Assembly: GCA_012031925.1 (NCBI GenBank)
Contig: JAAUSE010000005.1
Coordinates: 1 to 37,426 of the forward strand
Reading direction: 5' to 3'
Length of the DNA: 37,426 bases
From: Candidatus Altimarinota bacterium
Lineage (GTDB): Bacteria > Patescibacteriota > JACMRA01
Shown here: one piece after another, positions 1 to 37,426 of the stretch
How the letters are laid out: each line of letters begins with the position of its first letter
Numbering within the stretch: position 1 is the stretch's first letter
Notes under the pieces: model-generated
Told to the model about the DNA's origin: nothing
The model's input: only the letters and a program-made list of their open reading frames with translations
The model's database searches: none
Program-made: the position numbers and the translations under genes

Positions 1-237
1 AAAATCTCAATAAAAAAAAATAGAATTTGAAAATACCAAAACCCTTCAAAAATCTCTATTTACCTATCTTGATAAACCCTGGATTCTTAGTTTGGAGGTG
101 GTCAAGTAAATCTTGATAAGATCTATCAAAGACCTGTATACGAAAAATTTTGGTACACCAGTGAGAATGAAGCAATCAAACAGTTTGATGAATTCAACAA
201 ATTAGAATTACAATTTTATTCAAAGAACAGAAACCTT

Positions 238-912
238 ATGGGTGAGGATATCCAGAAACCTCTTACAAGCAGAATGAGTGTAGCTTTGGCTTGGGGACTT
301 ATCTCATCCAGGACTCTAATTAACAAAATTCTTAAAAAACACTCAATCAGCGACACTGGAGCAGAAACATACATTAGTGAATTAATCTGGAGAGAATTTT
401 ACAAGTATATTATGTATCATAATCCACATTGCATGAATATGGAGTTACAAACAAAAAAACGCAATATTATGTGGAGGGAAGGTAAGCAAGCAAAAATATA
501 CTTTCAAAAATGGATTCAAGCCCAAACAGGTTACAAAATTATTGACTCAGCTATGCATCAGATTATTCAAACAGGTTGGATGCACAATAGAGCTAGAATG
601 ATTGTGGCTTCAGTTTTGACCAAAAATCTTGGAATTGATTGGCGTTGGGGGCAAGATTACTTTAGATCTGTACTTCTGGATCTAGATGAAGCTAGTAATA
701 ATGGAGGGTGGCAATGGGGGGCTAGTGTAGGGATTGATCCTAAACCAATTAGAATATTCAATCCATATAGCCAGCAAGAAAGATTTGATCCAGATGAGAA
801 GTACATCAAAAAATATTTACCAAAAGATTATGATCTTAAAGAACCAATAATAGACCATAAAATAGCTAGAGCAGAAGCTTTGGCTAGATACAACCTAAAC
901 ATAATCAAATAA
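238..912 (+). CDS. phr: DNA photolyase/cryptochrome, FAD-binding domain (5'-truncated or frameshifted)
   Basis: This is the C-terminal FAD-binding half of the cryptochrome/photolyase family, flavoproteins that use blue light to split UV-induced pyrimidine dimers. Family hallmarks in order are ELIWREFYKYI, QTGYKIIDSAMHQI, TGWMHNRARMIVAS, the GIDWRWGQDYF stretch, NNGGWQWGASVGIDPKP and IRIFNPYSQQERFDPDEKYI. Only 224 residues follow the first ATG, against about 450-480 in the family. The frame is open without a start codon back to a TAG at 88-90, and that extension (about residues -49 to -1) also looks photolyase-like, so position 238 is probably not the true start. The N-terminal antenna-binding domain is not seen; it lies outside the window or is in a broken frame. 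Two A/T runs upstream (13-21 and near 90) could hide frame breaks. I infer a partial or decayed gene; the family call is firm. Confidence 0.85.
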   Translation: MGEDIQKPLTSRMSVALAWGLISSRTLINKILKKHSISDTGAETYISELIWREFYKYIMYHNPHCMNMELQTKKRNIMWREGKQAKIYFQKWIQAQTGYKIIDSAMHQIIQTGWMHNRARMIVASVLTKNLGIDWRWGQDYFRSVLLDLDEASNNGGWQWGASVGIDPKPIRIFNPYSQQERFDPDEKYIKKYLPKDYDLKEPIIDHKIARAEALARYNLNIIK

Positions 913-937
913 AAAGGTTCATCATCAAAAAAACTAT

Positions 938-1058
938 CCAATATACAGGATACATATTAAACCTTTACATTACACATCCGCGAAACCTGGCAACATAGGT
1001 AACTCTGTTGCCTATTTGATAAGTACAGCAGTGTAATGGTTTAATGTAGTTCGACTAT
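938..1058 (+). repeat. Structured palindromic repeat, copy 1 (~121 bp)
   Basis: Nearly identical to 5692-5814, with a handful of differences, and matched over 35 bp at 33680-33714. It contains an outer inverted repeat (TTACATTACAC near 965 against GTGTAATGGTTTAAT near 1031-1045), an inner hairpin ATAGGTAAC-TCT-GTTGCCTAT, and a short hairpin TAGT-TCG-ACTA at the right edge, here followed by TTTTTT. It lies 25 bp after the photolyase gene. It could be a REP/MITE-type element, a structured RNA or a complex 3' end; no transposase is associated. Confidence 0.85.
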
Positions 1059-1086
1059 TTTTTACCAAAAACACTCTTCAAAATCT

Positions 1087-1113
1087 AAAAAAATGCGACC
1101 CCCGAAGGGGTAG
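1087..1113 (-). terminator. Rho-independent terminator of hsp20
   Basis: On the minus strand ACCCC-TTCG-GGGGT forms a UUCG-capped stem followed by a T7 run. It lies 67 bp downstream of the Hsp20 stop codon. Confidence 0.85.
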
Positions 1114-1179
1114 GCTATGTTTGTCTTTTTTCACCACCAGTTGATTGCTCAACTTTTTGTTTTTATTTCAATAAATATT

Positions 1180-1596
1180 TTAATCCTCTTCTTCAATATC
1201 AATCTGACGCGGTTTAGTCTCAGGCAGTTTATCGATACTGAGACAAAGTATACCTTTTTTGGAAGTGGCTTTGATAGAATCTTGATCAACATTCTTGGGA
1301 AGACTAATACTCCTTGAAAAACTATAATGGGAGTATTCCTCTCTAATCACCTTTCCTTTTTCTCTTTCTACGTCTTCTTGATTGTGCTCATAGCTAATAT
1401 TAAGGTTGTTGTCTTGTACTTCCACCTTGATGTCTTTGGGATCCAACCCAGGTGTGGTTACTTTGATAGAATACTTATCATCAAACTCCTCAATATTGAT
1501 TGCAGGTAAGTTTGGTGTCCTCCTTGAACCTAGTGAAGGATAAAAAACCCCATCATCAAAAAAATTGTCGATGTATGTAGATAATAAATTAGACAT
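1180..1596 (-). CDS. hsp20: Small heat shock protein, Hsp20/alpha-crystallin family
   Basis: An ATP-independent holdase chaperone of the cytoplasm that binds unfolding proteins. The 138 residues match the usual Hsp20 length. After a short Phe-rich N-terminus the alpha-crystallin domain runs from about residue 30 to 120: NIEEFDDKYSIKVTTPGLD, DIKVEVQDNNLNISYEH, then REEYSHYSFSRSISLPKNVD and the beta-strand containing KKGILCLSIDKLPE. The I-x-I/V-type tail is present as RQIDIEEED. The gene is monocistronic, with a clear promoter at 1669-1697 and a UUCG-capped terminator downstream. The leader of about 65 nt shows no Shine-Dalgarno sequence and no CIRCE element. Confidence 0.95.
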   Translation of the reverse strand: MSNLLSTYIDNFFDDGVFYPSLGSRRTPNLPAINIEEFDDKYSIKVTTPGLDPKDIKVEVQDNNLNISYEHNQEDVEREKGKVIREEYSHYSFSRSISLPKNVDQDSIKATSKKGILCLSIDKLPETKPRQIDIEEED

Positions 1597-1668
1597 AAAA
1601 TTAAATTGATTAAGTTAATAATTATTGCTTTTTACTCACCTATTAATTAGATACAATAGGCTAACCTC

Positions 1669-1697
1669 AATATAACATTAGCAACCTATCTTGTCAA
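1669..1697 (-). promoter_or_regulatory. Sigma70-type promoter of hsp20
   Basis: Minus-strand TTGACA, 17-nt spacer, TATATT. Predicted transcription start near 1661, about 65 nt before the hsp20 ATG. Confidence 0.75.
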
Positions 1698-1770
1698 TTG
1701 CTAAAATTATTCACACAAAAACAACACCCAAAAGTGTTATTCTTGTTTGTATAATGAGGCAAAATCTGAA

Positions 1771-2010
1771 TTATTTCTTAAATAATCCGACCAACCACAA
1801 AAACACAACTGCTCCAATTGTTGAAACTATTAAATTACCAATAAAACCATCTCCATCGACACCCAAAGCTCCAAAAATAACCCCACCCAAAAATCCACCG
1901 ATTAATCCAACTATAATGTTTCCAAAAAAGCCAAACCCTTCACCTTTTCTAATTAACCCAGCTAATAACCCAGCTATTCCACCAATGATCAAAGAATATA
2001 ATAGATTCAT
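1771..2010 (-). CDS. GlsB/YeaQ/YmgE-family membrane protein (transglycosylase-associated protein)
   Basis: A 79-residue integral membrane protein made almost entirely of three hydrophobic helices. Gly-rich motifs typical of the family are present: IIGGIAGLLAGLI near the N-terminus, FFGNIIVGLIGGFLGGVIF in the middle, and FIGNLIVSTIGAVVFLWLVGL at the end. Family members are induced by stress in many bacteria; their biochemical role is unknown. Standing next to Hsp20 on the same strand fits a stress-related neighbourhood, but this gene has its own promoter (2051-2079) and a palindrome in its leader (2026-2042), so it is probably controlled separately. Confidence 0.85.
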   Translation of the reverse strand: MNLLYSLIIGGIAGLLAGLIRKGEGFGFFGNIIVGLIGGFLGGVIFGALGVDGDGFIGNLIVSTIGAVVFLWLVGLFKK

Positions 2011-2025
2011 AAGTTGTATAATTTA

Positions 2026-2042
2026 ATCTTAATAATTAAGAT
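2026..2042. promoter_or_regulatory. Perfect 17-bp palindrome in the GlsB-like gene leader
   Basis: ATCTTAAT-A-ATTAAGAT lies between the -10 box and the start codon, where a repressor would block transcription. Candidate operator; the binding protein is unknown. Confidence 0.45.
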
Positions 2043-2050
2043 CTACCACA

Positions 2051-2079
2051 AAATTATGTAAAAAATACTTCTAAGTCAA
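2051..2079 (-). promoter_or_regulatory. Promoter of the GlsB-like gene
   Basis: Minus-strand TTGACT, 17-nt spacer, TAATTT, about 40 nt upstream of the ATG at 2010. Confidence 0.55.
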
Positions 2080-2100
2080 GATTGTAAAATATAAAAAAGT

Positions 2101-2307
2101 CTATTCACTTAATTTAATTAACTCATCAATCAAATCAACACTCTCAGCCTTAATAGCTTGAACTATTTTGTTTTGTGTAGTCTGTCTTTCAAGCATTGTA
2201 ATTTTCTCAGATTTGGAACTCTGCCAAAAAACAAATCCCATTATCACAAATATCAGATATAATATCATTAGTATAATTAAAACATTTCGTTTCTTTTGCC
2301 AAGTCAT
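2101..2307 (-). CDS. Hypothetical single-pass membrane protein
   Basis: I do not recognise this 68-residue protein. A short basic N-terminus (MTWQKKR) precedes one strong transmembrane helix (about residues 8-28), then a polar helix ending in a Leu/Ile-rich stretch. The charge pattern predicts the N-terminus inside. The ATG begins one base after the stop codon of the upstream gene (2309-2815), so the two are almost certainly cotranscribed and probably translationally coupled. They may act together at the membrane. Confidence 0.6.
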   Translation of the reverse strand: MTWQKKRNVLIILMILYLIFVIMGFVFWQSSKSEKITMLERQTTQNKIVQAIKAESVDLIDELIKLSE

Positions 2308-2308
2308 A

Positions 2309-2815
2309 TTATGTATTTTGAATTAGTGTTTTCAAGGTTCTAAGATCAGTATTAACCAGATTCATCAATTCATCAAAGTTCTTTTTATCACTTTGTATCT
2401 TAGTGACTTCCAAATCAATCTTAGTTTGACCACAATCTTTCTTAATTATCTGCACATCTCTAGTCATTGTATCAAAAAGCTGTTGAAGGTTTGTATTATT
2501 TGTATCAATGTTTTCCAAAATATCTTCCATATTAGAATTCTCAATACCCAAGTCACCCAATCTACTTATCAAGAATTCAAGAAGATTAACATTTTTGGAG
2601 TACTTGTCTTGAAAATTTCTATATTTATTATCTATTGGATCAAATATATTACTAACCTTTGATACAATATCTTCACATATCAATGTAACTTCTTGCTCAT
2701 CATTACACTGATCCTGACAATTATCTTGAGAAATTACTTGAACAGAGAAAAAACTTAACCAACAAACGATTCCAACAATCCCACAAATCCCCCAAAATTT
2801 TTGTATTGACTTCAT
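2309..2815 (-). CDS. Hypothetical secreted or membrane-anchored helical protein
   Basis: Unrecognised, 168 residues from the chosen ATG at 2815. An upstream TTG at 2851 would add 12 residues, but the apparent Shine-Dalgarno site in front of it is the 3' arm of the upstream gene's terminator, so the ATG with AGGA eight bases upstream is preferred. An N-terminal hydrophobic segment (about residues 5-28) looks like a signal peptide or anchor. A Cys-bearing stretch follows (NCQDQC, then a Cys near LICED), and then a long polar, Asn- and Leu-rich helical region with probable coiled coil. It is coupled to the 68-residue membrane protein downstream. Confidence 0.55.
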   Translation of the reverse strand: MKSIQKFWGICGIVGIVCWLSFFSVQVISQDNCQDQCNDEQEVTLICEDIVSKVSNIFDPIDNKYRNFQDKYSKNVNLLEFLISRLGDLGIENSNMEDILENIDTNNTNLQQLFDTMTRDVQIIKKDCGQTKIDLEVTKIQSDKKNFDELMNLVNTDLRTLKTLIQNT

Positions 2816-2849
2816 ATCTATAATCCTACAAAGATTTTCAAAAAATAGC

Positions 2850-2877
2850 AAAAAAAACTCACCTCCAAAAGGGTGAG
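2850..2877 (-). terminator. Rho-independent terminator of the 120-aa ORF
   Basis: Minus-strand CTCACC, 8-nt loop, GGTGAG, then T8, immediately after the stop codon at 2884. It argues against translation starting at the TTG at 2851. Confidence 0.8.
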
Positions 2878-2883
2878 AAGTGA

Positions 2884-3246
2884 TTACAGCTCCAACAAAG
2901 GTACTGATTGTAGCATCAGATCCTCAAAATCAAGATCATAATTTTTTAGCATAAAATCCTCATCAACACGCTGAATTCTGACACAAGGAGCAAATCCTTT
3001 ACTAAAACAGATTGGATAATTTTGAGCCATCTTTTTGTATAACCTTTTGATGAAATTGTTATTGCAAAAGGAATAATATCTATCCAAATACTCAAAAACC
3101 AAAATTGGCGAAAGTTTTAATATAGGTAAGTTTATGTAATTTTGACAAAAACTATCCCAATCAAAAAAATCTCCAGGGAGTAAATTAGGGTCAACTCTAA
3201 CAAATAATTTATCTATCTGTACCAACTCAATTATTATGGTGTCCAT
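2884..3246 (-). CDS. Hypothetical 120-aa protein
   Basis: No family recognised. The protein is soluble with no signal peptide or membrane segment, and is rich in aromatic and acidic residues. Features are an IELVQIDKLFVRVDP opening, a Phe/Asp cluster (FFDWDSF), three Cys in the middle (FCQNY, YSFCNN, ICFSKGFAPC) and an acidic C-terminus. The start has GAGG about 10 bases upstream. The gene diverges from rplK and shares a ~100-bp intergenic region with it. It ends in its own terminator. Confidence 0.55.
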   Translation of the reverse strand: MDTIIIELVQIDKLFVRVDPNLLPGDFFDWDSFCQNYINLPILKLSPILVFEYLDRYYSFCNNNFIKRLYKKMAQNYPICFSKGFAPCVRIQRVDEDFMLKNYDLDFEDLMLQSVPLLEL

Positions 3247-3303
3247 TTTTAAGAAGCCTCAATCTAACTAATTACTTTTAGCATAGTTTTATAATTTTGT
3301 CCA

Positions 3304-3331
3304 TTGACAAACCTGCCCACTTATGTATTAA
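3304..3331 (+). promoter_or_regulatory. Promoter of rplK
   Basis: TTGACA, 16-nt spacer, TATTAA. Transcription would start only about 6 nt before the rplK ATG at 3345, and no Shine-Dalgarno site is present, which suggests a leaderless or nearly leaderless mRNA. Confidence 0.5.
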
Positions 3332-3344
3332 TACTCTATATATT

Positions 3345-3770
3345 ATGGCCGACAAAAAAATTACTACCCAAATCAAGCTAGTTATTCAAGCAGGCAAAGC
3401 AAATCCAGCTCCTCCAGTAGGTTCTACACTTGGACCATATGGACTTAACCTAATGCAATTTTGCAAAGAGTTTAATGAAGCCACTGCTCAAATGACAGGG
3501 GGTGTTCCTGCTGTTGTTACAATTTTTGAAGACAGGTCTTTTGAGTTTGTTCTCAAAACTGCGGCAGTTTCTGAGTTAGTCAAACAATCGATCAAAACCC
3601 CCAAAGGTTCTGCTGATCCACTTCGTGAAAAAGTGGGCAAAATTACCAAAAATCAAATCAAAGAAATTGCTGAGAAAAAAATGCAAGATCTTAATTGCTA
3701 TGATATTGATCAAGCTATGAAAATGGTTGAAGGAACCTGCAAATCCATGGGGGTAACTGTAGAAGCTTAA
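3345..3770 (+). CDS. rplK: 50S ribosomal protein L11
   Basis: L11 forms the GTPase-associated stalk base of the large ribosomal subunit with 23S rRNA helices 43/44. From the ATG at 3345 the protein has 141 residues, exactly the usual length. An upstream frame start at 3297 would add 16 non-homologous residues and overlaps the promoter, so it is rejected. The N-terminal domain shows IKLVIQAGKANPAPPVGSTL and GPYGLNLMQFCKEFNEAT. The C-terminal RNA-binding domain contains VSELVKQSIKTPKGSADPLREKV, split here by position, and ends MVEGTCKSMGV. It is followed by a membrane-protein gene and rplA, in the usual L11-L1 order but with an insertion. No Shine-Dalgarno site is visible. Confidence 0.97.
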   Translation: MADKKITTQIKLVIQAGKANPAPPVGSTLGPYGLNLMQFCKEFNEATAQMTGGVPAVVTIFEDRSFEFVLKTAAVSELVKQSIKTPKGSADPLREKVGKITKNQIKEIAEKKMQDLNCYDIDQAMKMVEGTCKSMGVTVEA

Positions 3771-3802
3771 ATCATTATACAACACACAACACAACTCATC
3801 TT

Positions 3803-4300
3803 ATGGTTAACATCAAATATACTACAGAAGAAAATCAAAAGACTTTTCAAAGATTTGCCTTTTGGTCTAAATTCATTGCCATACTTGGATTTATTAGTGC
3901 AGGCTTTATGATACTGGTTGGACTACCTCTACTTTTGGTTTTTGGTTTGGGTATTGTTTACATTGGTTTAGGTATCTACACAGTTTTTATGACCAAGCAC
4001 CTTTGGTCAGCAGCTAATCAAGCTAAAGCACTTCATAATGTCTCCAACGAAGCTGAATTAACTAAAGGTTTACTTAGTAGCTTTGAAAGCCTTTCTCATT
4101 TTTATAAGATGAGAGGAATTCTAATACTCATTAGCATAATATTAACTATTCTTGGAGCTTTTGCTGCTGGGATTTCTATTTTAGCAGCTATTCAAAATGG
4201 AAATTTTGATAATATTAATAATATTAACCCAAACTCATCAATCTATGATAACACTGATCTACAAGACACTTTAAAAAATCTTGATAGTACAAATTATTAG
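3803..4300 (+). CDS. Multi-pass membrane protein (possibly DUF5362-like) inserted between rplK and rplA
   Basis: 165 residues with about four transmembrane helices in two pairs: residues ~21-45, ~46-66, then ~102-122 and ~123-140. A polar linker with NQAKALHNVSNEAELTKGLL lies between the pairs, and the tail is Asn/Ile-rich (NFDNINNINPNSS). The FWSKFIAILGFISAGFMILVG opening resembles DUF5362-type proteins, but this is a tentative match. It lies 32 bp after rplK and 61 bp before rplA on the same strand, so it is probably cotranscribed with the ribosomal genes. A membrane protein at this position is unusual, and no function can be given. Confidence 0.7.
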   Translation: MVNIKYTTEENQKTFQRFAFWSKFIAILGFISAGFMILVGLPLLLVFGLGIVYIGLGIYTVFMTKHLWSAANQAKALHNVSNEAELTKGLLSSFESLSHFYKMRGILILISIILTILGAFAAGISILAAIQNGNFDNINNINPNSSIYDNTDLQDTLKNLDSTNY

Positions 4301-4330
4301 GAATAACTATCTAACTATTATTTTCAAGCT

Positions 4331-4353
4331 GGGAGAGATTTCTCGTTAAAACC
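4331..4353 (+). promoter_or_regulatory. Possible L1 autoregulatory hairpin in the rplA leader
   Basis: GG-GAGA-GATT-TCTC-GTTAAAA-CC just upstream of rplA can fold into a short stem with an asymmetric 3' internal loop closed by GG/CC. That shape is reminiscent of known L1 target sites in 23S rRNA and L11-L1 leaders. The assignment is inference from shape and position. Confidence 0.35.
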
Positions 4354-4361
4354 ACATTAAT

Positions 4362-5084
4362 ATGACTACAAACAACACAACTAACAATAAGTCCAAAAAA
4401 TACAGAGCCAATTTTGAAAAGATTATGGAAGCAACCAAAGAAAAAACTTTTCTTCCAGTTCAAGAAGCTGTTGAGCTACTTCAATCCCTTGATCACCCAC
4501 AATTTAAAGATGGCGTTTCAGTTGAATTACACTTTAGATTAAACATTAATCCACTCAAGTCAGATCAACTAGTCAGATCTAGTTTGATTCTTCCTCATGG
4601 AACAGGTAAAACACTAAAAATTGCTGCTTTTGTGACATCAGACAAAGAAGCTGAAGCTAAAAAAGCTGGGGCCGATATTATTGGCGGGGATGATTTAATT
4701 GCTAAGATAAAAAAATCTGAAAAAATTGATTTTGATATAGCAGTTGCAGAACCTGCTATGATGACCAAATTACCAGTCATAGCTAGGCTTCTCGGTGTTG
4801 CAGGTGTTATGCCAAATCCCAAAAACGGGACTGTTGGAGATGATATTACAAAAATGATCGACCTCATTAAGCAAGGAAAAGTAGACTTTAAGAATGATAA
4901 AAGTTCTAATATTCACTTACTCGTTGGAAAAATTAACAAAGAATTTGACTCCAAAAAACTTGTAGAAAATATTAACACTGCGATTGAAGCAGTAGAAAAA
5001 TCCAAGCCAGAAGGTGTTAAGAAAAAATATATTCTTACAATTCATCTAGCCTCAACCATGAGTCCTAGCATTCGTCTCAGATAA
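4362..5084 (+). CDS. rplA: 50S ribosomal protein L1
   Basis: L1 builds the mobile L1 stalk that helps move deacylated tRNA through the E site, and in many bacteria represses its own operon. The 240 residues are slightly longer than the usual ~230 because of an Asn/Thr-rich N-terminal tail (MTTNNTTNNKSKKY). Family landmarks are FLPVQEAVELLQ, the VELHFRLNINP strand, LPHGTGK, the GGDDLIAKI helix, the LGVAGVMPNPKNGTVG motif of domain II, and the closing TIHLASTMSPSIRL. No Shine-Dalgarno site is obvious; a small hairpin precedes the gene. Confidence 0.97.
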   Translation: MTTNNTTNNKSKKYRANFEKIMEATKEKTFLPVQEAVELLQSLDHPQFKDGVSVELHFRLNINPLKSDQLVRSSLILPHGTGKTLKIAAFVTSDKEAEAKKAGADIIGGDDLIAKIKKSEKIDFDIAVAEPAMMTKLPVIARLLGVAGVMPNPKNGTVGDDITKMIDLIKQGKVDFKNDKSSNIHLLVGKINKEFDSKKLVENINTAIEAVEKSKPEGVKKKYILTIHLASTMSPSIRLR

Positions 5085-5290
5085 AAGACATTGTATCTAA
5101 ACAATATACACACTTAGTCTTCTTCATGAATAGTAAATACAACTAACCAAAAGTGTCTTTTTGAGTCTTGAGAACACAATTCATTCTGATTGTATTAAAT
5201 ATTCATAATACTAGTGACACCAGTTCAAAAACATATTTGACAAAATAATAAATAACTACCATTACAAAATCAGTACTTGAGGTAGTATTA

Positions 5291-5689
5291 ATGGGTTCAT
5301 CAAATGTGCTTAGCCTTCCCAAAATTTTTGGAATATATTGTATCAGGGTGTATCAAGTATATCTTTCAAAATACACAGGTAGTTGTAGACACTACCCTTC
5401 TTGCTCGAGCTATACTCTAAGATCTATAAATAATTTTGGACTATTAAAAGGTTCTTACAAAGGCTATCAAAGATTAAGAAGATGTAGTTCTAAAAAAACC
5501 CGTGGCTATGATCCTGTTGCCAAGCAATTCCACTGGTCTTATGAATCTCCACTAAATCAAGCTTGTATTTATCAAACAACAAATACGTTTGACACCTCTA
5601 ACTTTAGGAAAGTGATAACCCATCGAGCTGATCTCGGTTGCTGTGATGCAGACTGTGATGTCTGTTGCTGTGACGGAGATTGTTGCTAA
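5291..5689 (+). CDS. yidD: Membrane protein insertion efficiency factor YidD, with Cys-rich C-terminal tail
   Basis: YidD-family proteins are small inner-membrane-associated factors that assist YidC-dependent insertion. The family core covers about residues 10-80: IYCIRVYQVYLSK, then CRHYPSCSSYTLRSI, the glycine-containing helix GLLKGSYKGYQRLRRC and GYDPV. Usual members are about 70-90 residues; this one has 132. The extra ~50 residues end in GCCDADCDVCCCDGDCC, with nine Cys and six Asp/Glu-type residues in the last 17 positions. That could bind metal or form disulfides. It stands alone, not beside rnpA/rpmH/yidC as is common. Repeat copy 2 starts three bases after its stop codon. Confidence 0.9.
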   Translation: MGSSNVLSLPKIFGIYCIRVYQVYLSKYTGSCRHYPSCSSYTLRSINNFGLLKGSYKGYQRLRRCSSKKTRGYDPVAKQFHWSYESPLNQACIYQTTNTFDTSNFRKVITHRADLGCCDADCDVCCCDGDCC

Positions 5690-5691
5690 AA

Positions 5692-5814
5692 CCATATATA
5701 CAGGATACACATTAAACCCTTTACATTACACGTCCGCGAAACCTGTCAACATAGGTAACTCTGTTGCCTATTTGATAGGTACAGCAGTGTAATGGTTTAA
5801 TGTAGTTCGACTAT
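5692..5814 (+). repeat. Structured palindromic repeat, copy 2 (~123 bp)
   Basis: Aligns end to end with 938-1058. Differences include A/G in TACAC(A/G)TCCGCG, CCTG(G/T)CAAC and GATA(A/G)GTAC. The outer stem CATTAAAC...CATTACAC pairs with GTGTAATG...GTTTAATG, and the inner 9-bp stem ATAGGTAAC/GTTGCCTAT is conserved. It starts 3 bp after the yidD stop codon. Confidence 0.85.
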
Positions 5815-5921
5815 AGTGTCTTTTATAGGCACTATTTTTAATATTTCCAAAGTTTAAAACTTCAAACCAATTAAAATTATCTCTTAAGAAAGAGGTCTTA
5901 TGAAAAAGAATCATGGGTAAG

Positions 5922-6119
5922 TTATTTACTTGCTAGTAATTGACCCACTTTAAAAGTTGCAATATCCAGATCAAGTTCCTTAGTACCAGTTATAATATAA
6001 AAATCAGTATCATTTAGCACTTTTTCCAAAAAAACTTTTTCCCTTAATGTATCAAGCTCATTAAAAACATCATCCAACAACCACCAAATTTTCACAGATT
6101 TACCATATGTATCAATTAT
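5922..6119 (-). CDS. recF: RecF C-terminal fragment (frame-shifted continuation)
   Basis: This frame continues the RecF protein after its apparent stop at 6116. It encodes about 66 residues with the ABC-ATPase Walker B/D-loop region VKIWWLLDDVFNELDTLRE and the FYIITGTKELDLD strand that normally close RecF. Adding one A to the A5 run at 6119-6123 (coding strand) gives one 366-residue protein, the normal RecF size. There is no start codon of its own, so it is not an independent gene. Confidence 0.8.
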   Translation of the reverse strand: MIDTYGKSVKIWWLLDDVFNELDTLREKVFLEKVLNDTDFYIITGTKELDLDIATFKVGQLLASK

Positions 6120-7021
6120 TTTTGTCTAGCAATATTTTTTATAAACAAAACCAATAGTCTTTTTTCTCCACGAGATAATATATTTTGAACTGCTTTTCTA
6201 TCAGATGAAATCTCAAATTCATCTCTCTGAGCTCCAAAAAAACACCTCCCAAGTATAAGCTCTTTTTTCCAAATCTTAGAATAATCTACAACTTCAAGCT
6301 CTCCTATAACCTCATCAAAAGGTCTTTTAATCCCCCAACTATCACTTATCCTATATTCAACTTTCCAATCCTTAACATTAGAAGCTATCCAACTTTCAAA
6401 ATCTTTTAATTTGGAGTCCAGCAACTTCAAAAAACCTGATCGAACCAACCAAACACTTTTACTAGCTAATAGTATTGCATCACCAAGTTGTTTTATCATT
6501 ATTACATCCCCTGTAATTTCATTTTCTCTGCAATACTTGAGATATCTGTTCTTAGCTTTCACAGCGTTCTCCAAATTTCTCAAATATTTAGCATAATCTT
6601 GATATGATTGATCTAGTAGAGAATCAAGAATGGCAAGTTTTTGAGAGCTTGACTTAAAGAACCAATCATTATCAGAAGGTAAATAAGTAAAAAGATAAGG
6701 CCAAGGCTTTTGTTCAGAAAATATAGGACTAGTTTTAGGTTTTTGAAAATTGTTTTTTAGTCTTCCGTTACTACCAATCTGACCACTCAAAGACCATTTT
6801 GGGTAACTAGTTAAAATTCCATAATACTCAGAGTCTTTTTTAATACTTTCACTAATCTTAGTCCCTGGCCATGGCTTATTCTCAAACAAACTATAAACAG
6901 CAGACAAAATCGACGTCTTACCACTTCCATTACCATCAACAATAGCAAAAGAAGTTGTTGGAATACTTAATGATACAGATTCAAAACACTTCCAATTATG
7001 AAGAACTAAATTCAGGTTCAT
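6116..7021 (-). CDS. recF: DNA replication/repair protein RecF (N-terminal ~300 residues, frame broken at the 3' end)
   Basis: RecF is an SMC-like ATPase that with RecO/RecR loads RecA at gaps. The Walker A motif is clear at residues 30-37 (GNGSGKTS), inside the typical LHNWKCFESVSLSI...FAIVDGNGSGKTSILSAVY opening. The coiled arm follows around residues 135-175 (LRNLENAVKAKNRYLKY). An ABC signature-like LSRGEKRLLVLFIKN lies near the end. Walker B is missing from this frame but present in the next frame (5922-6119); a one-base change in an A5 run joins them. It is the last gene of a minus-strand run rsmE-HAD-membrane protein-recF, but a terminator just upstream (7045-7070) suggests separate transcription. 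Confidence 0.88.
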   Translation of the reverse strand: MNLNLVLHNWKCFESVSLSIPTTSFAIVDGNGSGKTSILSAVYSLFENKPWPGTKISESIKKDSEYYGILTSYPKWSLSGQIGSNGRLKNNFQKPKTSPIFSEQKPWPYLFTYLPSDNDWFFKSSSQKLAILDSLLDQSYQDYAKYLRNLENAVKAKNRYLKYCRENEITGDVIMIKQLGDAILLASKSVWLVRSGFLKLLDSKLKDFESWIASNVKDWKVEYRISDSWGIKRPFDEVIGELEVVDYSKIWKKELILGRCFFGAQRDEFEISSDRKAVQNILSRGEKRLLVLFIKNIARQK

Positions 7022-7044
7022 GTTTTTATTCCACCATATTTGTC

Positions 7045-7070
7045 AAAAAAAGTCCACCAAAAAAGGTGGA
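7045..7070 (-). terminator. Rho-independent terminator between the 154-aa gene and recF
   Basis: Minus-strand TCCACC-TTTTTT-GGTGGA followed by T7. Confidence 0.85.
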
Positions 7071-7131
7071 GTGCGTTTAGAAATTTTCAAAATATAATGG
7101 AACCAAACCCAAATTGAGTTTTATCAAAATA

Positions 7132-7596
7132 CTAGTTATACTTATCCATGAATATCTGCAGTTTTTGTTTTTGTGAATCAGAACATAAGATATCCATAGC
7201 ATTAAGAATCATAATCTTCTCATAATTCTTGTTTATTCCTTCAAAGAATATCCTACTGACATTATCTTCAGAATAATCACAATAATTGTAAGACTTTTGA
7301 TTAACTTCAAAAAGACCATAACCATAATCTCTCAAGCCACCATAATCAGTAATTTTTGTTCTTTTTACAAACCCATAATAAATATCTATATCATAAGATA
7401 ATGTATAAGGGTAAAGTTTTTTCAATATTGATTTTTGCTCTACGTTATACTGGACTATAATATTGTGCCGTATTAAAAGAGTAATAAAGAACAATATTGC
7501 AATACCAGCAGATTTGCAAATCCCTCTAACTATCCAATAATCCAACGCTGACCTTTGGTATCCAAACCCATAACCATTCATTTTTGTCCAGTTCAT
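7132..7596 (-). CDS. Hypothetical single-pass membrane protein
   Basis: Unrecognised, 154 residues. One transmembrane helix lies at about residues 27-46 (GICKSAGIAILFFITLLI), after a Gly/Tyr-rich N-terminus. The remainder is a soluble domain rich in Tyr and Asp (YTLSYDIDIYYGFVKR, TDYGGLRDYGYGLFEV). The ATG begins one base after the restored stop of the HAD gene (7598), and GAGGA lies nine bases upstream of it, so the gene is part of the rsmE-HAD transcription unit. It ends at the terminator 7045-7070. Confidence 0.6.
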   Translation of the reverse strand: MNWTKMNGYGFGYQRSALDYWIVRGICKSAGIAILFFITLLIRHNIIVQYNVEQKSILKKLYPYTLSYDIDIYYGFVKRTKITDYGGLRDYGYGLFEVNQKSYNYCDYSEDNVSRIFFEGINKNYEKIMILNAMDILCSDSQKQKLQIFMDKYN

Positions 7597-7597
7597 T

Positions 7598-8211
7598 TCA
7601 AGAAATCCTCGCTAACACATTATGAATATCTTCAAACTCCATCAAAATCTGATCATCAAACAAGTGCTTTGATAATCGCTCTTTTCTATGAAATCCCCAA
7701 TCAACCCCAATAATTCTTGACTTTGAAAGAATCCTACCAATCTCAATAATATCACTCTCCGTATCAGTAATATAAATAGTTTTTCAGCTGAAATACCCCA
7801 GCTATTCAAAATATTTTGAACCTTTACTTCTTTACTGTGATGTTCCTCGTATCCCAATACATAATCAAAATTGATGCCACTTTGCTTACAAAACTTTTTC
7901 ACGTAAATTTCTGAGCCAGAAGAAACAACTGCCATCTTGGTATCCTGAAGTTTTTTTAACTCCACAACAAAACCATCAAACAATCTACCATATTCCAAAC
8001 AAAATTCTCCAAAAACCTCTTTCTTTTGATTCTTACTAGGATCGTAATTTTGCAAACAATGAGCAGGTTTATCAAAGTAACTTTGAAGATTCATTTTAGC
8101 TTCCTCAATACTCAAATCTGGTTCCAAATATAAATAAGCTAACACACAAGCATCAAAAGTGTCTCCAATAACTCCATCAAAATCCAATATCAAATATTGT
8201 GTAATACTCAT
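7598..8211 (-). CDS. HAD-superfamily hydrolase (frameshifted)
   Basis: Probable phosphatase or phosphatase-like hydrolase of the HAD superfamily. Motif I is LILDFDGVIGDTF near residues 7-19, with D10 and D12 as nucleophile and acid/base. Motif II is MAVVSSGS (Ser/Thr of beta-strand 2). The conserved Lys region is HHSKEVKVQNIL. Motif III, YITDTESDIIEIG, appears only after a frame change: the continuous frame runs on to 7642 with unrelated residues. Adding one A to the A5 run at 7780-7784 yields 204 residues ending at 7598. The start at 8211 is preferred over an upstream start at 8253 because homology begins there. The substrate is unknown. It lies 42 bp after rsmE. Confidence 0.75.
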
Positions 8212-8253
8212 TTTATCCTCTAGTAACCTCCACAAATAAAACAATAAAAGCAT

Positions 8254-8535
8254 TTATGTCAAGTATGTATAACCAGCAATCCAAGCAGGCAGAACTAATT
8301 CACTAATTTTACAAATACCAAGGTTCAAATTTTTAAACTTTTCAATCTCTTCCTCACTCCAACCACCTTCAGGCCCAACAATAATTGATTTGGCTATAAA
8401 ATTTTCCCTATATTCTCCAGTACAATCCAAAACTAGAGGTGAGTTCTCATTTAACAATTTTTGTAACTGTTTATTATCAACTAGTTCAATTTCAGGTTGC
8501 CAGAGGCGCTGACATTGTTCAGTAGAACGAATCAA
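8254..8535 (-). CDS. rsmE: RsmE-like 16S rRNA m3U1498 methyltransferase, C-terminal part (frame-shifted)
   Basis: This frame holds the SPOUT (trefoil-knot) methyltransferase domain of RsmE. It shows RSTEQCQRLWQPEIE, the substrate/SAM signature IIVGPEGGWSEEEIEKF, then LGICKISELVLPAWIAG. The usual closing motif (LG-x-RILRxETA) is replaced by KISELVLPAWIAGYTYL, an unusual divergence at the SAM-binding knot. It joins the N-terminal part (8519-8917) if one A is removed from the A9 run at 8538-8546, giving about 214-220 residues. Its nominal start is an artefact of the frame break. Confidence 0.82.
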   Translation of the reverse strand: MIRSTEQCQRLWQPEIELVDNKQLQKLLNENSPLVLDCTGEYRENFIAKSIIVGPEGGWSEEEIEKFKNLNLGICKISELVLPAWIAGYTYLT

Positions 8536-8917
8536 AATTTTTTTTTAGTCTTTCCCAGTTAATATTGTATTTAGGACTATATTGAGATTCAAACAAAATC
8601 AGTCTATCAATATCAGCCAATGGCAAAAGCTCAACCAATTTATCCAAATATTGCTTATCAGGAATTGCTTGAAATAAAATCTTTTCATTAGGTTTTTTGC
8701 CTAATACTTCATAACTTTGTAACGAATACTGAATTAATTTTTTCTTCTTATCAACTTTTTCAATAATAATTTTACCAATAGAACCTTTTTGATCACAAAC
8801 ATCAAGTTCATCACCTTCTTTTACACGTGTAGACAAAAAATGCCCAGCCTCGTCTCCTTGGAGAGTTCTTTGATTGAACTTTGGTAAATAATAATACATA
8901 GTATCTGTAATTGACAT
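8519..8917 (-). CDS. rsmE: RsmE-like 16S rRNA m3U1498 methyltransferase, N-terminal part
   Basis: RsmE methylates U1498 of 16S rRNA in the assembled small subunit. This part is the PUA-like N-terminal domain (MYYYLPKFNQ, GDEAGHFLSTRVKEGDELDV, KGSIGKIIIEKV) and the start of the SPOUT domain (FQAIPDKQYLDKLVELLPLADIDRLILFES), broken for length here. Homology suggests the ATG at 8899 (MYYYLPK) may be the true start rather than 8917. The frame ends after NWERLKK at an A9 run; the remaining domain continues in the next frame. First gene of the rsmE-HAD-membrane protein unit. Confidence 0.85.
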   Translation of the reverse strand: MSITDTMYYYLPKFNQRTLQGDEAGHFLSTRVKEGDELDVCDQKGSIGKIIIEKVDKKKKLIQYSLQSYEVLGKKPNEKILFQAIPDKQYLDKLVELLPLADIDRLILFESQYSPKYNINWERLKKNFDSFY

Positions 8918-8935
8918 TCAAGCAATTTACATTTA

Positions 8936-8964
8936 TTGACAAATAAGTGATTATAGGATATATT
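8936..8964 (+). promoter_or_regulatory. Promoter of the 151-aa TM/coiled-coil gene
   Basis: TTGACA, 17-nt spacer, TATATT; the ATG at 8994 is preceded by GAGGAAAA as ribosome-binding site. Confidence 0.75.
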
Positions 8965-8993
8965 AAAATCACAATCGACTTGAGGAAAATACA

Positions 8994-9449
8994 ATGAAGT
9001 TAATAGCTCAGGTTGCACAACCGACGCAGCCAACACCAGCGCCTACCAAATCTTGGTTTGATTCTATACACCCATTCCTCACTCCTATATTGTTAATTAC
9101 CTTAGCTGGTTTAATGTACAATGTAATGAGAAATCAAAAAAAAGATATTATTGAAGAAGTGAACAGGACAATAACTAGAGAAAATTTAGCTTTGGATACT
9201 AAGCTATCTGGAGAAATAAAAGCTTTGGATACTAAGCTATCTGGAGAAATAAAAGCTTTAGATACTAAGGTTGAAAACAACACTAATCAGCTTTCTAGAG
9301 TGGTACTTGATATTAAAGATATCAAAACTGATATTGGAATACTCAAGTCCAACCAAGAAAAAATAATCACTGCCATAAAAGTACTGGCAAAGATAGGAGA
9401 TGATCATCCCGAGACAGCCAAAAAAACTGTTGAGGAAGTATTACCTTAA
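8994..9449 (+). CDS. Membrane-anchored coiled-coil protein with 11-residue tandem repeats
   Basis: Unrecognised by family. 151 residues: a Gln/Pro/Thr-rich N-terminal stretch, one transmembrane helix (about residues 26-43, PFLTPILLITLAGLMYNVM), then a long coiled coil. The coil contains two perfect and one partial copy of ALDTKLSGEIK, encoded by a 33-nt tandem DNA repeat (9189-9269), followed by DIKDIKTDIGILKSNQEKI. The architecture is shared with three other loci in the window (18259-18776, 20506-20934, 27984-28577), although sequences differ. It has a clear promoter, a strong GAGG ribosome-binding site and its own terminator, so it is a single-gene unit. Confidence 0.75.
   Translation: MKLIAQVAQPTQPTPAPTKSWFDSIHPFLTPILLITLAGLMYNVMRNQKKDIIEEVNRTITRENLALDTKLSGEIKALDTKLSGEIKALDTKVENNTNQLSRVVLDIKDIKTDIGILKSNQEKIITAIKVLAKIGDDHPETAKKTVEEVLP
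9189..9269 (+). repeat. 33-nt in-frame tandem repeat (2 full + 1 partial unit)
   Basis: Units begin at 9189, 9222 and 9255 (GCTTTGGATACTAAGC... with T/A change in the third). Each full unit codes ALDTKLSGEIK, an 11-residue coiled-coil period. Confidence 0.9.
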
Positions 9450-9455
9450 TAACAC

Positions 9456-9484
9456 AACCCCTTCGAAATTTCGTGGGGGTTTTT
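9456..9484 (+). terminator. Rho-independent terminator
   Basis: AACCCC and GGGGTT flank an inner CGAAATTTCG palindrome, followed by T5, just after the 151-aa gene. Confidence 0.85.
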
Positions 9485-9556
9485 ATACCAACAAAAGAAT
9501 TGGGACAGTTTCTCAAAACCATTGACCAAAAAGAGATTTTGTGAAAGAGTAGGGTT

Positions 9557-10684
9557 ATGACAGAATTTTTTTATAAGCTTGGACATTGCAAGGATCTGGC
9601 GGTTGCCGAGTTTTGTGCTTTGACTAAAGATAAGAATCCTCAAATAACAGATAATTGGTTAATAAGCGAAAAAAATCTCAATGTTAATCGAACTGGGTCT
9701 TTGATTTTTGGCGGGATTATCCTTGGCAAGATGAAAGATTTTGGAACTAATAAAAAGAATTTTCAGAGCTTTTTACAAGAATTCCTAGATATGGAGCACG
9801 AAATCCATCAGACCAAAAAGGTGGGTATCTCTGTGCCATTCAAACTATCTCACAACGTTATCAACATAGCCAAAAAAGCAGGCTTCAAAAAAATCAACGT
9901 CCTCAAAGACAAGCAACCCAACATAGGCAACTGGAAAGGGCTCAAAGAATGGTATATTATTTTCTTTATCAATAAAGATCTTGTGCTTGGTAAAATTGAT
10001 ACATATTTTGATCAAGAATTTTATTCCAAACTAGACATGAGACTGCCAGTTAGTGACATGAGGCGAGGTCAAATTAACCTCAAGCTTGCTAGGTCTTTGG
10101 TTAATCTCAATTCTCAAAAATCCATCTATGATCCGTTTGTTGGTGTAGGGCGAATTCCACTTGCAAGCATGAATCTTAAAAAACAATTCATTGCCTCAGA
10201 CATTAATGAACAAGCTATTAAAGATACCAAAAATAACTATGAATATGGTAAGACCTTTTGGTCAAAAACTTTGAAAAGACCAGTTGATCTTGTAGAGCCT
10301 TTTTTGTCTGACTCACGAAATATTAGTGAGCTTAATCTCACAGGGGTAAATTTTGCTCATGTAGGAATTTCTACAGAAGGTTATCTTGGTACTAACTTCA
10401 ACACCAAGCCATCAGAAAAAAATTGTCAAGATCAGTGGCAAATTATTGAAAAACTCTGGAAAGATACTATTCAAAGCTCTCAAACAATCAAAATACCTGA
10501 GATTGTTCTTTGCCTTCCATTCTATCAATTGGGTAATAAGCAATTACTACCAAATTTTGTGGATAGATTAATACAATCAACTAGTTATTCATTAACTAGT
10601 TTTCACAACCAAAAACCATATATTTTGTATTCAAGAGAAAAATCTAACGTGGGTCATATGATACTCAAATTAGTTTTGAGTTAA
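9557..10684 (+). CDS. TRM11-like SAM-dependent RNA/DNA methyltransferase
   Basis: A Rossmann-fold methyltransferase related to TRM11/THUMP-type tRNA guanosine methyltransferases. The 375 residues begin with the family N-terminal pattern FFYKLGHCKDLAVAEFCAL. The catalytic domain starts with DMRRGQINLKLARSLVNL and SAM motif I IYDPFVGVGRIPLASM (about residues 190-206), then FIASDINEQAI (motif II). The usual motif IV (DPPY) is replaced by STEGYLGTNF near residue 272, a TEGYLG-type variant also seen in TRM11-like homologues. The substrate is uncertain: tRNA G10 methylation is only a family guess. AGGG six bases upstream could serve as the ribosome-binding site. Confidence 0.82.
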   Translation: MTEFFYKLGHCKDLAVAEFCALTKDKNPQITDNWLISEKNLNVNRTGSLIFGGIILGKMKDFGTNKKNFQSFLQEFLDMEHEIHQTKKVGISVPFKLSHNVINIAKKAGFKKINVLKDKQPNIGNWKGLKEWYIIFFINKDLVLGKIDTYFDQEFYSKLDMRLPVSDMRRGQINLKLARSLVNLNSQKSIYDPFVGVGRIPLASMNLKKQFIASDINEQAIKDTKNNYEYGKTFWSKTLKRPVDLVEPFLSDSRNISELNLTGVNFAHVGISTEGYLGTNFNTKPSEKNCQDQWQIIEKLWKDTIQSSQTIKIPEIVLCLPFYQLGNKQLLPNFVDRLIQSTSYSLTSFHNQKPYILYSREKSNVGHMILKLVLS

Positions 10685-10714
10685 AAAAAGTCAGTAAGAA
10701 AAATCAAACTGACT
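10683..10714 (-). terminator. Minus-strand terminator-like hairpin
   Basis: Read on the minus strand, AGTCAGT-13 nt-ACTGACT is followed by T7. No minus-strand gene is visible upstream. The 10715-10850 interval holds two more small hairpins (TCTGC-CGTTAA-GCAGA and CTAG-AAAG-CTAG), so a short minus-strand RNA is possible. It may simply end transcription of the methyltransferase gene by pairing alone. Confidence 0.5.
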
Positions 10715-10849
10715 CAGCCTCCGTTGTTGTTCTGCCGTTAAGCAGATACTAGAAAGCTAGCTTACTTCAAGAATTAAGTCAATCAAAAAGTTTATGAATC
10801 TCGAGTTTTAGGTTTATCTTAAAATAAATATTGGGTAGATTCTATCAAT

Positions 10850-10878
10850 TTGACGATGAGTTTTTTGAAAAGTATAAT
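10850..10878 (+). promoter_or_regulatory. Promoter of the 10900-13184 unit
   Basis: TTGACG, 17-nt spacer, perfect TATAAT; transcription start predicted about 15 nt before the ATG at 10900, leaving no room for a full Shine-Dalgarno site. Confidence 0.75.
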
Positions 10879-10899
10879 TACAAGCATAATTAAATAAAT

Positions 10900-11412
10900 A
10901 TGTTAGAAAATTTTCCAAAACCAACAGATAATTCCCCAGAACAATCCAAGCAAATGGAGCTTCAACAAGAAATAGACATACTAAAACAAAAACTCCAAGC
11001 AGCTCAAGCAGCTATAGAAATGGATGGTGGTACCACTGAAGAAGAAAAAGTAAACCAGTTTGATAAAATGATAGAATCAATGAAAAACATTTCGAACAAA
11101 CAAAAGTCTACAATTTTGGGTGGTGTTATGGCTTTCTTTACTGTTATACCAGCAACTGCTTATTTGAGTCATCAGTACAATAGCCCAAAGCAAACCAAGA
11201 TTCTAGAAACCACTGAACAAATAGATAAACCAGTGAACCTAACAATGCGAAAATCTCCAGCTCCATCACGTGGTGATGATTATTACCAGCGTGAACAAGA
11301 ACCCCAGATTCAAGAATCTGCCCCAGAGAGGCCAACAATCGAATCAATGTTATATAATCAATATCAAGTAAGTGATATTGGTGATAATTTGAACACATCC
11401 ATCCAAAACTAA
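10900..11412 (+). CDS. Hypothetical coiled-coil/TM protein
   Basis: Unrecognised, 170 residues. A cytoplasmic coiled coil (about residues 17-40, QMELQQEIDILKQKLQAAQ) is followed by an acidic linker. One transmembrane helix spans about residues 72-90 (STILGGVMAFFTVIPATAYL). The exported part is Pro/Gln/Glu-rich and disordered-looking. It is the first gene of a unit with the kinase-like protein (22-bp gap). The same N-in, single-TM topology in both neighbours suggests they work together at the membrane. No Shine-Dalgarno site. Confidence 0.6.
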   Translation: MLENFPKPTDNSPEQSKQMELQQEIDILKQKLQAAQAAIEMDGGTTEEEKVNQFDKMIESMKNISNKQKSTILGGVMAFFTVIPATAYLSHQYNSPKQTKILETTEQIDKPVNLTMRKSPAPSRGDDYYQREQEPQIQESAPERPTIESMLYNQYQVSDIGDNLNTSIQN

Positions 11413-11434
11413 CAAAATCACCAAAGTTACCAAT

Positions 11435-12166
11435 ATGGTGACCTTAACTTCTTCTATCAATTGGAAGCAGGTTGGAGTATCTTTCCCACTAAACTTAGTT
11501 CTTGATAACCAAAATCAAGTAGTTGGGTACATTCAAGACTATTACCAATCTACCAAGAGCTTACTTGACTATACAGTTATCAAAGGAAGCCAAGCAGAAA
11601 TACTAAATGCTATCGAGCTGCTTAAGAATCTATATTCTAAAGTCAAATTTCTGCATAATCTTGATATAACAATTGTAGATTGGAATTATCAAAACTTTCT
11701 AGTAACCAACAATCAGGTTATTCTTATTGATGCAGATGCTTGGGGTTTTGATAATTTTCTGGCAGATGCCAAAACTACGGATTATCTTCCACCTGAATAT
11801 TTTGAAAGCAAAAGAAATAACCAAGCATTTCAATACAATTACCAATCTGATTGGTATGGTTTCGTTACTCTTGTATTTGAGGTTTTGTTTGGATGCTCTC
11901 CCCACTCAACCCAAACCTACAAAACTAATCGAACCAGTTACTTAAATCATAGTAATAAAGAACCAAACAAATTAAGAAGAATGGCAATGTACCCACAGAG
12001 CCTCTTAGACTATTTTGTAGATGTATTTGAGAATGATCTTCGAGGTGAGTTTCCTATTCATCTTCTTGATGAGGCTGAGAAGTTTGCTTTGACTAAACTA
12101 GGTAATTTTCAATCAACACCAGCTCAGCCTTCCAAAAAGTATCTAATCAAACCAAAACTCAAGTAG
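11435..12166 (+). CDS. Protein-kinase-like domain, N-terminal part of a TM receptor-like protein (frame broken)
   Basis: The C-lobe of a protein-kinase-like fold is visible. IVDWNYQNFLV (about residues 81-91) is a D-x4-N catalytic-loop-like motif, and VILIDADAWGF (about 96-106) stands where DFG would be. TTDYLPPEYFE resembles the activation-loop APE-type segment, and YQSDWYGFVTLVFEVLFGCSPH the helix-F Asp region. The N-lobe is short and lacks a clear Gly-rich loop or VAIK lysine, so catalysis is uncertain. The frame ends soon after a Pro/Lys linker. Adding one A to the A5 run at 12134-12138 continues it into 12139-13032, giving one protein of 583 residues for 11435-13184. Confidence 0.65.
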   Translation: MVTLTSSINWKQVGVSFPLNLVLDNQNQVVGYIQDYYQSTKSLLDYTVIKGSQAEILNAIELLKNLYSKVKFLHNLDITIVDWNYQNFLVTNNQVILIDADAWGFDNFLADAKTTDYLPPEYFESKRNNQAFQYNYQSDWYGFVTLVFEVLFGCSPHSTQTYKTNRTSYLNHSNKEPNKLRRMAMYPQSLLDYFVDVFENDLRGEFPIHLLDEAEKFALTKLGNFQSTPAQPSKKYLIKPKLK

Positions 12167-13032
12167 CACCCAATAATGTTACAAGAGGAACAAATAGATC
12201 GCCAAAAACTACTCGAAAATATGTTTCAACCAACTCGAGGAGAAGGAGACACAAACACAAAGGTTTTGGCGGAGTTATAGGTAATTTCATCAATGCTAAA
12301 GGACTGGCAGTATCATTACTAAGTGTTTTGGCAATTGTTGGAATCGGTGGTGGCTTCAAAGTTACTAGCCTAGCAAATCTCGGATATCTACTTGATAGTC
12401 GAGATAAAGTTACCAAAAAAATTGATCGATTAGTTAATAACGATGAGTATGCAAGTGACTTTATGATGAACCCAGATTTGGATGTAGTAAAAAAATATCC
12501 AAAACAGTTTATCCTTTGCCCTTCCATACAATCCAAGGAGGTTAAAATTATTCAATGGAAGCAATGCAATATAGATATCAACTTTGTATTCAATCACAAG
12601 ATGAACAAAGTATATCTTGAAAATGGGTCGATTGTAAAACCTCAATATGAAGCTAAGAATTTCAAAGTTGGACGAGTTCTAAATGTAAAGCCAAGAAAAA
12701 CCGAAGGATTTGTTTTGAATCAAAACTTTGGAAATTCTAGATCGCGTAATGTTTATCTCAATGGAATATTGATTGATAATAGTGTTAATCAACTATCTAT
12801 TTTAGATGTTCAGAGCTTGAAGCAAATTGGTGTTAAGCAATTTGCCAATATCGCTCTCAATCGAGATGGGTATTACGATTACAATGATTTGGCTGAAACT
12901 TATTATAGTTCTGAGGTTTTGCAAAAACTACTAAGGATATCTTTCCAAATTACTATCCAGGATACTACCGAAGTGGTTTTTCTGGATCCCAAAGTGAATT
13001 GGATTCAACTATTATCCAATCCAGGTTCTTAG
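12139..13032 (+). CDS. Middle part of the kinase-like TM protein (frame-shifted continuation)
   Basis: No start codon is present near the junction; homology to the preceding frame is by continuity only. The frame gives a very basic juxtamembrane stretch (NSRRRRHKHKGFGG), one transmembrane helix (KGLAVSLLSVLAIVGIGGG), and then an exported domain with Asn/Val-rich strands and a VYLNGILIDNSVNQLSILDV segment. The basic stretch before the helix predicts kinase domain inside, C-terminal domain outside, the layout of a transmembrane receptor kinase. It ends in unrelated residues after an A5 run at 12923-12927. One extra A there leads into 12928-13184. Confidence 0.6.
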   Translation, partial: VSNQTKTQVAPNNVTRGTNRSPKTTRKYVSTNSRRRRHKHKGFGGVIGNFINAKGLAVSLLSVLAIVGIGGGFKVTSLANLGYLLDSRDKVTKKIDRLVNNDEYASDFMMNPDLDVVKKYPKQFILCPSIQSKEVKIIQWKQCNIDINFVFNHKMNKVYLENGSIVKPQYEAKNFKVGRVLNVKPRKTEGFVLNQNFGNSRSRNVYLNGILIDNSVNQLSILDVQSLKQIGVKQFANIALNRDGYYDYNDLAETYYSSEVLQKLLRISFQITIQDTTEVVFLDPKVNWIQLLSNPGS

Positions 13033-13184
13033 CAACAAAGGGTAATGCAATCCAACTAAGTACAATTGGTAAAAGTTCAGAACCTGATTTTGTGTCAATT
13101 ATGAATCGAATTAAGAATCAACAAAAAGCCGAAATGGTTGAGTTTTTTCGAAAAGAGCTCGAAAAATCTAAAAATCAAAAATGA
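12928..13184 (+). CDS. C-terminal part of the kinase-like TM protein (frame-shifted continuation)
   Basis: Continuation after the A5 run at 12923-12927. It shows a Tyr/Gly/Ser-rich segment (FPNYYPGYYRSGFSGSQSE), LDSTIIQSRFLATKGNAIQL, and a charged helical tail ending EKSKNQK. It has no start codon of its own and is followed directly by a terminator (13191-13219). The frames of 11435-13184 sum to an exact codon number when two A residues are added. Confidence 0.55.
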
Positions 13185-13190
13185 ATAACA

Positions 13191-13219
13191 AGCATCCAAT
13201 AATATGGGTGCTTTTTTTT
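13191..13219 (+). terminator. Rho-independent terminator of the kinase-like unit
   Basis: AGCATCC, 8-nt loop, GGGTGCT, then T8. Confidence 0.85.
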
Positions 13220-13240
13220 ATATAGCCATCAATTTAATAT

Positions 13241-13269
13241 TTGCATAAAAACATATTTTCATTTAGTAT
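13241..13269 (+). promoter_or_regulatory. Promoter of the VirB6-like gene
   Basis: TTGCAT, 17-nt spacer, TAGTAT, about 20 nt before the ATG at 13290. Confidence 0.5.
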
Positions 13270-13289
13270 TTTTTATTGAATCAATTGGT

Positions 13290-15737
13290 ATGAAATTTCC
13301 GAATTTACTAAAATTTTTAACCAGCCAAAAACTACAAATTAGCAGAATAATAACAGCACTATCACTATTGTTCCTAATATTCTCTGTATTTGTAGGATCA
13401 TCTATCTCAACCTTTGCCCAAGACAAGACAATAGCTACAGATACCTTCACAAAAGAACCAGCTAATAACAGCACGTTTACAGGCTTAAAGACTAGTAAAA
13501 CATTTCCTTTAGATGCAACTGTGTATAGTATATCTTTACTACATGGTAGTGGTTTTCAATATAAACCCTCAGAATCCAGCTTTGGTTCAGATCTTGCAAA
13601 TAAACCAAACGGAACCAGAGCTTTTGATATCACTGAGTGTACCGTTGATGGCTATTGCTTAGCAATAGATAACACTGATTCAAGTGGAAACTCTCAAAAC
13701 CAAAAATCATTAGTATTTAGTGGCTGCTCAGGTTCATATTACTATAAAAGTGTTAGTCCAGATGATGGGGGTAACAGATTTTATGTAACTTGTACGAAAC
13801 AAGAGGATATATTATATGAATCTGGAGCAAAAAGACCTGATACTGTTGTTGAACTCCAACAAGACATCAATGATGTCAAAGCAGCTAAGGGTGGGGATGA
13901 AGCAAAAAAACAAGCAGTTTTAGCTAAAAATCTTAATTCAACTGATACAGATCTCAAAACTGGAAATAAAGTTGATCAATCTGGAACTTCAGGTGCTGCA
14001 CAACAAGCAACCAATCCAGACGCAAATGATGGAGGTGCGGATCTTTGGACAATCCTCTTCAATCTGGTTGCTTCCATCCTGCTCATATTTGTATGGCTCC
14101 TTGCTTGGCTGATATTTTGGATATTCTGGATAGTTGCTTACATCTTTTTAATCCTAATTCAGATCAATCCGGCTGGTACTGACTTCATCAACGTGGCCAT
14201 CGCCCCGTGGCAAATAGTTGTCTCCATCGCCAACATCGTGGTGCTGGGTTCTTTCATCTTCATTGGGTTTGGTTATCTTCTCAACATAGGTTTTATCAAA
14301 AAAACAAGCCTCTCTGAATTTGTCACCAACATTATTATCGTAGCTGTGACCATCAACTTTACTATCTTTGGTGCAGCTACATTTGTAAATATCACTCACG
14401 GAGTAGGTAATGCTTTTGTGGGTGGTTATGCAGGAACTCAAGGAACTTCTGCTGATAAAATTATCTCCAAAGTAACTGAAAGTATTCAAAATATTTCTTT
14501 TGTTCGTTGCGGTAATTTACCTGAAGTAGACTCTGAAACCCTCAACAAATCCAAAGACGCTAATACTGGAGTATCCAAATTTGAGTGTGATGAACCATCT
14601 GGTACTTTGGGTGATGTTGGTCGTGTACTCAGTACTTTTGGTGAGATTGGTGATAAATCTGGAGCTAATGTAACTCGAGTAATGCGTGAAGTACTGTACC
14701 TAACAATCATTGCTTTTGCTATCTTAATTTTTTGGAAAGGTATCCGTCTGGCTTTGATTCGAGTGGTCGGACTTTGGCTATTGATGATAATATCTCCTTT
14801 GGCCCTAGTTGGTTATTTTTCACCTTTTGATGATCTCAAAAAATATGGCAAACAGTGGTTAGATTATTTTTGGAAGTTAGCATTATTTTATCCTGCCTTC
14901 ATCTTTGGTTGGATCCTAGTTGGTGAAATGTCAACCCAGTTCGTGGGTGCTGCCAACGCTAATTTGGCTAATAACCCTGCGACAGTTTCCAACACTGGTT
15001 CTGTGTTAGCTGAGGCTCAAGTATTTTCCTCAGGCAATATTAACTCTCTAATTCTGCTAGTACTAGGTGGTATTGTGACTATTGGAATGATGAATCTTCT
15101 CTTTGAATTCTTCGAAAAGAGCTTTAATGAAATTGCCAAGGCTGGTTTAGATGCACTTCAAAGTACCGTGGGTAAAAGCATTGGCTTTGCAACTAGCACG
15201 GCAGGAGGTGCCATTAGAGCAGGTGGTAAGGGAGCAGGACTTGCAATTGGTGTTGCCTCCAAACTAAATGATAAGAACTATCAATTCCAAATTGGTACTC
15301 TTGACAAACAAATAGCAAACACTAGTGATCCTGCTATACTACAAAAATTAGAAAATCAAAAAATCAATCTAGAAAATCTCAGACAAAAAAGACTTGATCA
15401 AGGTAATTTTCTCAAGGAAAATGTCAAAAATGGCTTTCAGTTTGCTGGAGATGCGGTGGAATACACACCAAAACTAATGAGTAATATTGCCTCAATTCCT
15501 GGAGGTTTTAGCAAAAACCGGCAAAAACAAAAAGAGGCTCGTATAGCCGGGATGGACACAAGGCTGATGGCCAGAACTGAGGCTGCAATGAGGCTCAATC
15601 CAGTACTTGCAGGAGCTTTAGCTGGTGTTGGGTACAATATTGACGCAGACGAGAATTTTCAAAGATTCCAAGGACTGGATCAAAAAACCCTTGATCAAAT
15701 TAACAAAAAAAAACAAGGAAGATGGCAAAGGCTATGA
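13290..15737 (+). CDS. VirB6/TrbL-like polytopic membrane protein (N-terminal ~805 residues)
   Basis: A type IV secretion-type inner-membrane channel protein by topology and sequence style, as is common in CPR genomes. A signal peptide (about residues 1-43, ending near STFAQ) is followed by an exported domain with Cys-bearing segments (ITECTVDGYCLAI, FSGCSG, VTCTKQED). The polytopic core then runs from about residue 255 to 620: a Trp-rich helix cluster (LLAWLIFWIFWIVAYIFL), helices with NPAGTDFINVAIAPWQIV, RVVGLWLLMIISPLALVGYF and SLILLVLGGIVTIGMMNLLF. After it a Gly/Ala-rich amphipathic stretch and a long cytoplasmic coil begin. The frame stops at 15737, but removing one A from the A9 run at 15705-15713 continues it to 17235 as a 1314-residue protein. 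Confidence 0.8.
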   Translation: MKFPNLLKFLTSQKLQISRIITALSLLFLIFSVFVGSSISTFAQDKTIATDTFTKEPANNSTFTGLKTSKTFPLDATVYSISLLHGSGFQYKPSESSFGSDLANKPNGTRAFDITECTVDGYCLAIDNTDSSGNSQNQKSLVFSGCSGSYYYKSVSPDDGGNRFYVTCTKQEDILYESGAKRPDTVVELQQDINDVKAAKGGDEAKKQAVLAKNLNSTDTDLKTGNKVDQSGTSGAAQQATNPDANDGGADLWTILFNLVASILLIFVWLLAWLIFWIFWIVAYIFLILIQINPAGTDFINVAIAPWQIVVSIANIVVLGSFIFIGFGYLLNIGFIKKTSLSEFVTNIIIVAVTINFTIFGAATFVNITHGVGNAFVGGYAGTQGTSADKIISKVTESIQNISFVRCGNLPEVDSETLNKSKDANTGVSKFECDEPSGTLGDVGRVLSTFGEIGDKSGANVTRVMREVLYLTIIAFAILIFWKGIRLALIRVVGLWLLMIISPLALVGYFSPFDDLKKYGKQWLDYFWKLALFYPAFIFGWILVGEMSTQFVGAANANLANNPATVSNTGSVLAEAQVFSSGNINSLILLVLGGIVTIGMMNLLFEFFEKSFNEIAKAGLDALQSTVGKSIGFATSTAGGAIRAGGKGAGLAIGVASKLNDKNYQFQIGTLDKQIANTSDPAILQKLENQKINLENLRQKRLDQGNFLKENVKNGFQFAGDAVEYTPKLMSNIASIPGGFSKNRQKQKEARIAGMDTRLMARTEAAMRLNPVLAGALAGVGYNIDADENFQRFQGLDQKTLDQINKKKQGRWQRL

Positions 15738-17235
15738 CTTTCTTGATAGTGAGATCAATGGAATGGTAAATGCAGCTCAAAAAAAAGCACTAGGTCTTCA
15801 AACCGAGATTGATAGAGAAATTCTTCAAGCCAAAATGGAATCTGGAGCCTCACTCTCCAGCGATAATATGAGACAAATCCTCAAAGACAAAGGTCTAAGA
15901 AATATAGCATATAATAATGAAAGTGTTCTTAACAAAATCAGAGGCAATGTCAATCAGCTCAATGATCCTGAGATTGACAACATGGTCAGAACCAAAGCTC
16001 CAGCTTTTTTGAGAACTGCCAACGAAAGAGAAGCCGCAATTATGTCTATGAGTATTGATGAGCTCAAAGAAATGGATCCAGGAAATTTCAATGACGCTGC
16101 ATTAGCTCTAGGAGGAGTCAGAAGAATTGAGCAAAGTCCAGAAGCTGCTAAAATCATCAACTCCAACGGAGGACTCAATAATGTTTCGCTCATTGAATGG
16201 AATAAGTACAAAGAAAATAACACAACGCCTATTAACCAAAATCAGTCTAGGCTAGCTGACAGTTTTATGAGTTCAATGAGTTCTAATCAAAACCCATTTG
16301 AATCTGATTTGGTTTCCAAACTAGCTCAAGATGCTAATGATTTTGAAAAACAATACAAACTAAACCCATCTCAATTTCAAAACCCAAACGATCCAAAATC
16401 TTATGATCAATTGCTTAGCGAACACTTAAATACTAACATGCAAGGGTACCAAAATACCTATTTTGGTACTGGTGGTGGAGTTGAAAAAGTCATCAAAGAA
16501 GCTGGTATAGAAGATCCATCAACATTAGCCTATGTTAGAGACGGGCTTCAGCAATCAACAAACAACAAAGAGCTCAAAGAGGTTTTCCAAAGAAAAATTA
16601 TTAACACAGTCAAAAAAGTCCAAAAAACTGCTCAAAATTATGGTGCAGGTACTTCTACCAAGAATCTAGCAATTGCGACCCTCAATGCAGTGATTGGTGA
16701 TGCACAAGTTAGAAACAGATTACAAGATCCAGCTTCTGTAGATGTGATTAACCAAAACATAGGTCTTGAAAAAACTATTGCTAATATCCAAAAAGACATT
16801 CTTCAAGGAGGTGCAGGCTCAAATAACTTCAATTCTGAAAAAGAAATTGAAAAAGCCTTCAACAAATACCGTAAATACCTATCAGCTGTTGCCGCTGGAA
16901 GCACAGTCGATGCTGATGCAATAAAAAATGAATTAGCTAATGACCAGTATTTCTTATCTAATATTGAAGGCAACCAAAACACTGGCCAAATTTTTCAAGA
17001 AGCTAAGACAATAGGAAAAAAAGAACTACAACAGATAGTAGATAATTCAGCACAAAGTAATTTTACTGATGCTGCTCTTCGTGATATTATGCGACAAAAA
17101 GTTGACACAATCCAAAATCAAGTTACCAAAGAAAGAGATAGTAACATTGAACATTTTAAAAAAGAAGATAGTATTAAAGGAATCACAGGTGCTTTACAAG
17201 GTCAAGAAGTTGATTACACAGTTACCCTTCCATAA
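15625..17235 (+). CDS. C-terminal cytoplasmic region of the VirB6-like protein (frame-shifted continuation)
   Basis: The authentic part begins near 15712, after the A9 run; the 5' 90 bases overlap the upstream frame and are not homologous coding. It contributes about 508 residues, soluble and largely helical, rich in Asn, Gln, Lys and Glu, with repeated charged helices (NAAQKKALGLQTEIDREILQ, split by frame; KALGVRR-type segments such as AALALGGVRRIEQSPEAAK). No membrane segment or known domain was recognised. VirB6/TrbL-like proteins in CPR often carry such large cytoplasmic tails. The next gene follows 25 bp later, probably in one operon. Confidence 0.7.
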   Translation: MLGTILTQTRIFKDSKDWIKKPLIKLTKKNKEDGKGYDFLDSEINGMVNAAQKKALGLQTEIDREILQAKMESGASLSSDNMRQILKDKGLRNIAYNNESVLNKIRGNVNQLNDPEIDNMVRTKAPAFLRTANEREAAIMSMSIDELKEMDPGNFNDAALALGGVRRIEQSPEAAKIINSNGGLNNVSLIEWNKYKENNTTPINQNQSRLADSFMSSMSSNQNPFESDLVSKLAQDANDFEKQYKLNPSQFQNPNDPKSYDQLLSEHLNTNMQGYQNTYFGTGGGVEKVIKEAGIEDPSTLAYVRDGLQQSTNNKELKEVFQRKIINTVKKVQKTAQNYGAGTSTKNLAIATLNAVIGDAQVRNRLQDPASVDVINQNIGLEKTIANIQKDILQGGAGSNNFNSEKEIEKAFNKYRKYLSAVAAGSTVDADAIKNELANDQYFLSNIEGNQNTGQIFQEAKTIGKKELQQIVDNSAQSNFTDAALRDIMRQKVDTIQNQVTKERDSNIEHFKKEDSIKGITGALQGQEVDYTVTLP

Positions 17236-17260
17236 TAATTCACATTAACTAATTTCCAAT

Positions 17261-18223
17261 ATGAATGACACTAATAACACCAACCCAAACCTAAGCAAAC
17301 TCAATGAGCTAAAAGTTCATTCAAATGATCTTGTTTCTAATGAGGTATCTAATAGTGGTGATTCAATTCCAACCACTTCTGAAGTAACCCCATCAGTAGA
17401 GAACTTTACTTCACCAGATCAAGGTTTGGATACAAAGCCCCAATCCATAAGTCAAGATGATGAGGAGAAACAACAAAAAGCTATTCAAAAAGCTCAAGAA
17501 TATGAGAACCGACTTAACACAGAGCTTGGTTTGGAGATGCCTGATGGTCTTAGTGAGGATGATCAAAGTTCTTGGAGTGTCTTGTTTTCAAGAATTCGCA
17601 GTCTTTACGCCAAAGGCTATATCGAGTCCAAAGATGTCTATTCTATCTTCGAAACCTTTGATAATCTCGCAGCAGATCAAAAACTGAGTGGGCTTAATAA
17701 TTTGTATGATTGGGAACAAACAAAAGATGGGGAAGTTGCCAAAATGGAAGAAACTTTGTATTTGCAAGAACGCTTGGATTATATACAAAACTTCTCCAAA
17801 ATTTTTCCTGAAGATCTTCGAAAAGAGTTCTTGTATTACGTTCAAAATGGTGAAACTATGGATGAAGCAGTTGAGAAACAACTCAATAGTCAAATTGAAG
17901 ATAATCAAGACTCACTAGCTTATCAAAGACTTCAAAATTACGTTGGAGCAACTAACAGTGGTAAAGTCCTGACAGTTGAAGACCTAGTTGGTAAGTTCGA
18001 TCTTGATGATACAGCCAAATCTAATCAAACTTACACCACATCACCAGTTCGAGTTCCAAAGCCTCCCCAAGGACAGCCAAGAGAAGAAACAGCTCCAACT
18101 CAACAATTACCCTCAACTCCTCAGTCAGTAACCCCTTTACCCAAAGCAATTAATAATAATCCAAACCAAACACCAACTTCAATCACTCACCAAACCAAAA
18201 GTCTAGGAGATCTTATACAATAA
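17261..18223 (+). CDS. Hypothetical soluble protein with disordered ends, downstream of the VirB6-like gene
   Basis: Unrecognised, 320 residues. The N-terminal ~75 residues are Asn/Ser/Thr/Pro-rich and look disordered. A helical core follows (about residues 80-250, with LSEDDQSSWSVLFSRIRSLY and LQERLDYIQNFSKIFPEDLR). The ~70-residue tail is Pro/Gln/Thr-rich (VRVPKPPQGQ, QQLPSTPQSVTPLP). No signal peptide or transmembrane helix. Position right after the VirB6-like gene suggests a cytoplasmic partner of the same secretion or envelope machine, by context only. The unit ends at the hairpin 18222-18249. Confidence 0.65.
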   Translation: MNDTNNTNPNLSKLNELKVHSNDLVSNEVSNSGDSIPTTSEVTPSVENFTSPDQGLDTKPQSISQDDEEKQQKAIQKAQEYENRLNTELGLEMPDGLSEDDQSSWSVLFSRIRSLYAKGYIESKDVYSIFETFDNLAADQKLSGLNNLYDWEQTKDGEVAKMEETLYLQERLDYIQNFSKIFPEDLRKEFLYYVQNGETMDEAVEKQLNSQIEDNQDSLAYQRLQNYVGATNSGKVLTVEDLVGKFDLDDTAKSNQTYTTSPVRVPKPPQGQPREETAPTQQLPSTPQSVTPLPKAINNNPNQTPTSITHQTKSLGDLIQ

Positions 18224-18249
18224 AAACACACCCTATGGTGGGTGTGTTT
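18222..18249. terminator. Bidirectional terminator hairpin
   Basis: AAACACACCC-TATGGT-GGGTGTGTTT separates convergent genes. The minus-strand reading is followed by TTTTT, the plus-strand one by TTTGTG. Confidence 0.85.
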
Positions 18250-18258
18250 GTGTTGGGT

Positions 18259-18492
18259 TTATTTGATTGTGAAGTAAATCAAAGCATAGAAAAGTACCAA
18301 TGAAATCCCAAAAATCAACAGTAGTATATTGAAGCGTTTGGATATTTGTTGGTCAAGCTGAGTTTCAAGCTGAGCTATGTCATCCTTCAATCCTTTGATT
18401 TGCTCTGCATTCACAGTTTTAAGTTCCAAAATTTGCTCTGCATTCACAGTTTTAAGTTCCTCCTGTTTTTGATAGTAACCTTGATACAACAA
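18259..18492 (-). CDS. C-terminal part of a TM/coiled-coil protein (frame-shifted from 18495-18776)
   Basis: 77 residues from a TTG: a coiled coil with two near-identical 11-residue units (ELKTVNAEQIL, ELKTVNAEQIK) and DIAQLETQLDQQISK, then a C-terminal transmembrane helix (NILLLIFGISLVLFYALIYF). The nominal start overlaps the end of the preceding frame. Adding one T to the coding-strand T7 run at 18497-18503 merges both into one 172-residue protein (18259-18776) in which a transmembrane helix runs smoothly into the coiled coil. Confidence 0.6.
   Translation of the reverse strand: MLYQGYYQKQEELKTVNAEQILELKTVNAEQIKGLKDDIAQLETQLDQQISKRFNILLLIFGISLVLFYALIYFTIK
18398..18460 (-). repeat. 33-nt-period in-frame tandem repeat (two units)
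   Basis: Identical 30-nt blocks begin at 18398 and 18431 (ATTTGCTCTGCATTCACAGT...), coding ELKTVNAEQI in each unit on the minus strand. Confidence 0.9.
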
Positions 18493-18494
18493 TC

Positions 18495-18776
18495 CTAAAA
18501 AAATATTAGAAACGCTCCTAGTCCAGCAAAGTACGTTGCATATGTGGGTGGGTTATCTATCAATTGTCTGATAGAATCTTCATTACTAATTGAATAAAGA
18601 CCCAAAAAAGCCACAAATCCAAACAAAGACCGAGGGTTACTGAGAATTTCTTGGCGAAGACCCTTGCAATAAGTGAGAATCAATGAAATTAATATTCCTA
18701 TCAAAATCACTATAAAACTACTCAAAACAATCGTCTTAACCAGATTATAGTCAACTCCTTCGAACATCACCTTCAC
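18495..18776 (-). CDS. N-terminal part of a TM/coiled-coil protein
   Basis: Unrecognised, 93 residues with about three transmembrane helices: residues ~11-33 (TIVLSSFIVILIGILISLIL), ~47-62 (SLFGFVAFLGLYSI) and the C-terminal YATYFAGLGAFLIFF. The start is well supported by AGGTGA five bases upstream of the ATG. The frame ends at a T7 run. The next frame (18259-18492) supplies the rest of the third helix, an 11-residue-repeat coil and a final helix. Member of the four-locus TM/coiled-coil group. Confidence 0.6.
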   Translation of the reverse strand: MKVMFEGVDYNLVKTIVLSSFIVILIGILISLILTYCKGLRQEILSNPRSLFGFVAFLGLYSISNEDSIRQLIDNPPTYATYFAGLGAFLIFF

Positions 18777-18929
18777 CTGTTACAATAGATATTTTATACT
18801 ATTTATTTTGTCAATTGTCAAGATCTCTCGGCCACAGTTGATTTATCTATATATACAATTAATACTCAAGGTTTAGAAAAATTATTTAATTTATAAAACC
18901 AACAGTCACCACCAGTTACTCGTTTTTAG

Positions 18930-18958
18930 TTGACCATTTTTTGACTTTGAGCTATAAA
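18930..18958 (+). promoter_or_regulatory. Promoter of metG (leaderless)
   Basis: TTGACC, 17-nt spacer, TATAAA. The ATG at 18967 is only eight bases after the -10 box, so the transcript should begin at or next to the start codon. Confidence 0.7.
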
Positions 18959-18966
18959 ACACAATA

Positions 18967-20493
18967 ATGTTCTACATAACTAGCCCTATCCCGTATACCA
19001 ATTCCACCCCTCATCTGGGACATCTTTTGGAGGCAGTTTTTGTTGATACTATTACCAGATTCTATACTAGAAGTCAAACAGATTCAGTTTTTCTTTCTAT
19101 GGGTGTAGATCAGCACGGACTCAAAATTTACGAACAAGCGCAAACAAATGGAATTGAGCCTCAAGAGTTTGTAGATCATCTAGCTGATAACTATATCAAA
19201 TTATGGGAACAGTTCGAGATTCGCTATGATGAATTCGTCAAGACCTCCAGTCCAAGACATCGCGTGGTTGCCCAAGTTGTCTGGAACAAATTAGCCAAGA
19301 GTGGCCACATCTACAAAAAAGCTTATGAAGGTCTGTATTGCAAAGGCTGTGAAGATTTTTATGCACCAAGCCAGCTCACTGAAGACAAAAAGTGCCCAAT
19401 ACACAATACAAAACCTATTCAAATGAATGAAGAAAATTATTTTTTCCAATTATCCAAGTTTTCGCAACAGATCCAAGAATTTTTGGGAAGTGGTACTATT
19501 CACCCTAGTTATATTGCCAAAGAGCAGTTGAATTTTGTTCAAGAAGGTCTTCAAGATATATCCATAAGTAGAGAAAAGTCTCGCCTTCCGTGGGGAGTAC
19601 CTGTTCCTGGTGATGATACGCAGGTCATGTATGTTTGGTTCGAAGCTTTGATCAACTATTTCACTGCGATCGTCAATCCAGAGACCATCGACGCCTTAGT
19701 TGAATTTCCTTATCAACTTGATCTACATATTGAGCAATTATGGAAAGATATCCAAGATGCTATGCCAATCAATGTTATGTACATTAGTAAAGAAATTGCC
19801 AAATTCCATCTAGTTATTTTTATTGGAATCCTCAAGGCACTTGATCTCCCTTTGCCTCAAAGAGCTTTGGCGCACGGGTTGATTAATGATAAAGAAGGAA
19901 TCAAATTCTCCAAATCTCTCGGCAACGGCGTCAGTCCCCAAGAAATGGTTGAGCTTTTTGGAGTGGATGGAACCAGGTTTCTGATTCTTCATGAGATTAA
20001 TATTGATGGTGATACCAATTTCAATTGGGATAATATGATTGAGAGTTATAATTCTCATCTCGCTAACAATATTGGTAATTTGGTAATGAGAGTCACTACT
20101 TTGGTGTCCAAGAATTTTGATGGACTTATTGATCTCGAAAGTCTGGAGGAGGGTTATAAACTATACGATTTTGCTCAGTGTTACAATTATCTTGATCAAC
20201 TCAACCCCAGAAAAAGTCTTGATTATTTATTAGAGGGAGCACGCAAAGGTAACGAGTATTTGGAAAGCACCAAGCCCTGGTCTCTTATCAAAGAGGGGGA
20301 TAAAGAAAAAGCTCAAAAAATCCTCACCCAGCTAGCAGTTTTACTCAAAGACCTCTCAGAAATAATTAGTATCTTTATGCCCGCTACAGGTCAATCGATT
20401 CATCAAATAATCACAGCTGATGTCATAGAAAAAGCCCAACCACTTTTTTGCCAAAGTGGAAAAAATCGAAAAATAAGCCCTAGATTTCTCTAG
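18967..20493 (+). CDS. metG: Methionyl-tRNA synthetase
   Basis: Class I synthetase that charges tRNA-Met. The signature HLGH is at residues 16-19 and the KMSKS equivalent KFSKS near 313-317. A zinc-knuckle-type insertion is present around residues 124-147 (CKGCEDFY and KKCPIH). The tRNA/Met-site helix SRLPWGVPVPGDDTQVMYVWFEALINY is present in parts (SRLPWGVPVPGDD; VMYVWFEALIN). About 508 residues, the short type lacking the C-terminal EMAP domain. The last residues are odd: removing one T from the T6 run at 20444-20449 changes the end to PLFAKVEKIEK and stops at 20476, which matches the family better. No Shine-Dalgarno site, probably leaderless. Confidence 0.97.
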   Translation: MFYITSPIPYTNSTPHLGHLLEAVFVDTITRFYTRSQTDSVFLSMGVDQHGLKIYEQAQTNGIEPQEFVDHLADNYIKLWEQFEIRYDEFVKTSSPRHRVVAQVVWNKLAKSGHIYKKAYEGLYCKGCEDFYAPSQLTEDKKCPIHNTKPIQMNEENYFFQLSKFSQQIQEFLGSGTIHPSYIAKEQLNFVQEGLQDISISREKSRLPWGVPVPGDDTQVMYVWFEALINYFTAIVNPETIDALVEFPYQLDLHIEQLWKDIQDAMPINVMYISKEIAKFHLVIFIGILKALDLPLPQRALAHGLINDKEGIKFSKSLGNGVSPQEMVELFGVDGTRFLILHEINIDGDTNFNWDNMIESYNSHLANNIGNLVMRVTTLVSKNFDGLIDLESLEEGYKLYDFAQCYNYLDQLNPRKSLDYLLEGARKGNEYLESTKPWSLIKEGDKEKAQKILTQLAVLLKDLSEIISIFMPATGQSIHQIITADVIEKAQPLFCQSGKNRKISPRFL

Positions 20494-20505
20494 AGCTTTG
20501 GAGTT

Positions 20506-20934
20506 TTAATTAACCTCAGAATCAGGCATTCCTTTAATAAGCCCATCTATCCTTTTGTTGACGTTATCAAGACCTTCCTTAAGATCTTTCTTAGTCGCCA
20601 TATTAGACTCCAATCTAGCAATATCGTCCTTAGTCGCCATATTAGCAATATCGTCCTTAGTCGCCATATTAGCAATATCGTCCTTAGTCGCCACTTGTTG
20701 AAGTACTTGAAGAATTCTGTTCTCCACAATTAACCTCTCATTAAGTTTTTTTGTCTCCTTAAACTCCTTATTGTGATCTCTACTTCTTGTCAACCAATAT
20801 GTACACATATTAGTTAAAACTATAGTAACAATTGCCAACAAAACTGGGTTGGATAACCAAGCTATTGCAGTTAGATTATTATTGGGTTGATTAGTTCGTG
20901 GGGTTGGCTGGGTCTGTGCAATCAAATAGCTCAT
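20506..20934 (-). CDS. Membrane-anchored coiled-coil protein with 9-residue tandem repeats
   Basis: Unrecognised, 142 residues. The Gln/Thr/Pro/Asn-rich N-terminus resembles that of 8994-9449 (LIAQ-TQPTPR against LIAQVAQPTQPTP). A transmembrane helix (about residues 31-48, PVLLAIVTIVLTNMCTYWL) follows, then a coiled coil. The coil includes three copies of MATKDDIAN in tandem (27-nt DNA repeat, 20617-20692), then NMATKKDLKEGLDNVNKRID. The start is supported by GAGGT and by a TTGACA/TATATT promoter. The shared LIAQ..QPT.. N-terminus suggests these TM/coil proteins are true paralogues whose coils have diverged. Confidence 0.75.
   Translation of the reverse strand: MSYLIAQTQPTPRTNQPNNNLTAIAWLSNPVLLAIVTIVLTNMCTYWLTRSRDHNKEFKETKKLNERLIVENRILQVLQQVATKDDIANMATKDDIANMATKDDIARLESNMATKKDLKEGLDNVNKRIDGLIKGMPDSEVN
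20617..20692 (-). repeat. 27-nt in-frame tandem repeat (three units)
   Basis: Units start at 20617, 20644 and 20671 (AGCAATATCGTCCTTAGTCG...), coding MATKDDIAN on the minus strand. Confidence 0.92.
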
Positions 20935-20970
20935 GATTCTAACCTCAAATAAAATTGTGTTTACTCACTA

Positions 20971-20998
20971 AATATAACATACATTAGCTGAATGTCAA
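20971..20998 (-). promoter_or_regulatory. Promoter of the 142-aa TM/coiled-coil gene
   Basis: Minus-strand TTGACA, 16-nt spacer, TATATT; partly overlaps the T-run of the upstream terminator. Confidence 0.7.
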
Positions 20999-21022
20999 AA
21001 AAACCACCCAAAAAATAGGTGG
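20997..21022 (-). terminator. Rho-independent terminator of the 305-aa gene
   Basis: Minus-strand CCACC, loop TATTTTTTG, GGTGG, T7. Confidence 0.85.
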
Positions 21023-21029
21023 ATAATTT

Positions 21030-21947
21030 TTAAGAAGTCTCAACAGGATATAACTCTGAAAATCTTCGGTAGAGACCGAGGAAATGACTGTACTCAACCT
21101 GTTTACGTGGCTCATTGAAAAACTTTGGCCCTTTACTTGCTAAACGACGAAGGTATTTTTGATCTTCACTAACAACAATTGGTGAAACCAACATAAAGAA
21201 AAATTTTAACAATGGCTTAGGCATACCCAGGTTAGAGTAATAATCAATAAAAACATTAGTACTTCTTTCTGTGTGCATACCAAGATTGAAGACCATCGAA
21301 ACATACTTGTTTTCAGGAAACAAAATACTCAATTCTGTAGTGCAGGGGCCATGCAGAATTAATTTATTTTGAAACTTATCCTGTCTTAACATTTTCACAT
21401 TAGGATTAACCCTTTCAAACATACTGTTAAGCTTTTTGACTACCCAAATATTTTTTTGTTCTTCTTTCCTATCTATTCTGGAATCAAATTCTAATATTCC
21501 ACCATTATCTGTTGGAATATAACCAGTAACTTGATCCAAAACAATACCATTTTGAGATAGTTTGTGCACAGATTTGAGATGCAAAGGGTTAAGTAGATGA
21601 AACATGTTTGTTCGATAACTACCAGAATAAATAGTATCTTTGTGAAAAAACCAATCCTGGTGAATTTCTCTAACTCTTCTCTCTATTGGTGTAACCTCTT
21701 CACTATCTTTCCAAGATATAAAAAGAAGTGAACCAACCTTTTTTATTTTGATCCTTCCTGTAGGGCTATTTTTCAAAACCCCACGAACCAAAAAATGCGG
21801 TTGCAACTGCTCATTTGCTCCAATTTTTTCTGGGACGAATAATCCTCCAGTATTTTGGATAATTGAGTAAATACCTTCTGGAAACCTTTCCAAAAAACTC
21901 CCAACTCTCAAAAAAGGAACTTGATATTGTGAAATAATCGATTCCAT
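21030..21947 (-). CDS. Hypothetical 305-aa protein
   Basis: No family recognised. Soluble, basic, mixed alpha/beta composition without a signal peptide. Notable segments are LERFPEGIYSIIQNTGGLFVPEK, split by position, HFLVRGVLKNSPTGRIKIKKVG, a WKDSEEVTPIERRVREIHQD helix, LNPLHLKSVHKLS, LHGPCTTELSILFPENKYVS and a basic C-terminus (LRRLASKGPKFF). The start is well supported by GGAGG six bases upstream of the ATG, with a ~95-nt leader from a TTGACA promoter. Its own terminator follows. A resemblance of the middle to START-like oxygenase domains was considered but is too weak to call. Confidence 0.65.
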   Translation of the reverse strand: MESIISQYQVPFLRVGSFLERFPEGIYSIIQNTGGLFVPEKIGANEQLQPHFLVRGVLKNSPTGRIKIKKVGSLLFISWKDSEEVTPIERRVREIHQDWFFHKDTIYSGSYRTNMFHLLNPLHLKSVHKLSQNGIVLDQVTGYIPTDNGGILEFDSRIDRKEEQKNIWVVKKLNSMFERVNPNVKMLRQDKFQNKLILHGPCTTELSILFPENKYVSMVFNLGMHTERSTNVFIDYYSNLGMPKPLLKFFFMLVSPIVVSEDQKYLRRLASKGPKFFNEPRKQVEYSHFLGLYRRFSELYPVETS

Positions 21948-22047
21948 TTTAACCTCCTTCTATCTAAACTGTAAAACCAATAAACACCTAAAACTTGGTA
22001 TGGTAAAAATCTAACCAAATCCAATGTCTAGACAAATACTAATACAC

Positions 22048-22076
22048 ATAATCATGAAAAAATCATTAATTGTCAA
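22048..22076 (-). promoter_or_regulatory. Probable promoter of the 305-aa gene
   Basis: Minus-strand TTGACA, 17-nt spacer, GATTAT, about 95 nt upstream of the ATG. Confidence 0.45.
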
Positions 22077-22231
22077 TTTTGGCACTTAATCCTCATGGTA
22101 ATTCTGCCCAAGTCTGAGAATATGAATCAAATCAAATTGGATTGAGCCATCTTCTTTATCAGATCTTGGTCTGAGTATTCCTGTGAAGTCACTTATGGTG
22201 TTTAGTTGACAAAAGTGATCTCCTTGGTAGA

Positions 22232-22774
22232 TTAGACCAGTGATTGATCTTCCTTGATAATTGCAGCCAGTATTAATGAAATAATTAATCCAACTGTTAT
22301 AGTTTTGAACAACCAAGCAGTAGCTAAAACCCAATCAGAAACAGGACTATCATATACAGCTAACAATTCATCAATATCCTCTTTTGATCTAGTGGACTCA
22401 ATGAGCAATTCTTGATTTACCTGTCTCAGATCGCTTATATAATTTGGAAATATCACTTTACTCACTACCAAAGAACTAACAATCAAACCAAATCCTGCAA
22501 CTACTGATACAAATAAGCCTACAAATACTCTTCTCCAATAACCCTTATCAAATAAATTTATCTGCTTCAGTGTTTGATGAGTCAAAAATACCTGCACCAA
22601 AAAACTAACCAAACTCACAGCCAACCACTTCTCATTAGTATGCCAAGATAAGCTAATAAAAAAGATATTAATCACAGTTAAGGCTAACCAAAGACAAAGT
22701 GAGTTTTGAAGAATTACTTTACGAGCTAGCTTTTTTTGATAAATATTTTGGGTCATATATTCAAAATCTGACAT
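22232..22774 (-). CDS. Four-helix membrane protein (DUF4199-like topology)
   Basis: 180 residues with four predicted transmembrane helices: ~25-43 (SLCLWLALTVINIFFISL), ~50-68, ~83-107 (VFVGLFVSVVAGFGLIVSSL) and ~150-172 (WLFKTITVGLIISLILAAII). An acidic periplasmic or cytoplasmic loop lies before the last helix (NQELLIESTRSKEDIDELLA). The layout resembles DUF4199 proteins, but the sequence match is tentative. The start at 22774 has no clear Shine-Dalgarno site. An AT-rich 270-bp gap precedes it and diverges toward nrdR. Confidence 0.6.
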   Translation of the reverse strand: MSDFEYMTQNIYQKKLARKVILQNSLCLWLALTVINIFFISLSWHTNEKWLAVSLVSFLVQVFLTHQTLKQINLFDKGYWRRVFVGLFVSVVAGFGLIVSSLVVSKVIFPNYISDLRQVNQELLIESTRSKEDIDELLAVYDSPVSDWVLATAWLFKTITVGLIISLILAAIIKEDQSLV

Positions 22775-22933
22775 TTTTAACTAGTGGTCAACTATCCAAA
22801 TATAGTGATTTTTACTTTTTTTATATTTAGCATAAAATTAGGTTTTTGAATCTCAATAAAAATTTATTATTAACAAAAATTTTTTATTATTTTTTAATTT
22901 CTTTTGATAAAAATAGGTTGGGTGAATTTTTAC

Positions 22934-22962
22934 TTGACGTCAAATAAAAAATATATTTTAAT
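22934..22962 (+). promoter_or_regulatory. Promoter upstream of nrdR
   Basis: TTGACG, 17-nt spacer, TTTAAT. A second possible -10 (TATACT, 22993-22998) overlaps the NrdR box. Confidence 0.5.
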
Positions 22963-22993
22963 ACTGTTTGTAGTGGTAGAATTTTAGCTTACT

Positions 22994-23009
22994 ATACTAT
23001 ATATAGTAT
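22994..23009. promoter_or_regulatory. NrdR box
   Basis: Perfect palindrome ATACTATATATAGTAT; its core CTATATATAG fits the known NrdR-box core (C-W-A-T-A-T-A-T-W-G). It lies 35 bp upstream of nrdR, overlapping a possible -10, so autorepression by NrdR is likely. A second, in-phase box is not obvious. Confidence 0.7.
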
Positions 23010-23043
23010 CCAACTACACAATACTGCACAAACTAGTTTTACA

Positions 23044-23490
23044 ATGAATTGCCCAAAATGTCACTATAATAATACCAAAGTGTATGATACTAGAACCACT
23101 CAAAGTGGCAAAGTTACAAGAAGAAGAAGACAATGTCTTGAGTGCAAACATCGTTTTACCACGGTTGAGGAGGTAAAAATCTTTGATCTAATGGTCAAAA
23201 AACGAAATGGCCAAGAAGTCATCTTTTCAGAAAAAAAACTAGAACAAGGGATCAGAAAAGCCTTTAACAAAAGGCCAGTAGATAATGCTAAGATAGCTAA
23301 GCTTGTCCAAGATGTAATCGAGGACGTGCTTCAAGCCAGCAAAAATCCCATAAGCAGTGTCAAGGTTGGTAAGTTAGTTCTAAAAAACCTAGAAAAAGTA
23401 GATAAAGTTGCCTTTATTTGCTACTCTGCTATGTTTTCTAACTTCGACAGTGTTGATGATTTTATCAACTTAGTGCGACCTAAAAGCTAA
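23044..23490 (+). CDS. nrdR: Transcriptional repressor NrdR
   Basis: Zinc-ribbon/ATP-cone repressor of ribonucleotide reductase genes that senses (d)ATP. The 148 residues are the usual length. The zinc ribbon uses C3, C6, C31 and C34 (MNCPKCHY; RRRRQCLECKHRFTT). The ATP-cone begins at VMVKKRNGQEVIFSEKKLE-like residues (LMVKKRNGQEVIFSEKKLEQ, about 58-77) and includes FNKRPVDNAKI. It stands directly in front of the RNR genes, with its own promoter, a NrdR box and a terminator. No Shine-Dalgarno site. Confidence 0.96.
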   Translation: MNCPKCHYNNTKVYDTRTTQSGKVTRRRRQCLECKHRFTTVEEVKIFDLMVKKRNGQEVIFSEKKLEQGIRKAFNKRPVDNAKIAKLVQDVIEDVLQASKNPISSVKVGKLVLKNLEKVDKVAFICYSAMFSNFDSVDDFINLVRPKS

Positions 23491-23542
23491 ATCCACTAAG
23501 CGGTCTAATTCACAACCAAACACAAATGTTGGTGGATTTTTT
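23489..23542 (+). terminator. Rho-independent terminator of nrdR
   Basis: AAATCCAC starting at the stop codon pairs with GTGGATTT (23532-23539), followed by T-run; a smaller ACCAA/TTGGT hairpin can form within the loop. Confidence 0.75.
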
Positions 23543-23675
23543 ACTGCTAAATTTTACCCAAATAAAAACAGCTCTTACATATAATTTCCAAAACAAAAAT
23601 ATTCAAAAACCTAAAACCCTAATACTTAATAGAAGATTATATAAATTCCAACAAATGACTGAATAAAATTTGTTT

Positions 23676-23963
23676 ATGCAATTAAAACCACAAACAGGAG
23701 ATATTTATTATCACTTTAAGCATTTTACCGAAAACCCCCAAAACGAGGCAGACTTTATGGTTTATGAAATTGTAGGAATTGCTGGTAATGCTACAGATAA
23801 TCAATACAATCCTTTAGTTATCTACAAACCAATAAAAGATACTAGTTACCTCGAAAAAAAGAAAATTGATTTTTATTCTCGACCGCTTGAAGAATTTTTG
23901 GAAAGTGTAAGTAGAGATAATTATGAAGGACCAAGGTTTTGCAAAATCACACCAAAAGGTTAA
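23676..23963 (+). CDS. DUF1653-like protein
   Basis: 95 residues from the ATG at 23676 (a TTG two codons earlier is less likely). It begins with the family pattern LKPQTGDIYYHFKHF, followed by VYEIVGIAGN, LVIYKPIKDT, the FYSRPLEEFLESV segment (W/Y-x-RP-x-x-x-F) and RFCKITPKG at the end, all as in DUF1653 proteins. The function is unknown; the family is small, soluble and widespread. It lies between nrdR and nrdB on the same strand, 78 bp before nrdB. Confidence 0.78.
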   Translation: MQLKPQTGDIYYHFKHFTENPQNEADFMVYEIVGIAGNATDNQYNPLVIYKPIKDTSYLEKKKIDFYSRPLEEFLESVSRDNYEGPRFCKITPKG

Positions 23964-24041
23964 TTTTGAAAAATATAAACACAACTCCTACAAAAATTCA
24001 GTTCATCAGAATATTACAAAACAATAATAACTCCACAACAT

Positions 24042-25004
24042 ATGACTGACCAACTTCTTACCCCGAACCCAAGAATATACACAGTATTTACCGACAACAC
24101 CAATTCTAAAATTGTCGAAATGTGTGATAAACAAGAGTCTAATATTTGGCTCAGTAGTGATATTAATCTTACTCATGACAGTAGTGATTTTGAAAAACTT
24201 AACAAACAAGAAAGAGATTATATCAAATACATTCTTGCCTTTTTTGCGGCCTCAGATGGAATTGTAGGTGAGAATCTTGCAATTAATTTTCTTCGTGAGA
24301 CTCAAATACCTGAAGTTCGGTACTTCTACTATTTTCAAAGCATGATGGAAGCTGTTCACGCTAAAGTTTACTCTAACTTGATCACCACTTTTATTCATAC
24401 AGAACAAGAAAGAAATATGCTCTTCAATGCGGTTAATGAACATCCAATGATCAAAGCTAAAGCTGATTGGGCCAAAAAACATATGAGTCCTGACGCATCC
24501 TTTTACCAAAAGTTAATTGCCTTTTTGGCAGTTGAAGGAATTTTCTTTGCCGGATCTTTTGCGGCTATTTTCTGGTTGAGGGATCGCGGTATTATGGCTA
24601 ACTCGCTTGGGGTGGCTAATGAATATATTAGTAGAGATGAAACTTTGCACGCTGATTTTGCCTGTCTTCTCTACAATGAATTTGGTAAAGGAAGGATTGA
24701 TGAAAAAGAAATTAGAGAAATTATTCTCTCTGCACTCAAACTAGAAAAAGAATTTACTCTTGACTCACTTCCAGATAAATTGTTTGGAATGAACAGTGAT
24801 CTAATGTGTCAGTACTTAGAATTTGTAGTAGACACTTGGCTCACCCAACTTGGCCTACCAAAAGAATTTAATGTGGAGCAACCATTTAGTTTTATGACCA
24901 CTATCGGTCAGAAGCGTAAAGATAACTTCCATGAAAAGACTAGAACTAATTACGGAAGGCAAACCGTATCCAAAGAACTTGATTTTGCCGCTTTAACTTT
25001 TTAA
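24042..25004 (+). CDS. nrdB: Ribonucleotide reductase class I, beta (R2) subunit
   Basis: R2 assembles the di-metal/tyrosyl radical cofactor that starts ribonucleotide reduction in NrdA. Ligands can be assigned by alignment to E. coli: D72 (ASDGIVGE), E103 and H106 (MEAVHAKVY), E165 (AVEGIF), E200 and H203 (RDETLHADF). Y110, four residues after H106, is the expected radical tyrosine, so this is a tyrosyl-radical type. The 320 residues are normal length. The C-terminus DFAALTF would be the NrdA-docking tail. It is followed by a small acidic ORF and nrdA, in one transcription unit. No Shine-Dalgarno site. Confidence 0.96.
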   Translation: MTDQLLTPNPRIYTVFTDNTNSKIVEMCDKQESNIWLSSDINLTHDSSDFEKLNKQERDYIKYILAFFAASDGIVGENLAINFLRETQIPEVRYFYYFQSMMEAVHAKVYSNLITTFIHTEQERNMLFNAVNEHPMIKAKADWAKKHMSPDASFYQKLIAFLAVEGIFFAGSFAAIFWLRDRGIMANSLGVANEYISRDETLHADFACLLYNEFGKGRIDEKEIREIILSALKLEKEFTLDSLPDKLFGMNSDLMCQYLEFVVDTWLTQLGLPKEFNVEQPFSFMTTIGQKRKDNFHEKTRTNYGRQTVSKELDFAALTF

Positions 25005-25026
25005 ACACCTAATAAAATATATTATT

Positions 25027-25293
25027 ATGACTAGTGATGAGTTTTCCAAAGATTATGCAGATCGTTTGTTAGAATCCCTAAACCCAATAGCAGAAGCTGA
25101 GCTAATCCGCGATGAGCTCAATCATCTTATCAGTGACTATGATGATGAGCTAACACAAGAAGATAAAGATGTTATAGTTGAAAAACTCAAGATTATGGTT
25201 CAAGAAGAGTTAGATAGAGGGCAAACTGAAAGAGAGTTAGATGAAGATGCGGTCACTGAAGCCTTGGATCTATTAGAAAAAGGTGAAATATAA
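25027..25293 (+). CDS. Small acidic protein between nrdB and nrdA
   Basis: Unrecognised, 88 residues, strongly acidic and helical, with no signal peptide or membrane segment. It opens MTSDEFSKDYADRLLESLNP and continues with HLISDYDDELTQEDKDVIVEKL and ELDEDAVTEALDLLEKGEI. It begins 22 bp after nrdB and ends 39 bp before nrdA, so all three are cotranscribed. It is not NrdH, NrdI or a thioredoxin: there is no CxxC. It could be a modulator or assembly partner of the reductase, by position only. Confidence 0.65.
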   Translation: MTSDEFSKDYADRLLESLNPIAEAELIRDELNHLISDYDDELTQEDKDVIVEKLKIMVQEELDRGQTERELDEDAVTEALDLLEKGEI

Positions 25294-25332
25294 AATACAA
25301 ATTATTCAAAAGTTTATACTAAACACTTAGCT

Positions 25333-27876
25333 ATGCAAGTAACCACAAGAAAAGGAATAGAGTCAGTAGATTTTAACAAAATTTTAGAAAAGCTCAACAA
25401 ATTTGCCAAGAATATGGACAGTTCGGTTGATACTGGACTAATAACTCAAAAAACTATTGAAAGAATGGTTGATGGTATAACTACTGAAGAGCTCGATAAT
25501 CTTTCTGCTGGAATTGCAGCTTCAATGTCCAATATTCATCCTGACTATTCTAGACTAGGTGCTAGTATTTTAGTTGATCGTCTTCATAAGAATCTTGATA
25601 TTCCCAAAAGAGCTTTTTCTCAAAACATCACAATCTTGTTCGAAAACAAAATTAACGGCCTCAAATCCACTCGTATTTCTCAGACAACTTATGACTTTAT
25701 CCAAAAACACCAAGACCATCTCAACAATTTGATTGATCATTCTAGAGACTACTTGGAGTTTGACTATGCGGCTATTCAAAGCTTTTTCAAAAGAGGTCTG
25801 GAACAAATCGATAGTAAACCTGCCGAGTCTCCTCAACAAATGTTTTTAAGGGCTGCAGTTGGTCTAAATATCTACAAGCCAAGATCTCAAAACGAGGTAG
25901 AGAATTTCAAGCAAATCACAGGTGTTGATTACAGACCAGGTTGGATTGCCAAAATGACAGATGAACAAAGGCTTGAAATGATCACTCAATATTATAATGC
26001 TCTAAGTCTTAGGAAAATCTCACTCCCAGGACCAATACTTCTTCACGCTGGAAGTGAATACAATCAAATGTCTTCTTGTTACTTACAATATTGTGGTGAT
26101 TCTCTAACAGGAGATGATTACAACGAAAATGGAGTGGTTGGAGGAATTCTTGGCTCAGTGACACAGTTAGCAGCACAATCCAAAGGTGGAGGAGGAAACG
26201 CAATTACCATAACTGATCTTCGAGGAAACGCTTCACCAATACGCAAAACCAACGGCAAATCCAATGGAATTTTACCTTTTATGAAGATGTTTGATAGTAC
26301 AATTGGTGCAATCAACCAATCTGGAAAAAGAGCTGGAACCTGTGCCGTCTACATTGAGCCATGGCATATTGATATTCTTGATTATCTAGATGCAGGCAAT
26401 CATTTTACTATCGAAGAAAAACGTTGCAAAAATCTTTTTTATGGACTCTTTATGAATAATCTATTCTTTGAGAGGTTTGTTGCAGATCAAGCTAATGCCA
26501 AATGGACTTTGTTTGACCCAGGAGAAGTTGCCAATTATCTGGAGAAACCACTGAGCGAATATTATGGCAAAGAGTTCAAAAAACACTATGAAGAACTAGA
26601 AGCAAAGGGTCTTGGCAAGCAAATTTCTATAATGGAGATCTGGAGTCGTATCTGCAACTTGTGGCAAACAACTGGCATGCCATATATCCTTAATAAAGAT
26701 GAAATCAACCGCAAATCCAATCAAAAAAATCTTGGCACAATCAAAAGCTCCAACTTATGTACTGAAATTGCACTAGTCTCTAATTCTCAAGAGACTGCTG
26801 TCTGTGTCTTATCCTCCATCTGTGTAGCTAGATTTGTTGATCAATCATACCCTGAAGGTGTTGATTATGATAGGATTATCCAAACAGCTAGAATTGCCAC
26901 CAAACACCTCAATAATGTTATTGACCTACAATATTACCCAACACCAGAAACTCGCAACTCTTGTTTGATGAGAAGAGCAATTGGAGTAGGAGCTCAAGGT
27001 CTAGCAGACGTTTTTCATGAGCTACGCATTGGATTCACCAGTAAAGAAGCTAAGAAGATCAACAAGCACATATACGAAGCAATCTATTACGGTTGTCTCA
27101 AAGAGTCTATGGAGCTTGCCAAAGAAGATGGTTATTACACAGGTTTTGAAGGATCTCCAGCAAGCAAAGGTGAGCTACAATTTGATATGTGGGGAATAAA
27201 AGAAGAAGACTTGATACTTCAGGAAAAATGGACTCAGCTCAAAAAAGATATAATAGAATATGGGCTACGCAATTCAGAAGTAACAGCTCTAGCCCCAACG
27301 GCTTCTTCCTCAGTTAGAATGGGCAACAATGAAATGCACGAACCGTTCACCCGCAATGTCTATGTTCGCCAAACAATCGCTGGTTCTCTCCAAATCGTTA
27401 ACCGTTTCCTAGTCCAAGAGCTAAGCGAGCTAGGTTTGTGGAATCAAGGACTATGTAATGACATTATCTCCCAAGACGGCTCAGTCCAAGGAATAGCTGA
27501 CATTCCTCAAGATATTCAAGACAGATACAAAACCGTCTATGAATTAGACTGGAAAGACCTAATAGATATGATGGCTGAGCGAAGCCCATTCATTAGCCAA
27601 ACAAGCAGCTACAATCATTATACAACCTATGGGGAAAGTGGACCAACTGCCTTCACTCAAAAAATCATCTATGGTTGGAAAAAAAATCTCAAAACCCTTA
27701 GCTACTATCAACACACAGAAACAGCTACCACAGCCAAAAAAGAATTGGGAGGAATTAGCTCAAGCGCCAATCAACCTCAACCAAAGTCAAGATGGACTCC
27801 ACCAGAAAATTTTGTAGACACATCAGGAGTAGAAACAGTAGTTATGGGAGAGGTTTGTGAAGATTGCAGCGCTTAA
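25333..27876 (+). CDS. nrdA: Ribonucleotide reductase class I, alpha (R1) subunit
   Basis: NrdA reduces ribonucleoside diphosphates to the deoxy form. An N-terminal ATP-cone (about residues 1-90, VTTRKGIESVDFNKILEKL) indicates allosteric activity control. The first redox Cys is in MSSCYLQYCGD (about 247-257). The NLCTEIAL motif (about 473-480) supplies the thiyl-radical Cys with catalytic Asn/Glu, and CVLSSICV the partner region. The C-terminal VCEDCSA is the shuttle Cys pair (C842, C845). The finger and TASSSVRMGNNEM phosphate-binding segments are present. 847 residues without frame breaks. Last gene of nrdB-ORF-nrdA, with a strong terminator. Confidence 0.97.
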   Translation: MQVTTRKGIESVDFNKILEKLNKFAKNMDSSVDTGLITQKTIERMVDGITTEELDNLSAGIAASMSNIHPDYSRLGASILVDRLHKNLDIPKRAFSQNITILFENKINGLKSTRISQTTYDFIQKHQDHLNNLIDHSRDYLEFDYAAIQSFFKRGLEQIDSKPAESPQQMFLRAAVGLNIYKPRSQNEVENFKQITGVDYRPGWIAKMTDEQRLEMITQYYNALSLRKISLPGPILLHAGSEYNQMSSCYLQYCGDSLTGDDYNENGVVGGILGSVTQLAAQSKGGGGNAITITDLRGNASPIRKTNGKSNGILPFMKMFDSTIGAINQSGKRAGTCAVYIEPWHIDILDYLDAGNHFTIEEKRCKNLFYGLFMNNLFFERFVADQANAKWTLFDPGEVANYLEKPLSEYYGKEFKKHYEELEAKGLGKQISIMEIWSRICNLWQTTGMPYILNKDEINRKSNQKNLGTIKSSNLCTEIALVSNSQETAVCVLSSICVARFVDQSYPEGVDYDRIIQTARIATKHLNNVIDLQYYPTPETRNSCLMRRAIGVGAQGLADVFHELRIGFTSKEAKKINKHIYEAIYYGCLKESMELAKEDGYYTGFEGSPASKGELQFDMWGIKEEDLILQEKWTQLKKDIIEYGLRNSEVTALAPTASSSVRMGNNEMHEPFTRNVYVRQTIAGSLQIVNRFLVQELSELGLWNQGLCNDIISQDGSVQGIADIPQDIQDRYKTVYELDWKDLIDMMAERSPFISQTSSYNHYTTYGESGPTAFTQKIIYGWKKNLKTLSYYQHTETATTAKKELGGISSSANQPQPKSRWTPPENFVDTSGVETVVMGEVCEDCSA

Positions 27877-27925
27877 GAATTCATTGGATGTTCTTTTTAG
27901 TAAAGCTATAAACTAGAACAAAAAT

Positions 27926-27960
27926 AAAAACCCGATATGTAAAACACATTTCGGGTTTTG
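27926..27960. terminator. Terminator between convergent nrdA and the 198-aa TM/coil gene
   Basis: AAAACCCGA and TCGGGTTTT flank an inner TATGT/ACAT stem; A- and T-rich on both sides, so it can act in both directions. Confidence 0.88.
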
Positions 27961-27983
27961 CAAAAACCTCAAAATCTTAACTT

Positions 27984-28577
27984 TTATTGATTTTCGAGAT
28001 TTTCAACCTTGGTTTCTAGTATGGCTTGCTTAACTATAGTACCTGATAGTTTTTCAACCAACAGTGCATATTCTGCATCACGTTTAGCTTCAGCAGCTTT
28101 CATGTCTGCATCACGTTTAGCTTCAGTAGCTTTCATGTCTGCATCACGTTTAGCTTCATAGACTTCGCGTTCAAGGTTCATTCTACGAGTTTGGCCGTTG
28201 ATCTTTGCTTCAAGCATAGCTAATAATGACATATCACCTTTCTCCTGAATAAGTAAATACAATTTATTTCCAAAACTAACGATTAGTCCTGTTGTAGCTA
28301 CCAACAGTGGTATAGTCCAGTTGGTGCTTTTTGTCAAAATAGCAAGTGTCCACCCCGTATAATTACTTTCCCAATTGTTGATCATTACTTCCAAACCAAT
28401 ACTAAAAAAAGCTGGAATGAATATTAACGAAACCGGATTGGCAAGAGACCAAGTTAGATAGGACATTCTTTGGTTGAAAGACTTGTCTTTTTCTGCTTCT
28501 AGAAACTCTAGTCTTGTGACTAGATCGTTTAACAGAGCTTTTAGCTCAGCGACTTCATCACCTTTATTTTTTGACAT
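27984..28577 (-). CDS. TM/coiled-coil protein with 11-residue tandem repeats
   Basis: Unrecognised, 197 residues from the ATG at 28577, chosen because GGAGG lies five bases upstream; an upstream ORF start at 28679 would cross the promoter. Layout: a short N-terminal coil (ELKALLNDLVTRLEFLEAEKD), two transmembrane helices (PVSLIFIPAFFSIGLEVMI and TIPLLVATTGLIVSFGN), then a long charged coil. The coil holds EAKRDADMKAT, EAKRDADMKAA and a partial third unit, encoded by a 33-nt DNA repeat, and ends ETKVENLENQ. Fourth member of the TM/coil group. Confidence 0.75.
   Translation of the reverse strand: MSKNKGDEVAELKALLNDLVTRLEFLEAEKDKSFNQRMSYLTWSLANPVSLIFIPAFFSIGLEVMINNWESNYTGWTLAILTKSTNWTIPLLVATTGLIVSFGNKLYLLIQEKGDMSLLAMLEAKINGQTRRMNLEREVYEAKRDADMKATEAKRDADMKAAEAKRDAEYALLVEKLSGTIVKQAILETKVENLENQ
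28075..28158 (-). repeat. 33-nt in-frame tandem repeat (2 full + 1 partial unit)
   Basis: Units start at 28075, 28108 and 28141 (GCATCACGTTTAGCTTCAGC...), one base apart from identical, coding EAKRDADMKA(A/T) on the minus strand. Confidence 0.92.
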
Positions 28578-28607
28578 TTTTCCTCCATGGGGTATGAAAT
28601 TACTCAT

Positions 28608-28636
28608 ACTATAGCATGATTTGTTGCTATAGTCAA
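28608..28636 (-). promoter_or_regulatory. Promoter of the 28577 TM/coiled-coil gene
   Basis: Minus-strand TTGACT, 17-nt spacer, TATAGT, about 30 nt before the ATG. A CTATAG-CAACAAATCATG-CTATAG direct repeat lies across it. Confidence 0.65.
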
Positions 28637-28827
28637 GTATGTGGTTGAAGGTTTTGTAGATTTTATAAGGATAAAGCACAGATCTTAACTATACTAACAC
28701 AAAACAAAAAACTGAATTTAGGGGGTGTTTATGGTTTTAGAAATTCGCAACCCTCAAAAACAACAATTTTCCTATTGGTTGATGTTTTTTGAGAATTAAT
28801 CTACAATTCATAAAACATAACAAATAT

Positions 28828-29373
28828 ATGCTCTGGCCAAGTTATACTGCTAGACTCACTGAATTCATATTGGTTATAATCCTGCTTGGATTGTTTGGTT
28901 TGTCTATTACAAATCTTTTTTTCATTGAAATCCCAAACGAAAAAATAACTGAAACAAGTTTAGCAATCACTGATCCTCAAAATAATCCTCCACTAATCAC
29001 TGATCAAAGAGAAGGTGTTAACAATTTCAAAAATAAAACAAAATTTATTCAATCACTCAAATTTTTACTTGGTGATCAAGTAAGTAATTATGGAATATAT
29101 ATAAAAGATCTAGAGTCTGGGCAAGAGTATGGTATCAACCAAGATCAAATATTTGCTCCAGCCAGTATATCCAAACTACCATATGGCATTCTGACTTTGC
29201 GTTATATTGATGAATCCAAGTTAGATTACTATGATTCTTTGATTCTTCAACAAAACACAAGTCCTACAAAACTGACCCTTTGTATATTTTCCCAAATGGA
29301 TCTTCTTGGACAATTAGAGATCTCCTCAGACTTCTTCTTGTTGACAGTGACAATGTTCCCATGGCTATGTTAG
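28828..29373 (+). CDS. Beta-lactamase-fold serine hydrolase, N-terminal part (frame broken)
   Basis: A penicillin-recognising serine hydrolase related to class A beta-lactamases. An N-terminal anchor (about residues 8-35, LTEFILVIILLGLFGLSITN) places it outside the membrane. A linker then leads to GIYIKDLESGQEYGINQDQI and the catalytic S-x-x-K at S113-K116 (SISK). The frame continues with unrelated residues after the A4 run at 29268-29271; one more A joins it to 29280-29594. The full restored protein spans 28828-29791, 321 residues. The ATG at 28828 is preferred to a TTG at 28789. Confidence 0.72.
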   Translation: MLWPSYTARLTEFILVIILLGLFGLSITNLFFIEIPNEKITETSLAITDPQNNPPLITDQREGVNNFKNKTKFIQSLKFLLGDQVSNYGIYIKDLESGQEYGINQDQIFAPASISKLPYGILTLRYIDESKLDYYDSLILQQNTSPTKLTLCIFSQMDLLGQLEISSDFFLLTVTMFPWLC

Positions 29374-29594
29374 AAGAATATTTTGGTGGGGTAGAAAATT
29401 TTAATAAACAAGCTCAAGAAATCGGGGTGGGAGGACTCACTAGATACCCACACCAAACAACTCCTCGAGCAGTTGGTAAGATTTTTGAAAAATATACACA
29501 GGTGAAATTCTCAGCGAAAAATCCAACAATCAACTCAAAGAGTATTTATCCAAGTACAAAGCTTTTAGTAGTGATAGGATCAGAAGAGGTGTAA
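29280..29594 (+). CDS. Serine hydrolase, middle part (frame-shifted continuation)
   Basis: Continues from the A4 run near 29268: PLYIFPNGSSWTIRDLLRLL, then the S-D-N element of the fold (VDSDNVPM) and EEYFGGVENFNKQAQEIGVG. Class A enzymes carry E166-x-x-L-N in the omega loop at this point. Here GLTRYPHQTTPRAVG follows directly, so the deacylating Glu and most of the omega loop are absent. After the A5 run at 29488-29492 the frame is again wrong; one added A leads to the third part. The nominal TTG start is an artefact. Confidence 0.68.
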   Translation: MYIFPNGSSWTIRDLLRLLLVDSDNVPMAMLEEYFGGVENFNKQAQEIGVGGLTRYPHQTTPRAVGKIFEKYTQVKFSAKNPTINSKSIYPSTKLLVVIGSEEV

Positions 29595-29791
29595 TTCAAG
29601 GTGGAGGAGATGGCAACCAAATAGTTCATAAAATTGGCAACCTAGCTGGTGTCTATCATGATGCTGGTTATGTAAGTAGCCCAGGAGGAGATTTTATTAT
29701 TGTAACTCTCAACCAAAACCGCACTCCAGCTCAAGCAGTTAGTGAGATTAATGCCATCAGTAAAGCAACTTATATATATTTTAATCAATAA
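29495..29791 (+). CDS. Serine hydrolase, C-terminal part (frame-shifted continuation)
   Basis: About 98 residues with no start codon: YTGEILSEKSNNQLKEYL, RIRRGVIQGGGDGNQIVHKIG, then GVYHDAGYVSSPGGDFIIVTLN. HKIG takes the place of the K-T/S-G box, and the final beta strand and helix (AVSEINAISKATYIYF) complete the fold. It ends at a bidirectional terminator. Loss of the omega-loop Glu suggests a slow acyl-enzyme, more like a peptidoglycan-related hydrolase or binding protein than a resistance enzyme; this is inference. Confidence 0.68.
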   Translation, partial: YTGEILSEKSNNQLKEYLSKYKAFSSDRIRRGVIQGGGDGNQIVHKIGNLAGVYHDAGYVSSPGGDFIIVTLNQNRTPAQAVSEINAISKATYIYFNQ

Positions 29792-29824
29792 AAAATCTCT
29801 ATCATTTGATAGAGTTAGTTTTTT
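29790..29824. terminator. Bidirectional terminator
   Basis: CTCTATC-ATTT-GATAGAG flanked by A-run and T-run, between the convergent serine hydrolase and 114-aa genes. Confidence 0.85.
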
Positions 29825-30159
29825 GTTTTTTGAGAATCTAACAATATTCTTGCCAAAATATTGCGGAGCTGAACTCCAAAGAACCAAAATATTGAATAGT
29901 TAATCCATTGCCAGCTCTTAACCCATAACAAAGTAACCAAAAAAAAGCCAACTCCTAAAACACCAAAATATGTAGTAACTTGTTCATATTTTGCTATAAG
30001 TTTCTTTAATTCTAAATCACTCACTTTAGTAAAAAAGTACCTTTTCTTTGGACTAATATTTCCAAAATAAGCTAATTCATAGCATAGACTAAGACTCAAG
30101 TAACCAATGCAAAAAGCTGAGACGTTTAGTTGCCAATTTTTCCAAAGTTCAATCATACG
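29815..30159 (-). CDS. Hypothetical two- or three-helix membrane protein
   Basis: Unrecognised, 114 residues from the ATG at 30159. An upstream TTG (30213) is rejected because it is the -35 element of a good promoter (30182-30210). Predicted membrane segments are about residues 12-30 (NVSAFCIGYLSLSLCYELA), 62-80 (VTTYFGVLGVGFFLVTLLW) and 84-99 (SWQWINYSIFWFFGVQL). A charged loop SPKKRYFFTKVSDLELKKLI lies between the first two. The 3' end overlaps the bidirectional terminator. No function can be proposed. Confidence 0.6.
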   Translation of the reverse strand, partial: RMIELWKNWQLNVSAFCIGYLSLSLCYELAYFGNISPKKRYFFTKVSDLELKKLIAKYEQVTTYFGVLGVGFFLVTLLWVKSWQWINYSIFWFFGVQLRNILARILLDSQKTKN

Positions 30160-30181
30160 TTTTGACAAAAAGAACCAAGAA

Positions 30182-30210
30182 TTTATATTAAACACTCCCC
30201 AATATGTCAA
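30182..30210 (-). promoter_or_regulatory. Promoter of the 114-aa membrane protein gene
   Basis: Minus-strand TTGACA, 17-nt spacer, TATAAA, about 25 nt before the ATG at 30159. Confidence 0.75.
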
Positions 30211-30225
30211 CAAAAATCATACCTT

Positions 30226-30966
30226 TTATTGAGTTGGTGCAGGGTTGAATGTTGGTGCAGGGGCGTGGCCTTGTATAGTATTTTGCTGTATGGCTTTGTC
30301 CGCTGCAGAATCTTCTTCAATTTTTTTCTCCATCTCTTCTTGAGTAATTCTAGCTTCTTCAATTCTTTTTTCCTCAGCAATTCTAGCTTCTTCAGCTTCT
30401 TTTTCTGCTTGGATTTTTACCTTCTCTGCTTTTAGTTTGGCAACCTCCTCCTTTTTAGATTCTCGTTCGGCCAGCTTAGCATCTCCCTCTGATTTTTGTT
30501 GAGCTTTGAGTTCTTCAATTCTTTTTTGTTCCAAACTAAACTCATTCTTGGATCCAGCCTGTGCATCCTGAATACTATTTGAGTTCCCGCCACCAACTCC
30601 AATCAACAATGCGAACAATAGAACCAAACCAGCAATCCAATATCTTTTTTTGAATTTTTTCTTTTTGGTAGGGATTATTTCTCCATTTTGAGGATTAAAT
30701 GTGGGTTTTGTAATAATTATTGAGTCTTTGTTTTGGTCATAATAACTATCTTTGTGACTTAATTCTGGTGATATAAAAGTATCAAAACTTGGTTGAGGGC
30801 TTTGAGCAGTTTCCTTTTCCATTTGAGATCTCAAGAACTCAACCCTTTTCTGATACTGGCTGTTTGCTTGGTATGATTTTTGTATTTCTTCAGGAATTAT
30901 AACCTCTTGATCTGCTTCAATGTAATCAAAATCTTCTTTAAAAAGTGGTTTAGACTGTGTGGACAT
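30226..30966 (-). CDS. Single-pass membrane protein with long charged coiled coil (TolA-like layout)
   Basis: Unrecognised, 246 residues. The N-terminal ~100 residues are polar, with a basic patch (TKKKKFKKRYW) just before one transmembrane helix (about residues 110-124, IAGLVLLFALLIGVGG). The exported part is a continuous Glu/Lys/Ala coiled coil (about 140-225, with repeated AEEARIAEEKRIEEARI), ending in a short Pro-rich tail (APAPTFNPAPT). This resembles TolA/TonB-type spacer proteins in layout only; the energy-transducing domains are absent. Promoter at 30999-31027; no Shine-Dalgarno site. Confidence 0.65.
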   Translation of the reverse strand: MSTQSKPLFKEDFDYIEADQEVIIPEEIQKSYQANSQYQKRVEFLRSQMEKETAQSPQPSFDTFISPELSHKDSYYDQNKDSIIITKPTFNPQNGEIIPTKKKKFKKRYWIAGLVLLFALLIGVGGGNSNSIQDAQAGSKNEFSLEQKRIEELKAQQKSEGDAKLAERESKKEEVAKLKAEKVKIQAEKEAEEARIAEEKRIEEARITQEEMEKKIEEDSAADKAIQQNTIQGHAPAPTFNPAPTQ

Positions 30967-30998
30967 TTTTGTTTTTGTATAAATATTTTTATACCCTT

Positions 30999-31027
30999 AG
31001 TATACACCACAAATTCACAGTCGGCAA
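30999..31027 (-). promoter_or_regulatory. Promoter of the TolA-like coiled-coil gene
   Basis: Minus-strand TTGCCG, 17-nt spacer, TATACT. The leader contains a GTATAAA-AATA-TTTATAC hairpin (30977-30994) just before the start codon. Confidence 0.6.
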
Positions 31028-31072
31028 GTTTTCGAAGTTGCCAATTAGTAAATAATCTTTTTGAATCAATCT

Positions 31073-31527
31073 ATGAAATATTGGCTTATCAAATCCGAAC
31101 CATCAGACTATTCCATTGACGATCTCAAAAGAGATAAAGTCGAGCATTGGGACGGTGTACGCAATTATCAAGCTCGCAATTTTATGAGAGATGATATGAA
31201 AGTAGGGGATTTGATTCTGTTTTATCACTCTAGCTCCAAACCACCACACATTGCTGGTATTGCCAAAGTTGACAGTAAGCCTTATGATGATCCAACCCAG
31301 TTCGATCCCAAAGATAAACACTACGATCCAAAATCATCCAAAAATAATCCAACATGGCAGCTAGTAGATGTTAGATTCGTGTCCAAAGCCAAAAATCCTC
31401 TTAGTTTGGATGATATTAAAAATGACTCAATTCTCAAAGATATGAGACTATTGCAAAGAGGTAACCGACTATCAGTCTTTCCCATAGAAAAAAAGAATTT
31501 GAACACATCAAAAACCTTATATCGTAA
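31073..31527 (+). CDS. EVE (PUA-like) domain protein, frame broken near the C-terminus
   Basis: EVE domains are PUA-related folds thought to bind modified nucleobases in RNA or DNA. The family pattern is clear from the ATG at 31073: KYWLIKSEPSDYSIDDLKRD, then HWDGVRNYQARNFMRDDMKV, GDLILFYHSS, IAGIAKVDSKPYDDPTQFD, WQLVDVRFVSKAKNPLSL and LLQRGNRLSVFPIEKK. The continuous frame runs on to 31795 antisense to the regulator gene, with unrelated residues. Adding one A to the A7 run at 31488-31494 gives EFEHIKNLIS and a stop at 31527, a normal 151-residue EVE protein. Restored this way, it overlaps the convergent regulator gene by 11 bp. Confidence 0.88.
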
Positions 31528-31804
31528 TTACTGTCTGAGATTCAGGAATATTTTCATCAATCACATCTCTAATTTGTTTCTTATTCTTCTTTTCAATACT
31601 AATTATCGTATATTTGTTGGCTGGCAGATAGCTAACTTTTGGCGGTTTACCAGTTTTTCTAATTTTACCTTCATTTTTGAGTCTATTGAGATGCCTGTGG
31701 ACAATTTGTGGAGAAATTTTAAAATGGCTAGTAAGGTCTTTAACCCTTACTCCATTATTTTGGTTAATAAAGTTAAAAATCTCGCTTCTAGTTGATGTTA
31801 TCAT
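31517..31804 (-). CDS. Winged helix-turn-helix transcriptional regulator
   Basis: 95 residues. An N-terminal winged helix is clear: EIFNFINQNNGVRVKDLTSH, the recognition helix around KISPQIVHRHLNRLKNEGKI, and the wing RKTGKPPKVSYLP. The rest is a short Lys/Glu-rich tail with no effector domain, so ligand sensing, if any, is not visible. It is divergent from the 115-aa gene at 31909, and the two promoters share an inverted repeat covering both -35 boxes, which suggests autoregulation and control of the neighbour. The start is supported by a TTGACA/TACTAT promoter. Confidence 0.78.
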   Translation of the reverse strand: MITSTRSEIFNFINQNNGVRVKDLTSHFKISPQIVHRHLNRLKNEGKIRKTGKPPKVSYLPANKYTIISIEKKNKKQIRDVIDENIPESQTVITI

Positions 31805-31815
31805 AACCTTAATTG

Positions 31816-31844
31816 ATAGTAAACTTTCATCAAAAAATTGTCAA
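31816..31844 (-). promoter_or_regulatory. Promoter of the winged-helix regulator
   Basis: Minus-strand TTGACA, 17-nt spacer, TACTAT. Confidence 0.75.
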
Positions 31845-31862
31845 AACAAACTATTGACAATT
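31836..31862. promoter_or_regulatory. Inverted repeat spanning two divergent -35 boxes (candidate operator)
   Basis: AATTGTCAA, 9-nt spacer, TTGACAATT: perfect 9-bp arms. Half-site spacing of about 18 bp centre to centre would suit a dimeric winged-helix protein. The same TTGACAAnT word recurs at 32348-32373. Confidence 0.55.
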
Positions 31863-31882
31863 AATACATTCAACTTTATTCT
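31854..31882 (+). promoter_or_regulatory. Promoter of the 115-aa gene
   Basis: TTGACA, 17-nt spacer, TATTCT, back-to-back with the regulator promoter. Confidence 0.75.
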
Positions 31883-31908
31883 ATTGCAAATCTTTGGAGA
31901 TTAAATTG

Positions 31909-32256
31909 ATGAGAGCTGTAGAATCAAGGGTTGACAATAGTTTGTACACCAACTCAACATTTATTAGTTGTCATATTGGGCATTTGAATGAAACAATTGG
32001 AGTGAGTAGCAAAATTGTTTTACTCCAAACTTACATACAAGGTTTTTCCAAAAACCTGCTTGATTCCATAGATTGCAGTACTGAAGATAAAAATAATACT
32101 TTAGAAAAAATACAAAAAATTTTACAAAAAGTGAAGCTTGATGATGATTATAATTTGTTAATTGATGTTTGGGAAATTATTCAAAATCTCAATACAAAAA
32201 ATATCATTTATTTTGACACAATTGCCAAGATTTTTCTAGAAGAAATATCACTTTGA
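31909..32256 (+). CDS. Hypothetical 115-aa protein under divergent promoter control
   Basis: Unrecognised. The ATG at 31909 has GGAG nine bases upstream, so it is preferred to an earlier in-frame start at 31894. The protein is soluble and mainly helical: MRAVESRVDNSLYTNSTFIS, a segment with IGVSSKIVLLQTYIQGFSKN, then EKIQKILQKVKLDDDYNLL and a final FDTIAKIFLEEISL. No catalytic motif was seen. It is paired with the winged-helix gene through a shared promoter region and ends in a strong terminator. A regulator-target or toxin-antitoxin-like pair is possible but unsupported by sequence. Confidence 0.6.
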   Translation: MRAVESRVDNSLYTNSTFISCHIGHLNETIGVSSKIVLLQTYIQGFSKNLLDSIDCSTEDKNNTLEKIQKILQKVKLDDDYNLLIDVWEIIQNLNTKNIIYFDTIAKIFLEEISL

Positions 32257-32263
32257 ACTATTT

Positions 32264-32287
32264 GATGAGCTAGTCTCATCTTTTTTT
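32264..32287 (+). terminator. Rho-independent terminator of the 115-aa gene
   Basis: GATGAG-CTAGT-CTCATC followed by T7. Confidence 0.9.
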
Positions 32288-32364
32288 AGTTAACTAATAT
32301 TTGATTATATTCTTGATTCCAAAAAGATAAACACACCCTAAATAGTTTAATTGTCAAAATTCAA

Positions 32365-32393
32365 TTGACAAATCTTTAAATTTTTTATGTAAT
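32365..32393 (+). promoter_or_regulatory. Promoter of the secreted Asn/Trp/His-rich protein gene
   Basis: TTGACA, 17-nt spacer, TGTAAT. The leader has a perfect ACGGAA-AG-TTCCGT palindrome at 32400-32413 and an AGGAG ribosome-binding site nine bases before the ATG. Confidence 0.55.
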
Positions 32394-32444
32394 TCCTCCA
32401 CGGAAAGTTCCGTATTTGATAGTTGTTCTTAGGAGTAAGATATA

Positions 32445-33026
32445 ATGAATAACAAAGCTAAGCAATTAGCAAGTCTGTTAGTAACAACTGCTATTGTTTT
32501 TACAGTCACACCAAGTATTGCTGCTGAACAAAGCACAAACGGTTCAAATAGTTCATCAAAAAATGATCTTATTAGTAACCAAAAGTGGCAATGGGATAAA
32601 CAAGGCAGACAACAACATAAAGTCGAATACAATCGGCGAAGATGGCAACATCAAAATAAGATTAATTGGAGACATCCTAATTGGAATCAAAATCAGTGGC
32701 ATCGCAGACAAAAGCAAAACCACAAAGTGTTCATAAAAAGAAATCACAGATACTTCAATCACTCTAACATTTTTTGGAACAATAGACGCAGTTACCAAAA
32801 CTATTTTCCAATTGTCAATCAACGTAACCAAAAACATTGTCCAACAAGTTGGTATTATCATCCTCAAGATAACAACTACTACTGCAACTACAATAATACC
32901 AGCTACTACGTTCCCTATTCTAATAACTACGGTTATTATGAAGACAACACTGGCAAACGAGTACTACTTGGAGTAACAGGAACAATCATCAACGAATTAC
33001 TGTTACCAGAAATTTTTGGTTATTAA
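32445..33026 (+). CDS. Secreted protein rich in Asn, Trp, His, Arg and Tyr
   Basis: Unrecognised, 193 residues. A classical signal peptide (MNNKAKQLASLLVTTAIVFT, cleavage near PSIAA) is followed by a low-complexity exported chain. It has tandem Trp/Asn/His/Arg segments (QKWQWDKQGRQQH, RRRWQHQNKINWRHPNWNQ, NQWHRRQKQNHK), then aromatic Tyr/Asn-rich stretches with two Cys (HCPTSWYY, YYCNYNNTSYYVPY). It ends in a hydrophobic helix (LLGVTGTIINELLLPEIF). The composition differs from every neighbour. It may bind a polyanion, metal or the cell surface. The tail is similar in spirit to small secreted surface proteins with a C-terminal hydrophobic helix. Confidence 0.75.
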   Translation: MNNKAKQLASLLVTTAIVFTVTPSIAAEQSTNGSNSSSKNDLISNQKWQWDKQGRQQHKVEYNRRRWQHQNKINWRHPNWNQNQWHRRQKQNHKVFIKRNHRYFNHSNIFWNNRRSYQNYFPIVNQRNQKHCPTSWYYHPQDNNYYCNYNNTSYYVPYSNNYGYYEDNTGKRVLLGVTGTIINELLLPEIFGY

Positions 33027-33054
33027 ATAGCCTCAAGAAATTTACCTTACCTGA

Positions 33055-33085
33055 CTATCGATATAAAATTTATTGATAGTTTTTT
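33055..33085 (+). terminator. Rho-independent terminator
   Basis: CTATC, AT-rich loop with ATAAA/TTTAT, GATAG, then T6; follows the secreted protein gene. Confidence 0.75.
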
Positions 33086-33248
33086 GTTATTCAATAAAGT
33101 TCTATAATATTTCAAGAAGATCTTTAATTACAGAATGTTATTCAAAAATATCAAAAAACTGTGCATAAGTAGTTTATACACAAAAAAATAAAAAAAACTC
33201 CAAAACAGCCATATACATAGCCACATATAACTCATAACATGAAAATTG

Positions 33249-33277
33249 TTGACATACTCAAAAAAATTATGTACAAT
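33249..33277 (+). promoter_or_regulatory. Strong promoter of the 33284-33630 RNA
   Basis: TTGACA, 17-nt spacer, TACAAT; no ORF follows before the terminator at 33579. Confidence 0.75.
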
Positions 33278-33283
33278 ATACTC

Positions 33284-33630
33284 ATCAAGACAGCAATAGC
33301 AACTTGAGAAGTTTTACACAGTGAACACACCTAATATATAAAACAATTACCAAGTAGTTGGTTTATATATTCACCTATCTACTTGGCTTTCGTAGGATCG
33401 ACACATCTGGAAGCACAAACAAAAATAAAAATTTAATATCCTAATCGATATTCCAATATTCTACAAAAATATAAAAAATTCAGATAGGTGAACAGGTAGT
33501 GTCATACCAAACTCTCCTATCTTTTGATAAGAATTTCTGCTAAAGCGGCTATTCTTTCGAAGAACAGGTTATAACTTAAAGACCCGCCTTAATTTTTTCT
33601 CTAACCAGTAGAAGGCCAGGGTCTTTTTTT
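33284..33630 (+). ncRNA. Putative structured non-coding RNA (~350 nt), family not identified
   Basis: A promoter at 33249-33277 and a strong terminator (AAGACCC/GCCTT against AAGGC/GGGTCTT, 33579-33625, then T7) bracket a region with no credible ORF on either strand. Internal pairing is extensive: AATATATAAA (33333-33342) with TTTATATATT (33362-33371) around an ACCAA-GTAG-TTGGT hairpin; TTCACCTATCT (33370-33380) with AGATAGGTGAA (33482-33492), an 11-bp long-range helix; and AATATC-CTAATC-GATATT inside it. CCAAGTAG can also pair with CTACTTGG, which would cross the long helix as a pseudoknot. I could not match RNase P, tmRNA, SRP or 6S hallmarks. Confidence 0.6.
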
Positions 33631-33679
33631 GTGGTCACAAAACTGATCCAACAATTTGTAAGTCTATATCTTCAGTACT

Positions 33680-33714
33680 GTACAGGAGTGTAATGGTTTA
33701 ATGTAGTTCGACTA
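33680..33714 (+). repeat. Structured palindromic repeat, copy 3 (3' 35 bp only)
   Basis: Matches the right end of the 938-1058 and 5692-5814 copies over GTACAG(C/G)AGTGTAATGG... through GTTCGACTAT with one difference. The left arm and inner hairpin are missing. It lies between the ncRNA terminator and lysS. Confidence 0.8.
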
Positions 33715-33851
33715 TATTAAGAACAAAGAGGTCTATAGCAACCTATAAAATTAAACTCAATCTTATGGTTCAATTAACCTATAACCAAGAATTAATTTAG
33801 CTTGACAAAAAGTCTATACTTAAGAAATATTAGCCCAACAAATAGATACTT

Positions 33852-36800
33852 ATGAATCAATCTAACAATCAAAACACATCTTATTCTTCTGTAGATACTC
33901 AGAGAAAACTTAGAATAGAAAAAATGAAAAAACTCCAAAAACTTGGAATAAATCCTTTTCCATCCTTTTCTAAAAGAGACTTTAATCTTGAATTTGTTAC
34001 TTTTTGGTTTGATTTTGTTCATAAAAATGACTTTCCTGGGCGGATTTGGGATATGCAAAACAATCTTGATGCTAGACTGGAATTTCAATCTGAAGCAGTT
34101 CTGGCTAATTTGATCGTTCATCAAGCCTTTGCAGAAGATTCTTTAGATGAGGCTGAAGAATATACCAAAGAATGGATTGATAGCCAAGAAGATAGTGCTA
34201 TCCTCTATCAAAATTTTGAACAGTACATCCAAGTTCGTCGTAGTATAATCAAAGAAATCAAAGAATTTTTAGACTCCAAAGAAGGTTACAACGATACTCA
34301 AAAATTAGACCTAATTGATGAATATTTTCAAGAAGCAGATTTTGCAGGAGAGCACAAACCAGCCTTAATCAAAGAACAAGAAGTAACTTTGGCAGGTATG
34401 ATCAAAACCAAAAGAGGGTCTGGCAAAATCACTTTTGTGAGTGTAGAAGATATGAGTTATCCTCAAGGTTTTCAGTTCTTGCTCAAAGTTGATGAAGTAA
34501 AAGCTGAGGGTGATTCATTAAGTTATCTAGATTTCAAATCTATCGTAGAAGAAGGTGATTATGTCCAAGCCACAGGTCGATTAGACTATTCGCAATCAGG
34601 AGAGCCAAGTCTGTTTGTCAAAAATATCAAAGTCTTAACTAAATCTATTCGACCGCTACCAGATCAACTTGAAGATGTAGAGCAAAAATATCGTCATAGA
34701 TATATAGATATGAAGCTCAATCCAGAGGTTCGACAAATGTTTGTCCAAAAAAGTCGGTTCTGGTCTGCTACCCGTGAGTTTATGATCAACAATGGGTTCT
34801 TGGAGGTAAGTATGCCAACTCTAGAGGAAACCACTGGAGGGGCTGAAGCGGAGCCATTTGTCACTCATCATAATGCTCTTGATCAGGATTTTTATCTTAG
34901 AATCAGTTCTGAACTTCACCAAAAAAGAATGATAGTTGGAGGCTTTGAAAAAATCTTTGATATCGATAAGAATTTTCGCAACGAAGGTATCGATGATGAA
35001 CATCTTCAGGAGTACACTCAGATGGAATTTTACTGGGCTTATGCTGATTATAATGATCTCATTGACTATTGTGAGGAGCTTACCAAATATGTGATTGGAG
35101 AAACTTTTGGCACTATGGAGCTCGAGCACGATGGCAAAACTGTTGATTGGTCCAAGAAATGGGACAGAATTCAATACTACGACTTTGTAGAAAAATACGC
35201 TGGAATCAAGTTAGCAGAGTATGATACTTTGGAAAAACTACAAAATTTAGCAACTTCACTTGGGTTGGAATATGAAGAGTCAGCAGGTAAGGGCAGATTG
35301 ATTGATCTAATCTACAAAAAAACCGCTCGTCCAAAATGTATTGAACCAGTTTGGCTAATAGATCTTCCAATAGAGGTTTCACCACTGGCCAAACGCAAAG
35401 CAGACAATCCAGAACTGACTGAAAGAATGCAGTTAATTGCATATGGAAGCGAGTTATCCAATGGTTTTTCTGAGCTCAATGATCCAGTAGATCAGCTGGA
35501 AAGATTTCAAGAGCAGCAAAGACTTCGTGAAGCAGGGGATGGAGAAGCGATGATGTTAGATCGTGACTATGTCCAAGCCCTTGAGATCGGTATGCCACCA
35601 ACAGCAGGATTCGCTTATTCTGAAAGGCTTTTTAGCGTCTTATTAGGCAAACCAATTAGAGAAACCACTCCATTCCCTCTGATGAGATCTGAAGAGAACA
35701 AAGTTGGCAAAGAAAAAGAAACCCAAGTGGCTCATTCGATTTTGTTAAAGAACGAAGATATTCAACTATGGGAGCAAATCAACGCAGCCTCTCACTTGTC
35801 AGCAGCTTTTGCAGCTAGAGTAGGTCAGAGTCTTTTCTTCTCTAATTCATCGCGTTCACAAGATGGTGAGCAGATTCTAATGAACATCCAAAACGCTATT
35901 GTCATCAAGCAAACAGACTCCTCTGCCAAAATTCTCGAACTCAAAAGAAAAGCTGAAGAGTTAGGTCTATCTGTAGCAACCTTTACCAAAGATATGCTAG
36001 ACTCCAGTGATGATTCCAAAGTAATGGAAGCTCATGCTATAAAAAACATTGAAGATATAGAATTTCGTGGGGTTTTAGTCTTTGGCAAAATCAAAGCCGT
36101 CAAAGAGCTTACTAAAGAATTTGAACTCTGGTCTTCTTCCGGTGCTCCAACAAAAAATGAAATTTCCGAGTTTTATTCTGGATCAACAAGGCTTCTATCA
36201 CTTGAGGATAACACATACCTTTATAATTGTGAAGCAAATGTACTAGAAGTTGGTAATTTGGAAGGCAGCGATTATATTATACTTGATCAAACAGTTTTCT
36301 ATCCACAAGGCGGAGGGCAACCTTCAGATGTTGGTGTCATCAAGTCCGATTCAAATGAATACAATGTAACAAAATGTCAAAAGATTGATGGAAAAGTCTA
36401 TCACTTTGTAGATTCATTGGAAGGAGTTGGTGTTAATGATAAAGTAGAGGTTTCAATCAATGCTGAATTAAGAAAGCTACACGCAAGAATTCATACAGCT
36501 GGGCATATAATTGACGAAGCGGTTAAAAATCTAAACCTTGATATTGAAGCTGATAAAGGTTATCACTTCCCGCAAGGTCCATATGTTCAATATATAGGTG
36601 AGTTAGAAAATCCATCCGATTATATTAATGATCTTAATACTGAAATCAATAAAATTGTGAACAAAGATTCAAAAATTAGTTATCAATTATTTCAAAAATC
36701 AGTTGAGCCAGAAAGGTTGATGACAGTTGAAGGGTACAAACCTTGCCATTGTGGCGGAACACATGTCCAAAACCTTAACGAAATAGGTAAAGTAAACATA

Positions 36801-36860
36801 AGAAAAATCAAATCTAAAAAAGGTTTAGTGAAAGTGAGTTATGAAGTTTTAGATAATTAA
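33852..36860 (+). CDS. lysS: Lysyl-tRNA synthetase fused to DUF2000 (PTH2-like) and AlaX-type editing domains
   Basis: One 1002-codon frame holds three modules. (1) Class II LysRS, about residues 1-615: a QRKLRIEKMKKLQKLGINPF opening, a ~130-residue helical insertion, the OB-fold (VTLAGMIKTKRGSGKITFV), motif 2 FRNEG near 375, and motif 3 GMPPTAGFAYSERL at 580-593 ending FPLMR. (2) About 620-765, a DUF2000-like domain of the peptidyl-tRNA hydrolase 2 fold (INAASHLSAAFAARVGQ, RGVLVFGKIKAVKELTKEF). (3) About 785-1002, an AlaX/AlaRS-type editing domain with YPQGGGQPSD, zinc motifs H881-TAG-H885 and C967-GGT-H971. The linkers contain no start codon at domain borders. Charging with Lys is certain by family; the added domains suggest clearing of mischarged or peptidyl-tRNA. 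Weak promoter (TTGACA at 33802) and no Shine-Dalgarno site. Confidence 0.93.
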   Translation: MNQSNNQNTSYSSVDTQRKLRIEKMKKLQKLGINPFPSFSKRDFNLEFVTFWFDFVHKNDFPGRIWDMQNNLDARLEFQSEAVLANLIVHQAFAEDSLDEAEEYTKEWIDSQEDSAILYQNFEQYIQVRRSIIKEIKEFLDSKEGYNDTQKLDLIDEYFQEADFAGEHKPALIKEQEVTLAGMIKTKRGSGKITFVSVEDMSYPQGFQFLLKVDEVKAEGDSLSYLDFKSIVEEGDYVQATGRLDYSQSGEPSLFVKNIKVLTKSIRPLPDQLEDVEQKYRHRYIDMKLNPEVRQMFVQKSRFWSATREFMINNGFLEVSMPTLEETTGGAEAEPFVTHHNALDQDFYLRISSELHQKRMIVGGFEKIFDIDKNFRNEGIDDEHLQEYTQMEFYWAYADYNDLIDYCEELTKYVIGETFGTMELEHDGKTVDWSKKWDRIQYYDFVEKYAGIKLAEYDTLEKLQNLATSLGLEYEESAGKGRLIDLIYKKTARPKCIEPVWLIDLPIEVSPLAKRKADNPELTERMQLIAYGSELSNGFSELNDPVDQLERFQEQQRLREAGDGEAMMLDRDYVQALEIGMPPTAGFAYSERLFSVLLGKPIRETTPFPLMRSEENKVGKEKETQVAHSILLKNEDIQLWEQINAASHLSAAFAARVGQSLFFSNSSRSQDGEQILMNIQNAIVIKQTDSSAKILELKRKAEELGLSVATFTKDMLDSSDDSKVMEAHAIKNIEDIEFRGVLVFGKIKAVKELTKEFELWSSSGAPTKNEISEFYSGSTRLLSLEDNTYLYNCEANVLEVGNLEGSDYIILDQTVFYPQGGGQPSDVGVIKSDSNEYNVTKCQKIDGKVYHFVDSLEGVGVNDKVEVSINAELRKLHARIHTAGHIIDEAVKNLNLDIEADKGYHFPQGPYVQYIGELENPSDYINDLNTEINKIVNKDSKISYQLFQKSVEPERLMTVEGYKPCHCGGTHVQNLNEIGKVNIRKIKSKKGLVKVSYEVLDN

Positions 36861-37022
36861 TTGATAAGTTTAAGCAGTTAAGAAGTCAAAAGAAAAATTA
36901 ACCTAGTCTTATAGTTAGGGGATAGCTATTACAAAAACCAGGCTCACCAAAATAGATTGCTGATCAAGTCCGCAATGACAATAAATCATATTCAAAAGTA
37001 ATTTTAAACTCTTCCAAAACCC

Positions 37023-37051
37023 TTGACAAATAGTTGTTTATATGGTATAAT
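37023..37051 (+). promoter_or_regulatory. Consensus sigma70 promoter
   Basis: TTGACA, 17-nt spacer, TATAAT: the only fully consensus promoter seen in the window. Confidence 0.85.
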
Positions 37052-37057
37052 ATTTAG

Positions 37058-37175
37058 GTGGTGATTCGGATTTCACATTGCGAGTATTATGCTTTTTGCA
37101 TTTTATTTCGCTTGTACTCATTTGAGCTTTCAACATCATCGCTCCCCTGCCTAATTTTAAGTGGGGGATATTTTT
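37058..37175 (+). ncRNA. Putative small RNA (~118 nt) next to an IS end
   Basis: The consensus promoter is followed, without a plausible ORF, by pairing segments: GGTGAT near 37058 with ATCATC near 37135, and an internal GAGTA...ATGC-TTTTT-GCAT...TACTC stem-loop. It ends in a terminator, TCCCCTGC (37143-37150) with GTGGGGGA (37161-37168) and then TATTTTT. It could be an independent small RNA or part of the insertion sequence; no known family was recognised. Confidence 0.5.
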
Positions 37176-37212
37176 GTGCCAAAAAGAATTGTAAATTTTT
37201 GAAATCATTATG

Positions 37213-37425
37213 TCAAAACCCTGTACTCGTCCACCACATTCTGGAATTTTGATCGTTATCAAGTACATATTGCAAGGGTGATTTTAAGTCAAGAGATAGG
37301 TGTGGTCTTTTGGTGTTGTACCATACAAGGTGTTGCATAAGTTTTCGATTGAAATTAGTTAGGTCTTTTAAGAAAAGGGTGTCTAAATTGTGGTAGATAA
37401 ATTCGTATTGTACAGAGCCATTAAA
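37213..37425 (-). mobile_element. IS transposase, C-terminal fragment (integrase core), cut by the window end
   Basis: The minus strand is open from the window edge to a TGA at 37213, giving about 70 residues. It carries the C-terminal signature of DDE integrase-core transposases (IS3/IS481-like): a segment with EFIYHNLDTLFLKDLTNFNR, KLMQHLVWYNTKRPHLSLDL and KSPLQYVL. The catalytic D, D and most of the core lie beyond the window. The IS end is probably between about 37150 and 37212, but no inverted repeat can be defined with one end only. Confidence 0.85.
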
Positions 37426-37426
37426 T

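Follow-up and report, generated by a model that had tools for sequence, protein, structure and literature searches.

We have found, in the very small genome of an uncultured patescibacterium, a lysyl-tRNA synthetase (LysRS) that runs in one frame into a DUF2000 domain and then, through a short linker, into a full-length AlaX-type editing domain. The gene (33852..36860, + strand) stays open from its ATG to its TAA, over 1002 codons. It lies in a window of 37,426 nucleotides, the whole stretch analysed here, which is contig 19 of the source genome (G000; 1.07 Mb, 51 contigs, 80% complete). An AlaX-like domain on a foreign synthetase is already known from the apicomplexan TrpRS (PMC3680381); judged from its sequence, what is new here is such a domain, with an active-looking site, on a LysRS. 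No published LysRS-DUF2000 or LysRS-AlaX fusion was found in a search of open-licence papers. Tentatively, and with slightly less than even confidence, we read the protein as a housekeeping LysRS whose tethered AlaX domain may serve as a post-transfer editing module, clearing mischarged tRNA made by the synthetase itself.

Domain searches of the protein were performed with Pfam and NCBIfam models at their curated cut-offs. Matches to LysRS, DUF2000 and AlaX were obtained for the three segments within the uninterrupted frame, which confirms the triple fusion that a sequence-only reading had proposed. The LysRS part (all parts of the gene are on the + strand) comprises an OB-fold anticodon-binding domain (residues 178-262, 34383..34637; PF01336, 2.7e-09) and a class II catalytic domain (residues 276-611, 34677..35684; PF00152, tRNA-synt_2, 8.5e-71), and it exceeds the thresholds of two NCBIfam LysS models (TIGR00499, 448.6 bits vs 427.6; NF001756, 488 vs 468). 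The motif 2 arginine and the lysine-pocket residues are kept in FRNEG, MEFY and NGFSELND, at residues 375, 391 and 537. Motif 3 has diverged to GFAYSER from GxGxGxDR, with its arginine retained, and has the same form in the sister genome G002; motifs 2 and 3 had both been called intact, which holds for motif 2 and is slightly too strong for motif 3. An insertion that separates the N-terminal helix from the OB fold, previously put at ~130 residues, is real, and by comparison with relatives and an AF2 model spans residues ~46-172 (33987..34367; ~125 residues, with helices predicted at low confidence). Similar segments occur in the family relatives G001 and G005 (L004 and L007) and none in G002, G003 or G004, so on sequence comparison the insertion is a variable feature of the family and not specific to the fusion protein. 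Searches of the 80% complete genome returned neither another class II LysRS nor a class I LysRS match above cut-off, and the fusion is therefore probably the cell's only LysRS.

The DUF2000 domain (PF09391) occupies residues 616-761 (35697..36134); its Pfam match covers residues 634-760 (6.3e-16, 59 bits vs a gathering cut-off of 25). An AlphaFold model of residues 616-764, built from a 13-row alignment, had a mean pLDDT of 88. In Foldseek its best match was the DUF2000 structure 2gax (7.5e-11), followed by archaeal and human peptidyl-tRNA hydrolase 2 (Pth2) at ~1e-5 to 1e-4, with TM ~0.5-0.58 by query length. The earlier suggestion of a Pth2 fold is thus supported. The activity that the fold might imply is doubtful: the DUF2000 domains of LysRSs share a W...N...H..A pattern at the start of helix 1, with invariant Asn and His, and the Asn, with residues matched by eye, apparently sits where Pth2 has its catalytic lysine. 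Hydrolase activity has likely been lost.

Between DUF2000 and AlaX lies a linker of 17 residues (762-778, 36135..36185), which has pLDDT <50; the full-length AF2 model is likewise of low confidence (pTM 0.37). The AlaX part (residues 779-1002, 36186..36857) contains a beta barrel with the Gly-rich motif GGGQP at residue 820 and a SAD-type editing core. It matches the NCBIfam model AlaXM over residues 786-989 (1.7e-34, 119.5 bits) and does not reach the equivalog cut-off of 300 bits, so it is described here as a homologue of AlaX-M and not filed as an equivalog. Pfam adds the C-terminal barrel portion of the AlaRS model tRNA-synt_2c (residues 805-871, 5.8e-14) and tRNA_SAD (residues 959-990, 25 bits vs a cut-off of 24). 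The domain is full length, aligning with free-standing patescibacterial AlaX from the first conserved residues through to the end. Both zinc motifs are complete as first described, HTAGH at residues 881-885 (36492..36506) and CGGTH at 967-971 (36750..36764), and so provide all four ligands (H881, H885, C967 and H971). The closest solved structures are of AlaX-M type (9iuw and 2e1b, 2e-20), together with archaeal-type AlaRS. Free-standing AlaX-M, as in 9iuw and in P. horikoshii (2e1b), shares the barrel with its Gly-rich motif and the HxxxH/CxxxH core, but is a separate protein acting on Ser/Gly-tRNAAla, whereas the window's domain is a portion of a LysRS.

The order in which the tail was assembled can be read from relatives. 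The class of the source genome is represented in our collection by six genomes, all of one family, and no AlaX was found in the other five (G001-G005). In the sister G002 (locus L023), whose LysRS is 67-68% identical, the LysRS-DUF2000 protein ends after EDFDLWS; at the same point the window reads KEFELWS, followed by the 17-residue linker and AlaX. As the sister protein stops where the linker starts here, AlaX is a late addition. LysRS-DUF2000 itself occurs in four of the five family relatives (G001, G002, G003 and G005, with G004 lacking DUF2000), and the sequences place DUF2000 as the older addition and AlaX as the younger one, made in this lineage only. The two-domain form is widespread: it was present in at least 17 of the 380 Patescibacteria sampled, of which the four family relatives are part and at least 12 are further genomes, and it was also met in Doudnabacteria and Magasanikbacteria records. 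It is therefore the addition of AlaX alone that is special. The other LysRS-DUF2000 proteins (G002/L023, Doudnabacteria, Magasanikbacteria) share the order of LysRS followed by DUF2000 and differ in having no AlaX and, in some, an added HD or B3/4 domain, in the layouts LysRS-DUF2000-HD (L024), LysRS-HD-DUF2000 (G228) and LysRS-HD-B3/4-DUF2000 (G280). On the LysRS tree the DUF2000 trait requires at least eight gains or losses; a single origin was rejected on this count, and the domain has likely been gained or lost repeatedly. The exact triple fusion was found neither in the five family relatives nor elsewhere among the 380 sampled Patescibacteria, so it was also rejected as a clade-wide trait. 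As a separate observation, a C-terminal HD-type tail of ~200 aa is present on the LysRSs of L052, L073, L085, L086, L091, L097, L024, L154 and L155, notably in Kerfeldbacteria and Magasanikbacteria (Pfam-confirmed for L024, L154 and L155; the others judged by sequence).

A profile search for AlaX in 353 genomes of another class than that of the source genome returned ~20 ordinary AlaX genes and a second LysRS-AlaX fusion, in G590 (L205 2257-4047). There the LysRS catalytic domain leads into a full AlaX in one gapless stretch of 568 residues. Like the window's protein, it carries a C-terminal AlaX in the LysRS frame; it differs in belonging to a separate lineage, in having no DUF2000, in reading CGGTP where the window reads CGGTH, with one zinc ligand lost, and in a run of 10 N bases upstream in the LysRS part, clear of the junction. 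In G197, of the same genus as G590, an intact AlaX gene follows a LysRS-B3/4 gene by 11 nt on the same strand, and in G301 (L156 2399-4282; 628 aa) AlaX stands at the N-terminus of PheRS-alpha, with its second zinc motif broken to DGGTQ. The window, G590, G197 and G301 fall in four separate places on the AlaX tree, and by sequence the G590 fusion arose independently of the window's. Free patescibacterial AlaX genes often adjoin, usually divergently, a TrmB-like regulator gene (L160, L176, L179, L181, L188, L191 and L206); Pfam confirms the regulator beside the L206 gene and a related one in L160, and the others were assigned by sequence similarity.

Other patescibacterial LysRSs carry a second kind of editing module, a C-terminal B3/4 domain of the PheRS-beta editing type. 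Sequence and domain searches located it in L063 (4986-7262), L169 (2061-4358) and L154 (1591-4947), in Gribaldobacteria and other Patescibacteria, with the LysRSs of G280 and G197 among the carriers. The same module family includes CtdA, which is a free B3/4 protein that edits canavanyl-tRNAArg (PMC10018355). The comparison suggests that editing modules have been joined to LysRS more than once in related bacteria and that lysine loading may be proof-read there. The sequence-only reading had held AlaX to be normally a free protein or a part of AlaRS, to which the apicomplexan TrpRS adds a caveat. In the Plasmodium enzyme (Pf-WRS AXD) an AlaX-type domain is also linked covalently, via a linker, to a synthetase other than AlaRS; it is N-terminal, on a class I TrpRS, AlaX-S-like and without its zinc ligands, and a tRNA-binding role has been proposed (PMC3680381). 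The window's domain is C-terminal, on a class II LysRS, AlaX-M-like and intact in its ligands, with DUF2000 in between. Among the synthetase-joined AlaX parts compared (window, G590, G301 and Plasmodium TrpRS), the window's alone keeps every zinc ligand, and the losses in the other three suggest a binding role for those.

No dedicated editing domain is known in LysRS, and tRNALys normally lacks the G3:U70 pair. Under the reading we favour, the tail would have been built in two steps, DUF2000 first and then, via the short flexible linker, a complete AlaX-M-type deacylase. The synthetase would charge tRNALys. Where a tRNA has wrongly received a small amino acid (serine above all, with threonine, alanine and glycine as possible others), its 3' end would be caught and the ester cleaved by the zinc-dependent AlaX domain, so that LysRS would acquire the post-transfer editing site it normally does without. 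DUF2000 would most likely act as a platform that binds tRNA or a partner, and not as a true peptidyl-tRNA hydrolase. In E. coli, LysRS is known to load Ala, Ser, Thr and other wrong amino acids onto tRNALys. ProXp-ST1/2 act in trans on Ser/Thr-tRNALys (PMC11295145); given such mischarging and the flexible linker, an AlaX behind LysRS would be well placed to hydrolyse these products. The G3:U70 pair is what known AlaX-M enzymes use to select tRNAAla, and small AlaX-S enzymes act without tRNA specificity (PMC11295145). The selection by AlaX-M counts against the editing reading, as do the zinc ligands lost from AlaX parts on other synthetases, the low confidence of the full-length model and the finding of the triple fusion on just one MAG contig; the fused AlaX would need a relaxed dependence on G3:U70, its tRNA being supplied by the synthetase. 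Still, the quality-control enzyme suggested by the sequence-only reading stands as the best interpretation, through the G590 fusion, the G197 adjacency and the B3/4 domains on other LysRSs, with deacylase activity predicted from sequence. A broader proposal is possible, if more doubtful: patescibacterial LysRS may have served repeatedly as a site where editing modules attach (AlaX and B3/4, with DUF2000 and HD), the window's AlaX, freed from G3:U70, clearing small amino acids from tRNALys.

An unlikely but by no means negligible alternative is that AlaX is active in its ancestral task, hydrolysing Ser-/Gly-tRNAAla in trans, the fusion coupling expression or placing AlaX on an abundant tRNA-binding protein. 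The G3:U70 recognition of AlaX-M enzymes (PMC11295145) fits this, and so does the state of AlaRS in the family, which is short, has no barrel before the editing core and is mostly split, so that back-up editing of tRNAAla could matter. In G000, G002 and G003, three of the family's six genomes, AlaRS is clearly divided between two genes on separate contigs, one (~300 aa) coding for the N-terminal catalytic part and the other (~330 aa, barrel absent) for the C-terminal part with tRNA recognition and editing; in G000 they lie at L103 2244-3140 (G000:C43) and L104 2556-3539 (G000:C47); further locus pairs are L115/L118, L116/L119, L114/L120 and L117/L162. Both pieces are also present in G005; G004 has the N-terminal piece with a C-terminal one that is fragmentary, and the gene is whole in G001. 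A split AlaRS is known from Nanoarchaeum. The beta half in G000 retains a SAD editing core with HTATH and CGGPH, so that AlaX is not a simple replacement, and AlaX is lacking in the family relatives whose AlaRS is split; the idea that it substitutes for lost AlaRS editing was therefore not supported. The lack of AlaX in those relatives also speaks against action in trans. The recurrent pairing, moreover, is beside LysRS rather than AlaRS, which modestly favours LysRS editing over action in trans on Ser-tRNAAla. As a side observation, two AlaRS-like catalytic-domain paralogues, of 348 aa in L110 (1552-2598 with 724-1539) and of 274 aa in L111 (1489-2313 with 2321-3319), both on the - strand, lie on different contigs, and each adjoins an S66 peptidase gene of the LdcA/MccF family; that the two genes are paired in both places suggests a functional unit, perhaps related to peptide antibiotics.

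It is rather improbable that AlaX is a tRNA-binding appendage without editing: Plasmodium TrpRS offers the precedent (PMC3680381) and the G590 and G301 fusions have both lost zinc ligands, but the window keeps all four together with the Gly-rich motif, features for which a module that only binds would have no use. We give very little weight to a protein led by DUF2000, that is, a peptidyl-tRNA hydrolase or drop-off rescue enzyme in which AlaX is secondary; the Pth2 fold is in its favour, and against it stand the apparent replacement of the Pth2 lysine by Asn and the absence of DUF2000 from the open-licence literature searched. It is also highly unlikely that LysRS-DUF2000 and AlaX are two adjacent genes whose fusion is only apparent, produced by a contig misjoin or by an indel in the consensus near 36170, even though there is an A run at the linker with an out-of-frame ATG nearby, the linker is just 17 residues long and the gene comes from a single MAG. 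No in-frame ATG, GTG, TTG or CTG occurs over residues 756-800, leaving AlaX without a normal start of its own, and the residues read in the LysRS frame at the start of AlaX match free AlaX from the first conserved Thr; G590, too, shows that such fusions occur. The 3' end of an insertion-sequence transposase (37222..37426, - strand, cut by the contig end; translation LMQHLVWYNTKRPHLSLDLKSPLQYV) lies 3' of AlaX and is repeated on seven further contigs of G000, which ties the 3' flank to this genome. The codon usage of AlaX agrees with that of the host and the other genes of the window, and its GC content (33%, vs 40% for LysRS) is inside the range of the window. Because of the multicopy fragment and the host-like codon usage, misassembly appears unlikely, and a chimeric contig is not supported. 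No Rfam match was found in the window for an RNA element upstream. Elsewhere in the window, MetRS (18967-20493) and the large ribonucleotide reductase subunit (25333-27876) are ordinary neighbours, and two long overlapping frames (13290-15737 and 15625-17235; 815 and 536 aa) have no Pfam match at E 0.001.

If the editing reading is correct, this would be a natural LysRS with an intact editing domain, making cis editing by a class II LysRS directly testable, and with it the retargeting of AlaX to a non-alanine tRNA. The repeated and varied additions to LysRS in these reduced genomes also bear on how such bacteria maintain the fidelity of translation.
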